64,000 bases of DNA, taken from Rubellicoccus peritrichatus. Lineage in GTDB: Bacteria > Verrucomicrobiota > Verrucomicrobiia > Opitutales > Cerasicoccaceae. The stretch covers positions 3,157,001-3,221,000 of the forward strand of contig NZ_CP136920.1 in the NCBI RefSeq assembly GCF_033100135.1. Reading direction: 5' to 3'. A program made the position numbers and the translations under genes. Below the pieces are notes generated by a model. It was not told the DNA's origin and did no database searches. It worked only from the letters and a program-made list of their open reading frames with translations. The stretch's first letter is position 1. Each line of letters starts with the position of its first letter. Of this stretch, positions 1 through 64,000 are shown in pieces.

Positions 1-24
1 TGGTGCAGTAGCTTTATTTGCTGA

Positions 25-149
25 GCGGACAGAGTCCGCCGCTTATGTTGACTCGGTAAGCCCCTTACTGCGACAGACCAAGCCGCTTACTCCGGCTCTT
101 CAAGCTGCTTACCGAGCCAGACTAAGCGGCTTACTTCGACAGAGTAAGC
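25..149. repeat. Hairpin-rich segment with recurring CTTAC/GTAAG words
   Basis: This gene-free stretch holds several nested palindromes. GCGGAC-AGA-GTCCGC occupies 25-39. CTCGGTAAGC (52-61) pairs perfectly with GCTTACCGAG (107-116), and AGCCG/CGGCT (81-85/93-97) forms a smaller stem inside it. CTTACT (130-135) pairs with AGTAAG (143-148). CTTACTGCGACAGA (64-77) recurs as CTTACTTCGACAGA (130-143). No open frame spans it. It could be a structured RNA, a degenerate repeat element or the edge of something to the left of the window. The pairing is visible, but any function is unknown. Confidence 0.45.
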
Positions 150-190
150 ACGCAGACATTTTGTCACACCTGTTCTGATTGAATTCTTAA

Positions 191-430
191 GCGGTCAAAA
201 ACAATCAATGCTGGGAGCTTATTTGCCTTGTTGGAGTCTTTCGGAGATCCTTAAAGGAGGGTTTTCCTAGGGCTAACGGACATTCAAGTAGTTCCTTTAG
301 TGAGGCCCGAAGGGCTGATATAATCAAGCCCAGGGCTGCGCGATTAACATCGCTTACTCTGGGCTTGGCTGGTCTGGCTTTAGGTGCCGCTGGTCTGCGT
401 CTTTGGCGTAAAGCCAGGAAAAACGCTTGA
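191..430 (+). pseudogene. Start-less ORF ending in a membrane-sorting-tail-like segment
   Basis: The frame is open from just after a stop at 188-190 to TGA at 428-430 but contains no ATG, GTG or TTG start. Its last 24 residues are a Thr/Leu/Gly/Ala-rich hydrophobic helix followed by a basic end (LRLWRKARKNA). That is the layout of PEP-CTERM-like C-terminal anchors (hydrophobic helix plus Arg/Lys tail), though no PEP motif precedes it. An AAAGGAGGG Shine-Dalgarno-like string at 253-261 has no start codon at the right distance. The best guess is a decayed 3' end of a secreted, envelope-sorted protein. A chance ORF is possible. Confidence 0.3.
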
Positions 431-441
431 GTCGTATCTGA

Positions 442-1410
442 CTAACAGACCAGATCTTTGAAGTGATCAAAGTCGGCCGTGAATCCGCCACGGATGCCTT
501 TGTTGATCACGGCGACCGCATCATGGGAGTGCAGTGATTCCAAATGCGCACATGCGACCTGGAAGTCGTAGATTCGCTCGTCTTGATCAAGCTCTTCATA
601 GACGACACGGGCTGCGTCTTCTACGAATTTGACATAGGCGCCGTTGAGCTCGGCAAAGGCTTGCTCGTCTTCACGCTTAACCATCACCTGGGTCTCTGTT
701 TTGAGTGCATTGAGGCAATGTTGCTGGATTTCCTCAATCGTAAGGTGGGCTCCGGGCTTGATTTCGACGCTGACGCGGGCCTTGCTCCTTTGAGAATGTG
801 GAATGCCGAAGATCTCACGCTCATCCCGGGCATGTTCGCTTAACTCTGCTGAGCAGGGACAGGCTGAGGAATAAACAAAATCAAAGTGGATCAGCTTGCG
901 GAAGCGATTAAGGTCATCAATGAAGCCTTCAAAGGACACTTGATAATACTGCCAACCTTCCAATCCGCTACGCAGACTCTTCTGAAGGATAGGGTAGTTG
1001 AAGGAAAGTTTGAGCCGCCCACGGCTGCTTTTCAGCTCCCGCTTGTAGGCAATCAGGATTTCTTCAAGGAGCTCGGGGGAGAATACACGGTCTTTAAACT
1101 CGTAAAAGACACGCATGATCCGGCTCATATTGATGCCCTTGAGGTCGGCAGCCAGGGAGACCGTGCCGGTTATGTAGGTCTCCAGAGAGACTTTTTCGCA
1201 GGAGCTGGTCAGGAACTGCAGAGGAAGACGGAAACCGGCGATGCCCACCTGCATGATTGGTACATTGGCGCCATGAATCTCCGAACTCTCAGAATTCTGC
1301 ATGTCGGGCAGTGACGCACGATACTCGTCAGTCACGACGAAATCTGCTTCGTAATGCTTACGAAGGCGCGCTTCTTCGGCCTTTTTCTGGTCTATGTCCT
1401 GCGATTTCAT
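442..1410 (-). CDS. folE2: GTP cyclohydrolase FolE2 (type IB)
   Basis: FolE2 converts GTP to 7,8-dihydroneopterin triphosphate, the first step of tetrahydrofolate and queuosine/pteridine biosynthesis, in the cytoplasm. The 322-residue length is a little longer than typical because of a charged N-terminal leader of about 30 residues. Family landmarks are LPDMQN (35-39 region), the [13 protein letters not shown] segment (85-97), SACPCS with C184 and C186 in the metal/active-site loop, and [10 protein letters not shown] (204-213). FolE2 is the metal-promiscuous, often zinc-independent alternative to FolE, and no folE is visible in the window. The gene stands alone, with an AT-rich 156-bp gap upstream. 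Identification is secure; nothing in the sequence shows how it is regulated. Confidence 0.93.
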
Positions 1411-1566
1411 AAAATACTCAACCTTTCACGCTAACAAACACCTCCAATACTTCAAGTCGCTTTGTAACAAATATAAATGAAACTCTCTGAGGTATTAGAC
1501 GAAGACGGGAGTGAAACCTTTGAAGTTTCAGATCCCATTCTAACTCCACATAGTTATTTAGCTTTT

Positions 1567-4500
1567 TTATTGGGCATTTTGTGAAAAGAGATTGAAGAAC
1601 AGCTTGTCGACATTTGCTACCTCGACCAGGATCAGCTCAGCGCTGCCGTCGCCATCTACATCTGGGTCGATCACCGAGATCGTGACATCGGGAGCATCGG
1701 CGTCGATCGCATTCCAAGTGATTAGGTCATTGCTATATTGTGGATAGAAGACAATTGAATCGACCAGCTTGCTCCGGCGATAGGTAAACGAGAAGGTATT
1801 GCTATCAGTTGGCGACGCAACGCGAGGAAGTGTTGCGTCGGGATTCAAGGCCACTGGATCCAGATCCATTGCGAACAGGATGATATTGGGAATACGATAA
1901 GCGTTATCTACCGAATCGGCGCTGCTATCGCGTCCTTGCCAATCAATGTCTGTTGCCCAATCGTTGAATGAGACCAATATCTCCGCGACGCTAATGCTCA
2001 TTGTTTTAAAGGTCGTCACGTCACCATCTGATGCGCTGAGGCGAATAACTTGGTCTCCCGTGGCACTAAAGGTCGCATTGGTCGAAAGGGCTGCTGTATC
2101 CTCAAAGCTGACATTGGCGCCGGACCATCGCTGCAAGAGCGATCCACCTACTGGCAACCCATCATCCTGAATAGTTGCAGAGACCGATTTGGGTGTGCCG
2201 ATTCGCGCGGTATTGCTGACGGATAGTTGAATCTCCGGACCATAGTTGGGAGGCGATTCTACGAATAGCGCGATTTCGGCATCGGAGAGCGCACGGTTGT
2301 AGATGCGAACATCATCAAGGAGACCATTATGTCCGTTTACTCCTGTGCCTTGAAGACTACCCAAATATAGCGGACTGCTTGTTATTGGCACCTGATTTAA
2401 GCTAACATAATGCTCTGAGTCGAGTTGGCCGTTCAAGTAGATCTGCATTCTTGAAAATGCGTCCTTGGATCCATCGAAAGTAACAACAACATGTGTCCAT
2501 TCATTCGCCGGAAGGCTTCCGTTAGAAGCTGGTAAACCCGAATCAATCTTAGCCCAGATCCTGTTAGACGGCCCCACATAAATTGCGTAGGACTCCGCGA
2601 CGTTATGGTTGACATTCTTACCTATTATGCCGCGCCAGTTGTCGTCTGAGGCAGCTGGGTTCACCCAGCAGGCAAAGGTGACCTGAGTCATGCCATCCAG
2701 CTCCTCGCTATCGGGAATAGTCACAAAATCTGAACTGTCACTAAAGGATAAAGCGCTTTCAAACTGCCCTGGTACCCATGGATCACCGCTGAATCCACCA
2801 AGCGTTCCGTTATTCGCCGGTGTGGTCGAATCCGCTGCGATGTTTCCCGATCCCTCATCCAATTTCCACCAGCCTATCTCGGGTACTGGTAGTGCTGGCG
2901 GAACGTAAGCTCCGACATCAACCACCAAATCTCTTGTTAATTGAACGGCTCCCTCGGTCGCGGTGATCCGCAATTCATGCGTGCCTTCATGGGTGAAGAA
3001 TACTGAAGTGCTTTCAGCTTCGTCGTCGGCGAATTGCGCCGTGCCTGGGCCGGAAATGTGTTCCCATATGACATCAGCGTCAGCAACTTCAAAACTCACG
3101 GAATCTGCAATCAGCTTAAGACCATGACCTGTATCAAGTATCCCCAAATATTCACTGAGTGGTTCGATGATCTCCAGGCTCAATGTGCGAGTTGCGGATT
3201 GAGAGTGCGATTCAGCGTTCTCTCGGATCGAGTGCGCATTGCGCGCTCCCAAATAAGGATTGGAACCATCAAAGCCTTGGCCTTGATTACCAGCATGGCC
3301 ACCAGATACCAATCGATCGTGAACGGTGTCATCGTTGCTGGCGTCATAGCCTTCATATGCTCCGGTCCGCGCCCCATTGAAGAGAATATCCGGATTCGAA
3401 AAATGTAGTAATGAGCTGTAGTTACCATAGGCCATGATGGTTCGATACACAACACGCGTGCCAAAGGCTGGCCTTAGTCGCCATCCGTTGTTGTAATTTG
3501 GAAATGTGCTCGTTCCTACGTTGCTATCCCCTGAACCGCCATCCCCCCAAGCATGCCATGCCCCAAGGCAGTGTCCAACTTCATGACAAAAAGTTAAGTC
3601 ATAGAGATTGATGAAATTATGCCCCAAAACAGACGTATAACCGCCGCCAACTCCAGCAACATTAAAGGGATGACTTTGGCCTGGCGGCTCATCTTCGTAG
3701 GACGTGATGAAAGACAGCTTATCGGCCCCAAGTAAGATAGAATAAGCGTATACCGCATCCAATTTGCCATCACTGGGATGCCCTAAGTTATAATATTCTT
3801 CGTACATGTCATACCTTCGATTGCCTGGAAAGGCATAGTGGGGGTCCTCGATCGTGCCAATTAAGACTAAACGAGCATTGTTAATTTCACTGTTCGCAAA
3901 GGCAGTGTTCATGTACTCGACTCCTTTGATGATGAGCGCCTCCATTTCAGCCACACCACCAACTTCCTGTCGTGCCACTCTTCCATAGCCCACGACAATA
4001 TCTATGTCATGCATAGGAGCAGCATCAGCGCTAAACTGCTTATCTGCTGCTAGATGACCAAAATGATGTGGATTAGAGAGAGCTTCCATCGCCTCGAATC
4101 TTTGCGCTGCGTCAGTATCTATATGTTGAGAAGCAACGGTTTTTTTGCTGCTGACTTCGTGCAGACTTTCGGTATGATCGTGACCGCTGGCATGAAGTTC
4201 ACAAGTCCCGCAAGTGGCGCGTGTGATCCTTTTGTCGATCTCCTCAACGACCAGATGCTCTGCGCCAAGAGAACGAAGTTCGAAAAAACGTCCTTTAGTG
4301 TAATCCACAATTGAACCGCGTATGACTCCATCGTGATAAACCAGAATGGCTTCACTAGACTGGTCCAAGCCATCAATTTTTCCAACAAAGGCGTGAGATG
4401 CATTGGAACGTTTTTTTATCAGGTCAATACGAAGCTCCAACTCCCCGCCACCTGGCAAGGGCGCGATCAGACGGCCTTGCGTACCGCCCATCACTTGCTC

Positions 4501-4932
4501 TATTGCGGAGAAGTTTAATTCAAACCGTCGTGCATTCAGCATACGTTCGTTAATCTCATCCGGTAGTAATGAGTGCCGACCATCGGAAGGCTCGCGGCTC
4601 AAGGCAACAGGAGGTCGAGACTGGATTTTGGCGGAGACCTTACTGACACGTGGCGCCTGTAGGGCAAGTTCGCTGTTTACCCCGCGCTTGAACCCACTAT
4701 CTCGTGGTTGAGTTTCTGGAATACAGTGGGGGGCGGCAATGTTGTCGAATTCGTTGAGAGTGAATTGCTCTACTGGCTTAACCATTGTCGAGGTTTCAAA
4801 CCCTGATATGTCCGTTTGACGTTCGCTAAATTGCTCAACTGAGCGATCCATAATTGGCTTCACCAGAAAATAGAAGAGCACAGATATCAATGCAATGGCC
4901 GCAGGAAGAGTGATTGTTTTCGTATTTCGCAT
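1567..4932 (-). CDS. Large exported metzincin-type zinc metalloprotease with LamG domain
   Basis: This 1121-residue protein has a hydrophobic N-terminal helix (about 8-27), indicating export or membrane anchoring. A propeptide-like region with a CGTC pair follows, then a reprolysin-like catalytic domain. The zinc motif HEVGHCLGAWH gives H450, E451, H454, G457 and H460, matching the metzincin HExxHxxGxxH. A PKD/Ig-like segment precedes a concanavalin/LamG-type domain (about 686-890; WWKLDEGSG ... VRIYNRALSDAEI). The C-terminus has a second Ig-like stretch and a verrucomicrobial-style end domain (FTYRRS ... YPQYSNDLITW). It probably cleaves extracellular protein or glycoprotein. The substrate is unknown, and neighbours give no clue. 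Confidence 0.85.
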   Translation of the reverse strand: MRNTKTITLPAAIALISVLFYFLVKPIMDRSVEQFSERQTDISGFETSTMVKPVEQFTLNEFDNIAAPHCIPETQPRDSGFKRGVNSELALQAPRVSKVSAKIQSRPPVALSREPSDGRHSLLPDEINERMLNARRFELNFSAIEQVMGGTQGRLIAPLPGGGELELRIDLIKKRSNASHAFVGKIDGLDQSSEAILVYHDGVIRGSIVDYTKGRFFELRSLGAEHLVVEEIDKRITRATCGTCELHASGHDHTESLHEVSSKKTVASQHIDTDAAQRFEAMEALSNPHHFGHLAADKQFSADAAPMHDIDIVVGYGRVARQEVGGVAEMEALIIKGVEYMNTAFANSEINNARLVLIGTIEDPHYAFPGNRRYDMYEEYYNLGHPSDGKLDAVYAYSILLGADKLSFITSYEDEPPGQSHPFNVAGVGGGYTSVLGHNFINLYDLTFCHEVGHCLGAWHAWGDGGSGDSNVGTSTFPNYNNGWRLRPAFGTRVVYRTIMAYGNYSSLLHFSNPDILFNGARTGAYEGYDASNDDTVHDRLVSGGHAGNQGQGFDGSNPYLGARNAHSIRENAESHSQSATRTLSLEIIEPLSEYLGILDTGHGLKLIADSVSFEVADADVIWEHISGPGTAQFADDEAESTSVFFTHEGTHELRITATEGAVQLTRDLVVDVGAYVPPALPVPEIGWWKLDEGSGNIAADSTTPANNGTLGGFSGDPWVPGQFESALSFSDSSDFVTIPDSEELDGMTQVTFACWVNPAASDDNWRGIIGKNVNHNVAESYAIYVGPSNRIWAKIDSGLPASNGSLPANEWTHVVVTFDGSKDAFSRMQIYLNGQLDSEHYVSLNQVPITSSPLYLGSLQGTGVNGHNGLLDDVRIYNRALSDAEIALFVESPPNYGPEIQLSVSNTARIGTPKSVSATIQDDGLPVGGSLLQRWSGANVSFEDTAALSTNATFSATGDQVIRLSASDGDVTTFKTMSISVAEILVSFNDWATDIDWQGRDSSADSVDNAYRIPNIILFAMDLDPVALNPDATLPRVASPTDSNTFSFTYRRSKLVDSIVFYPQYSNDLITWNAIDADAPDVTISVIDPDVDGDGSAELILVEVANVDKLFFNLFSQNAQ

Positions 4933-5566
4933 CCCATGCCTTTGGGTTCGTTGTTGCGTTGCGGCAGGTCGACTCTGACCCGGAAGAATTTAGCTAAAAT
5001 TAATTTTTTATTAAGATTTTTGTAAACCTATCTTTAATATTAGTCACTTAGTTGTATTGATTTTTACGCGTTTCTTACGCTTCATTGCATACTTTTTTAC
5101 AACTCTCCTTTTTTACGCATTATCACTAGTATCGTCCGATATGCGCCTTTGACAGGGCTTGCTACAGTAGAAGCATTTTATGGCGTTTGGGCTATCACCT
5201 GGAGTCTTTCAATGCATCCTCTGACTTCAATTAACGCTGGTATAGCAGAATTTTATGAAATTGGTCGGGCCTCAATTCACCTACTAACCGCACTTATTGC
5301 GGAAGGCAGTCTCGGCATACTCGATTGTGGAAGCGAAACACTGATTGAAGGCAAATGGGTCGACGGTTCAAGATGCCCAGGCAAATAAGTTAAGTTGCTG
5401 CGAGAGAGGGTTAGAGCGAATCAATACGCATACTACCTCGTTTTCATAGCTACCCTTAAAGGAATTTCTAATAACTCAATTCCATTAACTCTGTCTAAAT
5501 AACGGCGGTACCAGATGGTTTTTATGAGTCTTAATCATATGCTTAGTGAAATTAAGCATATTGGAC
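4933..5566. other. Mostly gene-free AT-rich spacer
   Basis: Between the metalloprotease gene and the next minus-strand gene lies a spacer whose first 200 bases are strongly AT-rich (for example 4990-5110), fitting a promoter region for the metalloprotease. A TTGACA hexamer occurs at 5149-5154, but I found no convincing -10 box at 16-18 bp from it. The only coding candidate is the short plus-strand ORF listed at 5212-5388. I see no RNA gene or clear repeat in 5389-5566. Confidence 0.5.
5212..5388 (+). CDS. Small hypothetical protein (58 aa), uncertain
   Basis: An ATG at 5212 is preceded by GGAG (5201-5204) at a 7-base spacing, a good Shine-Dalgarno for a genome where such sites are scarce. 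The ORF encodes 58 residues (starts MHPLTSINAG, ends GSRCPGK) with two cysteines and no signal peptide or transmembrane helix. An in-frame TTG start at 5149 is also possible but less likely. I recognise no family. The ribosome binding site and isolated position argue for a real gene; the short length argues for caution. Confidence 0.3.
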   Translation: MHPLTSINAGIAEFYEIGRASIHLLTALIAEGSLGILDCGSETLIEGKWVDGSRCPGK

Positions 5567-6232
5567 TTAAACAATAGTAGGCCTCGACGGAATGCTCTCA
5601 TGTTGAGAACAGAATTTGTCGATAGGCGAGATCACTGAATTGACGAAGATTTCCCAATCTGCCTTTGCGACACCAAAATTGACTTCGCTGTCGAAACTTT
5701 TGTGTCCATTCCTTTTCCCGAGGAAAGAGCCGATTTGGTCACCAAATACATACCCAATTGCTCCACCAATGACAAATCCGACAACAAAGAAAAAAGCGGT
5801 CACTTCGAGACTGATGACGCCCACCGCCAAGGCTTGAAACAATAAGACATGCAAGCCGATAGCTAAGGTCCCAATACCAGCACCGACTTTTTCAAAACCA
5901 TGAGCGACTTCCATGTGGGCCAGGTTTGCCGATACTCGCTTTTTATTCATGGATTTCAAGTTGATGATCAGACTCGAGTGTCTGATGAAGCCCTTATTAG
6001 GGACATTTTCCATGTCACTGACAATTTCGAGAGAAACCGTTGCTTCTAGATCTCCGTTGACTGCATGGACTGTCCTTGCGTTTTCTGGAGGAGACAGTTC
6101 CCAGCCATGATCACCTGACAAGTGGCGCCCCATTAGCTGGATCAATGTGGCAAGCAGCTTGTCAGATTCTGCTTCTATTGCCTCGTCTGACAATAAATCC
6201 GGCTTTACTTTCCTGGTGTATCTGATGGCCAC
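5567..6232 (-). CDS. Hypothetical membrane protein with two TM helices
   Basis: This 221-residue protein has no family I recognise. The N-terminal half (1-105) is soluble and mixed, predicted alpha/beta. Two adjacent hydrophobic helices follow (about 116-140 and 142-165), the second rich in glycine (VVGFVIGGAIGYVFGDQIG), like glycine-zipper membrane segments. A polar C-terminal tail of about 50 residues ends the protein. It lies 15 bp downstream of a small lipoprotein gene on the same strand, so the two may be co-transcribed. An envelope role is plausible, but nothing more specific can be said. Confidence 0.7.
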   Translation of the reverse strand: MAIRYTRKVKPDLLSDEAIEAESDKLLATLIQLMGRHLSGDHGWELSPPENARTVHAVNGDLEATVSLEIVSDMENVPNKGFIRHSSLIINLKSMNKKRVSANLAHMEVAHGFEKVGAGIGTLAIGLHVLLFQALAVGVISLEVTAFFFVVGFVIGGAIGYVFGDQIGSFLGKRNGHKSFDSEVNFGVAKADWEIFVNSVISPIDKFCSQHESIPSRPTIV

Positions 6233-6247
6233 GAATCAACAGGCCTC

Positions 6248-6391
6248 TTAATCGATCTTCACCTTGTCGGCATCTGAGGTTTCTGTGAATTTCATACCGT
6301 AGCCGTCATCAATGGTCGTTGTGCTTTGCTGGCATCCGGTCAGGAGGCAAAGGCTTGTCAGTAGTGAGAATATGAATGTGATTTTAAGCAT
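6248..6391 (-). CDS. Small lipoprotein (47 aa)
   Basis: The reverse strand from an ATG at 6391 encodes a 47-residue protein. Its start, MLKITFIFSLLTSLCLLTGC, is a textbook lipoprotein signal peptide with lipobox LTGC, and a 28-residue acidic/polar mature part follows (ends DADKVKID). GAGG sits just upstream of the start at a short 2-base spacing. The stop is 15 bp from the start of the two-TM hypothetical gene, suggesting an operon. The signal peptide makes this a credible real gene; its function is unknown. Confidence 0.6.
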   Translation of the reverse strand: MLKITFIFSLLTSLCLLTGCQQSTTTIDDGYGMKFTETSDADKVKID

Positions 6392-6505
6392 GTCCTCATT
6401 GCTAGGCATTTACTTTGAAATGAAAAGGTTCTTTTGAACTAAAAGAGCTGGCTGGTTCATTTTTTAGTTGATCCGAAGGCAAGCTCTGTGAGATTTTCCA
6501 TCCTT

Positions 6506-6605
6506 GCGGCCGGGTCCTATGCAACGACAAGCCGGTGAACTCCCCCAGGTCCGGAAGGAAGCAAGGGTAACCAGGATTTGCGTGTGCCGTAGGGTGCCTG
6601 GCCGC
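6506..6605 (+). ncRNA. ffs: Small signal recognition particle RNA (4.5S)
   Basis: The hallmark apical domain is present: AGGTCCGGAAGGAAGCA at 6547-6563, the symmetric/asymmetric loop plus GGAA tetraloop bound by Ffh. CGTGTGCCG follows at 6581-6589, as in E. coli 4.5S RNA. The ends pair as expected for the long SRP hairpin: GCGGCC (6506-6511) is complementary to GGCCGC (6600-6605), and the GGG after it pairs with CCT/CC of the 3' arm. The length of about 100 nt fits the bacterial small SRP RNA class (no Alu domain). It guides co-translational membrane targeting together with Ffh and FtsY, which are not in this window. Exact ends are inferred from pairing. Confidence 0.93.
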
Positions 6606-6648
6606 TCTCGTGTACGGATTCCAAGGTGTGTCTGACGAAAGAAGGAGG

Positions 6649-6806
6649 CCACAAAGGACACAAAGCAGGCACGAAGAACACAAAGACTCTCTTTAAAAAA
6701 CACCGCCAAGTTCACTGAAGCTTTGAGAAAATTTAATCACAGTTCCGGTTCAATTGAATTGGAATAAAACTTCGTGTGCTTTGTGCCTGCTTTGCGTTCT
6801 TTGTGA
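6649..6806. repeat. Inverted repeat of CACAAAG-type intergenic element
   Basis: The left arm (6649-6685), built from CACAAAGGACACAAAG plus CAGGCACGAAG, is mirrored with a few mismatches by the right arm (6770-6806), which reads CTTTGTGCCTGCTTTGCG. The arms are about 37 bp and flank about 84 bp of unrelated sequence. The Cys-rich short ORFs on the minus strand here are by-products of the repeat. It may act as a terminator between the SRP RNA gene and tamA, or be a MITE-like element. The symmetry is directly visible; the function is inferred. Confidence 0.75.
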
Positions 6807-6824
6807 CCCCAAAATACGTCACCC

Positions 6825-9008
6825 TTAAAACGGAAAGCCCAATGCGACTTGAAAAGTGCCGTTGGGATCGTCGGTGCGTTTTTTGACATTGTGTCCGTAT
6901 TCAAAGCGTAAGGGACCTACCACGGTTCTCAGGCTGATTCCGACGCCGACGCTGACAAGGACTTCGTTAAAAGGATACTCGCTGATCTGCTCAGCATTGC
7001 CGACAGCATCGACGAAGCCCACGACGGAGATCAATTCAGTCAAGCGTTGTTCGAGTTCGCCTTGCCAGAGTAGGTAGCTGACTGCACCTATTTCCTGTCC
7101 CTGGGAATTCACAGGTGAAGCCTGATCACGCCGGTAACCACGGACCGTGTTTTCGCCCCCGAGAAAGAAACGCTTGGGCACTGGAATGTTTTCACTGGCA
7201 CTGCCTACAGAGGTGACCACACCGTGCTTGAGTCCGGTGTGTAAGACAAGCCCCTGACTGTCAAGTGGATGGTGCCAGGCGCCACCGACTTCGATGCGCT
7301 GGAAGTTGACTTCGCCTCCAAGCTGAGTGAAGGCAAACTCTGAAGTTCCAAAGACCTGCCAGCCTCGAGTGGGGAAGACCGGATTATCCAGTTCGTTTTT
7401 ATTGGCTTTAAAGATAACACTCGAAACCAATGAACGGGTTGGCCCCGGACTAACTGCAAAGTCGGTGTTTTTTGCATCGACCAAACCGTAACTGTAAGCG
7501 GCACTGGCGGTTGTGTTGATGTCACTGAAGTAACGTTGCAGGCCAGCCGTGCCACCATACTCCACACGGTCAAAAGAAATTTCTTCCCGTCTCAGGTAAT
7601 CAGCAGATAAGAAGAAGTCGGTATCATCCCCGAAGACCTGAGGAATGGTATAGGTGTAGTCCGCATAGGTGGCCTTGAAAGATTGAATTGCAGTCAGTCG
7701 GCTTTGATGAGCGAGTCCCCAGAGGTTTCTTTGAGCGATTTCAAAGCCACCGCGAACGATATCAAAGCTTCCGACACCGGCGATCAAACTGATCGCAGTC
7801 TGGCGTTTGAGTGAGGCGTCGTAGATGACATCCCATTGTCCTCCGCCAATGTCTTCGTAGTTGACCTTGATGTCGCGGAAGATTCCCAACCGGCTGAGTT
7901 TATCGCGTCCGCGTTCCACTTCACTTCGGTTTAATAATTCACCATCCTTGAGGTTGGCCTGGCGTTCCAGCAGGGCCTGGTTGGTTTTTCCGGTTCCTTC
8001 GAACTTAACGTCTGCGATATGAATTTGTTCACCAGGTGCGACGATCAGTTTTATTTGCACGACGACGCGTTCGTCGGACCTTTCCAGAAACTCGAAATCG
8101 CGCTCAATAGCTACCTCCGGATAACCGGCGGTGTAATAGTTTTTACGAATGGTTTGCACTTCACTCAGTAGCCATGCCGGAGTGAAGCGCTGATCCTCCA
8201 GCTTCTGATCTTTAAGAAGAAAACCGCCTTCCTGCTTTGTGTCCATGACGGTTTTGCCTGCTTCGTTCGTCTCTTCAATGAGCAATGGGCCAGGGCTTTC
8301 GACTTCAATGGTCAAGGTGTCGACAAATACAATGGGTCCGGGATCGATGGTCGCAGTGACATTTACTGCGCCGGTTGCCTCGTCTTTTATGCTGTTTCTT
8401 TCAGTGACTTTAGCCCGGCGATAGCCGAGATCACGTAACGATCCGATGATACTGTCCAGTCCACCTTGAAAACGTCCGGGCGTGTAGTAACGATCATCGC
8501 TATCGACAATCAAACGATTGGTCGGGTAAAAGAATGTGAGCGTGGGTTGTGTTATTTCGTCAGGAATGCCCTTGATTTCGATTGAGTCATAATAAAATAG
8601 AATTCCTGAATGAATACTGAATCGTACTGAGTCTCCCTCAATGGATCTTGGTATCTCAGGTTGGACTTCGTCTTCCGACCAGACACCCTCCCAGAGTATT
8701 TGATTGTCTTTGGAAATACTGGCTGTGATTTGTGGATGAAGATAGCCTCTACGCTTTATTTCTCCCGACAAAATCCAGAGTGCGTCCTCAAGGTAGATTT
8801 CATCAAAGACTTGAAGCGCTTCATCCTGTGGCTCCAGTATCTCCAGGGAACGTTCGAGTTCAATGTTTCCAAAAAAGCCGAAGCCATCGATTTCAATATG
8901 AGTGTTGCCGATCAGCCCAAAGAGTGCTGCCGCATGCGCCGGCGTTGTCAAAGACAAGACCAGACACAACGTGAGTGCTAGTAGTCTTATTCTTCGTAGA
9001 TAGTCCAT
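6825..9008 (-). CDS. tamA: TamA/BamA-family outer-membrane assembly protein
   Basis: This 727-residue Omp85 protein has a signal peptide (1-27, cleavage after AHA), three or more POTRA-like domains (about 30-360), and a C-terminal 16-strand barrel of the surface-antigen family (about 370-727). It contains the motif FFLGGENTVRGYRRDQ and a terminal phenylalanine (ALGFPF), the barrel recognition signal. The family inserts outer-membrane proteins or, with TamB, moves lipids or autotransporters. Its start overlaps the end of the tamB-like gene by 22 bp on the same strand, supporting translational coupling and the TamA rather than BamA assignment. The strand order (tamB first) is the reverse of E. 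coli. Confidence 0.88.
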   Translation of the reverse strand: MDYLRRIRLLALTLCLVLSLTTPAHAAALFGLIGNTHIEIDGFGFFGNIELERSLEILEPQDEALQVFDEIYLEDALWILSGEIKRRGYLHPQITASISKDNQILWEGVWSEDEVQPEIPRSIEGDSVRFSIHSGILFYYDSIEIKGIPDEITQPTLTFFYPTNRLIVDSDDRYYTPGRFQGGLDSIIGSLRDLGYRRAKVTERNSIKDEATGAVNVTATIDPGPIVFVDTLTIEVESPGPLLIEETNEAGKTVMDTKQEGGFLLKDQKLEDQRFTPAWLLSEVQTIRKNYYTAGYPEVAIERDFEFLERSDERVVVQIKLIVAPGEQIHIADVKFEGTGKTNQALLERQANLKDGELLNRSEVERGRDKLSRLGIFRDIKVNYEDIGGGQWDVIYDASLKRQTAISLIAGVGSFDIVRGGFEIAQRNLWGLAHQSRLTAIQSFKATYADYTYTIPQVFGDDTDFFLSADYLRREEISFDRVEYGGTAGLQRYFSDINTTASAAYSYGLVDAKNTDFAVSPGPTRSLVSSVIFKANKNELDNPVFPTRGWQVFGTSEFAFTQLGGEVNFQRIEVGGAWHHPLDSQGLVLHTGLKHGVVTSVGSASENIPVPKRFFLGGENTVRGYRRDQASPVNSQGQEIGAVSYLLWQGELEQRLTELISVVGFVDAVGNAEQISEYPFNEVLVSVGVGISLRTVVGPLRFEYGHNVKKRTDDPNGTFQVALGFPF

Positions 9009-12000
9009 TTAAAATCGAGCGTATATGCGTCGAAGCGATCATACTGGCCAACCACGGCCCAGATTTCATTGATGCGGTAAATCACACGAATGGTATCCCG
9101 ACCGCCTTCTGAAATGTCTTCAGCGATGAAGACTTGCAGTCGATCATCAAGTGGGTCAACGAGGCCAAGGTCTACGAGGATGGTATTGCCAACAAAGACA
9201 CCGAGGCCAGCAAGCCGGCTTTGACTCGACCGAGAATTGTCGTCCGGGATTTGCCCCGCTGTAACCATTAACAGGATGTCGCCTGCTTCCAGACTTGGGG
9301 TTGATGAAAAAGCAAGCTGAGGATCGTCCGGTGTTCCGGTTAATCGCATGGTCAAGTCGTAGCCATAGGCGCGACTGGTGGCGGTGACATCCAACTGTGG
9401 CTGGTAAGGGTCATCCTGGGTCACTGTGACTGTTCCGTTTTGCACTCGAAAGTTGGCGAAGGGGAACATGACAATGCCCTTGCTGATACTGGCTTGTCCA
9501 AAGGCAAAGGGTTCACGCATGCGTCCGCTCAGGTCAAAGTCCGCAGTGACCTTACCTTCGAAGACAGGGGTTCTGACACGTAGAAAATCACTACCGATGA
9601 TTTTTACATCCAGACGCCAGCGGGACATGGGTTCGTCCTCAACGGAGAAGTAGGGGAAGCGCCGATTAGGGTCACTACTTGGGCCACCGCCACTTTGGCT
9701 GAATGCAGTAAGGTCGATCGTGTAAAAGCTCTCATTGAGTTCGATTGTACCGCCCAGTGTGGTTGAGCCGTTATCATCTGTCGTTAACGTGAGATCTGGA
9801 GTGCCACGCATGATCAAACCTGGTGATCGGACAAAAGGAATATTTTCCCCTTGGATGGTCAGATCGTAATCCGGTTTTTCGAGATTCTGAATACCGACGG
9901 TTCCACCTATGGCAACTTCCCTTCCTCCAATGCTCGCTTTGGCGGTATTGATGGTCAGAGTGGTGTTTCGCAGTTCAAGGTCGGCTACAATTCCGCTGAG
10001 TGCCCCCACTGGTTGTATTGGACGCGTTTCGACATCCTCGATTTGAAGTTTACCGTTCCAGTCAAATCCTGGATTGATTTCGCCAATGAGTGATATGGTG
10101 CCATTGCTGCGAATGACGGTTGGCAACAATTCTTCAAAGGCGGAAACCGGGACGTCCTGGAAATCGAGTCGTGCGGTTAGTTTTTCCAGGTCCGGCACTT
10201 CGCTTGATGTTGCAAGATTCCTCCATTGTTCCGTGCTCATGGGAAGCGTCGCTGTGGCTTCCAGTGGATGTTCGGCAATTACGAGTCCCAGTTGTTCCAC
10301 TTGAATCTGATCTGGTTGAAAAGTCATGGAAACTACAGCCTGACTGACGTCGGGGATTTGACCGAGATCGCTGCTATCGTCAAAAGAAATACTGTCGAAG
10401 CCTGCTTTAAGAAAACCTTTGGGCGCAATGAGCGAACCATTCAGGACGAGATCAAGATATGGAGCCGATACTTTGGCGCCGCTTTGACCCTCCAGCCAAC
10501 TCCAGATTGCTGTCGCACCTGGTTTGGCCGTTAACTGAAAGTCCATCGACTCATCGGGTTCAAGGATGATAATCTCTGGTTTCGTTGGGTCCAGTTCGAT
10601 CGGCATCGTGCCTTTGCCCTGTAAAAGCATTTGATCATCCTGCGATGCTTCCAGATTTTCGATGCGGATGGTTTGTCCATCACTCAGGAGTTTCAGGTCG
10701 ATTTGGAAAGGGACTTGATTGCTTGGTCCGCCAAGAATCTTTGCATCGAGATCAAAGGTCATCGGCCCTTCATTCCATTCTGCGTTCAAAGAAAATTGAT
10801 TGAGGTCGGATGGAAAGGGAAGGGGAGCCTCAAGGAAAAGTCCGAGCCAGATGGCACTGACATTAGAGGCGGATATCATTGCCTTTCCTTGCCTTGGCCA
10901 ATCGAGAGAACAATCCGCTTCAAAATGTCCTCCTTCGGAACCATCCAGACTAAGCCTGGAAACCCTCAGTTCGCTTTCTTCCGTCACTTGTATTTCAAAG
11001 GGCTGCTGCAAAGTTAAATCAGCGTAGTTTTCGACTTTAATAAGCGCTTCCTTGATTTCAGCAGTTTTAATCGCATTTCCCAGGTCGGCTGAGGCGTTGA
11101 GTGTGAAGGCGACCGCATTGGCGTCGCCTTTTATATCTATATTGGAAAAGCGAAGCGCTTCCGCTGTCCAGTTGAGGTCACAGTTAAAGCTGTCCTGACC
11201 GATTTTGAGGTCTGTTAAGCTGGTCTCACCAGAGTGCCTGAGCTGATCAAATGGACCACTGGCTTTCGCGTTGAATTTTAGGCTGGTGTAAGTGGCACCA
11301 GTCAGTCCCAGGCTTTCAGCGAGCAACAGTCCGATATTACCATCCGCAGTTGCAGCTTCCAATTCTTGGCTCTCCAGATTTGCTTTCGCATCGAGTTTGA
11401 TGCGCGAACCGTCCTCGGTTGATGCGATGATTTCATTAAAGACCAATAAGGGCCAATCCAGTGAGCTTTTGCCATCGATTTCGGCAGAGGGATATTGCGC
11501 ATAAACCAATCCGCAGGTGTTCCAATCGGCATGGATCAGTGGTAATTCTTCTCCTCGATTTTTGACTGTGATGTCTGCATTGAAAGTACCCTTGAGGGGT
11601 AGGAGCTTTTGTTGATTGAAGTTCGCATCAATGGTCAATTGCGCGTCAGGAACATCCGCGAGGTTATCGAACGTGATGCTGATCGGATTTGAAAGTTGGG
11701 CATTGAGCCAGCCGCCATGCGCTTCCAGTGATTCGATGGTTACGGATTGCAGGTCACCAGATGCATCTACTTGAGCATGTAGCGTTGGATAATCTTCTGA
11801 CTCATCAGCTTCAGGCTCTACATCAGCAACCAGTTGAACCGCATACTTTGAATCTGCCCAGGTTGCTTTGAAATGGACCACAGGTTGCTCGTAATCATCA
11901 TGCAGATCTATCAGCTCTTCAGGAATGGTAATAGTGTTTGAAGTGAGCTCTGCGGTAAGCGGGATAAGCCCTCCATCATTCCAGTGAGCGTTGAAAAGGA

Positions 12001-12730
12001 TTTTAGCTTTCTTGCGAATGATTCCACCAGAGATATCCAGTTGCGTTGGTTTTACAGTGATTCCAGCTATCGTTTCCGGCACTATTTCATTTGGCGCGAT
12101 TTTGAGGTCGAGTACCCGAGTTTGTGCATTTTGCTCTGGCGAGAGCATGAGTTCGATTTGGATGGGATCATCGAGATTGGGCAGAATGGCTTTTAAGTTT
12201 ATTTGCCAGAAGGCCAAGCTGGCCTGGGGGACTTTGATTCGAAAACCGTGCTGTTGATAATGAAGATTGGTAACAGTGATGGATTCAAACCAATCGCTGG
12301 CGAGTACGCCGAGATCGTTATACTCACGAGCAAGTTCAGGCAGATTTGTTGGTTGGTCTACTTTGCCTAATGTTGTTTTTGCTGAAGTGCCTCCAGACTC
12401 AATAATGTTTACATCGGAAACCACAATCGATGGTGCGAATTTCCCCAGAATACGAGCTAGGAGAATTACTGGGGGAGAAGGGGCCTCGATGCGCTTGACC
12501 GTTGCATTCAAGTTTTCTCCATCATCATAGCGGACATCGTTAAAAGCAATCGTTCCAAAGGACAAGGTTTCATGGCTGCCAATCTCAACATCATATTGCC
12601 TGGCAAGGTCTGCCGCCACCGAACCAATCCACCAAGGCGATGAGAAGAGCGCTGCCACTGCGATAATCGCAAGCGTCATCCCAAGAAGCAGGGTGATCGC
12701 AAAGACTTTTTTCGCTATTTTGAGCGGCAT
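8987..12730 (-). CDS. tamB: TamB-like translocation and assembly module protein (DUF490)
   Basis: This 1247-residue AsmA/TamB-family protein has one N-terminal transmembrane helix (about 9-31, ITLLLGMTLAIIAVAALF) anchoring it to the inner membrane, followed by a very long beta-rich periplasmic region. The C-terminal 350 residues match the DUF490/TamB domain, including FLRVRTPVFEGKVTADFDLSG and the SLEAGDILLMVTAGQIP segment near the end. TamB forms a hydrophobic groove spanning the periplasm, with roles in outer-membrane protein assembly and phospholipid transport. It is co-directional with and overlaps tamA, so the two are probably made as a pair. The central region is poorly conserved in the family, as expected. 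Confidence 0.9.
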   Translation of the reverse strand: MPLKIAKKVFAITLLLGMTLAIIAVAALFSSPWWIGSVAADLARQYDVEIGSHETLSFGTIAFNDVRYDDGENLNATVKRIEAPSPPVILLARILGKFAPSIVVSDVNIIESGGTSAKTTLGKVDQPTNLPELAREYNDLGVLASDWFESITVTNLHYQQHGFRIKVPQASLAFWQINLKAILPNLDDPIQIELMLSPEQNAQTRVLDLKIAPNEIVPETIAGITVKPTQLDISGGIIRKKAKILFNAHWNDGGLIPLTAELTSNTITIPEELIDLHDDYEQPVVHFKATWADSKYAVQLVADVEPEADESEDYPTLHAQVDASGDLQSVTIESLEAHGGWLNAQLSNPISITFDNLADVPDAQLTIDANFNQQKLLPLKGTFNADITVKNRGEELPLIHADWNTCGLVYAQYPSAEIDGKSSLDWPLLVFNEIIASTEDGSRIKLDAKANLESQELEAATADGNIGLLLAESLGLTGATYTSLKFNAKASGPFDQLRHSGETSLTDLKIGQDSFNCDLNWTAEALRFSNIDIKGDANAVAFTLNASADLGNAIKTAEIKEALIKVENYADLTLQQPFEIQVTEESELRVSRLSLDGSEGGHFEADCSLDWPRQGKAMISASNVSAIWLGLFLEAPLPFPSDLNQFSLNAEWNEGPMTFDLDAKILGGPSNQVPFQIDLKLLSDGQTIRIENLEASQDDQMLLQGKGTMPIELDPTKPEIIILEPDESMDFQLTAKPGATAIWSWLEGQSGAKVSAPYLDLVLNGSLIAPKGFLKAGFDSISFDDSSDLGQIPDVSQAVVSMTFQPDQIQVEQLGLVIAEHPLEATATLPMSTEQWRNLATSSEVPDLEKLTARLDFQDVPVSAFEELLPTVIRSNGTISLIGEINPGFDWNGKLQIEDVETRPIQPVGALSGIVADLELRNTTLTINTAKASIGGREVAIGGTVGIQNLEKPDYDLTIQGENIPFVRSPGLIMRGTPDLTLTTDDNGSTTLGGTIELNESFYTIDLTAFSQSGGGPSSDPNRRFPYFSVEDEPMSRWRLDVKIIGSDFLRVRTPVFEGKVTADFDLSGRMREPFAFGQASISKGIVMFPFANFRVQNGTVTVTQDDPYQPQLDVTATSRAYGYDLTMRLTGTPDDPQLAFSSTPSLEAGDILLMVTAGQIPDDNSRSSQSRLAGLGVFVGNTILVDLGLVDPLDDRLQVFIAEDISEGGRDTIRVIYRINEIWAVVGQYDRFDAYTLDFKWTIYEE

Positions 12731-12805
12731 GCGCTGTTGTGTTGGATTCGATGTAAGATTGTATTCCAGCCTGTATCTAGACTATCGAGAATGAAAGAGG
12801 GTATG

Positions 12806-12977
12806 GAGTAAGAAGTAAGAAGGTGGAAGTGAGAAGGCAGAAGTCGGGAACGACCTTTTCTTTCTGTCAAATTTTACCTAATTGAAAAATACTTTTCTAA
12901 CTCCAAGTTGTTGATTACCATGCATTAAGCTTTGCCGTTTTGCCTCAGCCTTCTGACTTCTTCCTTCTCACTTCTAA
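12806..12977. repeat. Inverted arrangement of AGAAG/CTTCT-rich repeat
   Basis: The left copy (12806-12845: AAGAAGGTGGAAGTGAGAAGG and AAGAAGTC-type words) and the right copy (12944-12977: CTTCTGACTTCTTCC then TTCTCACTTC) are imperfect reverse complements flanking about 100 bp upstream of dnaX. Related CTTCT words recur at 23970-23990 and 40559-40592. This looks like a small dispersed intergenic element of the genome. It occupies the divergent tamB/dnaX promoter region, so promoters must lie close to or within it. Confidence 0.5.
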
Positions 12978-13008
12978 TTTAAGTTGAATCTTCCTTGGGC
13001 GGGATTCA

Positions 13009-14166
13009 ATGTCCATCCCATTCATGGCAGAGGGGTATCAAGTCATAGCGCGCCGTTGGCGTCCCAAGCAGTTCGATGAGCTGGTGGGGCAGGAGCATAT
13101 TGTTCGCACGTTGAAGAATGCGATTGCGACTGATCGGATTGCGCATGCTTACCTGTTTGTTGGTCCACGTGGGACGGGAAAGACCACCACGGCTCGTATT
13201 TTTGCCAAGGCCTTGAATGCGGAAGGCGGTCCTAATGCGACTCCCGATGACTCCAGTGAAGTTGCCCAGGCAATCATGGATGGCTCATGCATGGATGTGA
13301 TCGAGATCGATGGTGCCAGTAACAATAGCGTCGACGATATCCGGTCTTTACGTGAAGAGTGTCAGTATTCCCCGTCGCAGTGCCAGTTTAAGGTCTACAT
13401 TATCGACGAGGTTCACATGCTTTCAAATAATGCATGGAATGCGCTTCTTAAGACACTGGAAGAACCTCCACCGCATGTGAAATTTATCTTTGCTACGACT
13501 GAGGCCCACAAGGTTCTGCCAACGGTGGTTTCACGTTGTCAGCGATTTGAGTTTCGTCCGATTCCCAACGATAAAATCGTTACCAAACTCAGTGAGATTG
13601 CCTCAGCCGATCAAATCGAGATTGATGCCGCCGCATTAAAGTCAGTTGCTCGTATGGCTGATGGTGGAATGCGGGATGCACAGAGCATTCTTGATCAGCT
13701 CATTTCTTTTTGCGGCAACAACATTTCCGAGAGTGATGTTCTTGATGTTTACGGTCTGGCGGCCGAGAGCACCTTGGAGGAGTTTGCTGGTGCGCTTGCC
13801 TCTGCCGATTACCAAAAGCTTTTTGCATTGATTGAGAGTATTGCCGGAGACGGGCGAGACCTTTATCGAGTTCTTCAGGATATCCAGTCTAAAATTCGTG
13901 GTTATCTCGTTGCTGCGATTCAGAATGGAGGACAAACCGAGGTCCAGGGTTCAAGTCTGACTGCAGAGGCCCTGACTCGCATGCTGGAGGCATTGCAGGC
14001 ATCTGAAAGTGCAGTTCGCCAGGGGCTTTCCCAACGTGTTAATTTCGAAGTCGCACTTCTAAGAGCTGTGGATCAAAGCCGCACACGCGCCATAGATTCC
14101 GTCATTACTCAACTAACGGCAATTGCAGCCGGCCTCCCCGAGGAAGCCGGCCAAAAAAAAATCTGA
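13009..14166 (+). CDS. dnaX: DNA polymerase III subunit gamma (short dnaX product)
   Basis: This is the AAA+ clamp-loader ATPase of the replicative polymerase. Motifs seen are Walker A GPRGTGKT (52-59), Walker [10 protein letters not shown] (130-138), [14 protein letters not shown] (141-154) and the SRC arginine-finger motif (175-177). The zinc module normally inserted after the ALN segment (four Cys) is replaced by a cysteine-poor stretch at 70-92, so no zinc is expected. An ATG at 13024 ([12 protein letters not shown]) is an alternative start closer to the family consensus. The zero frame ends at TGA 14164-14166 immediately after a run of nine adenines. The continuing frame encodes a further tail (next entries), so this is the truncated gamma-like product. 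Confidence 0.93.
14153..14161 (+). promoter_or_regulatory. A9 slippage site in dnaX
   Basis: Nine consecutive adenines lie 2 bases before the zero-frame stop codon. Loss of one A (or gain of two) during transcription, or a +1 ribosomal shift, places the ribosome in the frame that stays open to 14491. That yields a 493-residue protein instead of 385. A -1 shift would stop soon, at 14172-14174. Thermus thermophilus dnaX is the known precedent for transcriptional slippage on an A9 run giving tau and gamma. A sequencing error in the homopolymer is the main alternative. Confidence 0.6.
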
Positions 14167-14491
14167 ACCCGTAAGGCCACAAGCTCCGGCTGCACCTGTT
14201 TCCCAAGTTCAGGAGCGCAAAGAGCAAGGTGGACCAAGGCCCATTAGCGCGAAGTCTGAACCAAAGGCATCAGTAGCTGTTGAACAGTCGAAGTCAGATG
14301 TTTCCAAGGATGAGAAGAAGCCTACAGAGGATGAAGCCCCTGCGAAAACCAACTCGGGTACCACACGCAAATTCTTTCCGCGCTCAGAAGAGTTTGAAAA
14401 AGCGAAGCAATCGATTCCTGCCGAGACTCATAAGCGTTTGAGTGACCTGCTTCGGGCAGACTTTAAATATCTAGAAGAAATAGGCGAGTGA
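14162..14491 (+). CDS. dnaX: Second-frame C-terminal tail of dnaX (tau-like form)
   Basis: Downstream of the A9 run this frame encodes about 109 residues: a Pro/Ala/Lys/Glu-rich linker ([15 protein letters not shown] ...) and a compact end ([13 protein letters not shown] ... [17 protein letters not shown]). The layout resembles the flexible linker and C-terminal segment that distinguish tau from gamma. The only upstream in-frame start candidate is TTG 14123, inside the dnaX coding region and without a Shine-Dalgarno, so independent translation is unlikely. The tail ends 33 bp before the convergent recQ stop. It is best read as the 3' part of one gene expressed by frameshifting, or disrupted by an indel. 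Confidence 0.65.
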
Positions 14492-14524
14492 TTTGGTATT
14501 GAGCTGCAGTTTCTCGATTCAAGA

Positions 14525-16621
14525 TCAGGTATTTTGTGAGGCGATGACTTCGAGAAACGCTGGCAAAATAGTTTCTGCTTTTGCGGGCCCTATGCCCTTA
14601 ATATTCATGGCTGCTTCAACGTTTTCAGGTTTTAGGTCAGCCAGTTGGGCGAGAACCTTGTTGGGAAAAATTGTGTAGGCCGGAACATTGCCACGGTCGC
14701 GGCGGATGCGGTCGCGTAAGCGAACTAATTGTTGGTATAATCCTGTATCAGTGGCGGTCTGTTCCTGTTTGCTTTTTTGATTTTTGGCTCCAGCCATTTT
14801 CGTTAAGGGCCATTCAAAGAGTACCTCGATTTCTCCATACATGACTCGGGCTCCTTGTTCGGTAAGACCCAGCAATGGATACTCACCATCGATCAATTCG
14901 ACCAAGCCTGCGTCTTCCATCGCATTGAATAAAAGGCCGACAAATTTTGAGCCCGAATCTTTTAGGATTCCATAAGTGCTTAGCTGATCCAAGCCGGCAC
15001 GTAGAAGCTTTTCATCTTTGCTGCCAAGGACACACTGCTGGATACGAGTCTTGCCATAGCGCGGTTCCCATTCATAGCGACTCCTCCTTTGCGACATTCG
15101 AGCCACACCACTCAACGCTTTTTGCAAAGTTGCTAGTTCGTCAAAGCTCAGACTGCGTGCATTGCTTTCTTTGGCACATTCGTCACAGCGTCCGCAGTCT
15201 TTTATTTCCGATTCACCAAAGTATTCGAGTATCCAGGATTGCCGACAACTACGGGCATAGGCCATCTGGACGATCGCCTTGAGCTTGGCATCGTCCCGGC
15301 GTTTTTTCTCAATCAAGTCAGCCTCTGGCAGATCAATTGCGTTATGGTGCAGGCCTGCCTGGAGGATTTTTGTACCTTTCATTTGTTTCCCCGGAACATC
15401 AAATCTGTCGATGTAACCATGTTTCCTGAGGTGGCCGAGTGCAGTATGCACCGCCATCATGTTGATTTTGCCTGGCATGGCTTCCGTGATCTCATCGACG
15501 GGCAGAAACATTTCCATGTCTTTATTTACCCGCGATCGTACAAATTGGTAGACACTGCGAATCAGGGAAATATCAGGATTTGCTCCTTCGATGAAGAATT
15601 CCTGTATTCGTTTGTCGGCATACATGAACAACATTTCGCAATGAGCGGCTTTACCATCACGTCCGGCGCGTCCCGCCTCTTGATAGAATGCCTCAACGCT
15701 GCCTGGCATTTCATAATGGCAAACAAAACGAATATCAGCTCGGTCAATACCCATTCCGAACGCACTGGTCGCTACGGCAACGGGCGATTGGCCTGTAACA
15801 AATGTATTCTGGGCGGATTCGCGGAGTGATGCTGGCATTCCTGCATGGTAAACGACATGGGGGATACTATCGATCTTCAATCCTGCAGAAACTGCCTCAA
15901 CACTCTTTCGAGTCGCACAGTAAATGATTCCGGTTCGATATCTTTCGATGAGTTTTCGGATGCGTAGTTCCTTATCAACCTTGCGTTCGATTTTGCGGAC
16001 ATGAAAAGTGAGGTTAGGGCGGGCAAATCCTGCGACGAAGATCTCTGGCTTCTCCAATCGAAGATTTTGAACAATATCTTCGCGTACCTCTGGCGTTGCT
16101 GTGGCAGTGAATGCCGTGCAAAGCGGACGTCCTATCTTGTCCAACGCTTCGCCAATCCGTTGGTAATCCGGGCGGAAATCGTGTCCCCATTGGCTGATGC
16201 AATGGGCTTCGTCGATAGCGAGCATGGCAATGGGGGTTCCCTCCAGCGAAGATAAAAAGGATTCTGCACGAAAGCGCTCCGGAGAAATATAAACGAGTTT
16301 GAGCGCCCCGGAACGCATCTGGCCGAGAACGGATCTCTGTTCCGGCCATCCCTGGGAGCTGTTTATCATGCCAGCTGCGATTCCCCGGGCCTGAAGTGCA
16401 TCAACCTGGTCTTTCATCAAGGCGATCAGCGGTGAGACGACCAAAGTCACGCCTTCCATCAGCAAAGCCGGCAATTGGTAGCAAAGGCTTTTGCCACCAC
16501 CTGTCGGCATGATGACGAGCGTGTTTTTGCGATTCAGTATGGACGCGACGATCGAATCTTGAGGATGACGAAAGTCCTCATGTCCAAAATACCGTTTCAA
16601 TGCCTCACGCGCTTGTTCCAC
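14525..16621 (-). CDS. recQ: ATP-dependent DNA helicase RecQ
   Basis: This 698-residue 3'-5' superfamily 2 helicase acts in recombination and restart of damaged replication forks. Walker A is MPTGGGKS (38-45) and the DEAH box IDEAHCISQWGHDFRPDY starts near 136. The helicase C domain carries GRAGRDG. The RecQ zinc-binding domain has SCRQSWILEYFGE ... DCGRCDEC. A winged-helix domain follows (around 490-590), then an HRDC domain (about 615-695, LYQQLVRLRDRIRRDRGNVPAYTIF). All parts of the RecQ architecture are present. The gene runs convergently with dnaX and divergently from the two-component genes. Confidence 0.95.
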   Translation of the reverse strand: MEQAREALKRYFGHEDFRHPQDSIVASILNRKNTLVIMPTGGGKSLCYQLPALLMEGVTLVVSPLIALMKDQVDALQARGIAAGMINSSQGWPEQRSVLGQMRSGALKLVYISPERFRAESFLSSLEGTPIAMLAIDEAHCISQWGHDFRPDYQRIGEALDKIGRPLCTAFTATATPEVREDIVQNLRLEKPEIFVAGFARPNLTFHVRKIERKVDKELRIRKLIERYRTGIIYCATRKSVEAVSAGLKIDSIPHVVYHAGMPASLRESAQNTFVTGQSPVAVATSAFGMGIDRADIRFVCHYEMPGSVEAFYQEAGRAGRDGKAAHCEMLFMYADKRIQEFFIEGANPDISLIRSVYQFVRSRVNKDMEMFLPVDEITEAMPGKINMMAVHTALGHLRKHGYIDRFDVPGKQMKGTKILQAGLHHNAIDLPEADLIEKKRRDDAKLKAIVQMAYARSCRQSWILEYFGESEIKDCGRCDECAKESNARSLSFDELATLQKALSGVARMSQRRSRYEWEPRYGKTRIQQCVLGSKDEKLLRAGLDQLSTYGILKDSGSKFVGLLFNAMEDAGLVELIDGEYPLLGLTEQGARVMYGEIEVLFEWPLTKMAGAKNQKSKQEQTATDTGLYQQLVRLRDRIRRDRGNVPAYTIFPNKVLAQLADLKPENVEAAMNIKGIGPAKAETILPAFLEVIASQNT

Positions 16622-16754
16622 TTAGGGGATGGAATGTCATCTTTGCTCAAAGCCAAGATTCTTTTCTTCAGTGGTTTGGATTCTGGAGTAAATGGGTGGC
16701 GATTTTCATAATAGCTAGATATTTCTTCATTTAATGCTATTTTTTATCAATAAA

Positions 16755-16787
16755 TTCATGTAGGATTCATGTAGCATCAGTTATTAT
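16755..16787 (+). promoter_or_regulatory. OmpR-type direct-repeat box and -10 element
   Basis: TTCATGTAG occurs at 16755-16763 and again at 16766-16774, an exact 9-bp direct repeat with an 11-bp period. That is the usual geometry for tandem binding of OmpR/PhoB-family winged-helix regulators. A near-consensus -10 (TATTAT, 16782-16787) follows 7 bp after the second copy and 10 bp before the regulator ATG, so the boxes sit where a -35 would be. This suggests positive autoregulation with an almost leaderless mRNA. It is inferred from layout only. Confidence 0.55.
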
Positions 16788-16797
16788 AGCTCTCAAC

Positions 16798-17454
16798 ATG
16801 AAGATTTTAATAGTTGAAGATAATGATCGCTTACGGAAATCACTTCTGGATTACATCCGGGATGAAGGCTACGCTGCTGATGCTGCTGCAAATGGAGAAG
16901 AGGGCCTCTACAAGGCTTTGAATTGGGATTATGACTTAATCGTCCTGGATGTGATGCTGCCTAAACTTGATGGATGGCAAGTGATGGAGGAATTGCGTAA
17001 ATCGAATAGAGATATGCCGGTAATCATGTTAACCGCTCGTGATCAGGTCGCTGATCGAGTGAAAGGGCTTAACTTTGGTGCCGATGACTACATGGTGAAG
17101 CCTTTTGAGATGGATGAGCTCATTGCGCGGATTGGAGCTGTCCTTAGGCGCAATAAAGGGACAGTGAATCCACTTATCAAAGTGGGCACTATTGAAATGA
17201 ATACAGCTGCCCGCACGGTACACAATAATGGTCAGTTACAGCAAATCACGGCTCGAGAATACGCGTTGCTTGAAATATTGATGACCCATCAAGGCGAAGT
17301 CGTGTCTCGCGACTACATATACGAGCACTTATTTGACGAAAGAGACGAATCTATCTCCAACATGCTGGATGTCTATATTTACAAGCTGCGGCAAAAGTTC
17401 GGCAAAAATTATCTTCAGACTCGTAGAGGCATGGGCTATATATTTGCGGCATAA
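16798..17454 (+). CDS. OmpR-family response regulator
   Basis: This 218-residue two-component regulator has a receiver domain at 1-115: acidic pocket E7/D8, phosphoacceptor D51 (LIVLDVMLPKLDGW), T79 and K101 (VKPF). A C-terminal winged-helix DNA-binding domain follows (about 125-216, ending RRGMGYIFAA). It lies 28 bp upstream of a histidine kinase gene and is its obvious partner. The domain order and length are typical of the QseB/PmrA/CusR type. A direct repeat just upstream suggests autoregulation. The second kinase downstream carries a decayed copy of this gene's 3' end. Confidence 0.93.
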   Translation: MKILIVEDNDRLRKSLLDYIRDEGYAADAAANGEEGLYKALNWDYDLIVLDVMLPKLDGWQVMEELRKSNRDMPVIMLTARDQVADRVKGLNFGADDYMVKPFEMDELIARIGAVLRRNKGTVNPLIKVGTIEMNTAARTVHNNGQLQQITAREYALLEILMTHQGEVVSRDYIYEHLFDERDESISNMLDVYIYKLRQKFGKNYLQTRRGMGYIFAA

Positions 17455-17482
17455 GTATGTTTAAACATAACTACATCACCTA

Positions 17483-19108
17483 TTGATACCGTTTGCACAT
17501 AGTATCCAGTGGCGAATTTTCGCTTATTATACGGTCCTCATTTTTCTGGCAGTATCTGTTCTGTTTGGTGCTTTTTACTCATTTGAAAAGCAAGCGCGTT
17601 TAGATATCATCGAGCTCAAACTGCAGCAGCGATCGGTTGCAGCGGTTCCGTTTTTCTTTATATCCGGGCCAAGGGGAAGCAGAAATAGCCCGCCTAATAG
17701 TGGTTCGGGAAATGAAGCCAATAGTGGGCACCGAGGCCCACAAGGCCCACATAATGCGTCTGGGAGAGGATCCTCGGATGAAGGTCAAAGGCGACCACCT
17801 GGCTCTTTTCAAGGTGGTCCTCGAAATGATTCCAGTAGAAGAGGATTGAGTGAGGAGGTCCCCAGGCATCCGCCTCGATTTTTAATGCAAGCTGATGAGG
17901 CCATTGTAGAAGAGATTTTCCAGGAAGTGCAGCGACGGATGTCAAACCCAAGGTTTATCCGTTTTATCGATTCTTTGAATGATGCCGGCATGTACGTATA
18001 TGTGACTGGTTATGATGAGCGATTTCTATATAAATCCGAGGGCTTTCCTATGGATGTTCTGCCAATCGTAAACGCTGCGCCAAAGGATCGGAGATGGGAG
18101 TTCGCAGTCACAGATAAGGACTATATTCTCATATTCAACCTTCCTCAAGGTCAAATGGTTTTGGGACAATCTCTAGCCACGGTTGCTGCTGATTTAAATA
18201 GCCTCATGGTGAAAGCCATTGTCATTGCTTTGCTGGTGGTTTTGATAACTTCGTTCTTTGGTTATTGGATAATCCGTAACTCCTTAAAACCGATTAAGGA
18301 CATCAGTGAAACGGCTGAACGTATTGCAAATGGTAATATTGCCGAGCAAATTGACACAAGTAAGGTAAGATCTGAACTAGGTCAATTAGCTGATGTGCTA
18401 AACCGAACATTTGGCCGTCTGGGAGAAGCGTTAAAGCGACAGATTCAGTTTACTTCAGACGCATCTCATGAGTTACGAACACCGGTAGCTGCAATTTTGG
18501 CTGACTGTCAGTTTTCATTGAAACGTGAGCGTTCGCCGGAACGTTATCGGGAAACGATTGAAGTGTGTCATGAGTCAGCCCAGCACATGCGTTCGTTGAT
18601 CGAAGACTTGAGAGAGTTGGCTGACTTTGATGAAAAGAACGAATCCATGGTTGCCGAGCTCGTGGATATGAAGGAGTTCCTTTCAAACGTCGTAAGTGTA
18701 ATGAAACCGCTCGCAGAAGAAAAGGGGCTGGCTCTGGAATCCGAATTGGAAGAAGCAATGGTATATCTTGATCCTATTCGAATGCGTCAAGCTGTCCTGA
18801 ATCTGCTGAGTAATGCAGTTCGTTATACAGACTCTGCTGGCGAAATTTTTGTCCGTTGTATCAAACGGGCAAATTCAGTTGTGATAGAGGTTTGCGATAC
18901 TGGAATTGGAATAGCCCCGGATAAAGTCCAGCACATATTTGAACGTTTCTACCGCGCGGATGCAGCACGCAATGCCGACACCGGTGGCGTTGGGTTAGGG
19001 CTTGCGATTTCGAAGTCCATTGTCGAAGCCAATGGCGGTAACATCAGTGTTAAGAGTACGCTAGGGAAGGGAACTTGCTTTAGAATCCAATTGCGTTCTG
19101 AGTTTTAG
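17483..19108 (+). CDS. Sensor histidine kinase (copy 1)
   Basis: This 541-residue membrane kinase has TM1 at about 12-32 and a periplasmic sensor of about 205 residues rich in Gly, Pro, Ser and Arg near its start (55-130), which looks disordered. TM2 is at about 243-263, HAMP at about 264-317, and the HisKA motif SDASHELRTPV contains phospho-acceptor H329. The HATPase domain carries NLLSNAVRY (N box), DTGIGIAP (G1) and GGVGLGLAISKSIVEANGG (G2). The start is TTG with no clear Shine-Dalgarno. Paired with the preceding regulator. It is followed by a near-copy; the kinase cores are almost identical while the sensor regions differ. The ligand is unknown. Confidence 0.92.
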   Translation: MIPFAHSIQWRIFAYYTVLIFLAVSVLFGAFYSFEKQARLDIIELKLQQRSVAAVPFFFISGPRGSRNSPPNSGSGNEANSGHRGPQGPHNASGRGSSDEGQRRPPGSFQGGPRNDSSRRGLSEEVPRHPPRFLMQADEAIVEEIFQEVQRRMSNPRFIRFIDSLNDAGMYVYVTGYDERFLYKSEGFPMDVLPIVNAAPKDRRWEFAVTDKDYILIFNLPQGQMVLGQSLATVAADLNSLMVKAIVIALLVVLITSFFGYWIIRNSLKPIKDISETAERIANGNIAEQIDTSKVRSELGQLADVLNRTFGRLGEALKRQIQFTSDASHELRTPVAAILADCQFSLKRERSPERYRETIEVCHESAQHMRSLIEDLRELADFDEKNESMVAELVDMKEFLSNVVSVMKPLAEEKGLALESELEEAMVYLDPIRMRQAVLNLLSNAVRYTDSAGEIFVRCIKRANSVVIEVCDTGIGIAPDKVQHIFERFYRADAARNADTGGVGLGLAISKSIVEANGGNISVKSTLGKGTCFRIQLRSEF

Positions 19109-19150
19109 AATACCCGCAGAGCTTATTATCGTAGTGGAGAAGCATGGGTT

Positions 19151-19178
19151 AAAGCGTGAATCGAGTTTACGCTTTTTT
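19151..19178 (+). terminator. Intrinsic terminator after kinase copy 1
   Basis: AAAGCGTGAA (19151-19160) pairs with TTTACGCTTT (19166-19175) around a 5-base loop, including one G-T pair, and runs into a T-rich tract. The same hairpin recurs after the second kinase at 21056-21085 and was copied with it. Confidence 0.8.
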
Positions 19179-19260
19179 ATTATAAACCACCCAATATAGT
19201 ATTGATCATTTATAAGTAATGAGTATCATATATGTGAAACCTAACCTTAAGTAAGAAAAA

Positions 19261-19370
19261 GACGAATCTATCTCTAACATGTTGGATGTCGATATCTACA
19301 AGCTGCGGCAAAATTTCGGAAAAACTACCTTAAGGCCCAGAGGGGTATGCGGCATATATTTGCGGCATGA
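19261..19370 (+). pseudogene. Decayed 3' remnant of the response-regulator gene
   Basis: This stretch aligns base by base with the last 111 bases of the regulator gene (17344-17454). Shared parts include GACGAATCTATCTC, ACAAGCTGCGGCAAAA and ATATATTTGCGGCAT. The frame begins DESISNMLDVDIYKLRQNFGK, then a one-base loss shifts it and destroys the conserved C-terminal hairpin. No 5' part of the gene is present. It is the leftover left edge of the tandem duplication that made the second kinase and has no expected product. Confidence 0.88.
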
Positions 19371-19399
19371 GTGTTTATTTAATATAACTACATTATCTA

Positions 19400-21013
19400 T
19401 TGATACCGTTTGCACATAGTATCCAGTGGCGAATTTTCGTCTATTACACAGTACTCATTTTTCTGGCAGTATCTGTTCTGTTTGGCGCTTTTTACTCTTT
19501 TGAAAAAAAAGCGCGTTTAGACCTGATCGAGCTTCAGCTACAACAGCGAGCGGTTTCAGCGGTTCCGTTTTTCTTTGCTTCCGGACCAGCAGAAAATAGA
19601 ATTAGACCGCCTAATGGTGGTTTGGGAAATGGAGCTAATCGTGGGCGTCCAGGCCAAAATAATGCCTTTGGAGAAGGAGCTTCTGATGAGGGGCGAAGGC
19701 GACCACCTGGCTCTTTTCAAGGTGGTCCGCCAAATGATTCCAGTAGGGGCCTGAGCCAGAATATATTCTCTCACGAGCCTCAACCCTTACCGGAGGGTGA
19801 GCAAGTCAAGGCGCGAGCGCTTTACGAAGAAGCGCAACGACGGATGTCAAATCCGCGGTTTACCGGTTTTATCACTTCTTTGCAGGATGCCGGTATGTAT
19901 GTATATGCGCTTGGTTATGGTAATATCTTATTATATCAATCTGAGAATTTTCCTGTTGATGTTTTATCAATCGCAATCCCTCCGACAGAGGATAGGGGAT
20001 GGCGGTTCACAGTCACTGATAAGGACTGCATTCTCATGTTCAATAATCGACAAGGTCAAATGATTTTAGGGCAGTCTCTGGCCACAGTTGCAGCCGATTT
20101 AAATAATCTCATGGTAAAAGCTGCTGCAATTGCTTTACTGGTGGTTTTGATAACCTCGTTCTTTGGTTATTGGATAATTCGTAACTCCTTAAAACCGATT
20201 AAGCACATTAGTGAAACGGCTGAACGTATTGCAAATGGTAATATTGCCGAGAAAATTGATACAAAAAAGGTGAGGTCGGAGTTAGGTCAATTAGCTGATG
20301 TGCTAAACCGAACATTTGGCCGTCTGGGAGAAGCGTTAAAGCGACAGATTCAGTTTACTTCAGACGCATCCCATGAGTTACGAACACCGGTAGCTGCAAT
20401 TTTGGCTGACTGTCAGTTTTCATTGAAACGTGAACGTTCGCCGGAGCGTTATCGTGAGACGATTGAAGTGTGCCATGAGTCAGCCCAACACATGCGTTCG
20501 TTGATTGAGGACTTGAGAGAGTTGGCTGACTTTGATGAAAAGAACGAATCCATGGTTACCGAGCTCGTGGATATGAAGGAGTTTCTTTCAAACGTCGTAA
20601 GTGTAATGAAACCCCTTGCAGAAGAAAAAGGCCTTGTTCTTAAATCAGAACTGGAAGAAGCAATGGTATGTCTTGACCCTATTCGGATGCGTCAAGCTGT
20701 CCTGAATCTGCTGAGTAATGCAGTTCGCTATACAGACACTGCTGGTGAAATTTTTGTCCGTTGTATCAAACGTGCAAATTCAGTTGTGATCGAAGTTTGC
20801 GATACTGGAATTGGAATAGCCCCGGATAAAGTCCAGCACATATTTGAACGTTTCTACCGTGCGGATGCAGCACGCAATGCGGACACTGGTGGCGTTGGGT
20901 TAGGGCTTGCGATTTCGAAGTCCATTGTCGAAGCCAATGGTGGTAACATCAGTGTTAAGAGTACTCTTGGGAAGGGGACTTGCTTTAGAATCCAGTTGCG
21001 TTCTGAGTTTTAG
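19400..21013 (+). CDS. Sensor histidine kinase (copy 2, tandem duplicate)
   Basis: This 537-residue kinase duplicates copy 1 with the same layout: TM1 (12-32), Gly/Pro-rich periplasmic segment, TM2, HAMP, HisKA with H325 in SDASHELRTPV, and HATPase with DTGIGIAP and GGVGLGLAI. From HAMP onward the two proteins differ at only a handful of residues. The periplasmic domains diverge strongly between about 45 and 225 with several small indels. It lacks its own regulator, since only a broken regulator tail precedes it, and probably shares the intact one. Start is TTG. All catalytic residues are intact, so it is likely functional, perhaps sensing a different signal. Confidence 0.9.
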   Translation: MIPFAHSIQWRIFVYYTVLIFLAVSVLFGAFYSFEKKARLDLIELQLQQRAVSAVPFFFASGPAENRIRPPNGGLGNGANRGRPGQNNAFGEGASDEGRRRPPGSFQGGPPNDSSRGLSQNIFSHEPQPLPEGEQVKARALYEEAQRRMSNPRFTGFITSLQDAGMYVYALGYGNILLYQSENFPVDVLSIAIPPTEDRGWRFTVTDKDCILMFNNRQGQMILGQSLATVAADLNNLMVKAAAIALLVVLITSFFGYWIIRNSLKPIKHISETAERIANGNIAEKIDTKKVRSELGQLADVLNRTFGRLGEALKRQIQFTSDASHELRTPVAAILADCQFSLKRERSPERYRETIEVCHESAQHMRSLIEDLRELADFDEKNESMVTELVDMKEFLSNVVSVMKPLAEEKGLVLKSELEEAMVCLDPIRMRQAVLNLLSNAVRYTDTAGEIFVRCIKRANSVVIEVCDTGIGIAPDKVQHIFERFYRADAARNADTGGVGLGLAISKSIVEANGGNISVKSTLGKGTCFRIQLRSEF

Positions 21014-21055
21014 AATACTCGCAGGGCTTATTATCGTAGTGGAGAAGCATGGGTT

Positions 21056-21085
21056 AAAGCGTGAATCGAGTTTACGCTTTTTTTA
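21056..21085 (+). terminator. Intrinsic terminator after kinase copy 2
   Basis: The same stem as at 19151 (AAAGCGTGAA / TTTACGCTTT) is followed by seven or more T residues. It closes the duplicated kinase unit. Confidence 0.85.
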
Positions 21086-21165
21086 TTAAAAAACATCTAA
21101 TATAGTATTGATCGGTTAGGAATAATGGATAACCATCAGGTCCTTACTACTAACCTCGCATACAT

Positions 21166-21975
21166 ATGGCTAAAGCATTCTCTGTTGCCTCATGGAACGT
21201 TGAGCATTTCCAGGGGAAGAAAGAACGAGTGAAGCGCGTCGTGAAGTTTTTGAAGGATTCAAGTCCAGATGTCTTCGCGATTTTTGAAGTAAAGGGAAAG
21301 GACGTATTTGCGGCTATGACAGCCGAGTTTCCAGGATACTCCTTTCACATAACGGAAGGACCGCAGACACAGGAAATTCTGGTTGCTGCTAAATCTGGAT
21401 TAACCCCGTTTTTTACACAAAAGGTTGAGTTTAAAGGTGGGAATCCTTTTTTACGACCGGGCGCTCTACTTACGATTCAGGCGAAGAGTAAAACCTACAC
21501 ATTGCTTTTTCTTCATACCAAGAGCCTGCCTGACCCCAAGGGATTCGGGTTGCGGGACTTCATGCTGGAGAAGGCGATCGACTTCAATAAGATCCTCAAA
21601 AAAGCGACTGGAGCTCAGGAGCCCAATTACCTTTTTATGGGTGATTTGAACACGATGGGCATGAATTACAAGTTCTCCAAATATGACATCCCTCAAACGG
21701 AGGAAATTGCTCGTCTGGATCGTTTCTGCAAGGCGAGGGGCTTACGGCGTTTGTCCAAGACTTTTGATGAGACTTATGGCAACTTCAATCGTTCGAAGCC
21801 GTTGACCAGTGATCTAGACCATGTCGTCGCAAGCGAACATCTCCAATTTCGATCACTTGATGGGAAGGAAATTAAAGTGTCTGGTTGGAACGATGAGTCC
21901 ACTCTCGCCAAAAAGAAGGCATGGACAGAGAAATACTCCGACCACAATATGCTCTATTTTGAAGTGATGGATTGA
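21166..21975 (+). CDS. Endonuclease/exonuclease/phosphatase family protein
   Basis: This 269-residue protein of the EEP (DNase I-like) fold lacks a signal peptide. Motifs are WNVEHF near the N-terminus (Asn and Glu metal ligands), FEVKG (about 43-47), GDLNTMG (active-site Asp/Asn), SDLDHVVAS, and SDHNML at the C-terminus (catalytic Asp-His). Family members hydrolyse phosphodiester bonds in DNA, RNA, phosphoinositides or sphingolipids, so the substrate cannot be assigned. The gene stands alone after the kinase terminator and before a convergent aminotransferase gene. Confidence 0.85.
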   Translation: MAKAFSVASWNVEHFQGKKERVKRVVKFLKDSSPDVFAIFEVKGKDVFAAMTAEFPGYSFHITEGPQTQEILVAAKSGLTPFFTQKVEFKGGNPFLRPGALLTIQAKSKTYTLLFLHTKSLPDPKGFGLRDFMLEKAIDFNKILKKATGAQEPNYLFMGDLNTMGMNYKFSKYDIPQTEEIARLDRFCKARGLRRLSKTFDETYGNFNRSKPLTSDLDHVVASEHLQFRSLDGKEIKVSGWNDESTLAKKKAWTEKYSDHNMLYFEVMD

Positions 21976-22142
21976 GGCTCAAGAGGCTTTCTAAAAACTC
22001 AAGCTCCAGTCGTCTTCGAGCGTCTTTTTGTCTGGAATTGTGTTTCTTCACTACGACGAAACTTGTTTCGCCTCTGTTCAGAGCACAAAATTCCAACCCC
22101 AAAACCCATCTCGAATACTCGGTCAGACTTTTAAGACACCCT

Positions 22143-23318
22143 CTAAGCTTTTGCTCTTACCCCATCAGCAAAACGCTCAATCGCGTCACTTGCTTTGATC
22201 AGATGCTCGTAACTGCTGGAGAAGCTGGCACGGATGAACCCTTCACCGGATGGGCCAAAGGCAGTCCCCGGGACGACGGCGACTTTTTCTGCTTCGAGCA
22301 CCTGCTTACAGAATTCCATCGAAGACAATCCTGTCGATGCGATTGAAGGAAATGCGTAAAAGGTACCACGCGGGACATGACAGGTTAGTCCGGCTTCATT
22401 GAAGCGGCGGCAGATGAAATTACGTCGTTGCATGTATTGCTCTTTCATTTTGGCAACACTTTCCTCTCCATTACGAAGCGCTTCAATTGCGGCTTCCTGA
22501 CTGAGGATAGGGGCGCACATCATTGCGTATTGATGCACCTTCATCATGGCCTCGGTCAGCTCGGGTGTGGAGCAGGCAAAGCCGATCCGAAATCCGGTCA
22601 TGGCAAAAGCCTTGGAGAATCCATGCAGGAAAATGGTACGCTCCTTCATTCCTGGAAAAGATGCGATACTGACATGCTCGCCCTCGTAAGTGAGCTCCGC
22701 ATAAATCTCATCACTGATCACAAGTATGTCTTTTTCGACTGCAAATTTTGCGATGCGCTCGAGTTTCTCCCGGCTGACGGTGCCGCCAGTGGGATTTGTT
22801 GGGAAATTGAGAATCAAGGCTTTAACGCCCGGTTCCCAGGCGGCGATCAATCGATCCGGATTGATCGCAAACTCGTCTTCAGCTGTTGTCGGTACGCCAA
22901 TAGCCTGGCCGTGAGCAAGCACAACGCTCGGGCTGTAGCTCACATAGCATGGCTCGTGATAAAGCACCTTGTCGCCCGGATCGATGATTGCCCGGAGTGC
23001 AATATCCATCGCCTCAGAAACGCCGACACTAACCAGAATCTCTTCGTCAGGATGATAGGACACCTTGAAGAAATTTTCTACATAAGTGGAGATTTCCCGG
23101 CGTAGCTGAATAAGCCCTTTGTTGTCCGTGTAGCTGGTCTTACCTTTTTCCAACGCGTAGATTGCCGCCTCGCGAATATGCCATGGGGTGACGAAATCCG
23201 GTTCCCCGATACCGAGGGAGATTGCGTCACTCATTTGCGAAACAATGGCAAAGAAATCGCGAATACCCGAACGGGGTAGACCCGACACATGCCGTGCGAC
23301 AAATCGTTGTGAGCTCAT
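22143..23318 (-). CDS. PLP-dependent class I/II aminotransferase
   Basis: This 391-residue fold-type I aminotransferase resembles the aspartate/LL-type aminotransferases. Visible are GIGEPDFVTP (N-terminal substrate loop), NFPTNPTGGT (cofactor Asn), SDEIYAELTY (Asp/Tyr binding PLP), HGFSKAFAMTGFRIGF with Schiff-base Lys236, and a C-terminal GFIRASFSSSYE segment with the carboxylate-binding Arg. It lies just downstream of an Lrp-type regulator gene, separated by a terminator hairpin, and such pairs often link amino acid sensing to turnover. The exact amino acid specificity cannot be read. Confidence 0.9.
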   Translation of the reverse strand: MSSQRFVARHVSGLPRSGIRDFFAIVSQMSDAISLGIGEPDFVTPWHIREAAIYALEKGKTSYTDNKGLIQLRREISTYVENFFKVSYHPDEEILVSVGVSEAMDIALRAIIDPGDKVLYHEPCYVSYSPSVVLAHGQAIGVPTTAEDEFAINPDRLIAAWEPGVKALILNFPTNPTGGTVSREKLERIAKFAVEKDILVISDEIYAELTYEGEHVSIASFPGMKERTIFLHGFSKAFAMTGFRIGFACSTPELTEAMMKVHQYAMMCAPILSQEAAIEALRNGEESVAKMKEQYMQRRNFICRRFNEAGLTCHVPRGTFYAFPSIASTGLSSMEFCKQVLEAEKVAVVPGTAFGPSGEGFIRASFSSSYEHLIKASDAIERFADGVRAKA

Positions 23319-23362
23319 TTGATTATGGATGTGAAATTGGAAAGGTTTGGATTGGCAAAACT

Positions 23363-23391
23363 AAAAAGGCCGCTCTTGTCCCGGCGGCCTT
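23363..23391 (-). terminator. Intrinsic terminator between the Lrp and aminotransferase genes
   Basis: Read on the minus strand, AAGGCCGC and GCGGCCTT form an 8-bp stem around a 10-base loop, followed by TTTTT. It lies after the Lrp-type gene stop and before the aminotransferase start, so the two genes are probably separate transcripts, or read-through is limited. Confidence 0.8.
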
Positions 23392-23426
23392 CTGCATGTT
23401 GTTTGTGAACAATGTGCATCAACCGT

Positions 23427-23909
23427 CTATGGACTGACCGCGGGCTTATCTGCTTCAGATGCAGCTTGTGCAAGGAGGTGGCCTTGTTCCTTGTAGGCTT
23501 TGAGCATGAAATGTGTCGCAGTCGAGGTCACTCCATCGATCGAAGCGAGTTTTTCAAAGACAAAAGAGGCAACACGCTTGAGGTTCTGGGCACGGAGAAC
23601 GACCAATAAGTCGTAGGCGCCTGACATCAAGTAGCAGGATTCGACCCGGTCAAACTTACTGATGCGTTCGGCAATGCGGTCAAATCCGTCTTCACGCTCA
23701 GGATTGATTTTTACTTCGATGACAGCCCGGACTGTATCTTCGTCTTCATGCTCGGGATGAAGCACGGGAATCCAGCCTAGCAACACGCCTTCGTCTTTCA
23801 GGCGCTTCAATTCTGCTTCGACTTCTGCATTGTCCATGCCGAGCACTTGCCCCATCTGTTCGGTGGAGAGATATTCGCCTTCAGCTAAGAGTTGAATGAT
23901 CTTGGACAT
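23427..23909 (-). CDS. Lrp/AsnC-family transcriptional regulator
   Basis: This 160-residue protein has an N-terminal helix-turn-helix (about 1-50, YLSTEQMGQVLGMDNAEVEAELKRL) and a C-terminal RAM/AsnC ligand-binding domain (about 60-145, AVIEVKINPEREDGFDRIAERISKF ... YDLLVVLRAQNL). These regulators form octamers or hexadecamers and respond to amino acids. The adjacent aminotransferase gene is a plausible target, but no operator could be identified. The C-terminal tail (EQGHLLAQAASEADKPAVSP) is longer than usual and polar. Confidence 0.9.
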   Translation of the reverse strand: MSKIIQLLAEGEYLSTEQMGQVLGMDNAEVEAELKRLKDEGVLLGWIPVLHPEHEDEDTVRAVIEVKINPEREDGFDRIAERISKFDRVESCYLMSGAYDLLVVLRAQNLKRVASFVFEKLASIDGVTSTATHFMLKAYKEQGHLLAQAASEADKPAVSP

Positions 23910-24011
23910 AAATGAAGTTGGATTAGGAATCGGATTCCGGCCTCCAGGTCAAGACTGCAAATTGGGGGTTATCGGCATCTGACTTCTGTTTGCTTCATAT
24001 TAACAACCAAC

Positions 24012-25445
24012 TTACGACAATGGATATTCAAAGTGAAAGTAGAAATCTGCCCCTTCTTCACTTGCTTTGATCAGCTTTTGCGTAAACTTCAGGATGTCTG
24101 TGTGCTCTTCATAATAGGCAATAGCCGCCTCGCGCATTGTCGCAATTTCCGCTTCAGACATATTGAGCGCCCGCTCAATTGTTTTGGCGAATCCGTCTTT
24201 TCCGTTGTAGGTGAGACAGTTGACGCCGTCTTCGAGTGCCGGACTGAAGTATTCAGGAAACTCAAGTATGGGGATTGTTCCGACAGCCATGGCTTCTGTC
24301 GAATTATGCGCCATCGGAAAATAGGCACCAGGAGCAGAGATGAAGAAGGAGGCCAAGCGAAGACGATCCAACCAGATATTGGAGGGTATTCGGTCGGTTC
24401 TTTGGTCGAGGACCAGAATGGGAGGAGCACCCGCGATACGGTCCGTGTAACGGAATGAACGGTAGTGGTTCGTGTCTATATATGATTTAAATTGATTCCT
24501 TAAAATGCTTACCAAATGTTGGCGCGGAGTTTTTCCATGCCGCATTTGCATGAGTGGAATGCGATACTTCCAGTTCACTTCACCAGAGAAAAGTATGCGG
24601 GTATTGCGAGGGCGCTGTCTAAGCCAGCGCAGGTTTCGTTCTGAGCATCGAAGATACTGGGCGGGATGCATGGGAACTGGCCAGACCATATCCCGATTCC
24701 GATCTTTGGGTATGCCACGTCTCCAGACTAAAGTAGACTTTTGCGGTGATGAGCTGATTGCATCCGTAAAGCGCAGAACATTCTTGGGGATTTCACTTTC
24801 ATGCTTCAGCACCTTGACATAACCGTCATCCAGCATCGTTTGAAAGAAACGGAACCTTTCGGCATACTTTACGGTATCATCGCTTTCCAGCGTGAGAATC
24901 GGATGGCCGAGATCACGACACATTGCAATAATCATGAAGGTGTAACGACCGTGCTCGAAATTTAACTTTTGGTTATGGAAATCGAGTAGAATGGGAGCTG
25001 CCAGCGGATCGCCGCTTTGATATGCATTCGGCGTGATGGCTTTCTGACCATAACGTACTACGTAACGTAAATGATCTTCCAAAGCCGTTCCTCTTTTCGC
25101 TACGTGGGGAATCACTGGCAACTGATCCGGGTCAAAACTCGGATGAGGGCTGATGCCTTTGCTCATTCCTGACTCTAAATAATGGATCAGCGGACTTTCG
25201 ACGTCTCCAACTTGTGAAAGATAGTATTGAGTATCAAACCAGGGATGAGGGTCTAGACGCTGGGCACCACCATACTCGACATAATGTTTGGCAGGAAGCA
25301 TTGGCTTGCCACTGGAAACTTCTTGCTTCTGCATGTAGAACGCCTCGTCAAAAAGCAGAGACTGAGCAACTTGCTGGATGGGATTAGGTTTTTCCTGACG
25401 TTTGGGGCCGTCAGGAATACGTTGAATCAGCCGGTCTAAAAGCAT
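24012..25445 (-). CDS. Glycosyltransferase-like protein (GT-B/exostosin type C-terminus)
   Basis: The N-terminal 160 residues contain the pattern FDEAFYMQKQ ... HYVEYG ... FDTQYYLSQVGDVESPLIHYLESG, a short repeat that commonly precedes polysaccharide glycosyltransferase domains. The C-terminal half carries PMAHNSTEAMAVGTIPILEFPEYFSPALEDGVNCLTY, the sugar-nucleotide-binding region shape of GT-B or CAP10/exostosin enzymes. There is no signal peptide or transmembrane helix. It is co-directional with, and 176 bp downstream of, the type III polyketide synthase gene, but no overlap ties it to that set. It probably transfers a sugar during surface glycan synthesis; donor and acceptor are unknown. 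Confidence 0.65.
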   Translation of the reverse strand: MLLDRLIQRIPDGPKRQEKPNPIQQVAQSLLFDEAFYMQKQEVSSGKPMLPAKHYVEYGGAQRLDPHPWFDTQYYLSQVGDVESPLIHYLESGMSKGISPHPSFDPDQLPVIPHVAKRGTALEDHLRYVVRYGQKAITPNAYQSGDPLAAPILLDFHNQKLNFEHGRYTFMIIAMCRDLGHPILTLESDDTVKYAERFRFFQTMLDDGYVKVLKHESEIPKNVLRFTDAISSSPQKSTLVWRRGIPKDRNRDMVWPVPMHPAQYLRCSERNLRWLRQRPRNTRILFSGEVNWKYRIPLMQMRHGKTPRQHLVSILRNQFKSYIDTNHYRSFRYTDRIAGAPPILVLDQRTDRIPSNIWLDRLRLASFFISAPGAYFPMAHNSTEAMAVGTIPILEFPEYFSPALEDGVNCLTYNGKDGFAKTIERALNMSEAEIATMREAAIAYYEEHTDILKFTQKLIKASEEGADFYFHFEYPLS

Positions 25446-25621
25446 GAATATGGAAGAACTATACGCTGGGAAGGACGCCTTTGATTCTTCCAGTTAGACG
25501 GAAAGTTCAACTTCGGCTGGATCTTCTTAACAGTTGTTTGCAGTAATTTCTAAAGGGAATCGCTGGGTATAAAGGCAGAAATCTTTCATATTTACAAGAG
25601 AGCATTTCTGAGAGGGAGTTA

Positions 25622-26650
25622 TCAAGTCTTCTCCAATTGCATTGAATGCGCTGCAAAGCCGGCACCGAAACTTGTGAGCCAGAGGGATTCATCTTTACCA
25701 TCCCCCTCAAAAAAATCATCCAATGCGAACAGCACTGAGGGGCTGCTCATGTTGCCAAAGTTTCGTAACACGTTAGTGGCTTCAGTCAACGGGTGCTGCT
25801 TTAGCTTACGGTTGATTGCTTCGAGGACATCACGGCCGCCAGCGTGGGAAATAATGTATTGGTCGGAACTAAGATTCTGTCGCTCGAATAACTCCATGAC
25901 CGCATTACTCGCTTTTTCCGGGACAGTCTTGTGAAGTTTGTTGCGCAGTTTACCACCCCGGTTTATGAAGCGGAGCAGTTCACGATCTTCCGGCAGGTGG
26001 AGGGTATCAAAGCCAGTGGCCTTGAGCTGGCTTGGGCCCGGTCGGCCATTCCAAATACTGGCACTGGCCCCATCTCCAAACAAGCAGAGGGAAATAAGGA
26101 CACCAGGATTGTTATCAAGGTAAAATGCGGCGGAGCAGATCTCGACGGCGATAACTGCAACAGTCGATGTCGGATCGGCTTTGATGAGATTATGGGCGCT
26201 GCGCAGGGTGGGGATTGCTGCACCACAACCCAATCCTACAATGTCCTGGAGATAGGCGTCTTGTTTAATGCCGAGTAATTCAGAGACATAGCTGCTCAGA
26301 CCAGGGCAGAGATAACCGCTGCATGTGCAGACAAACAAAGCGTCGAGTTCACTGGCTTTACGTCCTGCTTTTTCAAGTGCTTCGGTCAGTGCGCTTGCAG
26401 CCAGCTCAGGTGCATGGGCTTCAAAGTCATGATTGAGACGTTCGGCATCGCGATCAAAGAGACTTTCAATATCGTTTACTGCGAAATGGCGTTTATCAAT
26501 CCCACTGTCGCCTTTAAGTACTTTTTCAAGAATACCTTTTGAGCGGTCAGTGACAGTTTCTGCTGCTCTTGATTGTTCGAATATGTCCCAGCACTCGTCC
26601 TGTGTGAACGAATATTCCGGGACTTTACAGGAAAGTGCTTGAAGAAACAT
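25622..26650 (-). CDS. Type III polyketide synthase (chalcone/stilbene synthase-like)
   Basis: This 342-residue thiolase-fold condensing enzyme has a Cys-His-Asn triad: C142 in DIVGLGCGAAIP, H269 in ISHAGGRDVL and N300 in NFGNMSSPSVLF. This triad, and FNDASG/NMSS-type spacing, separates type III PKSs from FabH, whose motif spacing differs. The enzyme condenses an acyl starter with malonyl-CoA units and cyclises the chain to resorcinols, pyrones or related phenolics. Its start overlaps the stop of the upstream flavoprotein gene (TAATG), so they are translationally coupled. With the flavoprotein and methyltransferase it resembles the Streptomyces srsABC phenolic-lipid operon. The product is inferred. 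Confidence 0.9.
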   Translation of the reverse strand: MFLQALSCKVPEYSFTQDECWDIFEQSRAAETVTDRSKGILEKVLKGDSGIDKRHFAVNDIESLFDRDAERLNHDFEAHAPELAASALTEALEKAGRKASELDALFVCTCSGYLCPGLSSYVSELLGIKQDAYLQDIVGLGCGAAIPTLRSAHNLIKADPTSTVAVIAVEICSAAFYLDNNPGVLISLCLFGDGASASIWNGRPGPSQLKATGFDTLHLPEDRELLRFINRGGKLRNKLHKTVPEKASNAVMELFERQNLSSDQYIISHAGGRDVLEAINRKLKQHPLTEATNVLRNFGNMSSPSVLFALDDFFEGDGKDESLWLTSFGAGFAAHSMQLEKT

Positions 26651-27672
26651 TAATGCGTTAGGCTGAACAAAGGGCGAAAGGGCAGCATGCGGCTTTTCGC
26701 GAAGAGACTCAATGCGGTTTGACCTCTTGGGCTGTAGATAAGTGGATGAATCATACGGGCCACGGTTTTACGAACCCTAAAACGCTTATGGTTAATTAGG
26801 GCGACATCTGCCAGGACTTGGTTCCAGTCTGACTTGCCTTCTGCATAGGCGAGAAGCGGGCTTGCGGCAATCATGGCGCTTTCAAAAGCAATTGACATAC
26901 CATTGCCGGTGAAAGGAGCAATCAGGCCTGCCGAATCTCCCAGTGGGAGAGTTTCGTCATTGGCTGGAGGCTTGGACTGATAGCTCAGATTTGAAATGCC
27001 GGTTACGCTGTTTTCGTCAATCGTGGCATCCTTGAGGCGTTCCACTAGATAGTTTAGGCCAGATGCCTCAAGATAAGCGAGGGGAAGCTGGGTTTTGGGA
27101 GCTGTTAACCCAGGGCGTTTACGAAAGAGACCGCATAGATTGTATGCGCCTCCTTCGATTCTGGAAATACCCAGGTATGCGTGGTTTCCCAGATGTAGCT
27201 CCAGATCATTATCGAGCTCCAGTCCGCTTGCATGAAATTTAAGTCCTAGCCAGTCCGTTGTCTCGGCTTTGCGGCCAACCGCAGTGACAGTGCCTTCTTC
27301 TGGTAATTGTTCACGAGTCAGGCGGGTTCGCTCGTTCAATTGGCCACCTTCGCTTCGGAATTGTTTAGCTAGACGCTGGTCCAGGCAGTAACGCGAAATC
27401 CCAATGGCAGGCCTTGGCAGCTTTTTACTGTATACAGGTCTTCCGCGATAAAACCAGGAAGTCGTCTGACAGGGAACAGCTCCACGAAAGGCATCTGCGA
27501 TTCCAAGGTAGGCCAACTCCTCGGGTTTGACTCCACAGATGAATTCACCACACACACGATGCCTCGGGTAGCTGCCTGCTTCGTTGAGCACAACAGACAC
27601 GCCTTTTCGTTGTAGGTGTATCCCTAGTGCCAATCCCGCCAGACCGCCGCCGGCCACTGTTATTGTTTTCAT
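26650..27672 (-). CDS. FAD-dependent oxidoreductase (geranylgeranyl reductase/UbiH-like)
   Basis: This 340-residue flavoprotein has an N-terminal Rossmann motif, AGGGLAGLALGIHLQRKG, and YPRHRVCGEFI, typical of the geranylgeranyl-reductase and phenol hydroxylase group. GDSAGLIAPFTGNGMSIAFESA binds the FAD ribityl chain. It could hydroxylate an aromatic ring or reduce a polyketide or isoprenoid chain. The 1-base overlap with the polyketide synthase and the methyltransferase 66 bp upstream place it in the same operon, where an alkylresorcinol hydroxylase (SrsC-like) role is the simplest reading. Confidence 0.82.
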   Translation of the reverse strand: MKTITVAGGGLAGLALGIHLQRKGVSVVLNEAGSYPRHRVCGEFICGVKPEELAYLGIADAFRGAVPCQTTSWFYRGRPVYSKKLPRPAIGISRYCLDQRLAKQFRSEGGQLNERTRLTREQLPEEGTVTAVGRKAETTDWLGLKFHASGLELDNDLELHLGNHAYLGISRIEGGAYNLCGLFRKRPGLTAPKTQLPLAYLEASGLNYLVERLKDATIDENSVTGISNLSYQSKPPANDETLPLGDSAGLIAPFTGNGMSIAFESAMIAASPLLAYAEGKSDWNQVLADVALINHKRFRVRKTVARMIHPLIYSPRGQTALSLFAKSRMLPFRPLFSLTH

Positions 27673-27738
27673 CGCCTGTGTTTAGAGTTTGGTCGTTTGC
27701 ACTAAATATTCCTTACTGTAGACGAATGATAACGAACT

Positions 27739-28458
27739 TTATTTCCGTAGAGCAACCATACGGTAACAACCAAGCATAGTTTCACGTTCTTCAATAAGCC
27801 AATCTCTGTTACTCAGATTGAGTAGGGCAGGAAGCTCTCCCCGCCGAAATCCAGCACGGATGCTGATCGCTCCATCGTTTAACGTAACATAGTTCAAGCC
27901 TTTCAGTCGCAAGATATGCAGGCCAAGCAAGCCGATGCGGGAACGAAGCGGTTCATTGATAATAATGAGCTTCGCATGTGCATTCAAACGCTCACCCAAT
28001 AAGTTAAGAACAACATCCTCGAATTGATGAATGATTAGATTCCCAAGGACAACCGGAGTAGAGGAGTAGTCGTTGAAACGTGTCATGTCCTCTTGAACCC
28101 AGTTCCACTCCCTTGCCCAGTAATCGGGACGCTTCCAAAGATCCAACCCCGTGTAATGGTGCTTCGCTGGATCAAGAATCTTCTTTTTTACCAGATAGCT
28201 TCCCAAATCTCCGGCCCCTGCACCCAATTCTATAATACTTTCTAGCGCGTTTATGTGTTCGCTGAGTTGTTGGGCTATCCATTGGTAGCTTCCCTGAAGC
28301 TGGTTGATGAGCAGGATATCCTTACGGTTGCTGATTGCGTCCGAGTGGTCTTGGGGGAGGGAATCAAGGATCTCCGGCTCAACAATACGTGACTTCACCG
28401 GGATACTGAATGTTGAAAGCTTAGAGCCTGGCAACCGGATACTGGCTTTTATAAACAT
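27739..28458 (-). CDS. SAM-dependent methyltransferase
   Basis: This 239-residue class I methyltransferase has the SAM-binding motif IIELGAGAGDLGSYL (about 85-99). The acidic loop TGLDLW and VLGNLIIHQFED cover the post-I and motif IV positions. The gene is first in a minus-strand set of three with the flavoprotein and type III polyketide synthase. Such enzymes O- or C-methylate phenolic lipids in the comparable Streptomyces operon (SrsB-like). Methyl acceptor and fold subgroup are not decidable from sequence. It runs divergently from the exported hypothetical gene at 28527. Confidence 0.78.
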   Translation of the reverse strand: MFIKASIRLPGSKLSTFSIPVKSRIVEPEILDSLPQDHSDAISNRKDILLINQLQGSYQWIAQQLSEHINALESIIELGAGAGDLGSYLVKKKILDPAKHHYTGLDLWKRPDYWAREWNWVQEDMTRFNDYSSTPVVLGNLIIHQFEDVVLNLLGERLNAHAKLIIINEPLRSRIGLLGLHILRLKGLNYVTLNDGAISIRAGFRRGELPALLNLSNRDWLIEERETMLGCYRMVALRK

Positions 28459-28526
28459 ACCTCTTTTTTTAGGGTATTCATATTACGGTTTACAGTTTGT
28501 GAACCTCTCTCTATTCAAAATACGTA

Positions 28527-30230
28527 ATGCGCTTAAAAACCATTTCTTTCACTTGTCTACTTTTGGCTGGTTTAGGTCAACTAACAGGCATTGCTACTGA
28601 AGTTCCTGCCAACTTGGTTGGTGTGGCCAAGTTTCCGTCTCCAAAGGTTTTTACGGACAAAGTTATGTCTGTTGCACGTGTGATTCAGCCAGGGCAACAA
28701 ACGGAAATGCTGCCTCTCTTTTTGCTGGGTGGTTTTGGCTATCCCAACTATCCCGGAATCTCCGAGACGGATAACGTGTCTGTCTTCTTTCTCGATTCCG
28801 GCTCGGTCCAGCCATCGATTGTTATCCTTGGTAAGGTCGGTGAGGAAAGCCCTCTACGCCAGACTCTGCAGACTATGCAATGGGCGATGGAAGATCGTGA
28901 TGGCTGGCTTCTACTCTCTCAGGACCCCAAAGCTTTCAAACTGATAGAGAATCTTGATGCTCTCGTCGCAATTAATGCCGAAAAGGCTGACTTTGACGTT
29001 ACGGCACGATTTTATCTCGGCAAAGAGAATGTCAAGCAGTGGGCTTGGCAATTCAAACAGATGATTGCAGAGGCATATACACCAACCTCGGATGATGAGA
29101 GCAAACCTTTGGAAATTGCCAAGCAGCAGCGCTTTGTTGATCTGGCTGCGCAGATGGCAGAGAACCTGAACTGGTTTGAAATCGGGATCGATCTTTCTGC
29201 TGAAACCATAACGATTGGTTCGGGGGCAGAGGCCATCGCCAATACGCCGGAAGGTATTTTGTTTTCATCTTCAGCCGGTGGCGATATCCCTGTTGGCAAA
29301 CTTATTTCATCTGATGGCATGATGAGTTATCAAAGCGCCATCAGCGTTGATGCTATCATGGCTTATAATGATGTGCTTGTTGAGCGTGCCAGCAAGATGA
29401 CCGGCGAGAAAGGAAAAGCCTGGCTCGTTGAATATGCGAAGATGATGAAAGACTATGCGAAGATGAGTGATGGCACTTCGGCTGGTCGGATGGGCTTTAG
29501 CGAGGACTTACCTGAAGTTGCTGCTGTTTATGGTGGTAAATTTACCAACAAGGCTGTCCTGGATATGAGCTCCATTGCCTATAATAAACTGGCACCTGAG
29601 TTGTTCGAAAATGTCTCCCTCTTTAAGGATTTGGGGATGGATTACACTTTCACCCTGAACAAGGAGGCTGGAAAAGTTGGAGACATTCGTGTGTATTCGC
29701 TGACAACGGTTATCAAAATGGATCCGGAAGACCCAACCGTTCCTGGTGTCGTCCCTGAGATGACAGAGCAGGAACAGGTTTCCTACTTTGCGGTTGTCAA
29801 TGAAATGCTTATTTCCACCGCGAGTATGTCCGAGATGAAGAAGCTCGTTGCCAATGTTCAAGCGGGTGAGCCTGTCGCAAAGAACGTCGCTTCACAATTC
29901 AAGGCAGAGAAGGGGGCAGCATTTCAATACGTCATCAACATGGCAGACTATGCCAGTTTCGGACTCGATGCCGCTGCTGAAGCTTCTCCTGAGATGAAGG
30001 AGTGGGCGGATGCGATGAATAAGCTGAAAGAAGCAAATCTCGCTCCAGCAACCGGTGCCATTACCGTGGGGGACAATCGTCTGAAATCATCTCTGTCTCT
30101 TTCAGTGCCAAGTATCGCGAAAGTTGCTCAGGTGGTGCAGGAGATCCAGGCAAAACAGGCAATGGAACAAATGAAACAGCAGCAGGAACAGGAAGCGACC
30201 GAGCAGCCTGCGTCATCCGAGCCGATGTAG
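28527..30230 (+). CDS. Exported protein of unknown function (567 aa)
   Basis: The protein starts with a signal peptide (MRLKTISFTCLLLAGLGQLTG, about 1-24). The mature part is mostly alpha/beta without cysteine clusters, and the last 40 residues are Gln/Glu-rich (KAQMEQMKQQQEQ). I recognise no domain. The repeated feature is a long region of soluble helices and strands similar to verrucomicrobial periplasmic proteins of unknown role. It lies upstream of a CrtI-type oxidoreductase with a 47-bp gap, possibly co-transcribed, and divergent from the polyketide set. A periplasmic or outer-envelope location is inferred. Confidence 0.7.
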   Translation: MRLKTISFTCLLLAGLGQLTGIATEVPANLVGVAKFPSPKVFTDKVMSVARVIQPGQQTEMLPLFLLGGFGYPNYPGISETDNVSVFFLDSGSVQPSIVILGKVGEESPLRQTLQTMQWAMEDRDGWLLLSQDPKAFKLIENLDALVAINAEKADFDVTARFYLGKENVKQWAWQFKQMIAEAYTPTSDDESKPLEIAKQQRFVDLAAQMAENLNWFEIGIDLSAETITIGSGAEAIANTPEGILFSSSAGGDIPVGKLISSDGMMSYQSAISVDAIMAYNDVLVERASKMTGEKGKAWLVEYAKMMKDYAKMSDGTSAGRMGFSEDLPEVAAVYGGKFTNKAVLDMSSIAYNKLAPELFENVSLFKDLGMDYTFTLNKEAGKVGDIRVYSLTTVIKMDPEDPTVPGVVPEMTEQEQVSYFAVVNEMLISTASMSEMKKLVANVQAGEPVAKNVASQFKAEKGAAFQYVINMADYASFGLDAAAEASPEMKEWADAMNKLKEANLAPATGAITVGDNRLKSSLSLSVPSIAKVAQVVQEIQAKQAMEQMKQQQEQEATEQPASSEPM

Positions 30231-30277
30231 TCTCACATTCCGGAAAAGGTGCTTTAGCTATATACCCAGCCTAGAGT

Positions 30278-31858
30278 ATGCAAAGTTTCGATGTCGCAGT
30301 TGTGGGGTCAGGCCATAACGGCATGATCTCAGCAGCGTATCTTGCGCAGGCAGGTCATTCTGTAGCTGTCTTTGAGCGTCGCCCCATTGTTGGAGGTGCA
30401 GTTTGCACCCAGACCGATCTTATACCAGGATATCGTATCGATGTGGGCAGCTCTGCGCATGTCATGATTCATCAAACGCCGGTTATTAAAGATTTGGAAC
30501 TGGATAAGTTTGGGTTGGAATACATTGAAATGGATCCATGGGCGTTTTATCCTCTGCCGGGTGGTGAGGAATCGATCTCCTTTTACCGCAGTGTTGATAA
30601 AACCTGTGAGAGCATTGCCAGAATAAGCCCCAAAGATGCGAAGGCCTATCGGGAGTTTGTTGAAGCTTGGGGAAAACTGAATAAGGGCGTTTTTGAGGTA
30701 TTTCTGAAATCGCCAACCCCGTGGAATATGGTCAGCACCATGTTTGGGCGTTCCCTGAAGGGAAGCGACCGCATGAACATGATCCGCAAGCTGATGGGGC
30801 CGTATGGTCAGTTGGTGCTCGAAACATTTGAGCATGAAGCGGTCAGGACAGCGATTATCTGGCTGGCAGCTCAGTCTGGACCACCACCTTCCGAAGCGGC
30901 GAGTGGAGATTTTGCGGGATGGCATTCCATGTACCATCAGAGCGGGATGAAGCGTGCCAAGGGTGGTAGTGGTGCCCTGACCCAAGCCCTGAAGAAGCGT
31001 ATTATTGCCGATGGCGGTAAGGTTTTTGAAGACGCTCCTGTGGTCAAGATTATGACCGATGGCTCAGGGCGTGCAAAAGGCGTCGAGCTTGAGTCTGGAG
31101 AACGCTACGAAGCCAAGGCAGTCATTGCCGCCTGCCACATTAAGACCACGATCGAGAATCTGCTGTCGGATGCAAAAGAGTTACCTGAGTCAACGCGTAC
31201 GCGCTGTGGGCAATTACGAATTGGCAATGGCTTTGGTATGATTGTTCGTTGTGCCATGAGTGGCCTGCCTGAGTATCCAGGGCAGACTGTTGATGAGCGT
31301 GGGGTATGTCCTGGGCATAACGGTCTGCAATTGCTTTGCCCCTCACGGGAGGCTTTGGATTCCGCCTATGGTGATTACATGCGTGGTGAACCACCAAAGA
31401 AGCCGATTCCTCTGGTCATGACATTTTCAAGCATTGACGAGACGCTGGCTCCGGAAGGGAAGCATGTCATGTTTGTTTGGGGCCAATATCACGCTTATGA
31501 GCTGCGCAATGGAGAAAACTGGGACGACATTGCTGAGCGTGAAGCAGACAAACTACTTGCCGCTGTTGATGAATACGCACCAGGAACTTCGGCCAAGGTT
31601 TTGGACCGCTACATTCAGACTCCTTTACAGATCGAACGAATCCATGGGATGCATCGCGGTAATGTCATGCACCTGGAAATGTCTTTCGACCAGATGTTTT
31701 GTTTTCGGCCCATGCCTGAACTGGCTAATTACAAAGTCCCGGAGATCAAAGGCCTCTACTTAACTGGAGCGAGCACTCACCCGGGCGGTGGCGTTTGGGG
31801 AGCCAGTGGTCACAATACGGCGAAGCTGATGCTCAAAGAGCGCAAGCAGTGGAGTTAG
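30278..31858 (+). CDS. FAD/NAD(P)-dependent oxidoreductase, phytoene-desaturase/PYROXD2-like
   Basis: This 526-residue CrtI-fold enzyme has the N-terminal dinucleotide motif VAVVGSGHNGMISAAYLAQAGHSV followed by FERRPIVGGAV. The C-terminal motif is GLYLTGASTHPGGGVWGASGHNTAKLM, as in phytoene desaturases and retinol-saturase/PYROXD2-like proteins. The family performs FAD-dependent desaturation or isomerisation of polyenes, but many members have unknown substrates. There are no carotenoid synthesis genes next to it, so carotenoid assignment would be speculative. It might act on the product of a lipid pathway. Confidence 0.85.
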   Translation: MQSFDVAVVGSGHNGMISAAYLAQAGHSVAVFERRPIVGGAVCTQTDLIPGYRIDVGSSAHVMIHQTPVIKDLELDKFGLEYIEMDPWAFYPLPGGEESISFYRSVDKTCESIARISPKDAKAYREFVEAWGKLNKGVFEVFLKSPTPWNMVSTMFGRSLKGSDRMNMIRKLMGPYGQLVLETFEHEAVRTAIIWLAAQSGPPPSEAASGDFAGWHSMYHQSGMKRAKGGSGALTQALKKRIIADGGKVFEDAPVVKIMTDGSGRAKGVELESGERYEAKAVIAACHIKTTIENLLSDAKELPESTRTRCGQLRIGNGFGMIVRCAMSGLPEYPGQTVDERGVCPGHNGLQLLCPSREALDSAYGDYMRGEPPKKPIPLVMTFSSIDETLAPEGKHVMFVWGQYHAYELRNGENWDDIAEREADKLLAAVDEYAPGTSAKVLDRYIQTPLQIERIHGMHRGNVMHLEMSFDQMFCFRPMPELANYKVPEIKGLYLTGASTHPGGGVWGASGHNTAKLMLKERKQWS

Positions 31859-31976
31859 AGCTTCGTTAGCTAAGTTCATTACATAACGATCTCGAATGAC
31901 AAAAAGCATACAGCCACATATGAAATGCGGATGAACTCAGATTGGATTTAAGATATCCATCATTTTATCAGTGAAA

Positions 31977-31995
31977 ATCCGCGTTTTATCCGCGG
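31977..31995. repeat. Short ATCCGCG direct repeat in spacer
   Basis: ATCCGCG recurs 11 bp apart (31977-31983 and 31988-31994) in the spacer after the oxidoreductase gene, embedded in AATCCGCGTTTTATCCGCGG. This string type occurs as dispersed intergenic sequence in some related genomes. It is too short to classify here. Confidence 0.3.
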
Positions 31996-32059
31996 CTAAG
32001 AAAAATATCTCTCGGTGTTCTCTGTGGCAAATGAGTTATCTATAATGTGTTACAGTAGT

Positions 32060-32755
32060 CTATCGAATCGCCTGATGAATCGCGACGATACCGAAGGTGA
32101 GGGGAGTGGCCTCCACACGGGAGAACCCGGCCTGAAGGATTTGCTCGGATAAACTTTTGCGGCTTGGGAAGGACTCGATGGAATTTGCGAGATAATCATA
32201 TGCATCGCGCTTTCCGCAGATCACCCGGGCAATGACAGGGAGGATGGCTTTCAAGTAGATGTAGTAAAACGGTTTAAACCAGTTGTATGGCTGGGAAAAT
32301 TCCAGAATGAATGCGCTCCCTCCCGGCCGTAAAGCGCGTTGCATTTCGGAAAGGCCGCGCTGGCGGTCTTCAAAGTTTCTCACACCAAATGAGATGGTGA
32401 TGACATCGACACTCTCATCTTCCAATGGCAAATCCATGCAGTCGCCGATGCGAAAGGGAATTTTCTCATAGTTCGGTTTCGAGTGCTTCTTTTCTTCTGC
32501 CAGATCGAGCATAGGCTGACAGAAATCCATCCCGGTGATGTTCACGCTCTCGTCCAGATGATCACTCAGGACAAAGGCGACATCACCGCTGCCGGTAGCC
32601 AGATCCACGACATCTTTTGGGGCACACTTTGCGACTTTTTTGGCCAGGCGATGTCGCCAGTAGTAATCCACGCCTCCACTCAGCAGGTGGTTGGCCCGGT
32701 CATAGCTTGGTGCCACTTCGCTGAACATGGCATTGATGGTTTCTCCTTTTGGCAT
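32060..32755 (-). CDS. menG: Demethylmenaquinone/2-polyprenyl-benzoquinol methyltransferase
   Basis: This UbiE/MenG C-methyltransferase is about 231 residues from the ATG at 32755. It starts PKGETINAMFSEVAPSYDRANHLLSGGVDYYWR, the signature of the family (YDRMN-H-LSLG equivalents). The SAM loop is VVDLATGSGDVAF, and further motifs are ISFGVRNFEDRQRGLSEMQRALRPGG and ILEFSQP. It methylates the ring in the last step of menaquinone (or ubiquinone) synthesis, feeding the complex I and cytochrome oxidase genes at the right end of the window. A longer ORF to 32794 adds a MHLWDFSLCC leader that looks spurious. No Shine-Dalgarno is evident for either start. Confidence 0.9.
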   Translation of the reverse strand: MPKGETINAMFSEVAPSYDRANHLLSGGVDYYWRHRLAKKVAKCAPKDVVDLATGSGDVAFVLSDHLDESVNITGMDFCQPMLDLAEEKKHSKPNYEKIPFRIGDCMDLPLEDESVDVITISFGVRNFEDRQRGLSEMQRALRPGGSAFILEFSQPYNWFKPFYYIYLKAILPVIARVICGKRDAYDYLANSIESFPSRKSLSEQILQAGFSRVEATPLTFGIVAIHQAIR

Positions 32756-32874
32756 GATTAGGTAACAACAAAGTGAAAAATCCCAAAGGTGCAAATTTCA
32801 TATTCGACCATCTTGGGGTCTGCTGATTTCCTTTTCAGCGAACTGTATTCATTAACACTAAACACACTATTATT

Positions 32875-33273
32875 ATGAGTGAAGATCCTGGAAAAGGCCC
32901 TGGTTTCGTTGGTTGGAACGAACTGATGACTCCGAATCTCGATGAATCCCTCGAATTTTACAGCAAAGTCTTTGGCTGGACTTTCGATGACTGGCCCATG
33001 CCTGATGGAATGACTTACAAGGTAGCCATGGTGGATAATAAGCCTGTTGCCGGCATCATGCCAAGAACCCCGGATGTCCCGGCTGATGCCCCACCTATGT
33101 GGACTGCTTATATTAACGTCGAAGACTGCGATGCAACCTTGACCACTGCAGTCGAAGGCGGTGCCACTGTGCTTTACCCCGCCACAGATATGGAAGGCAT
33201 CGGACGTTTTGCCGTGATTCAAGACCCGCACGGAGCCGTCATTGCCTTCATCAAATACAAACCAAACTGCTAA
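32875..33273 (+). CDS. VOC-family protein (glyoxalase/bleomycin-resistance fold)
   Basis: This 132-residue protein has two beta-alpha-beta-beta-beta modules. It begins FVGWNELMTPNLDESLEFYSKVFGW and contains PDGMTYKVAMVDNKPVAGIMP, and it ends FAVIQDPHGAVIAFIKY, the typical VOC C-terminal strand. Metal-binding positions of glyoxalase I are not clearly recognisable, so the activity is unknown; it may bind a small molecule. It is transcribed alone, with a strong terminator right after it. Confidence 0.82.
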   Translation: MSEDPGKGPGFVGWNELMTPNLDESLEFYSKVFGWTFDDWPMPDGMTYKVAMVDNKPVAGIMPRTPDVPADAPPMWTAYINVEDCDATLTTAVEGGATVLYPATDMEGIGRFAVIQDPHGAVIAFIKYKPNC

Positions 33274-33304
33274 TAAATTAATCGCTCAGTTTCATTTTCT
33301 TCAC

Positions 33305-33336
33305 AGCCGGCCCGGTTCATTCCGAAGCCGGCTTTT
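33305..33336 (+). terminator. Intrinsic terminator after the VOC gene
   Basis: AGCCGGC (33305-33311) pairs with GCCGGCT (33327-33333) around a loop with its own 3-bp inner stem, and a T tract follows. It is at the expected place 32 bp after the stop. Confidence 0.82.
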
Positions 33337-33459
33337 GTTTGGTAGCTCGTAGCGAGACGCGCGGAATGTCACCTTTGTCGCATGGATGAGCTTATGCGTG
33401 CCAGAGAAAGTGCCGATTGGAGCGATGTTGGTGATCCTAGTCGTAATGAGATCGTATGT

Positions 33460-33551
33460 GGTAGCGCCCAGCGTCCTCGCTGGGCATGTGCTGAAACCAC
33501 ATGCTTACCCATACCCATGCTGTATGCCCGGCGGGGACGCCGGGCGCTACC
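33460..33551. repeat. REP-like twin-hairpin element
   Basis: Each arm is itself a palindrome. GCCCAGCG-TCCT-CGCTGGGC (33466-33485) and GCCCGGCG-GGGA-CGCCGGGC (33526-33545) each form an 8-bp stem with a 4-base loop. The two 27-base arms (33460-33486 and 33525-33551) are also reverse complements of each other at 24 of 27 positions, so the element could fold as two hairpins or one large one. This pattern is that of paired REP/BIME elements. It lies in the 322-bp convergent space between the VOC gene and the ClpX-like gene, which holds nothing else that I recognise. Confidence 0.85.
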
Positions 33552-33595
33552 TTGATTGAGATGTAACGAACAGACAGGAGAGCCCGACGAAGCTC

Positions 33596-35248
33596 TCAGT
33601 CGTTTTCTTTTTTGTCGGCTTCGCCTTCCGTCGTTTCGCTGGGGCTTGGTGTGGCGGTTTCTTTGGCTTCACGCTCCTCAGCTTCCTTGAAGCTGGCGAC
33701 GACCCAGCCGGAGAGGGCTTTGTCGGCGTCGCGGGCGGCCTCGGCGTCGATTTCGAATTCGGACTTGTTGATATTGCGCTGAATGATTTTTAGCCCGTGC
33801 TGGTAGTCTTTGAATTGTTCTTCGCAGATGGTGCGGAGCGTCTTATCTGCAATACCTGCCAGTTCGATCAGGACATCAGTGGCCTCATCCGTGAATTTGA
33901 GGGTGATACCGTGTTCGCCTTCAAAGCCTTTGGCAAAAGACTCCAATTCAGCCTTCCAGACTTCGTCCATCAGGTGTTTGTTGGCCACGATGAGTTCGGT
34001 CAGTGTCTTGTCCGGTTCGGCCACAGTTTCAGTGGTGACTTCGAAGGACTTAATCGCGGTCGAAGGCAGTTCGAATTTGAAATTCCTAAAGATGCCTTCG
34101 AGAACGGTCATCAGACCACGGGCGCCGGTTTTTTCTTCGTGAGCGCGTCCGGCGATTTCCATAATTGCCTCAGGAGTGATATCAAATTGGATATCGTAAC
34201 CTTTGAAGTCGGAACGGTATTGCCGGAGGAGTGAACCTTCGGAGGAGGTCAGTATCTTGGCGAGATCGTCCTTACTCAGTGACTCGCAGGAGACACGCAC
34301 TGGCACACGCCCGATAAACTCGGGTTCGAAACCATACTTGATGAAATCCGGAGTTGCTGCCTGGGAAAGGTAACGGTTGTGGTCGTCGTCGCCGGTCGAA
34401 GGCGTACTGGCAAAGCCAATCGATGCCGCATCGACGCGCTTTTTCACCGATTCAGCCAGTTTGTCAAAAGCACCGCTGACAATAAAGAGGATGTGGCGTG
34501 TGTTGATTGTCTCTTTCTTTTTCTTACCGCCGCCCATCATGGCCTGCATCTGCCCCATGATGTCATTGGGAGCGAACAGGTTGACTTCGGTATCTTCCAT
34601 CAGCTTGAGCAGGTTGATTTGGACGCCACGCCCGGAAACATCTTTGCCGCCGCTCTCAGCGCCTGCAATCTTGTCGATCTCATCGATATAAACGATGCCG
34701 TATTGAGCCAGCTCGATATTGCCGCCAGCGGATTTGACCAAATCGCGTACAAGGTCCTCGACATCGTTACCAACATAACCGGTTTCGGAAAACTTGGTGG
34801 CATCGGCTTTGACGAAGGGAACGCCAATCAGTTTGGCGATGTTTCGCATCAAATAAGTCTTACCAACCCCGGTCGGTCCAAGGAGCAGGATGTTCTGCTT
34901 GCTGTATTCCCGTTCCAGCATGGCAGGCTTCTCAAGGCAGCGACGCACGTGATTGTAGTGGTCGCAGATCGCAACGGACAGGACTTTCTTGGCTTCATCT
35001 TGGCGAATGACATAACGATTCAGATAATCACGGATGTCCTTGGGTTTTAGATTGAATTCGCGAATTCGGCGCAAGCGCTCTTCGTCATCGGCTTTTTGCT
35101 CTTCAGATACAGGCTCTTCCGGCTCCGCCTGTTGCATGCCAGGCATGGCAAAAGTAATCTTTGGAGAACCGGGCCCCTGACGGAACATGTTCTGCATTTG
35201 TTTCTGAAGGTCGTCTAAAGTGTTTTTGTCTTCGTCTTTTTCGCTCAT
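33596..35248 (-). CDS. clpX: ClpX-like AAA+ unfoldase lacking the N-terminal zinc domain
   Basis: This 550-residue Clp/HslU-family ATPase has Walker A GPTGVGKT (124-131), the substrate-gripping pore loop GYVG (157-160), Walker B VYIDEIDK (186-193), a SIGF loop (276-279) at the position where ClpX carries its ClpP-contacting IGF loop, and sensor-2 TGARGLMTVLE. The usual Cys4 zinc-binding domain at the N-terminus is absent and replaced by about 60 acidic, Met/Gln-rich residues. The C-terminus is extended by about 150 residues and ends in an acidic Glu/Lys tail. It unfolds substrates for a partner protease. Loss of the zinc domain would change adaptor and substrate choice. Confidence 0.85.
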   Translation of the reverse strand: MSEKDEDKNTLDDLQKQMQNMFRQGPGSPKITFAMPGMQQAEPEEPVSEEQKADDEERLRRIREFNLKPKDIRDYLNRYVIRQDEAKKVLSVAICDHYNHVRRCLEKPAMLEREYSKQNILLLGPTGVGKTYLMRNIAKLIGVPFVKADATKFSETGYVGNDVEDLVRDLVKSAGGNIELAQYGIVYIDEIDKIAGAESGGKDVSGRGVQINLLKLMEDTEVNLFAPNDIMGQMQAMMGGGKKKKETINTRHILFIVSGAFDKLAESVKKRVDAASIGFASTPSTGDDDHNRYLSQAATPDFIKYGFEPEFIGRVPVRVSCESLSKDDLAKILTSSEGSLLRQYRSDFKGYDIQFDITPEAIMEIAGRAHEEKTGARGLMTVLEGIFRNFKFELPSTAIKSFEVTTETVAEPDKTLTELIVANKHLMDEVWKAELESFAKGFEGEHGITLKFTDEATDVLIELAGIADKTLRTICEEQFKDYQHGLKIIQRNINKSEFEIDAEAARDADKALSGWVVASFKEAEEREAKETATPSPSETTEGEADKKEND

Positions 35249-35449
35249 TTTTAAAAATTTATTAAAGTGTTTGTGATTAAATGCAGGAAGGCAACAAGAG
35301 TAAGAAGGTCAACATTACAAATAGTTCCTAAATTTTTCATTATGAGGGAATTATTTAGTTTGACTTGCTCTTTTCTCATTCTGAATATTGCCGCTCAAAT
35401 TCTCACTAAAGTCTCTCAACCGTAATATCATTTCACGAAGGTATTCAGC

Positions 35450-35761
35450 ATGGCTGGAAATCTCACAAAGCGCGACATCGTCCTCGAAATCTACGAGAAG
35501 ACGAACTTCCCACAAAAGGAAGTTCGGGAGACCGTGCAATTAACTCTTGATGCTATTGCGAAGGCGCTGGCGGAGGGGCGAAATGTTGAGCTGCGTAACT
35601 TTGGCGTATTTGAAGTGCAAGTGCGCAAAAGCCGAATCGGCAGAAATCCGAATAAACCGGAGACGGATGTGGTAATTCCAACCCGTGCTGTGATCAAGTT
35701 CAAAGCGGGTAAAGAGCTCAAGGCTGATATGAAGAGCCTGGATCTGAACAATATCCAGTAG
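35450..35761 (+). CDS. HU/IHF-family DNA-bending protein
   Basis: This 103-residue protein has the full HU/IHF fold: LTKRDIVLEIYEKTNFPQKEVRETVQLTLDAI, then the GVF and the DNA-intercalating arm RKSRIGRNPNKPETDVVIP containing the RNP motif. The start is supported by AAGG about 9 bases before the ATG. It bends DNA as a dimer. IHF alpha, beta or HU cannot be distinguished from one gene. It sits just upstream of hisS on the same strand. Confidence 0.92.
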   Translation: MAGNLTKRDIVLEIYEKTNFPQKEVRETVQLTLDAIAKALAEGRNVELRNFGVFEVQVRKSRIGRNPNKPETDVVIPTRAVIKFKAGKELKADMKSLDLNNIQ

Positions 35762-35856
35762 TTGATTAATTCCTGGTAGAAGCTTCTTCTGTCTTCTCGC
35801 TTTTCACTCCCACTTTGTGGTTGCATTGCATTCTGCTGTGGATGGCATGTTGAGCC

Positions 35857-37176
35857 ATGTTTCAAACTCTGCCAGGATTTCGTGAATTTTATCCCGAGGA
35901 TTGTGCTCGCCGGAACTTTATCTTCTCCAAGTGGAGAGAAGCGGCGAAGACCTTTTGCTTTGAGGAGTTTGATGGTCCAGTATTGGAATCACTTGAGCTT
36001 CTAACTGCCAAGTCGGGGCCGGAAATTGCCAGTCAGCTGTTTAACTTCACTGATAAAGGCGGCCGCGAAGTCACCTTGAGGCCTGAATTGACACCAACGC
36101 TTGCCCGTATGGTTGGAGCCAAGGCGGGTAGTATTCGCCGTCCCGTCCGCTGGTTTGGTATCGCGGAGAATTTTCGTTATGAGAAACCTCAGAAGGGCCG
36201 CTTGCGCTCACACTATCAGCTTAATGCTGATATTCTTGGTGAAGCAGGGGTAGGAGCTGATGCCGAGATTATCGCTTTGCTCATTCACACGCTTTGTTCT
36301 TTTGGCCTCAGTGCCACCGACTTTGTCATCCGATTGAGCGATCGTAATCTCTGGTTGGCGCTATTGGAGTCCAAAGGGATTACAGGCGGTGCGGTGGTTC
36401 CCGTTCTATCAATTATTGATAAGCTGGAGCGCGATGATCCTGAGAGTGTCGTGAAAAAGCTGAACGAGGCAGGCGTCGAAGATGCCGACTCATTTTTTAA
36501 AGAAATCACCGCATTGGCAGAAATTCGCAGTCTTGAGGAGTTGGAAGCTTTTTTCAGTAGCCGTCAGGTTGAACAGGGCGAGTTTTCTGCATCAGGTAGA
36601 CTCGAATCCTGGAAGGCATTACTTGAGATTTTGAAAGCGAGTGGTGCCGAAGACTTTATCCGGGTCGACCTGGGGATCGTCCGTGGGCTTGCCTACTATA
36701 CCGGCTTTGTTTTTGAAGCATTTCAAACCAAAGGAAAGGCTCGGGCGCTTGCAGGCGGTGGGCGTTATGACCACCTGGTCGAAAAGTTGGGAGGGCAACC
36801 AATGCCAGCTGTTGGTTTTGGCATGGGTGACGTTACGTTGAATGACTTGCTTTTGGAGAAAAAAATTGAACCTCCAGCCGAAGGTCGTGCGGATATCTAT
36901 GTCGTGATTGGTGGAGCGGACCAGCGTCCAATGGCCTTGAAGACTGTCGCTAAACTCAGAAAAGCCGGTTTTCGTGTCGATTTTCCGATAAAAGATCAAG
37001 GCTTTGGAAAGCAGTTTAAAACAGCGGATCAGAGTGGGGCTAAATTTGCGCTTGTCGTTGGAGAACAGGAAGTTAAGGACAGAGGCGTGCGAGTTAAGAA
37101 CTTGAGTTCAGGTGAGGAGAGCTTCCTGACTGAAGAAAAAATTATCACTTTTCTTACAGGTTTTTTCAATTGTTAA
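35857..37176 (+). CDS. hisS: Histidyl-tRNA synthetase
   Basis: This 439-residue class II aminoacyl-tRNA synthetase charges tRNA-His. Motif 2 is seen as FRYEKPQKGRLRSHYQLNADILG, and the His-specific motifs as VRGLAYYTGFVFEAF and ALAGGGRYDHL. The C-terminal anticodon-binding domain (about 335-435, IYVVIGG ... KFALVVGEQEVKDRGVRVK) is present, so this is a full synthetase rather than the HisZ paralog of histidine synthesis. The gene follows the HU/IHF gene by 96 bp and could share its transcript. Confidence 0.93.
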   Translation: MFQTLPGFREFYPEDCARRNFIFSKWREAAKTFCFEEFDGPVLESLELLTAKSGPEIASQLFNFTDKGGREVTLRPELTPTLARMVGAKAGSIRRPVRWFGIAENFRYEKPQKGRLRSHYQLNADILGEAGVGADAEIIALLIHTLCSFGLSATDFVIRLSDRNLWLALLESKGITGGAVVPVLSIIDKLERDDPESVVKKLNEAGVEDADSFFKEITALAEIRSLEELEAFFSSRQVEQGEFSASGRLESWKALLEILKASGAEDFIRVDLGIVRGLAYYTGFVFEAFQTKGKARALAGGGRYDHLVEKLGGQPMPAVGFGMGDVTLNDLLLEKKIEPPAEGRADIYVVIGGADQRPMALKTVAKLRKAGFRVDFPIKDQGFGKQFKTADQSGAKFALVVGEQEVKDRGVRVKNLSSGEESFLTEEKIITFLTGFFNC

Positions 37177-37377
37177 AAAAGGATTAATCCTTCGGGAAAT
37201 AGGGTATTTACTTGATGTGGTTGGGTTATTTCTTCTAATCTTTCATCAGTATTTGATCGAATAATACAGGCATCTCGCCCGTGTTACATAGAAATTCTTT
37301 CATCCCGATGAGGAATATACACCCTATGGCTTATCTCTTAATTTACTGTATAATAAGACGAGAACATTCAATCAGTC

Positions 37378-37851
37378 ATGAAACTTAAGACCCTTCTTCT
37401 ATTAGCAATCCTTGGTGCAGCGGGTTATTACGCATATGGGTTTGCCGTGACGCAATACAACCAACCAGCTCTAGCTTATAAAAGGTATGCAGCGGCGTTG
37501 ATGGAAGGGGATCGAGCAAGAGCCAAGTCCCAGGCGGTTGATGATGAGGCTCTGGTTCCATTTCAATACCATGCTCAGCGAATGAGCCGCCTAGATGGTG
37601 AACAGCGTTTCGTTTGGTACACTTTCATTGATCAGCGTTTTTCTGAAGATGGGAATTCAGTTACGATGGTTGTTCGGCAGACCGTTCGGGTTGACCCTCC
37701 GGGATCAGATAGTTTTTTCGGAACTGAGATTCGTAAAGACCGCCATACGGTTACCTTGATAAAAGATCAGTCGGCTTGGAAAATCAAACGATTCGATGAC
37801 TCCGCAACCCAACTTGGCCATTCCGAGAAAGTTGCAGGAAGACAAGGCTAG
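37378..37851 (+). CDS. Membrane-anchored hypothetical protein, NTF2-like
   Basis: This 157-residue protein has an N-terminal signal anchor (LKTLLLLAILGAAGYYAYGFAV). The rest suggests a cone-shaped NTF2-like fold: an N-terminal helix (ALAYKRYAAALMEGDRARAKS) followed by alternating strands with a YTFIDQRF/VRQTVRVD pattern. The next gene encodes a protein of the same size and design, so the two probably arose by duplication or work together. The extracytoplasmic side is inferred from the anchor. The function is unknown. Confidence 0.6.
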   Translation: MKLKTLLLLAILGAAGYYAYGFAVTQYNQPALAYKRYAAALMEGDRARAKSQAVDDEALVPFQYHAQRMSRLDGEQRFVWYTFIDQRFSEDGNSVTMVVRQTVRVDPPGSDSFFGTEIRKDRHTVTLIKDQSAWKIKRFDDSATQLGHSEKVAGRQG

Positions 37852-37883
37852 CCAAACTGACTTCTGAGGTGATACATTAATTT

Positions 37884-38372
37884 GTGTCTAACATCCAAAA
37901 AGTCGGTGCTGCAGCAATTGTGGTTATTGCTGTTATTGCTTATTTTCTGATCGGCGGTGATGACGCTGAGTCTGCGATTAACAAGCGCCTTGATGAGCTG
38001 GAAGCGTTGGCTTCGAAAACGGGTAAGGAGTCACAGTTCGATATGCTGGGTAAAGCAAAGAAAGCTTCGGGGTATGTGGTTGAGCAGCCCTATCTTGAAC
38101 TGCTTCCTGGCTATGATATCGTTGGAGATCGCGATGCGTTGACGGGTATGCTGGTATCGCTTCGTGGGCGAGTCAGTACCGCGGATGTTGATTTTTCTGG
38201 AAGACAGATCTCTATTGGTGATTCAGGTAAAACCGCCTTAGTTAATGCAACAGTTAGTGCAAAAGCCGAGGGCTATGGTGACGGGAGGACACATCGATCC
38301 AAATATCGAATGGAATGGGTGGAGCAGAACGGCGACTGGCTTATTGCCAGAGTCGAATTGTTGGAGCGTTGA
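37884..38372 (+). CDS. Membrane-anchored hypothetical protein, NTF2-like (second of a pair)
   Basis: This 162-residue protein starts at GTG with a good GAGGTGAT Shine-Dalgarno at 37866-37873. One N-terminal transmembrane helix (about 6-24, VGAAAIVVIAVIAYFLIGG) precedes a domain with helices then a sheet ending KYRMEWVEQNGDWLIARVEL, matching NTF2-like families. It is 32 bp downstream of the preceding anchored protein, so they are co-transcribed. It has no catalytic signature. The pair is a candidate for a two-part periplasmic complex. Confidence 0.6.
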   Translation: MSNIQKVGAAAIVVIAVIAYFLIGGDDAESAINKRLDELEALASKTGKESQFDMLGKAKKASGYVVEQPYLELLPGYDIVGDRDALTGMLVSLRGRVSTADVDFSGRQISIGDSGKTALVNATVSAKAEGYGDGRTHRSKYRMEWVEQNGDWLIARVELLER

Positions 38373-38402
38373 TTTTCAAGGCAATCTGAGCAATTTACCT
38401 TC

Positions 38403-39518
38403 CTATGGTTTTCCAACCAGTGCTTCGGCATTACTGGCCCAACTGAGCTCTGCTGCTCGGGCTACGCCTGCTTTGCCAAGTCTTTGCCGCAGCTCCTGAT
38501 CTTCGACCAGCGATTGTATTGCTTTGGCCAGGTCGCGTCTGTCACGAGGACTCACAATAAGTCCTGTTTTTCCATGGCGAACAGCCTCTGGAATTCCACC
38601 ACTTCGGTTGGCAATCACTGGCAAACCAGTGGCTCCAGCTTCAATACAAACCATTCCAAACCCTTCCACACTTGGGCCGGCGCGGAGACTGGTTAAGGTA
38701 AAGATGTCAGCGGCTGCATAGGCTTCAGGTAATCGCTCATCCTCAATTGGTCCAGGAAACTCAATGCGGCAGGCTGATGTTTTGGCCATTTGTTTCAGTT
38801 TCTCCAGATAGTTTTTATCTGTAATCGGCCCGACGAAACTCAGGCAGATTTTTGACTTCACATCGGCTGGCAGGTGGTCCACTGCTTCGATCAAACAGTG
38901 TAGTCCTTTTCTGGGGTGGATTCTGCCCAATGACAAAACCGTGCAGGTATCTTTTTCAGGTTTTGCAGGTGATGTCGGTTGGAAGTCAGTTCTAAGGCCT
39001 CCTGAAACAATAACGGTTTTTGGTCCCAAAAAAGGATAGTATCGGAGCAGCAGCTTTTTCGTGAATCGGGAGACGACACCGATCTTATCTGCGTGATTGA
39101 GCAATGCTCCAAATAGTTCCCTTCGATAACGTAAACGGCAAAAACGAAGAATTTCCGAGCCATGTAGGACGACTGAGAACTTTCCAAAAGGCAGCTTGCC
39201 CATGGCATTGAGATACATTGCGGCAAGGATTGGTCCAGGCTCGGTCAGAATAACGGTCGATGATTCGAAGGGCCGTGCTTCTTGCATGATTTGCCACATC
39301 ATGGTTTTGCGGTCGCCCCAGCCTAGATTGCCCTTGATGCCAACTTTTCGAACTGCAAATGGAAAATCCTTATTTGTGAGCGCCTCATGCTCAGGAGCCC
39401 AGACCGTTGTTTCCCAGCCCAAATCACAAGCAGCGCGTGCTGTTTCTTCAGTATAAACTGCGATTCCACCTCGCTTGGGATAAAACTCGTGGGTAAGAAT
39501 GACCAGTTGGGAGCTCAT
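38403..39518 (-). CDS. GT4-family glycosyltransferase
   Basis: This protein of about 371 residues (from the ATG at 39518, MSSQLVILTHEFYPKRGGIAVYTEET) is a GT-B retaining glycosyltransferase. The N-terminal GG motif (PKRGGIAVY) and C-terminal EAGATGLPVIANRSGGIPEAV identify family 4. The region LSLGRIHPRKGLHCLIEAV carries the sugar-nucleotide-binding lysine and arginine. A longer ORF to 39611 would collide with the divergent SDR gene and adds no conserved sequence. It probably assembles lipopolysaccharide or exopolysaccharide; the sugar is unknown. It converges with the NTF2-like pair. Confidence 0.88.
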   Translation of the reverse strand: MSSQLVILTHEFYPKRGGIAVYTEETARAACDLGWETTVWAPEHEALTNKDFPFAVRKVGIKGNLGWGDRKTMMWQIMQEARPFESSTVILTEPGPILAAMYLNAMGKLPFGKFSVVLHGSEILRFCRLRYRRELFGALLNHADKIGVVSRFTKKLLLRYYPFLGPKTVIVSGGLRTDFQPTSPAKPEKDTCTVLSLGRIHPRKGLHCLIEAVDHLPADVKSKICLSFVGPITDKNYLEKLKQMAKTSACRIEFPGPIEDERLPEAYAAADIFTLTSLRAGPSVEGFGMVCIEAGATGLPVIANRSGGIPEAVRHGKTGLIVSPRDRRDLAKAIQSLVEDQELRQRLGKAGVARAAELSWASNAEALVGKP

Positions 39519-39605
39519 CGATGTTTTCAGGTTTCGGAATGTTGTCTTGATTGGGGTATACATCGCCGTTGACCCAAGTGCCCAGCATTGTGAAAGTGAC
39601 AGTAA

Positions 39606-40418
39606 ATGCAACCAATCTCGAAAAGCTATCCAAAGGCACTGGTTACGGGTGCCAGCAGTGGGCTCGGCAAGGCTTTTGCCGATATGTTACTGGCTGAAGG
39701 CGTTGAAGTCTGGGGTACCAGCCGGGATGCATCTCGTATCGAGAAGAAAGAGGGGATGCATGCACTTTCGCTCGATCTGGCCGACCCTGAATCGGTTCAG
39801 GCTTTTATGCGGGATAATGTCGAGATCCTGGACCAGGTGGATCTGTTCATCAATAACGCCGGAGCCGGTGTCTTTTCGAGTTTCTTTGAAATGCATCCAC
39901 AGGACATTGGTGAGCAGATCAAGGTTCTTATGCATGGGCCAATTGCGCTTTGCCACAGGGTTTTACCAAGCATGTTGAGTCGCGAGAAAGGAGCGATTGT
40001 CAATGTGGCATCGTTGGCGGCCGACTTTCCGCTTCCGTGGTTCAGCATTTATTCATCCTGCAAGGCCGGCCTTTCTCAATTCAGTCGTGCATTGGCCATC
40101 GAATTGATGGAAACCGATGTGGCTGTGATCGATTTGCAACCCGGCGATTTCAAGACAGGTTTTAATCACGCTGCCAAAAAGCCCGAGCACATGGACGAAG
40201 ATGAGCGGAAGTTATGGACCCGCATTGAATATACTTTTACTCACGGGCCGGAACCAGAAAAGGCCGCACGGGATCTCCGCAAAGCGTTGCTAAAAGGAAA
40301 AAGTTCTGTTGTCAGAACCGGTAACTTCTTTCAGGCCACTTTGGCTCCGCTTTTTGCACGTCTTGTTCCCTGGTCGCTCACTTCCTGGTCAGTTCGCAAG
40401 TACTTTGGTCTTCGTTAG
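39606..40418 (+). CDS. SDR-family oxidoreductase
   Basis: This 270-residue short-chain dehydrogenase/reductase has the NAD(P)-binding motif ALVTGASSGLGKAF, NNAGAG, and the catalytic Ser-Tyr-Lys in NVASLAADFPLPWFSIYSSCKAGLSQF. PGDFKTGF follows in the substrate loop. The substrate is unknown; genes on either side encode glycosyltransferases, so a nucleotide-sugar or lipid substrate is possible but not shown. It lies divergent from the GT4 gene. Confidence 0.88.
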   Translation: MQPISKSYPKALVTGASSGLGKAFADMLLAEGVEVWGTSRDASRIEKKEGMHALSLDLADPESVQAFMRDNVEILDQVDLFINNAGAGVFSSFFEMHPQDIGEQIKVLMHGPIALCHRVLPSMLSREKGAIVNVASLAADFPLPWFSIYSSCKAGLSQFSRALAIELMETDVAVIDLQPGDFKTGFNHAAKKPEHMDEDERKLWTRIEYTFTHGPEPEKAARDLRKALLKGKSSVVRTGNFFQATLAPLFARLVPWSLTSWSVRKYFGLR

Positions 40419-40468
40419 TATGGTCACAGCTAAGTAATCTATGAGACTTTATTTGAGAATATTTGAAG

Positions 40469-40534
40469 GTAGGGCGCAGTCTCCAGACAAGCCGCCAAGA
40501 GTTATGTTCGGCTTGTCTGGAGACTGCGCCCTAC
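40469..40534. repeat. Perfect 26-bp inverted repeat with 14-base loop
   Basis: The arms 40469-40494 and 40509-40534 are exact reverse complements over 26 bp, with core GGCGCAGTCTCCAGACAAGCC, separated by 14 bases. Such a long perfect stem would be very stable as RNA or a cruciform. It sits between convergent-free intergenic ends of the SDR gene and the next glycosyltransferase gene. It resembles the twin-hairpin at 33460 in type but not in sequence, and may be a MITE or a terminator-like repeat. The adjacent bases 40559-40592 carry a CTTCT-rich repeat. Confidence 0.88.
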
Positions 40535-40608
40535 CCAAATGCAGTTCACAAACTAAGTCCCTGACTTCTCACTTCTGTTTGCTTCCTTCTGCCTGATTTC
40601 CAATCACC

Positions 40609-41694
40609 ATGCGCATTGCCATTGTTCAGGATTATCTTCGAGGTGGTGGAACCGAAAAGCATTCGATCCTCTTAGCTAATTTTTTTCATGAGCGGGATTA
40701 TGAAGTCGTTCTGATGCGTTTTCGGCCGGGTGGTGCACTTGAGTCTAGATTAAAAGCTCCTTCGATTGTTTTGCAGCCGTTTGATACGCGCCTCAATTTT
40801 CTCGCTCCTGGCCTTTTCAAGCAACTGATTCAATGGAAGCCGGATGTTGTTTTGTGCATGGGGCATGAGGCGAACTTGCGCGTGGCAGCTATTAAACGGC
40901 GCCTGCCTGGTATTCCTGTTGTCGGGACATTGCGTTCGGGTAAACCATTAACCAGACGCTTGTTCCTGTCTGCCAAGGCGGCAGATGCGGTTGTCGCAAA
41001 TTCCAACTGGGCCAGTCAGCGTGCCCAGAAGAAAGGCATCACGGCTGCGAAGCTCCACTTAATCAATAATCTGCTCGGCTTCAATATTGCCGAGCTGGCT
41101 CCTCAGGGAGCAGGAGCAGATATTCGACGTGAGTTTGATACAAAAGACGATGATGCTGTTCTGATAAATGTCGCTGGATTCCGTCGAAAAAAAGGTCAGG
41201 CCGAGCTGCTGGCGATGTTATCTCCGATCCTGAACCTGGGTGGTGTTGTCCTTTGGCTGGTGGGGGATGGCCCGGAGTTAGAGCGATGCCGGAAATTGGC
41301 GATCGTTCTGGGGGTTGCTGGAGCTGTCCGTTTTACAGGTCGTCGGGATGATGTATTTGAGTTATTGAAAGCGGCAGATATCTGTGTGCACGCATCACGA
41401 ACAGAATCGCAGCCCAATGCCCTGATTGAAGCTCAATCTGCGGGATTGCCAGTTGTTGCCCTGGATATCGCTGGTGTCGGAGAAGCCTTTCAGCACGGAC
41501 ATTCTGGCGTTCTGATTAAGAGTAATGACACTGCTGGTTTTCTGGAGGCAGTGACTATGCTCATTCGTGATCCTAAAGTACGGGATTCCTATGGGAGAGC
41601 AGGGCGCGAGTTTGCGCTCGCTAAATTTGATGATGGGCGAAATTCACTTGCCTATGTCGAGTTGTTTGAAGAACTCGTTGGGCCGGAATTATAA
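40609..41694 (+). CDS. GT4-family glycosyltransferase
   Basis: This 361-residue GT-B glycosyltransferase begins MRIAIVQDYLRGGGTEKHSILLAN and carries the C-terminal motif HASRTESQPNALIEAQSAGLPVVALDIAGVGEAF, with GFRRKKGQAELLAML supplying the nucleotide-binding segment. It is 19 bp upstream of an ABC-2 transporter permease of the polysaccharide exporter type, so the two are probably one transcription unit for making and exporting a glycan. The transferred sugar is not decidable. Confidence 0.88.
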   Translation: MRIAIVQDYLRGGGTEKHSILLANFFHERDYEVVLMRFRPGGALESRLKAPSIVLQPFDTRLNFLAPGLFKQLIQWKPDVVLCMGHEANLRVAAIKRRLPGIPVVGTLRSGKPLTRRLFLSAKAADAVVANSNWASQRAQKKGITAAKLHLINNLLGFNIAELAPQGAGADIRREFDTKDDDAVLINVAGFRRKKGQAELLAMLSPILNLGGVVLWLVGDGPELERCRKLAIVLGVAGAVRFTGRRDDVFELLKAADICVHASRTESQPNALIEAQSAGLPVVALDIAGVGEAFQHGHSGVLIKSNDTAGFLEAVTMLIRDPKVRDSYGRAGREFALAKFDDGRNSLAYVELFEELVGPEL

Positions 41695-41713
41695 ATGACG
41701 CACTGAAATTTTC

Positions 41714-42556
41714 ATGGAGCAAAGATCCTTTCTGCATTTCTTGAATCCGCTTAGCCTGTTTGGTTTACTAATCAAGCAGCGGGACCTTGTCTGGCAATTG
41801 ACACGTCGGAATATCGCACAGGAAGTAAAAGGGAGTTATCTTGGGATTCTTTGGACTTTGCTGAATCCACTCCTGGAACTCGCAGTTTATGCTGTGGTTT
41901 TCGGCCTGATATTTGGTGCTCGGTTTGAGGAAAGTCCCAATCCAGGTAAGGTTGATTATGTGCTTGGGCTTTTTCTGGGGCTTACGCTTTACAGCCTGAT
42001 TGCGGATATGCTCGGGATTGCTCCCAGGTTGATTTTGGGAAATCCCAACTACGTCAAGAAAGTCGTTTTCCCACTCGAGGTTTTGCCTGCGTCGGCAACT
42101 GGTGCGGCAATATATCGTTTTTTAGTAACACTTGCTCTTCTCTTGATTGGCACATTTTTCATTGGAGAAGGACTGACATGGAAAGCCTTGTTGTTCCCGG
42201 TGGTTGCATTTCCAGTGGTATTGATCGCTTTGGGATTCACCTTTTTTGCATCCAGTCTGGGCGTGTTTTTTCGTGACCTCGCTCAAATTACCAATGTTCT
42301 TTCGAAGATCCTGCTATACGCTAGTGGAGTTTTTTATGCGGCGATTAAGGTGAAAGAGCATGCTCCAGGCATCTGGACATGGTTGCAGTGGAATCCGATT
42401 CTATTGTCGATTGAGTCATGTCGCCGCGTTTTGCTATGGGATTTATCACCGGACCCTTGGCACGTTGCCTATTCCTGGATCTTCGGATTGGTCCTTTGCC
42501 TAATCGGCTATGCCTGTTTCGAAAAGCTGCGTCCCAGCTTCGCTGATGTGTTATAA
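41714..42556 (+). CDS. ABC-2 type polysaccharide export permease (Wzm/KpsM-like)
   Basis: This 280-residue integral membrane protein has six or so hydrophobic segments. It starts FLHFLNPLSLFGLLIKQRDLVWQLTRRNIAQEVKGSYLGILWTLLNPLLELAVYAVVF, the conserved beginning of the Wzm/TagG/KpsM permeases. The typical ABC-2 pattern of six TM helices is compatible. No ATP-binding partner is adjacent: downstream comes a terminator and an opposite-strand lipoprotein gene. The ATPase may be elsewhere. It is co-directional with a glycosyltransferase and likely exports a lipid-linked glycan. Confidence 0.88.
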   Translation: MEQRSFLHFLNPLSLFGLLIKQRDLVWQLTRRNIAQEVKGSYLGILWTLLNPLLELAVYAVVFGLIFGARFEESPNPGKVDYVLGLFLGLTLYSLIADMLGIAPRLILGNPNYVKKVVFPLEVLPASATGAAIYRFLVTLALLLIGTFFIGEGLTWKALLFPVVAFPVVLIALGFTFFASSLGVFFRDLAQITNVLSKILLYASGVFYAAIKVKEHAPGIWTWLQWNPILLSIESCRRVLLWDLSPDPWHVAYSWIFGLVLCLIGYACFEKLRPSFADVL

Positions 42557-42558
42557 GC

Positions 42559-42595
42559 AAAAAATGCCTCACTTAAAGAATGAGGCATTTCTGAA
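42559..42595 (-). terminator. Bidirectional-looking intrinsic terminator
   Basis: AAATGCCTCA (42562-42571) and TGAGGCATTT (42581-42590) form a 10-bp stem around a 9-base loop. On the minus strand it is followed by six T residues, so it ends the lipoprotein gene at 42604. On the plus strand the tail is weaker (TTTCT) but may still help end the export gene. Confidence 0.82.
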
Positions 42596-42603
42596 ATGAG
42601 CTT

Positions 42604-42819
42604 TTACTTTGCGCTGAGAATTTTCTTCTTCTGTCGCTCAAACTCCCTGTCGCTGATTACGCCTTGCTGATGAGCTTTTTGGAGATCCATCAGTTCTTGG
42701 CCGGTTGTGGTGGTTCGAGTTTCCTGGACTGTGTTGCTTTTGGCACCACCACCGCCGCAGCCGACAAGTGCAAATGGGAGAAAACAGGCGAGAAGTATAG
42801 CGAAAGATGCGTTTTTCAT
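42604..42819 (-). CDS. Small SHOCT-domain lipoprotein
   Basis: From the ATG at 42819 the 71-residue product starts MKNASFAILLACFLPFALVGC, a lipoprotein signal with lipobox LVGC. After a Gly and Thr-rich linker it ends in a SHOCT domain (QELMDLQKAHQQGVISDREFERQKKKIL). SHOCT is a short helical domain found near the C-terminus of many envelope proteins; its role is unclear. A longer ORF to 42858 adds MQNTNFMGSLTIT, which lacks the lipoprotein signal pattern, so the shorter start is preferred. Confidence 0.8.
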   Translation of the reverse strand: MKNASFAILLACFLPFALVGCGGGGAKSNTVQETRTTTTGQELMDLQKAHQQGVISDREFERQKKKILSAK

Positions 42820-42976
42820 AGTAATTGTTAAAGAACCCATGAAATTAGTGTTCTGCAAGCCATTTTAGCCCTAGGGTGTTTGGACTAGAATTATGATGAT
42901 TCATGCATTGTTAGAGCGGCAAACAGGCGATCGGCTCTGGAATTCGGTATTATCGATGATCGACCGTTGACCAAGC

Positions 42977-43006
42977 TTGACACGCGCTTCGCAGGAGGCT
43001 TATTTC
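42977..43006 (+). promoter_or_regulatory. Candidate promoter of the nusA operon
   Basis: TTGACA (42977-42982) matches the -35 consensus exactly. A TATTTC hexamer, a partial -10 match, lies 18 bp further at 43001-43006. Transcription would begin near 43012, and the first gene, nusA, starts at 43087. The -10 is weak, so the call is tentative. Confidence 0.35.
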
Positions 43007-43037
43007 TAACGGTTTTCCACACAATCCAACTTTCCGG

Positions 43038-43067
43038 ATAGTGGGTCTTCGACCCGCTATTTTTTTT
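43038..43067 (+). terminator. Intrinsic terminator or attenuator in the nusA leader
   Basis: ATAGTGGGTC (43038-43047) pairs with GACCCGCTAT (43051-43060), one G-T pair, around TTC, then eight T residues. It lies between the candidate promoter and the nusA ATG at 43087, so it either ends an upstream RNA or attenuates the operon. Confidence 0.85.
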
Positions 43068-43086
43068 CAACCAATCCAAGCACCTA

Positions 43087-44328
43087 ATGAGTTCCGAAAT
43101 TCTGTCCGTTCTCGAATACATGGAGAAAGAGAAGGGAATCAGTCGTGATGACATGATTGCCACGATTTCTTCTGCTATTCGCAACGCCGCGTTGAAAGGC
43201 ATCAACGCAGGCCAGGAACTGAAAGTCGAAATCAACCCGAAGAATGGCGCGCTTCAGGCGTGGTCCATTATGCACGTGGTTGATTCTGTGGCTGAACCTG
43301 CAACTGAGATCCACATCGAGAAGGCACATCTTTATAACAAAGAAGCCAAAGTCGGCGATTACATCGAAAAAGAAATCGATCCCGCATATCTTGGTCGAAT
43401 TGCTGCGCAAACAGCGCGGCAGGCCATCATGCAGCGTATCCGTCAGTTTGAAAAAGAGCGCATATACGACGATTATAAAGATTCTGTCGGTGATATTGTC
43501 ACCGGTACCGTTCGCCGTCGCGAACGTGGCGACCTGATTGTCGATTTAGGAAAAGCAGAAGCGATTCTGCCACCACGTGAGCGTGTCCCAGGTGAAGATT
43601 ATGCTCCCAACGAGCGTATTCGATGCCTTCTTGTTGGCATTGAAACCACACCACGTGGTCCAGAGCTGATTCTTAGTCGGTCATCGATCAACTTCGTTCG
43701 CCGCTTGTTCGAGCTCGAAGTTACAGAAATCGCGGATGGCACAGTTTCTCTTCAAGGGATGGCCCGTGAACCTGGATACCGAACCAAGGTTGCGGTCGAT
43801 ACCAGCGACCCGAAAGTCGACCCGGTTGGCGCCTGCGTGGGAGCCCGTGGCGCCCGTGTAAAGAGCATCGTCCGTGAGCTTGGTGGGGAAAAGATCGATA
43901 TTATTCGTTACTATCAAGATCCTCAGGAAATGCTGGAAGAGGCGATCAAGCCGGCAATTCCACGCAATATCCGTATCGACGAGTCCCAGCGTCGTATTTA
44001 TTTTGAAGTTTCCGAAGATGACTTGTCGGTGGCCATTGGCCGTCGTGGGCAGAATGCCAAACTGACTTCACGTCTGCTTGGCTGGCGCCTCGACATCGGC
44101 AAGGAAAAGCAGGTTGCTCATGGTTTTGATGATCGTCGTGAGGCGGCTATTCGAACCCTGCAGGACCGCCTTGGTATTTCAGTTGAAAAATCTGCCATGT
44201 TGGTGGACAGCGGTTTGGCTTCCGTCGAAGTATTCGAAGGAGTTGAAGCAGCTGATCTAATCGATATGGGCCTCTCAGAAGAAGAGGCTGCCACCGTAAT
44301 TGAAAAGGTTTCCGAAGCGCGGGCCTGA
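43087..44328 (+). CDS. nusA: Transcription termination/antitermination factor NusA
   Basis: This 413-residue protein is an N-terminal RNAP-binding domain (1-125), an S1 domain (about 130-200), KH1/KH2 (about 205-345; [28 protein letters not shown], then [23 protein letters not shown]) and one HhH-like C-terminal repeat ([18 protein letters not shown] ... [13 protein letters not shown]). It regulates pausing, termination and antitermination by RNA polymerase. It is first in nusA-infB-rbfA-nrnA-truB-ribF. The intrinsic hairpin in its leader suggests autoregulation, which is typical for this gene in other bacteria. rimP is not directly upstream, unlike in many genomes. Confidence 0.95.
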
Positions 44329-44390
44329 GACCTTTGAAAAAGATAAGTATTCAAAAAGTATATTAGCCCGCCTATTCTGAAAATATTTAT

Positions 44391-46901
44391 ATGAGCGTCC
44401 GTATCCACGAACTCGCCAAAGCTGTCAACAAGGACAATAAAGAGGTCCTTGATATCCTGCGCGCGCGCGGGCATGAAGTTAAGACCGTATCCAGTACGAT
44501 CGACAATATTTCTGCCGAAGCATTTATCGAGGAGTTCAAGTCAGCGGATTCGTCTGCAGATAATGATTCAGAGGCGGCAGCCCCCGAGCCAGCAGCACCA
44601 GCTGCTCCTGAACCTCCCAAGGTAAAGCTACCAGCCGGCGCTATTGTGAAGTCGGCAGACGACATTGCACGGGAACGTCAGGAGCGCGAGGAAGAAGAAC
44701 GTAAACGTCAGGAAGCTGAGCTTGAGAAGCGCAGGGCGGCACGCGGCATTCAAATGCCACAGGGGATGGCTCCGGCTGGAAAGGCTCCCCCGGCCCCAGC
44801 TCCAGGACTGCGGCCACCACGTCCGGCTCCAATTCCACGGCCTGGGACGCGCAAGCCTCCTCCGGGAGTTGAAACGAAGACGACTCCGGTACCTGCGGCT
44901 GCGCCAAGTCCGGCCCCAGCTCCAGAGCCTGCTCCGGTCCAGTCCCCTGAGCCCGCTGCACCGCAAGCCGGTGTTCGAATTCAGACTCAATCTGGACCAC
45001 CAGTGCCACCAAGATCAGGTTCTGCGCCAGTTCCTCCACCACGTTCAACAGCACCTGAGATTCCGAAGAAAACGGAAGCTGCTGCGGATGAAGTCAGTGC
45101 AGAGGCAGGCGATGCCGAGAAAAAAGTTATCCTGATCAAGCCGCCCATTGTTGTGCGTGATTTCGCACTCGAGATTGGGACAAAGCCTTTTAAGCTGATT
45201 TCGGAACTCATGGACATGGGCATCTTCGCCGGGATGAACCAGACCATTGAAGAAGATGTAGCCCATAGAATCGCTGCCGCTCACGGATGTACGCTTGAGA
45301 TACGTCATCGTGGTGAAGAGCAGCAGTCTTCCAAGAAAAAGGAAGAAGACAAGGATGAGGATGATCCTGCATTACTTGAGCCAAGACCACCGGTTGTCTG
45401 TGTGCTTGGGCACGTTGATCACGGGAAGACCACATTGCTTGATTCGATTCGAAAAGCTAACGTCGTTTCCGGAGAAGCGGGTGGTATTACTCAGCATATT
45501 GGCGCTTATCAAGTAGAGCACGAAGATCACAAAATCACTTTTATTGACACACCGGGTCATGCTGCATTTTCCAAGATGCGTGAACGTGGTGCGAATGTGA
45601 CCGATATCGCTGTCTTGGTTGTTGCAGCTGATGATGGCTTCATGCCTCAGACGGACGAAGCACTTAAGTTTGCCCAGAAAGCCAATGTTCCAGTGGTTGT
45701 CGCCATTAATAAGGCAGACGCCAAGGGTGCGAATCTAGACCGGGTAAAGCAGCAGATGCAGGATCGTAACATTGCTCCTGAAGACTGGGGCGGTGAAACA
45801 CAATGCGAAGCGGTCTCTGCGCTGAAAGGCGAAGGCATTGATGATCTGCTTTCGGCGATTTTAATTCAGTCGGAAATTCTCGAACTGAAAGCCAATCCCA
45901 AATGCCCTGCTAAGGGGATGGTCGTTGAATCTCAGATCGAACAGGGACGTGGCCCAACGGCTACAGTTATTATTCAGAAAGGCACGCTCAAAGTTGGCAA
46001 TGCTCTGGTTTGTGGTGAGAACTACTGTAAAGTACGTGCCATGGTGGATGAAAATGGTAAGCCTGTTAAGTCGGCTCCACCTGCTACGCCAGTTCGTGTT
46101 TTAGGATGGTCGGGAGCTCCGCCAGCAGGTGTTCAGTTTCATACTGTTAAAAACGAGAAGATTGCGAAGCGTGAAGTTGAAGAGAATGTTCAGGAAGCGC
46201 GTCGTCTTAGCCAGATGAGCAAGACGAGCGAGCCTGCTGACTTGCCGACAGATCTTGATAGTTTGCTTGCAGCGATCGATAAGCAGCAAGCCAAGGTGCT
46301 GCGCCTTATTGTTAAAGCGGATGTGGCCGGTTCTCTTGAGGCGGCTAATGGTGTCTTTAATGACATCAAGAGTGATAAGGTGAACCTTGAAATTATTGAG
46401 TCAGGTGTAGGGCCGATCACAAAGAACGATGTTGATTTAGCCAGTTCCGCATCAGCGGTTGTTGTTGGCTTCAATGTTCGTCAGGAGAACGGTGTGAATG
46501 CAGTGGCTAAGCATAACAATGTTCAACTTATCCTGCACAATATCATTTATGAATTGATTGATCAGGTTAAAGAGGCGATGGCCGAACTACTTGATCCTGA
46601 ATATAGCGAGAACAAGATTGGTGCTGCAGAAGTCCGCCAGGTCTTCCCATTGGCGAAAGGTTTTGTTGCTGGTTGTATGATTACTGAAGGGGTCGTACGC
46701 CGTGATGCCAAGGCTCGTCTGCTTCGTAAGGATGAGGTCATCCACGAGGGTAAGATTGGTACGCTCAAGCGTTTCAAGGACGATGCTACTGAGGTTCGTG
46801 CAGGCTACGAATGTGGTATCCAACTTAATGGTTTCAACAAATACGAAGAGGGCGATATTATTGAGGCCTTTGAAATTCTGGAGACAAGACCCAGCCTTTA
46901 A
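44391..46901 (+). CDS. infB: Translation initiation factor IF-2
   Basis: This 836-residue GTPase delivers initiator tRNA to the ribosome. An IF2_N domain (1-60, [30 protein letters not shown]) is followed by a Pro/Ala-rich linker (about 60-235). Then comes the second N domain (about 255-305), the G domain with G1 GHVDHGKT (340-347), DTPGHAAF and [11 protein letters not shown], and the C-terminal domains that bind formylmethionyl-tRNA. The linker has several repeated PAPAP/PPRP words. No Shine-Dalgarno is obvious. It follows nusA at 62 bp. Confidence 0.95.
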
Positions 46902-46988
46902 AGACGATTTAAATATCTCTTATTCCTGATTTTCGGGCAAAGGACCTTACAGCCTGCTCATATTTAATGATATTTGTACTTACTGCTC

Positions 46989-47333
46989 ATGTCCCGCATT
47001 ATTCGAGTCAATGAACTATTGAAACGTGAGATAAGTCAGATTATCCACACGGATTACCGGGAACAGTCTGCCGCAATTACAATCACCGATGTCGATGTCG
47101 CGCCGGATTTGCGTACTGCACGGGTTTATTATTCGGTGCTTGGAGATGAGTCTGCAGGGCAAATTGCAGAAAAATTGTTTTCTTCGAAAAAAAAGGATAT
47201 TCGCCACAAAATATCCAAAGTGATCGTCCTTAAGTATCTTCCACATTTGAAGTTCTATCGCGATAATTCGATAGAGCGCGGCAATCGAGTGGTCGATTTG
47301 TTGGAGGAGCTGGACGAGGAGGAGCGCAAATGA
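46989..47333 (+). CDS. rbfA: 30S ribosome-binding factor RbfA
   Basis: From ATG 46989 (MSRIIRVNELLKREISQIIHTDYREQSAAITITDVDVAPDLRTARVYYSV) the protein is 114 residues, the normal RbfA length. An ORF starting with TTG 46974 adds YLLL and is less likely. RbfA is a KH-domain cold-shock protein that helps process 16S rRNA 5' ends. Its stop overlaps the next gene start (ATGA), so it is coupled to the DHH phosphoesterase. Confidence 0.92.
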   Translation: MSRIIRVNELLKREISQIIHTDYREQSAAITITDVDVAPDLRTARVYYSVLGDESAGQIAEKLFSSKKKDIRHKISKVIVLKYLPHLKFYRDNSIERGNRVVDLLEELDEEERK

Positions 47334-48352
47334 GATTTTTTCCAGAATTTGGTGATGATTTCCTCAGGTTGCTTGAATCGCTCGAAGGGAAACGTATTGC
47401 AGTGCTGGGACATTTGCGGCCCGATGCTGATTGTCTTGGGTCTCAAGTGGCACTGTGTCGCTTACTGATGGAAAGGGGCATTGAGGCTGTATGTGTTAAT
47501 TTTCATCCAGTTCCACGAGCGCTAAGGCTCATGGTTGGGGATACGCCCTTTTTCCTCGCTGACGATTTTGATGCGGAAGGCTGGACTGCAGTTACAGTGG
47601 ATTGTGCCGATATTATTCGGATTGGGGATTATTTGAGGGAAAAGTTTCCCCATATCTATGCGAATATTGACCACCACATCAGTAACCCTGCATATGCAGA
47701 ACGTAATTTAATCGATCCAACAGCGGCAGCAACAGGTGAGGTTCTGGCAGGTCTGATGTTCGATTTAGGACTTCCTGTTGATGTTGTGTCTGCTCAAGCC
47801 ATGTATGTGGCAATTGCTACTGATACTGGGATGTTTCGCTACGAGTCGATAACCCCACGTGTTTTTGAAATCGCCGCTGAGTTACTTCGCCGCGGTGCGT
47901 CGCCTTCGTTGACAGCGAGTTGGCTTTTTGAGAATGAACCTTTTGGTAAAATTGAACTCCTGCGGCTCTTCCTGGAGTCAGTTCAGAAAAGTTGCGATGG
48001 ACGCTTATGCTATGGTGTACTTCCGTTAGGTTGTTTCAGTGAAACAGGTACAACCAAAGAAGATGCCGAAGGGTTTGTTGACTATACCCGTGATGTTGCT
48101 GGTGTTGATATTGGACTTGTTCTCGAGGAGTATGAGCCAGGGAAAACCAAGGGCAGCTTTCGAGCTAATAGCTCGGGACTCCGAGTTGACCTCCTTGCAA
48201 TCGAGCTAGGTGGTGGAGGACATGCGACCGCTGCTGGTTTTAATCAACCGCTATCCCTCAAAGAGTTTTTACCCAAAGTTGAGGCTGCAGTAGCCGAACA
48301 TCTGAAACAGTATGATGCTGGAGCATTGTTGCCTGTTGCGACTTCGACCTGA
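47330..48352 (+). CDS. nrnA: DHH-family phosphoesterase (NrnA-like, nanoRNase/pAp phosphatase)
   Basis: This 340-residue protein has the DHH signature: GHLRPDADCLGSQVAL (HxRPDxD), VDCAD, NIDHHISN (DHH motif) and GTAATGEV-type TAAATGEVLAGL, with ATDTGMFRY. The C-terminal DHHA1 domain ends GGGGHATAAGFNQ. It degrades short oligoribonucleotides and 3'-phosphoadenosine-5'-phosphate. It sits between rbfA and truB, a common arrangement in Gram-positive and PVC bacteria. Confidence 0.92.
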   Translation: MRFFPEFGDDFLRLLESLEGKRIAVLGHLRPDADCLGSQVALCRLLMERGIEAVCVNFHPVPRALRLMVGDTPFFLADDFDAEGWTAVTVDCADIIRIGDYLREKFPHIYANIDHHISNPAYAERNLIDPTAAATGEVLAGLMFDLGLPVDVVSAQAMYVAIATDTGMFRYESITPRVFEIAAELLRRGASPSLTASWLFENEPFGKIELLRLFLESVQKSCDGRLCYGVLPLGCFSETGTTKEDAEGFVDYTRDVAGVDIGLVLEEYEPGKTKGSFRANSSGLRVDLLAIELGGGGHATAAGFNQPLSLKEFLPKVEAAVAEHLKQYDAGALLPVATST

Positions 48353-48402
48353 ATTAATTCTCTATTATCCAATCCATTTAATTAACTTACAGATAGATTT
48401 AC

Positions 48403-49131
48403 ATGGCGACAAATGACTCACCAAATTTCGAAGGCATTCTACTGATTGATAAGCCACAGGGGATTACTTCCCACGATGTGGTTGATCGTGTGCGGCGAAA
48501 GCTCAAGATGAAAAAAGTAGGCCACGCTGGGACATTGGACCCAAACGCGACTGGCCTGCTGATTATACTTGTGGGGCGGGCTACAAAAGTCAGCCAATAC
48601 CTGATGTCTCTCGACAAGGAATATCAGGGAGAGATGAAACTGGGCGAAACAACTGACTCCTACGATTGTGAAGGCGAAATCACAGCGACTCATGATGTTC
48701 CAGAATTGTCGGAAGATGATATTAAAAAAGCCTTGAGTGAGTTTTCGGGTGACCAGTATCAGACTCCTCCCATGTTCTCAGCAAAGAAAGTTGATGGTGT
48801 GCCGCTTTATAAGTTGGCTCGTAAGGGTAAAGAGATTGAGCGGGAACCGCGTTTCATTCGCATTAATGAGCTGACGATGGTGGAAATGAACCTTCCGCTG
48901 GTTCATTTTTATGTTTCTTGCAGCAAAGGAACCTATATTCGCACGCTTGCCCATGATATTGGCCAGAAGTTGGGTTGTGGTGCACATCTGACAGACCTGC
49001 GGAGAATGGCGACTGATCGTTTTGATATCGATGATTCTGTTCGCCTGGAAGACTTTGAAGAAATGAGTGTCACTGAAGTCAGGCGTTGTTTGATCCCGGT
49101 CTACCGAGCCGTTCCAAGTCACGTACTTTAA
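48403..49131 (+). CDS. truB: tRNA pseudouridine(55) synthase TruB
   Basis: This 242-residue enzyme isomerises U55 of tRNAs. It starts [22 protein letters not shown], has the catalytic [17 protein letters not shown] with the nucleophilic Asp, then [19 protein letters not shown] and the motif [17 protein letters not shown]. At 242 residues it is shorter than E. coli TruB (about 314), so the C-terminal PUA-like tail is reduced or absent, as in many relatives. It sits 50 bp after nrnA. Confidence 0.93.
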
Positions 49132-49154
49132 GCACGGGCGTAAAATCCATTTTC

Positions 49155-50108
49155 ATGCTAAAGATTCCGGCAACAGTAGACTCTCTTTTAGAGGCGGATT
49201 TGCCCAAGCGGCCGGTTCATTTGGCAATTGGGGTTTTTGATGGTGTTCATCTTGGGCATCAGGCTGTTATCGAAGCGGCAATTCAATCTGCCAAGCGGAG
49301 TGATGGAATCTCGGCTGTTTTGACATTTGATCCGCATCCAAGTCATTTATTTCGCCCCAATGACCCTACACGGTTGCTGATGCCGAAATCTGCCAAAGAG
49401 GGCTTTTTACATAAACTTGGAGTCGATCTTGTCATCTTTCAGACCTTTGACGCCAATTTTGCTTCTATCGAAGCTGAAGATTTCCCTGGTTACCTTCAGA
49501 AATGTCTTCCGACACTTTGTGCTGTCTATGTTGGTGAAAACTTTCGATTTGGCAAAGCGCGTCGAGGTGATGTCGATTTGCTGATCCAAGCATCCCGAGA
49601 GTGCGGAATCGACGTCATCAGTGTCCAACGCATTCGAGAGAATGGTGAGCCTATCAGCAGCACGAGAATACGCGAAGAACTGTCATCCGGCAAAATCGAG
49701 CGAGTGAACGCCTTGCTTGGTCATCGTTACTCCAGCAGTGGGAAAATCCAGGCAGGTCGTAAGTTGGGCCGGACTATTGGATTTCCTACTGTGAATTTGC
49801 CATGGCAGCCAGAATTGGCTCCATGCTATGGCGTTTACTGCGTCAAAGCTCGTTTGAAAGGGAAAGACTCAGCAAATTGGCATACTGGAGTGGCAAATTA
49901 TGGAGTACGACCAACTGTTGAAAGGGGCGATTCTGTCATGCCATTATTGGAGGTCCATCTTCTTGATGAGGTTTCCTGGCAACCGGATGATGAAATCACG
50001 GTCATTTGGGAAAAATTTATTCGTTCAGAACAAAAATTTGCCGGAATTGATGACTTAAAGACACAAATTTCTAAAGATCGCCAGTTTGCTCAGGATTTTT
50101 TTACTTAA
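49155..50108 (+). CDS. ribF: Bifunctional riboflavin kinase/FAD synthetase RibF
   Basis: From ATG 49155 (MLKIPATVDSLLEADLP) this 317-residue enzyme has the N-terminal FAD synthetase domain (IGVFDGVHLGHQAVIEAA; VLTFDPHPSHLF; ENFRFGKARRGDVDLL) and the C-terminal riboflavin kinase domain (SSGKIQAGRKLGRTIGFPTVNLPW; GVANYGVRPTVERG). It converts riboflavin to FMN and FAD. A longer reading frame upstream overlaps truB and is not needed. A terminator follows about 200 bases downstream. Confidence 0.94.
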   Translation: MLKIPATVDSLLEADLPKRPVHLAIGVFDGVHLGHQAVIEAAIQSAKRSDGISAVLTFDPHPSHLFRPNDPTRLLMPKSAKEGFLHKLGVDLVIFQTFDANFASIEAEDFPGYLQKCLPTLCAVYVGENFRFGKARRGDVDLLIQASRECGIDVISVQRIRENGEPISSTRIREELSSGKIERVNALLGHRYSSSGKIQAGRKLGRTIGFPTVNLPWQPELAPCYGVYCVKARLKGKDSANWHTGVANYGVRPTVERGDSVMPLLEVHLLDEVSWQPDDEITVIWEKFIRSEQKFAGIDDLKTQISKDRQFAQDFFT

Positions 50109-50467
50109 ATCAATCCCTCTCTATCCCGCTTGAATGCTAGGGAAATAGAGTTTTCTTGTCAGTCTAAACAATATTTTTGCAGGTTTTTGGTAGTTTCTGC
50201 GAAAAAAATGGAACATTAGGGGGGCAATTGAGTCTTTAAAGCTATATCATATTTGTGAATTGCTTAGAGTGTCCCGCAAGGGACGATTTGGGGTAGAAAC
50301 TAAAGCCGTCTCTCTTAGGGGTAGGAGAGACGGCATTTTAGTATTCAAATTGAACGGCCAGAGTTGCTGTCCTTGATGATATGCTTTCATCAAACTAATA
50401 GACACAGACCATTTGCCTGTTTTTGTTGTGCCCGCAACACAGCTATGCTCAATATGACCTTAGTTAA
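50109..50467. other. Spacer after ribF with small hairpins
   Basis: This 359-base stretch has no convincing gene. GTCCC-GCAA-GGGAC (50271-50284) is a small tetraloop hairpin, and a strong terminator is at 50302-50339. The two together could be the end of a small RNA, but no upstream promoter is convincing. The remainder (50340-50467) shows nothing I can identify beyond the promoter region of the CNNM-type gene. Confidence 0.45.
50302..50339 (+). terminator. Intrinsic terminator of the nusA-ribF operon
   Basis: GCCGTCTCTC (50305-50314) and GAGAGACGGC (50325-50334) form a perfect 10-bp stem around a 10-base loop, followed by ATTTTA. It is 194 bases after the ribF stop on the plus strand. Confidence 0.82.
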
Positions 50468-51568
50468 ATGGTTCTTCTCATTGTATATGTGCTCATCGCA
50501 CTGGTTTTTTCATTCCTGTGCTCATTATTGGAATCGACACTCTTAACCGTCGGGCCCTCGAAAATTGAATCCGCTAAATCTGCTGGGAAGCCTTGGGGGC
50601 ATCGCATGGCGAAACTCAAGGATGACATTGATCGTCCTCTGTCAGCAATTCTCACACTCAATACCATTGCTCATACCATGGGCGCTGCTGGGGCCGGCGC
50701 ACAGTATGCCCGCGTATATGGCAACATTGGTGAATCTATTTTCGCCGGGGTGCTCACTTTAGCGATCCTGATCTTTACGGAGATCATTCCTAAAACGCTC
50801 GGTGCACGCTATGCGCTCTTTTTCGCACCATCAGTCTCTTGGTTTCTACCTTGGCTGATCCGATTCCTGAGCCCACTCGTCTGGTTCAGCAAACAGATCA
50901 CAAGCATCATCACTCGGGATGGCGTACATGTTGCGCAAACCAATCGTGAAGAACTGGTCGCCATGGCCAATCTCGGCGAGGAAGAGGGCATCATCGATCA
51001 GCATGAAAAGAGTGTATTCCACAATATTTTGAAGCTCAATACGATGAAAGTGAAAGATATCATGACGCCGCGGCCCGTTGTCTTTATGCTTTCAGAGGAA
51101 ACCACTGGTTCGGAATTCGTGAAATTGACCCAGGACAAACCCTTCACCCGTATTCCGATCCATGGTAAAAGTCGCGATGACGTCACCGGCTTTGTTGTGC
51201 GAGCCGAAGTGCTCTACAAATGCCTTACTTTATCCAACGATTTCGAGATCAAGGAGCTATGTCGTCCTATTATCGTAATTCCGGAAACCGAGCCAGTGGA
51301 CTCGCTATTCCGCCGTCTTTCTGAGGAGAAGACGCATATTATGCTCGCGACGGATGAATTTGGATCAGTCTCTGGTATTGTTACTTTCGAAGACGTGATC
51401 GAAACTGTTCTGGGTTTTGAAATCGTCGACGAGAATGACCGTCATCAAGACCTGCAAGCCTTGGCACGGAAGCTCTGGCGAACCCGTGCAGAACGCATGG
51501 GTATACCTTTGAGTATTGATGCTGAAAAAGCTGAAACGGCCGAAAAAGATAAAGATAGTAACAAGTGA
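50468..51568 (+). CDS. CNNM/CBS-domain membrane protein (hemolysin C family)
   Basis: This 366-residue protein has an N-terminal CNNM/DUF21 transmembrane domain (about 1-155; SPLVWFSKQITSIITR near its end) and two CBS domains (about 190-320: MKVKDIMTPRPVVFML and EFGSVSGIVTFEDVIETVLGFEIVDEN). The C-terminal CorC/HlyC extension of longer family members is lacking; instead a charged tail ends TAEKDKDSNK. Family members transport or sense Mg2+ or Co2+. It is an isolated gene. Confidence 0.88.
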   Translation: MVLLIVYVLIALVFSFLCSLLESTLLTVGPSKIESAKSAGKPWGHRMAKLKDDIDRPLSAILTLNTIAHTMGAAGAGAQYARVYGNIGESIFAGVLTLAILIFTEIIPKTLGARYALFFAPSVSWFLPWLIRFLSPLVWFSKQITSIITRDGVHVAQTNREELVAMANLGEEEGIIDQHEKSVFHNILKLNTMKVKDIMTPRPVVFMLSEETTGSEFVKLTQDKPFTRIPIHGKSRDDVTGFVVRAEVLYKCLTLSNDFEIKELCRPIIVIPETEPVDSLFRRLSEEKTHIMLATDEFGSVSGIVTFEDVIETVLGFEIVDENDRHQDLQALARKLWRTRAERMGIPLSIDAEKAETAEKDKDSNK

Positions 51569-51598
51569 AATTTCTTCGCACTTGAATTGATAAATCCA

Positions 51599-52396
51599 TC
51601 AATTGCTACTTGCTTCACCATCCTTGAGATCCTTTTGATACCAAAAGTAGAAACTCGTCCCAAGGACCGTCAGTGAAACGATCATATTGGACACTTTCAT
51701 AATGACTCCGCCAAGAATCTGATCTTGCAGAGGTGTTAGCTCGGTAATTCTGGCTGCAAATTCATAGGTAGGGTAGAGAACAGCTTCTGAAAGCGTTAGA
51801 AATGCAAAAACCGGCAGTTGCCCAACCATCAAGGCAAAGATGTAAACCATGCGTATGCCATAGCTGCTCGGCGGAACAAGCTTGGATGGACCCATGATTG
51901 GCCACCACATCCAGATTGCTGGCAGGAACATGCACCAATGCTCCAGGACGTGAACCCACTTGGTGCGCAGAGCTGCTTCGTAAAGCCCTGGAATGTGCCA
52001 GAGCGTATAGAGAAAGGTGAAAAGCATCCCTGCGAATACAGGGCGTGTTAGAATTCTCCAGATTTTGCGGATGATTGCATTTTGCAAGGCTGCATCGGCT
52101 AACCAAACAGGTGTGCCCCAAAGGAGTAGAGGAGGGCAAACATAGACCAGCAGCATATGCTGGATCATGTGGGCACTGAAAAGAAAGTCTTCACCAATCT
52201 GATCGAGAGGGGAGCCTACTGTTAGATAGCCTATGATAAGGGCTGAAACAAAACTAATGCATTTGCAGGTAGGGTATTTCTCATTGGGTGCAATTCGGCT
52301 CCTTAATGGCCCAATCCACAGGCAATACAACCAGCCTACGCCTATGACTAGCAGTAAAAGGAGTGGTTCAGTATGCCAATGTAATGGGATCGGCAT
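51599..52396 (-). CDS. ctaG: Cytochrome c oxidase assembly protein CtaG (caa3 type)
   Basis: This 265-residue integral membrane protein has about seven TM helices. Its sequence HMIQHMLLVYVCPPLLLWGTPVW and LWHIPGLYEAAL ... LEHWCMFLPAIWMWWPIMGP match the caa3_CtaG family, which is distinct from the Cox11-type CtaG and helps assemble the CuB site of caa3 oxidases. It is last in the operon ctaC-D-E-F-G, transcribed on the minus strand with short gaps. Confidence 0.9.
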   Translation of the reverse strand: MPIPLHWHTEPLLLLLVIGVGWLYCLWIGPLRSRIAPNEKYPTCKCISFVSALIIGYLTVGSPLDQIGEDFLFSAHMIQHMLLVYVCPPLLLWGTPVWLADAALQNAIIRKIWRILTRPVFAGMLFTFLYTLWHIPGLYEAALRTKWVHVLEHWCMFLPAIWMWWPIMGPSKLVPPSSYGIRMVYIFALMVGQLPVFAFLTLSEAVLYPTYEFAARITELTPLQDQILGGVIMKVSNMIVSLTVLGTSFYFWYQKDLKDGEASSN

Positions 52397-52434
52397 TGAA
52401 ACTTATTTTTAGCCGCAGAATGGGCGGCTTTCGA

Positions 52435-52803
52435 TCAGGCGACAGAAGCCACTTTCGCCGGAATGGAATCCATGGAAAATGCATCGTAATCAAGATCTTC
52501 AGTATGGAAGAGGGCGAGTAAGGCTATCATTGTTCCAGTTGCTAGAATGAGCCCGGTAACGAAAAGGTACAGACAAAGCATCTTGTCGTAGATCAAATGC
52601 ATGAACCATAGAATAACACAGACAAATTTGATCACTGAAAGGACAACCAGCACGGTCATAATGATCCAAAAAGGCCACGGCAAAAAGATGATGACAATTT
52701 CAATACCTGTCAAAACCGCCAGAAACAGGGCTAGATTGATAAAGGTGTGGTAGCGCTGGCTCTCCTGCCTGATTAATTCACCGATGGTGTTCGGATGAGA
52801 CAT
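52435..52803 (-). CDS. ctaF: Cytochrome c oxidase subunit IV
   Basis: This 122-residue membrane protein of the COX4 prokaryotic family has three TM helices (for example TFINLALFLAVLTGIEIVIIFL, LVVLSVIKFVCVILWFMHLIYD, LYLFVTGLILATGTMIALLALF). The small subunit stabilises the oxidase. It lies between ctaE and ctaG in the operon. Confidence 0.88.
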   Translation of the reverse strand: MSHPNTIGELIRQESQRYHTFINLALFLAVLTGIEIVIIFLPWPFWIIMTVLVVLSVIKFVCVILWFMHLIYDKMLCLYLFVTGLILATGTMIALLALFHTEDLDYDAFSMDSIPAKVASVA

Positions 52804-52855
52804 GTCTTATATGCTTTGGATTATAAAAGTCGGATAATTTACGAATAAAGTATTT

Positions 52856-53524
52856 CTAAACAATGTATTCGACAAGGTAAACTGCGGTAAAGATCACAAT
52901 CCAGACAACGTCAACGAAGTGCCAGTAAAGTCCGGCTATTTCCACATCGATTGCATTCTTGGCCTTGAGGCGACCTGAATATGAGTAAACCAAGAGGGAG
53001 AAAAGCCAGAGAATACCAATAGCAACGTGAGTTCCATGGGTTCCCGTCAATACATAGAAGGTGGATCCAAAAAGGCTGTTTTGCATACTCAGCCCCTTCT
53101 CCTGATAGAAGTGCTGGAATTCGTAAACCTGACCTCCGAGGAAAATCAGACCAAAAATGATAACACCAATACAGTTATTGCGGAAACTCTTGATCTGTCC
53201 CTTGTGCATTGCGGAAACCGCTAGTGCCATAAGGAACGAACTCATCAGGAGGATGAAGGTCGAGAAGGATGTTAGCTCGATATCGAATGTGCCCGTAATA
53301 TCTACGACACCCTCTTCAATGTGCCCTACTGGGTAAAGCTTACGATAAATCAGGTGAGTCGAAATCAGAGTCCCAAAGAACATACAGTCGGACGCGAGAA
53401 AAAGCCACATCATGAGCTTCTTGTTCTCGATGCCGGTGTTGGTTTGGGTCAGCTCGTGGTGAACTGCGATTGGATCATCATCCGAATCACCATGTCCATG
53501 CGAAGTTGCTGCAACAGAAGACAT
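52856..53524 (-). CDS. ctaE: Cytochrome c oxidase subunit III
   Basis: This 222-residue subunit has five TM helices. It starts with a His/Asp-rich segment (SHGHGDSDDDPIAVHHEL), then KLMMWLFLASDCMFFGTLISTHLIY. GSTFYVLTGTHGTHVAIGILWLF and YWHFVDVVWIVIFTAVYLV are signature regions of subunit III, which stabilises subunits I and II and guides oxygen entry. It is 42 bp after ctaD. Confidence 0.93.
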   Translation of the reverse strand: MSSVAATSHGHGDSDDDPIAVHHELTQTNTGIENKKLMMWLFLASDCMFFGTLISTHLIYRKLYPVGHIEEGVVDITGTFDIELTSFSTFILLMSSFLMALAVSAMHKGQIKSFRNNCIGVIIFGLIFLGGQVYEFQHFYQEKGLSMQNSLFGSTFYVLTGTHGTHVAIGILWLFSLLVYSYSGRLKAKNAIDVEIAGLYWHFVDVVWIVIFTAVYLVEYIV

Positions 53525-53566
53525 TATTATAAATTCAGTTTAAAGTCAGGAGCTTGAAGGCTTTAG

Positions 53567-55579
53567 TTAATGTGATGCGTTTGCTGGAGCAGCCTGTTGA
53601 GGAGCTGATGTTGAATCGGGTGATGGATCATCTGGAAGTGGCGTTTTGATATGATAACCGCCAGGGCCTTCAAGTGCCCATAGGTAAATGCCTACAAATA
53701 GGATAAGAAGTCCGAGAATCGCTGAGTAACCAGCAAAAGGGACACCTGCAGCCATCATGGCCATACTCATCCCGAACCAGAAAAAACCGATGCCGCATTG
53801 CAGAGGGAACCATGATTGCGAGGGCATATGGACTCCATCCGGGCCTCCATCGCTCATGTATTTCATCTTTTTCTTACCGTGCTTGTGTTCCCACCAGCAG
53901 TCACGTGCTGAAACAATTGGTGTCGCAGCAAAGTTGTAAGATGGGACCGGAGTTGGCAGTGACCATTCAAGAGTGCGTCCATCCCAGAGATCGGCTTCAA
54001 CTTTCTTACCACGAAAAACCGTCCAGACTAGATTGACGAAGCAAATTGCAATTCCGATTCCGAGAAGGAATGCACCAATGGTGGAAACCATGTTCCACAT
54101 CTCCCAGCCGAATCCTGCAAGATAGGTGTGCGTCCGTCGTGGCATACCCGTGAGGCCGAGGTAGTGCATCGGGAAAAAGGCAACATTGAAGCCAACGACG
54201 ACTAAGCCAGCCACCCAGTAGCCGAGCTTTTGGTTCATCTGACGACCAAAAATCTTTGGAACCCAGAAGTAAATGCCTGCCAGAAGACCAAGCAGAACAC
54301 CACCGAGGAGCACATAGTGAAAGTGTGCGATGACAAAATAGCTGTCTTGTTGCTGGGCGTCGGCAGGAGCAGCCGAGTGCATGATACCAGAGAATCCGCC
54401 CATCATGAACATCCAGATAAAACCTAGGGCGAAGCACATTGGAACGGTAAATTTAATTCGCCCGTGCCAGAGCGTTCCGATCCAGTTGAAGATTTTAACT
54501 CCAGTTGGGACCGCAATTGCCATGGTCAGGAGCGAAAAAGCAGCGGTTGCGACTTTACCAAGACCAGTGGTGAACATGTGATGGCTCCATACCGCGAATC
54601 CCAGAAACCCGATTACTGCCCCGGAAAAGACGACGATAGCATAACCAAAGAGCGGGCGTTTCGAAAAGGTTGGCAGGATTTCAGACACGATCCCCATCGC
54701 TGGTAGCACCAGAATGTAGACTTCAGGATGACCGAAGACCCAGAAGAGGTGTTGCCAGAGGATAGGCTGACCACCCATTTCCACGCGGAAGAAGTTGGTG
54801 CCGAAAAAGCGATCGAACATCAGTTCGGCCAATGCGATGGTAATGGCAGGGAATGCAAAAATGATCAAGAAACTGGTGATCAGCGTCATCCACGTGAAAA
54901 CTGGAAGACGCATCATCGTCATACCAGGGGCACGCATGTTGAGGATGGTGACGATAAAGTTGAAGGCTGCAGCCAGTGAAGCAACCCCAAGAATCTGAAG
55001 GCCTAAGACCCAGAAGTCAGTGCCGATACCAGTGTAACCATCGCTGGTTAGTGGAGCATAGCCGAACCAACCGCCTGCCGGGGCAATATCTGACAAGGCT
55101 AGATCCTGGCCAAACCAACCGACATCGTGCGCAAACTGGAAGAACCAGGAAGCATTCAGGACCGCAGCACCCGCAATAAAGGTCCAGAGCGAGAAAGCGT
55201 TGAGTCGTGGAAAGGCAACATCACGGGCTCCGATTTGAAGCGGAACAAGATAATTGAAGAAAGCGGCTGAAAGCGGCATGACTCCAAGAAAAATCATCGT
55301 CGTGCCGTGCATGGTGAAGAGCTGATTGTATAGCTGAGCGCTTACAAAGTCATTACCAGCAATGGCCAGCTGAGTCCGAATCATGAGTGCTTCGACTCCA
55401 CCAACAAGAAAGAAAAAGACTGCTGCTGCACCATACATGATGCCTAGTTTTTTGTGGTCGACGGTGGTTAGCCAATCGGCAATTCCGACTTTCGGGTCAG
55501 GACGGGCAAGGCCTAGCGGACTTTTCTCTACGTGAAGCTCGGTTTTGTCAGCAACGGCTGCGTGATGATCTGCGGACAT
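53567..55579 (-). CDS. ctaD: Cytochrome c oxidase subunit I
   Basis: This 670-residue heme-copper oxidase core has about 14 TM helices. The binuclear centre includes GHPEVYI with H284 and the cross-linked Y288, E286 of the D channel, HHMFTTG (CuB ligands), and FVIAHFHYVLLGG for the heme ligands, typical of A-type oxidases. The C-terminus adds two TM helices (FPLQCGIGFFWFGMSMAMMA and SAILGLLILFVGIYLWAL), so the protein is longer than a basic 550-residue subunit I. It reduces oxygen and pumps protons. It is second in the operon. Confidence 0.95.
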   Translation of the reverse strand: MSADHHAAVADKTELHVEKSPLGLARPDPKVGIADWLTTVDHKKLGIMYGAAAVFFFLVGGVEALMIRTQLAIAGNDFVSAQLYNQLFTMHGTTMIFLGVMPLSAAFFNYLVPLQIGARDVAFPRLNAFSLWTFIAGAAVLNASWFFQFAHDVGWFGQDLALSDIAPAGGWFGYAPLTSDGYTGIGTDFWVLGLQILGVASLAAAFNFIVTILNMRAPGMTMMRLPVFTWMTLITSFLIIFAFPAITIALAELMFDRFFGTNFFRVEMGGQPILWQHLFWVFGHPEVYILVLPAMGIVSEILPTFSKRPLFGYAIVVFSGAVIGFLGFAVWSHHMFTTGLGKVATAAFSLLTMAIAVPTGVKIFNWIGTLWHGRIKFTVPMCFALGFIWMFMMGGFSGIMHSAAPADAQQQDSYFVIAHFHYVLLGGVLLGLLAGIYFWVPKIFGRQMNQKLGYWVAGLVVVGFNVAFFPMHYLGLTGMPRRTHTYLAGFGWEMWNMVSTIGAFLLGIGIAICFVNLVWTVFRGKKVEADLWDGRTLEWSLPTPVPSYNFAATPIVSARDCWWEHKHGKKKMKYMSDGGPDGVHMPSQSWFPLQCGIGFFWFGMSMAMMAAGVPFAGYSAILGLLILFVGIYLWALEGPGGYHIKTPLPDDPSPDSTSAPQQAAPANASH

Positions 55580-55641
55580 TTGAAAAAGTTTTCTATATTT
55601 GGGAAGTTATCTGAATTGCTCGAGTCGTCTCTTGCCTGATC

Positions 55642-57357
55642 TTACTTTAAAGTCTGTAGGAACATAGCGATTTTACGATAATCCTCACGAGAAGGCCAGT
55701 TACTGACTTCTGAAAATTGATCATCAGTCAAATCTTCTGTTGTTCGAATCAGCTGATTTCTTGTCAGTTTTAGCGGCACGGGAACATCTGCTTTGATTTT
55801 GCTGATACGTTTGTCGGGAGACTGTGCCATGGCGGCAACCAGTTCCTGTGGAATGCCAAGACCGGTTATGTCTTCAGTATCGAGGCCAAGTTGCTTGATG
55901 TCGGCGAAGGTAAGCGCACTAGCGGAATCGTGTGAGCCAGCTTCCTCTGCAAGTCCACTAATTTTTCCTAATTCAACAGAGTCCAAACCTCGTTTCTTTA
56001 GGACATAAGCAGTGACAGAAGTGACGTCCTCATTCGGATTTTTGGCAATTTCATCTGCAAGCACCTGCTTTACGCCTGCTTTTATGAATTGTTCCTTACC
56101 AATACCGACTTTTTGAAGTTTTGAGTAAGTGACACCAGTGTATTTTAAATTCCGCAGCCCAGCGTCAGCACGGTAATACATCAGGTTGCCTGGCTTGTAA
56201 TCTTGAGAACGAGCCAACCAATTGGTGATGTTATCAAGCTGTTTGTCAGGGTCAATTTCACCATTATCGTCCATGTTATCCATGATACCTGCGGCAAGTG
56301 ATTTTCGCTGAGCCAGCTTTGTGAGGTTTGGTGCGCTTTGACCTTGAGCTGGTGAGTTATCAATCGCGTGGCAAACGATGCACTGGCCTTTGCCCATGAA
56401 AAGTGCCGCACCTTCGTGAATTGCGCTGTCGGGTAATGATTCAGGATTCTTACGAACAGCTTTGCTCCAGGCAGTCCAATCGTCCTGAGCCGTTGGGTCC
56501 GGTTTGTCCTTGTCCGGCTGCATGGCAAACCCCTCTGGTGCATCCGCGCCTGCCTGATAATCTTTCACCCAGTTCGTGAAATCCTCATCCGTCATGACAT
56601 CGCTACGGAAGAGCATATAGGCATGCGCTTCACCACAGAATTCTGCACACTGCCCATAGTAATGTCCGGTTTCATCGGCTTGAATCCACATCCAATTTTG
56701 GCGGCCGGGCATCAGGTCGACTTTTCCTGCGATCTTCGGGAGCCAGAAACTGTGGATGACATCCTCGGAGCGGAGGTTCAATTTGATTACCTTGCCAACA
56801 GGAATTACCATTTCATTGGCAGTCGTGATACCAAGCTGGGGGTACTCAAAACTCCACCACCATTGCCAACCGTAGACATTAATCTCAAGAATGTTGTCCC
56901 GCTCATCCTTCGCTATATCGCCACCGTACCAAACGCCGAGCTTTGATTTTTCATAACCTTCAGTATCTGTGGGCAATTCATGGGTATACCAAATTGCATC
57001 GAGTGTCGGAATTGCGATGATGACCAGCAAGAATATAGAACCACCAATCAACCCGATTTCGATCAAAGGGTTACCATGGCCTTGCTCCGGCATGGGTTTG
57101 TTTTCATCGCCTGGGCGTTCGCGGAATTTCCAGACGGCGTAAAAAAGGGCAGCGGCAACAATGACAAAGATGGCACAACAGACGTAAACCGTTACCCAAA
57201 AGAGATCATTTTGCACGTGTGCAACGGGACCTTTGGGGTCGAGCGTAGATTGCCGGGTAGCAAAACTACAGCCACCAAGTATTAGTGAAAGCAAAGTAAT
57301 CAGTGCTCCGGTCAAGAGACTGGAGAAACTGGTAAATCGTTTATCGGAAACCATCAA
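55642..57357 (-). CDS. ctaC: Cytochrome c oxidase subunit II with fused cytochrome c domain
   Basis: This 571-residue caa3-type subunit II starts with a lipoprotein-like signal (LLSLILGGC) and two TM helices (about 50-72 and 90-112). The CuA motif CAEFCGEAHAYM gives C237, C241, H245 and M248. A cytochrome c domain follows with CIVCH (C326, C329, H330) and Met393 in YKPGNLMYY. About 160 extra residues lie between Met393 and the final helix YRKIAMFLQTLK, which looks like a cytochrome c C-terminal helix; the domain thus seems to be interrupted by an inserted helical region. It is first of the ctaCDEFG set and divergent from the copper protein. Confidence 0.93.
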   Translation of the reverse strand: MMVSDKRFTSFSSLLTGALITLLSLILGGCSFATRQSTLDPKGPVAHVQNDLFWVTVYVCCAIFVIVAAALFYAVWKFRERPGDENKPMPEQGHGNPLIEIGLIGGSIFLLVIIAIPTLDAIWYTHELPTDTEGYEKSKLGVWYGGDIAKDERDNILEINVYGWQWWWSFEYPQLGITTANEMVIPVGKVIKLNLRSEDVIHSFWLPKIAGKVDLMPGRQNWMWIQADETGHYYGQCAEFCGEAHAYMLFRSDVMTDEDFTNWVKDYQAGADAPEGFAMQPDKDKPDPTAQDDWTAWSKAVRKNPESLPDSAIHEGAALFMGKGQCIVCHAIDNSPAQGQSAPNLTKLAQRKSLAAGIMDNMDDNGEIDPDKQLDNITNWLARSQDYKPGNLMYYRADAGLRNLKYTGVTYSKLQKVGIGKEQFIKAGVKQVLADEIAKNPNEDVTSVTAYVLKKRGLDSVELGKISGLAEEAGSHDSASALTFADIKQLGLDTEDITGLGIPQELVAAMAQSPDKRISKIKADVPVPLKLTRNQLIRTTEDLTDDQFSEVSNWPSREDYRKIAMFLQTLK

Positions 57358-57501
57358 TCTGTTAGCAGGAAATTAAAGAACGAGAAAAAGGGGTCGCCTT
57401 TAACTCGTCAATCGATGAAAAGTGAGGTTTTCAGGACAAAACTCAAGAGGAATATTTTTCGATGAACAGTGCTTATTAGCACTATTAGCAAGTCTATCGT
57501 T

Positions 57502-58047
57502 ATGGTTGAGAATCAGAGGCGTTTTCGTGCGCATTCTATATTAAAAAGGGCATTCGCTGGATGTGTTCTCGGCTTGCTGCTGTTTGGCTGTTCAGGCGAT
57601 GAGCCCAAGGCGGCGTCAGCTCCTGTTGTCAAAGCGCCAAAACCGGTGGAAAGTCCTTCGCCTGTTTTGAAAATCAGTGCAGGTGATAATATGAAGTTCA
57701 ATAAAGAACTTCTGATTGTGGAGGCCGGTTGTGAGGCTCGTATTGAATTGACCCATACTGGTCGCATGCCGATCAATAAAATGGCGCACAACATTGTCGT
57801 AATTGAAGCCGAAACTGACCCTTTTGATGTCGCTATGGCAGCTGCAAGCGCCAAGGACTCTGACTATGTTCCTCAGGAATATGAGGAACAAATTATTGCC
57901 TATACCGGACTGGTTGGGCCCGGAAGAACCGTTACTGTCGATTTTATTGCTCCGGATGTTCCCGGTGATTATCCGTTTCTCTGCACTTTTCCCGGGCATT
58001 TCCAGGGTGGGATGATGGGAATTCTCCGAGTTGTGGCTGTGGAGTAG
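57502..58047 (+). CDS. Blue-copper lipoprotein (azurin/auracyanin-like)
   Basis: From ATG 57502 the 181-residue protein has a signal peptide with lipobox (CVLGLLLFGC), a Pro/Ala-rich linker and a cupredoxin domain. Type 1 copper ligands are seen as H96 (MAHNIVV), C161 and H166 (FLCTFPGHF) and M171 (QGGMMG). The C-x4-H-x4-M spacing is auracyanin-like, one longer than classical azurin. GTG 57469 would also be possible. It sits between the oxidase operon (divergent) and the complex I genes, so it may carry electrons to the caa3 oxidase, tethered to a membrane. Confidence 0.88.
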   Translation: MVENQRRFRAHSILKRAFAGCVLGLLLFGCSGDEPKAASAPVVKAPKPVESPSPVLKISAGDNMKFNKELLIVEAGCEARIELTHTGRMPINKMAHNIVVIEAETDPFDVAMAAASAKDSDYVPQEYEEQIIAYTGLVGPGRTVTVDFIAPDVPGDYPFLCTFPGHFQGGMMGILRVVAVE

Positions 58048-58076
58048 GTCTTATTCCAGTTTTTTATGGATGCTTG

Positions 58077-58100
58077 AAAAGTCCGATTAGTTCGGCTTTT
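58077..58100 (+). terminator. Possible weak terminator after copper protein
   Basis: AAAAG and CCGA pair with TCGG and CTTTT around a short loop with one bulged T. The tract after the stem is just the stem's own T residues, so termination would be weak. Placed 30 bp after the copper gene stop. Confidence 0.4.
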
Positions 58101-58208
58101 AGGAAGACTAGGCCTTGCTAATAAATGGAAATCCGATTTGTTGTTCTGCAAATTGAATTTTATTTGAGTTGAACTGAAATACAGGGCACCTAGAAACGAG
58201 GGTTGACG

Positions 58209-58754
58209 ATGGGGGAAACAACAGAATTTGGCTATAACAGCAAAGTGGAGGGCGAGGTAGTCGTCTCTCGGGCTGATGCTGTCATTAATTGGATCCGCAA
58301 GCACTCGGTTTGGCCGATGCCTATGGGGCTGGCGTGCTGCGCAATCGAGATGATGGGCGTTGCTGCCTCGCGTTTTGACATCAGCCGCTTCGGCATGGAA
58401 GTCATGCGCTTTTCTCCACGTCAGGCTGATTGCATGATCGTTGCCGGCACCGTAACTTATAAGATGGCTGAGGTCGTACGCCGCATTTACGACCAAATGG
58501 CAGAGCCCAAATGGGTCGTCGCCATGGGAGCCTGTGCTTCTACTGGCGGTATGTATCGCTCTTACGCGGTTCTCCAGGGCGTAGACCGTGTTGTTCCTGT
58601 GGATGTCTATATCAGTGGCTGCCCACCGCGTCCCGAGGCATTGCTAGACGGGATGATGAAATTGCAGGATAAGATTTCTCAGGAACGCTCCGTTACGAAT
58701 CTGCTGAAAAACGACATGCACCCGGCTCCGGAATTAACCACCGCGACTACCTGA
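58209..58754 (+). CDS. nuoB: NADH-quinone oxidoreductase subunit B
   Basis: This 181-residue subunit coordinates the terminal 4Fe-4S cluster N2. [20 protein letters not shown] and [15 protein letters not shown] carry the cluster cysteines. ATG 58209 has GAGG at 58198-58201 (7-base spacing), and a TTG 58203 start is also in frame. It is the first gene of a nuoB-C-D-E-F-G run, and nuoA is not directly upstream. Confidence 0.94.
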
Positions 58755-58762
58755 CTATTTTA

Positions 58763-59389
58763 ATGGACGCTATTTTAACTGCTAAGCTGCTTGAACGATT
58801 CCCTTTCGCTGAGGAACGGGCTTCGCTTGATCATCCTGCAATCAAGGTTCCAGCCGATAAGCTGGTTGAAGTGTGCCAGGTGTTAATGGATGAATTCGGT
58901 TACTCGATGTTGACGGATTCGACTGCGATTGACTGGGGCGAAGAGGTTTCACCGCGCTTCACTGGTATTTATCATCTCTTTAAAGTGAGTGGTGGGGACT
59001 GGATTCGTATTGCGGCGGATTGCTCTGATGATGCTGAGCCGGTTTTACCGAGTCTGGTTGAGCTTTTCCCTATCGCCAACTGGCAGGAGCGCGAGACTTA
59101 CGACATGTTTGGTATTCGTTATGAGAATCATCCGGATATGCGGCGGATTTTAATGTGGGATGATTATCCCTACCATCCGCTTCGCAAGGAATTTCCCCTT
59201 GCTGGTCATGAAACTGAATTGCCTGCTGCAGATGTGGCCAAGGCTTCAGGTGCCAAGGTAATACCCGCACCAATGATGGGTGGCCCATTCCATGCGCCGC
59301 AAACCGGTGAAATGTCGGACCGCGAACCGCGGGCAGCTGACCAAAGCTGGACCGAGAAGAACGAAAAACCGGAAACTGTTAAAGACTGA
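58763..59389 (+). CDS. nuoC: NADH-quinone oxidoreductase subunit C
   Basis: This 208-residue complex I subunit contains LFPIANWQERETYDMFGIRYENHPDMRRILMWDDYPYHPLRKEFPL, the 30-kDa subunit signature ERExxDxFG. It is part of the hydrophilic Q-module with NuoB and NuoD. A C-terminal extension (after residue 160) is Ala/Asp/Glu-rich and of no obvious function. It is 8 bp after nuoB. Confidence 0.93.
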   Translation: MDAILTAKLLERFPFAEERASLDHPAIKVPADKLVEVCQVLMDEFGYSMLTDSTAIDWGEEVSPRFTGIYHLFKVSGGDWIRIAADCSDDAEPVLPSLVELFPIANWQERETYDMFGIRYENHPDMRRILMWDDYPYHPLRKEFPLAGHETELPAADVAKASGAKVIPAPMMGGPFHAPQTGEMSDREPRAADQSWTEKNEKPETVKD

Positions 59390-59399
59390 CCTTTTCTTC

Positions 59400-60641
59400 A
59401 TGCCCACTGAAACGAAAGAAATCGATCTCGGCGATGTCGCCGCCCGCACCTCCGGGTATGAAACGGAGCTTAAAGGCGAGGAAATGACCCTCAATATGGG
59501 GCCATCGCATCCCGCGACCCATGGTGTTTTGCGCCTTAAGTTACGTCTCGATGGTGACTACGTGACCGAAGCTGATCCGGTAATTGGTTATCTGCATCGT
59601 GGTGATGAAAAGATTGCCGAGAACATGACTTACAACCAGTTCGTTCCCTACACGGACCGTCTGGATTACCTTGCGCCTTTAGCAAACAACGTTTGTTACG
59701 CCATTGCGGTTGAGAAACTTGCTGGCTTGAAAGTGCCACCACGCTGCGAAGCGATCCGTGTTATTTGCTGTGAATTGGCCCGTATTTCTTCACATCTCCT
59801 TGGCGTAGGGGTGTATGGTATGGATACGGGAGCCATGACCATCTTTCTCTACACATTTACTCAAAGAGAGAAGCTTTACACTCTCTTTGAAGAACTAACT
59901 GGTGCCCGCTTTACAACCAGTTACACGAGAATTGGTGGGGTCACGCGTGACTTGCCCGAGGGATGGCTCGGCCGTGTGAGCAACTTCTGCAATCAGTTCG
60001 AACCGATCATTGACGAGGTTGATAATTTATTGACCCGAAACAAAATTTTCCTCGATCGGACGAAGGACATTGGAGTCATATCGCAGGAGGACGCCATTGG
60101 CTATGGTTTTACCGGGCCCAATTTACGGGCTTCCGGTGTGGATAGCGATCTGCGCAAGGATAAGCCCTATAGTGGTTACGAGAACTACGACTTTGATGTC
60201 CCAATCGGCTCAGTTGGTGATTGCTATGACCGCTATCTCATCCGGATGGAAGAGCTTCGTCAAAGCGTGCGTATTGTAAGGCAGGTCATAGACAAGATGC
60301 CAGATGGTCCTTATTATGCGGAGGATGCCAAGAAGGTTCACGTCCCGCCCAAGGCCAAGGTCCTAACCAGCATGGAAGAGTTGATTCAAAATTTCATGCT
60401 CGTGACCGAAGGACCGCAAATGCCGGAAGGTGAAGTTTACTTTGAAGCGGAAAACCCAAAAGGCATTCTCGGATTTTTCATTCACTCGAAGGGTGGGGGA
60501 GTTCCTTACCGCCTGAAAATCCGCGCTCCATCATTTTGCTCACTGAGTATTCTTCCAAAAATCCTTCCAGGCTTGATGATGTCCGATATCCCGGTAGTCC
60601 TCGGTAGCTTGGATTTCGTCATGGGGGAATGTGATCGCTAG
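59400..60641 (+). CDS. nuoD: NADH-quinone oxidoreductase subunit D
   Basis: This 413-residue 49-kDa subunit begins PTETKEIDLGDV and has LNMGPSHPATHGVL and the quinone-site residues of the His-containing PSHPATHG loop, plus GVPYRLKIRAPSF near the C-terminus. ATG 59400 is 10 bp after nuoC. A longer ORF upstream overlaps nuoC and is not used. It forms the Q-reduction site with NuoB. Confidence 0.94.
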   Translation: MPTETKEIDLGDVAARTSGYETELKGEEMTLNMGPSHPATHGVLRLKLRLDGDYVTEADPVIGYLHRGDEKIAENMTYNQFVPYTDRLDYLAPLANNVCYAIAVEKLAGLKVPPRCEAIRVICCELARISSHLLGVGVYGMDTGAMTIFLYTFTQREKLYTLFEELTGARFTTSYTRIGGVTRDLPEGWLGRVSNFCNQFEPIIDEVDNLLTRNKIFLDRTKDIGVISQEDAIGYGFTGPNLRASGVDSDLRKDKPYSGYENYDFDVPIGSVGDCYDRYLIRMEELRQSVRIVRQVIDKMPDGPYYAEDAKKVHVPPKAKVLTSMEELIQNFMLVTEGPQMPEGEVYFEAENPKGILGFFIHSKGGGVPYRLKIRAPSFCSLSILPKILPGLMMSDIPVVLGSLDFVMGECDR

Positions 60642-60688
60642 GTTGGTTTGACCAAAAAGTCGCCCGCGAAATTCTGTAATTTGAAACA

Positions 60689-61225
60689 ATGAATCTTTCT
60701 GCTGAAACGCTAGAGAAAATTGATGCCACAATCGCGCAGTTCCCGCAAAAGCGGAGCGCGACACTACCTATCCTGCACTTGATTCAGGAGGAACTTGGAC
60801 ACCTTAGTTTAGAGACTCAGGAGTGGGTGGCCGAGAAGTTGGGAGTCCAACCAATCCAGATTCGCGAGGTCGTGACCTTTTATCCGATGTATCGCGAAGA
60901 GCCCATCGGTAAGGTCCATGTTAAAGTTTGCCGTACCTTGTCCTGTGCTTTGAGCGGCGCTTACAAGACCTGCGAAAAGCTGGAGGAAAAGCTCAACTGC
61001 AAGCGTGGTAAAACCTCTGCTGACGGAAATTACACCATCGAGTTTGTCGAGTGTATTGCCTGTTGTGGCAGTGCTCCTGTGGTTCAGGTGGACGACAAAC
61101 TTTATGAAAATGTTAAGCCGGAAGGAGCAGAAGAGCTCGCTGAAGAGATAAAAAAGATGGCAGCTGCTGAGGCGACCAATGCCGCTGAAACTCCTCAACC
61201 TCAAACCCCGGCGTATTTCGGATGA
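60689..61225 (+). CDS. nuoE: NADH-quinone oxidoreductase subunit E
   Basis: This 178-residue 24-kDa subunit holds the N1a 2Fe-2S cluster: VCRTLSCAL (C-x4-C) and ECIACCGSAPVVQV (C-x3-C). It is part of the NADH-oxidising N module. Its final four bases overlap the NuoF start (ATGA), so the two are translationally coupled. A 25-residue Ala/Pro-rich tail ends the protein. Confidence 0.93.
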   Translation: MNLSAETLEKIDATIAQFPQKRSATLPILHLIQEELGHLSLETQEWVAEKLGVQPIQIREVVTFYPMYREEPIGKVHVKVCRTLSCALSGAYKTCEKLEEKLNCKRGKTSADGNYTIEFVECIACCGSAPVVQVDDKLYENVKPEGAEELAEEIKKMAAAEATNAAETPQPQTPAYFG

Positions 61226-62589
61226 TTCAGAAAAAACCACCAGAAGAATTCAGACTCATCTACAAGAACGTCGATGTGGATGGCTACACCATCGACATTG
61301 ATTGTTACCGGAAGCATGATGGCTACAAGATTCTTGAAAAAGCAATCAAGGAGAAGCCGGAGGATCTACGTCAGGAAGTATTAAATTCTGGTGTGCGTGG
61401 ACGCGGTGGTGCTGGTTTCCCGACCGGTATGAAATGGAAGTTCGTTGATCGCAAGTCTGGCAAACCCATCTATGTGGTCTGTAACGCGGATGAGTCCGAG
61501 CCTGGCACTTATAAGGACCGACAGATCATTTATAAAGACCCTCATCAGTTGATCGAGGGCATTATGATCAGTGCTTTTGCCAATAATGCAGCCCAGGCTT
61601 TCATCTATATTCGTGGGGAGTTTATCAATGGTGCCCGTATTCTGGAGCGTGCGATTGATGAAGCGCGTAAGGCCGGTTTTGTCGGAAAGAATATCTGTGG
61701 CAGTGAATACTCCTGCGAGATCGCGATTTGTCGTGGGGCAGGTGCTTACATCTGTGGAGAAGAAACGGGTTTGATCGAATCCCTTGAGGGCAAGCGTGGT
61801 TATCCACGAATCAAACCGCCTTACTTTCCGGCAGTTCTCGGCCTTTACCAGTGCCCAACCATCGTTAACAATGTCGAGACATTCTGTCACGTGAAGCATG
61901 TCATTGATCGCGGTGGAGAGGAGTATGCCAAGATCGGTATCAAAGGCGATAGTGGCACTCACATCTGGGGTGTATCAGGGCATGTTCAGCGTCCGGGTTA
62001 CTATGAGCTCGAAGCGGGTTCATGTACCTTTGGTGATTTGCTTTATGGTCTTTGCGGTGGACCTTTGCCAGGTCGCAAGTTTAAGGCATTAATCCCCGGT
62101 GGCTCTTCTACCAAGATTCTTCGTTTTGGCGAACGCTTTGAGGGAAAATTACCTGATGGCACCCCTTTCGACTGGGCCGTTGAAGACATTCCTCTGGATG
62201 CCAACAGCATTGGTCTTTGTGGAACCTTCCTGGGAACCGGTGGTTCGATCGTCATGGACGATTCGACTGATATGTTGGAAGCACTCGCCAACCTGAATGC
62301 ATTTTATGGACATGAAAGTTGTGGTCAGTGCACACCTTGTCGTGAGGGCTCACTCTGGCTTCAAAAGATGACAGGTCGCATGTGTTCCGGCAGTGCTCGT
62401 GAAGAGGATGTGCCTTTACTCAAGGATATTGCAGATCAAGTCGCCGGACGCACCATTTGTGCACACGGCGAAGCTGTTGCCTGGCCCGTCCAGAGCGCGG
62501 TTCCTAAATTTAAGGATGAATATTTGGAGAAAATCAAGAATCAGGCTAGCGGCCAACGCTTTAACCCGGCAGGCTACCCGCTGATTTAA
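61222..62589 (+). CDS. nuoF: NADH-quinone oxidoreductase subunit F
   Basis: This 455-residue 51-kDa subunit binds NADH and FMN and holds the N3 cluster. RGRGGAGFPTGMKWKF is the NADH loop, GAYICGEETGLIESLEGKRG is part of the FMN site, and ESCGQCTPCREGSLWL carries the 4Fe-4S ligands. It receives electrons from NADH and passes them to NuoE and NuoG. Confidence 0.95.
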   Translation: MIQKKPPEEFRLIYKNVDVDGYTIDIDCYRKHDGYKILEKAIKEKPEDLRQEVLNSGVRGRGGAGFPTGMKWKFVDRKSGKPIYVVCNADESEPGTYKDRQIIYKDPHQLIEGIMISAFANNAAQAFIYIRGEFINGARILERAIDEARKAGFVGKNICGSEYSCEIAICRGAGAYICGEETGLIESLEGKRGYPRIKPPYFPAVLGLYQCPTIVNNVETFCHVKHVIDRGGEEYAKIGIKGDSGTHIWGVSGHVQRPGYYELEAGSCTFGDLLYGLCGGPLPGRKFKALIPGGSSTKILRFGERFEGKLPDGTPFDWAVEDIPLDANSIGLCGTFLGTGGSIVMDDSTDMLEALANLNAFYGHESCGQCTPCREGSLWLQKMTGRMCSGSAREEDVPLLKDIADQVAGRTICAHGEAVAWPVQSAVPKFKDEYLEKIKNQASGQRFNPAGYPLI

Positions 62590-62596
62590 TTGACCC

Positions 62597-64000
62597 ATGC
62601 CCGAAGAAAAAGAACAGAAACTCGTCAATATCAACATCGACGGCCAGGACTACAAAGTTCCGTCGGGTATGAATCTGGTTGATGCTGCCGAAAGCGTAGG
62701 GGTCGAGATCCCGCACTATTGCTATCACCCCAAACTATCTGTCGCAGGTAATTGTCGGATGTGTCTGGTGGAAATGGGGACTCCGATGCGCGACCGTGCC
62801 ACTGGTGAACCGGTACTTGATGAAGACGGTGTACAGAAGATTGGGTGGATGCCAAAGCCAGCTATTGCCTGTGCCTCCAATGCAACTCCTGGTTTGCATA
62901 TTAAAACCCAGTCGCAGTTGACGAAGGACTGTCGCGAGGGAGTGATGGAATTTCTCCTCGTCAACCACCCACTGGATTGCCCGATTTGCGACCAGGCAGG
63001 TGAGTGCAGATTGCAGGAATTTTCAACGGATTACGGCCGTGGCTTCAGTCGTTTTATCGAGGATAAGAACGTTAAGCCAAAGCGCACAGAGCTTGGGCCA
63101 AGGGTTACTTTGGACGACGAACGATGCATTCTCTGCTCACGTTGTGTCCGCTTTGCCGATGAAATCGACGACAATCCTGTTCTTGGTTTTATTGACCGTG
63201 GAAGTCACTCCACTTTGACCTGCTATCCAGGGAAGGAACTTAATAGCAACTATTCTCTCAACACTGTTGATATCTGTCCGGTTGGAGCTCTGACCAGTAC
63301 GGATTTTCGCTTCAAAATGCGCGTCTGGTTCCTGAAGTCAGTTAAGAGCATTTGCACGGAAAGCAGCGTTGGGGTTAACACGGAAGTTTGGAGTCGCGAA
63401 GGTAAGATTTACCGTATCACGCCACGCCGTAATGATAAGGTGAATGACACTTGGATGCCTGATAGTGGTCGGGCAATTTATAACGAAGTCGAAGCTGAGA
63501 GCCGCTTGCGGCTTTTCCGGGTCAATGGCAATCAGGTGAGCCTTGGTGAAGCTATTGAGCGTGCCCGTGAGTTGGTTAAGGCTGGGACAGTCGCCTATGT
63601 TGGCTCTGGTCACATGAGCGTTGAGGAACAGTGGATGCTTCGCTCAATAACCGAGGCAGCACCCGGTAGTGTTCATTTTGTGAGCCATACGGCTGTGGGG
63701 GATGGTCGATTGATTTCCAATGATCGCACTCCGAATCTGCGGGGCGGTTTGTTGACTGGTCTGATCAAAGAGTTACCCGAAGCGAAACTTGACGGATTGG
63801 CTGAAAAGATCGCTGCTGGTGAGATCAAGACCGTGGTATCATTTGGGCAGGATTTAATTGCTGCAGGTATTGGCCCCGATCTTTTAAAGAAAGTAGAGTT
63901 AGTTTACTTCGGAACACACCGGAATGAATGCAGTGATTTGGCTCAGGTGGTTTTGCCAACGCTGATGGTATTTGAAAAGACCGGTTCTTTTGTAAATCAA
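62597..64000 (+). CDS. nuoG: NADH-quinone oxidoreductase subunit G (partial, runs off window)
   Basis: The reading frame is open to the end of the window and holds at least 468 residues. A 2Fe-2S domain has C42, C53 and C56 (HYCYHPKLSVAGNCRMCLVE), then HPLDCPICDQAGECRLQ (H-x3-C-x2-C-x5-C, cluster N5) and RCILCSRCVRFADE with DICPVGAL (cluster N4). A molybdopterin-oxidoreductase-like domain begins around residue 240. NuoG delivers electrons along the N module. The 3' end lies outside the window, so the C-terminal part cannot be judged. Confidence 0.94.
   Translation, partial: MPEEKEQKLVNINIDGQDYKVPSGMNLVDAAESVGVEIPHYCYHPKLSVAGNCRMCLVEMGTPMRDRATGEPVLDEDGVQKIGWMPKPAIACASNATPGLHIKTQSQLTKDCREGVMEFLLVNHPLDCPICDQAGECRLQEFSTDYGRGFSRFIEDKNVKPKRTELGPRVTLDDERCILCSRCVRFADEIDDNPVLGFIDRGSHSTLTCYPGKELNSNYSLNTVDICPVGALTSTDFRFKMRVWFLKSVKSICTESSVGVNTEVWSREGKIYRITPRRNDKVNDTWMPDSGRAIYNEVEAESRLRLFRVNGNQVSLGEAIERARELVKAGTVAYVGSGHMSVEEQWMLRSITEAAPGSVHFVSHTAVGDGRLISNDRTPNLRGGLLTGLIKELPEAKLDGLAEKIAAGEIKTVVSFGQDLIAAGIGPDLLKKVELVYFGTHRNECSDLAQVVLPTLMVFEKTGSFVNQ

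Follow-up and report, generated by a model that had tools for sequence, protein, structure and literature searches.

The dnaX gene in the window (by which the whole 64,000-nucleotide stretch of DNA analyzed is meant) is split over two reading frames at a run of nine adenines, and the best reading of this arrangement, to which we assign a probability of roughly 0.8 on the basis of sequence comparisons, is that the gene makes both clamp-loader forms, gamma and tau, by RNA polymerase slippage at this tract. Across the order to which the genome belongs it is the tract, and not the frame, that is conserved, and the window represents one case of an arrangement found across that order.

A dnaX gene in two frames

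The initial annotation had described a dnaX gene divided by an A9 run, and the reading frames agree with this description: an ORF of 385 codons stops just past the tract, while the +1 frame stays open up to position 14491 (Table 1). The templated frame, which reads CAA AAA AAA ATC TGA across the tract, encodes gamma and not tau, and beyond the tract 1, 109 and 3 codons are open in frames 0, +1 and -1, respectively, near stops being present in both wrong frames. The open +1 frame, which had been noted as tau-like, consists of a charged, proline-containing linker followed by a conserved C-terminal segment. If the RNA lost one A (or gained two), the two frames would be joined into a product of 493 or 494 residues by hand count, in line with the 493 residues first predicted for a one-base loss.

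Table 1. Features of the dnaX locus, in positions of the window
Feature	Positions	Strand	Remarks
dnaX head / gamma ORF	13009..14166	+	385 aa, ends GQKKI-stop; ATG at 13009
A9 slippage tract (candidate)	14153..14161	+	boundary of gamma part and tau tail
TGA closing gamma in the templated frame	14164..14166	+	
TAA closing the -1 frame	14172..14174	+	RNA with one extra A would give a second gamma-like end, ...QKKNLNP-stop (hand translation)
tau-specific tail, +1 frame	14162..14491	+	109 codons plus stop

The head possesses the full ATPase, lid and collar of the DnaX (Pol III gamma/tau) family: it scores 425.9 bits against TIGR02397 dnaX_nterm (cut-off 250), and 146.7, 51.4 and 25.5 bits against PF13177, PF22608 and PF12169 (cut-offs 27, 27 and 24.4). 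The tail alone returned zero Pfam or NCBIfam family matches at E values up to 1. It is read as protein, because the differences between the tails of the window and of L005, the nearest relative examined, number 39, 41 and 64 at codon positions 1, 2 and 3 over 91 aligned codons, with a pS of 0.78, a value near saturation, against a pN of 0.45. The tail of the window is thus coding, in the shifted frame.

The same relative bears on the possibility that the split arose from a base-calling or assembly error in the homopolymer, the true gene being a single ORF, an alternative which the initial annotation had itself raised. The dnaX gene of L005, another species, is 85% identical to that of the window over the head and agrees with it in the A9, the TGA and the +1 frame of the tail, which makes a private sequencing error unlikely. 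Homopolymers are error-prone, and some of the single-genome frame flips in the survey described below (L013, L032, L120, L124 and L151) may be errors; however, splits are common to whole clades, and with 8 or 11 A's the window would still have the tract and an early stop in each of the wrong frames, but tau and gamma would trade roles. Taken as an explanation of the split, we regard such an error as quite improbable.

Tract, tail frame and near stops across the order

The survey comprises 102 dnaX genes of the order, i.e., that of the window, 79 others from a set of 88 genomes and 22 more from a set of 288 genomes. The 88-genome set, which includes the genome of the window, contains 80 genomes with a dnaX-level match, all of which were examined, four without a match, and four with only weak matches (E 2.9e-13 to 4.6e-5), which were left out, while all 22 further same-order genomes of the 288-genome set were taken in. 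A run of at least nine A's is located at the gamma/tau boundary in 91 of these 102 genes (A9 in 24, A10 in 64, A11 in two and A13 in one), and a tract of exactly A8 at this boundary was found in none of the 102. Outside the order but within the same phylum, four of 40 genes, hand-picked among the higher-scoring of 244 other genomes in the 288-genome set and thus not a random sample, carry the tract, in all four cases as A10 and with tau in frame.

Runs of this length are rare elsewhere. In the genome of the window (one contig of 5.8 Mb), 20 distinct stretches of at least nine A's were counted on both strands together; of the 19 other than the dnaX tract, nine lie in no stop-to-stop frame of more than 120 codons and ten lie in at least one, the longest such frame measuring 568 codons and running off the locus. 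No run of at least nine A's occurs in the heads of the 102 dnaX genes (103,254 nt), where the longest is A8, present three times, and the tails of 89 of the genes (36,228 nt) contain four A8 runs and a single A9. As 91 of 102 genes have such a run at this one site, compared to 20 runs genome-wide, none in the heads and one in the tails, the tract is not a product of chance.

Tail frames, defined as the longest open frame, were counted in 89 complete cases, the genes of L137 and L152, which are located at contig ends, being left out. The tail lies in frame 0 in 25, in frame +1 in 16 (including the window) and in frame -1 in 48 of these genes, and a C-terminal motif, approximately IPpetRelLeELFRAkF..V, is found in rows of all three frame classes, the commonest letters at its best columns being found in 54-69% of the 89 rows. 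Both non-tail frames are closed within 10 codons in 80 of the 89 genes, as against 9.3% of 7066 control positions inside tails. In the remaining nine, which count against slippage, one or both wrong frames run on past 10 codons; they include L005, whose -1 frame is open for 75 codons. A quick maximum-likelihood tree, computed from the heads without bootstrap, requires at least 12 changes of tail frame and at least 11 changes of tract length, and well-supported branches alone force six changes for frame 0, five for +1 and two for -1.

A separate observation concerns L151 and L152, members of one genus (g45) with closely related dnaX genes, which have A11 and A10, respectively, followed by the same twelve bases; judging from these sequences, of which that of L152 is cut by a contig end, the templated product seems to depend on a single A.

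The changes in tract length and frame class over evolution would also fit phase variation by replication slippage, whereby tract length would vary between cells and these would alternate between gamma-only and tau-making states. Against this, the tract is retained in the 25 relatives that have tau in frame, and each of their wrong frames is closed within 10 codons in 22-23 of the 25 (92% and 88%). A replicase subunit is, moreover, a poor candidate for on/off switching, and phase variation is judged very unlikely.

The least probable of the alternatives is that tau has been lost and the +1 frame is a relic, or that the run persists because it serves the convergent recQ-like gene as a T9 terminator. 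A terminator-like stem is indeed present on the minus strand at 14186-14165, downstream of the recQ-like gene, with the T9 complement of the tract next to it (to 14153) and a hairpin of -9.0 kcal/mol, although such terminator-like matches are equally common in shuffles (2 found, 2.2 expected). A dead tail is contradicted by the coding constraint and by the conserved C-terminal motif. As a general reason for the run, an antisense terminator was rejected: hairpins of -8 kcal/mol or better lie beside the tract in 25 of 89 genes of the order, close to the 22% of controls, and downstream genes point both ways, the longest downstream ORF having the same direction as dnaX in 50 of the 89, the opposite direction in 36 and an unclear one in three.

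The tract is lacking in 11 of the 102 genes, which also counts against slippage; nine of these belong to genomes of 1.3 Mb or less, and eight of the 11 form one weakly supported group with long branches in the quick tree. Three small-genome members without the tract have dnaX genes that are possibly of gamma-only or short-tau replicases: that of L205 stops after 371 residues, with no tail motif recognizable by eye in the three frames, while in L150 and L153 the ORFs measure 403 and 394 residues and include no more than a short end. L021, which has no A run and is sister to a clade with A10, has one ORF of 459 residues, with a C7 run near the site.

Among 80 named dnaX loci, the four Opitutae rows (L034-L037, named MAGs at 57-61% identity) are all split, the tail being in -1, a resemblance that would place the genome of the window near the Opitutaceae. 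At least nine A's occur in the region searched in seven of the other 76 named loci. These loci outside the Opitutae, with nine or ten A's close to the gamma/tau boundary, are L110, a Clostridia MAG with a split dnaX whose tail lies in -1, and L042, L051, L053, L055, L067 and L100, in all six of which tau is in frame and both other frames are closed within 9 codons.

Proposed slippage and ribosomal alternatives

According to the proposed mechanism, RNA polymerase would slip while copying the tract and thereby yield mRNAs with varied numbers of A's. Transcripts with 9 or 10 A's (and with any other number that is not 2 modulo 3) would be translated up to the TGA at 14164 or the TAA at 14172, giving gamma products of 385 or 388 residues with the ATPase, lid and collar domains, while on transcripts with 8, 11 or 14 A's ribosomes would enter the tail and make tau, of 493 residues or slightly more. 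What we infer is the slippage as such, the ratio of tau to gamma, and the synthesis of, and need for, both forms. Slippage is favored over a ribosomal shift in one direction because a run of at least nine A's is kept, tails occur in every frame, and both wrong frames mostly close soon after the tract; near stops in both wrong frames suit slippage by any number of A's. The heads of the 89 genes contain 916 AAG and 642 AAA codons for lysine, yet the tract is pure A. Mixed direction among orthologs has been used as a criterion for transcriptional realignment (Antonov 2013, PMC3711429), and the mixed tail frames of the order support slippage by that criterion. The genome also encodes tRNA-Lys(CUU) besides tRNA-Lys(UUU), and two tRNA-Lys species have been suggested as a reason why Thermus uses slippage and not ribosomal shifting (Atkins 2016, PMC5009743).

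The initial annotation had considered the geometry to fit either slippage or a +1 shift, as opposed to the -1 shift of E. coli. Its dismissal of the -1 shift as a source of tau is upheld, slippage is the better supported of its two options, and a +1 ribosomal shift is less likely, since tails of all three frames follow this tract, and a shift in one direction cannot serve them all. A ribosomal event at the tract could take the form of a programmed +1 (or -2) shift, or of free sliding of the ribosome on the A run, as ribosomes can do on poly(A) in E. coli systems; in the work of Koutmou et al. (PMC4363877), however, sliding was robust on A11 and little on A9 and A10, and 88 of the 91 tracts of the order are A9 or A10. 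In the window a GAGG (duplex -5.9 kcal/mol) precedes the tract by 10-13 nt, but it is absent in L005 (duplex -2.5 kcal/mol). Class +1 genes lean to downstream structure, their mean z (n=16) being -1.19, compared to +0.10 in control stretches, whereas the RNA downstream of the tract in the window itself is not unusually structured (z of +0.50 and +1.0 in two computations). A ribosomal origin of tau is, on balance, unlikely.

Less probable still, by a wide distance, is programmed -1 ribosomal frameshifting of the E. coli type on A_AAA_AAG/A. An all-A slippery heptamer is present, and the tail lies in -1 in 48 of the 89 relatives, which counts against slippage insofar as an E. coli-type shift could also serve these genes. 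In the window, however, a -1 shift ends at the TAA at 14172-14174, as had been predicted, and never reaches the tail, so that as a means of making tau it is excluded by the sequence as given; furthermore, none of the 91 tracts has fewer than nine A's, though seven would do, and the presence of tRNA-Lys(CUU) also argues against it. A -1 shift may add a gamma-like product in the window, and relatives of class -1 could use ribosomal shifting as well.

E. coli-type stimulators were rejected as a general element. Shine-Dalgarno duplexes of -6 kcal/mol or better accompany 28, 6 and 25% of the genes of classes 0, +1 and -1, compared to 15, 9 and 14% in head controls, and downstream z values under -2 are found in 12, 25 and 8%, compared to 4, 0 and 0% in controls. 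There is, therefore, a modest Shine-Dalgarno excess in classes 0 and -1 and a structure excess in class +1, with no element common to all members; the excess, which weighs against slippage, could reflect added aids or chance.

A bolder extension of the slippage reading, which is tentative and which we would place somewhat below an even chance, is that very strong slippage yields similar amounts of all three registers, so that the encoded tail frame hardly matters. Selection would then act to keep the tract and an early stop in either wrong frame, and the frame would drift with each A gained or lost by the tract. If so, the order would represent a clade in which the exchange of product roles by one base recurs, and does so in all three frames.

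Known systems, significance and an upstream repeat

Larsen 2000 is reportedly the original paper on slippage in the dnaX gene of Thermus thermophilus, for which transcriptional slippage on an A9 tract is established (PMC1088944, PMC5009743). The window resembles Thermus in that an A9 run separates the gamma part from the tau tail, near stops are present in the wrong frames and there are two tRNA-Lys species. The Thermus-like A9 slippage to both forms suggested by the initial annotation remains the best-supported reading of the sequence, although its polarity would be reversed: Thermus templates tau and obtains gamma from slipped RNA, whereas the window templates gamma and would require slipped RNA for tau.

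In E. coli, dnaX employs a -1 ribosomal frameshift on A_AAA_AAG with a Shine-Dalgarno sequence and a stem-loop. The gene, its two products and an A-rich site are the same, but the tail of the window lies in the opposite direction, the window shows no unusual downstream structure and all 91 tracts contain at least nine A's. A class closer in arrangement was reported by Antonov 2013 (PMC3711429), namely 17 two-ORF dnaX genes from 12 genera, nine of them with A10, in which slippage was proposed; the text counts four Verrucomicrobia genomes. Here too gamma is templated, the tail ORF lies in another frame at poly-A, recoding is needed for tau and transcriptional realignment is the mechanism put forward; however, those 17 genes are -1 transitions at the DNA level, as are 48 of the 89 members of the order, whereas the tail of the window is in +1. 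Slipped RNA is likewise needed for the long product of Shigella mxiE and of IS transposases (PMC1088944), which are unrelated genes, the present one encoding a replication subunit. It has also been pointed out, with dnaX named, that the two products can trade places through the change of one nucleotide, provided that the transition is close to 50% (Atkins 2016, PMC5009743), a general remark which, where it is made, involves no clade of real genes and no three-frame case.

Thermus-type slippage, two-ORF dnaX genes with a -1 transition and the idea of role exchange by one base are thus already in print. What would be new is the proposed production of tau from slipped RNA in the +1 direction, in an order that mostly keeps the tract but not the frame: neither a +1 case nor an order using all three frames was found in literature searches on dnaX slippage or realignment, including in Verrucomicrobiota, and some members of the order may already be listed in the supplement of Antonov 2013.

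If the bolder reading is correct, these genomes contain a replication gene with a long-lived slippage site, whose products would be independent of the genomic reading frame, and the tau:gamma ratio should be similar among species, whether tau is encoded in frame 0, +1 or -1. Such a system would bear on the role of gamma, which is debated (PMC5009743). A warning to annotators also follows, as 64 of the 89 dnaX genes of the order look truncated in the templated frame.

Just upstream of dnaX, an inverted pair of GAAGTGAGAAGGNAGAAGTC is located at 12826-12845 and 12955-12974, 109 nt apart. With up to 2 mismatches this sequence occurs at 48 sites in the genome, compared to none for the reversed control, several of the sites lying close together on opposite strands, and it is perhaps a dispersed MITE- or REP-like repeat.
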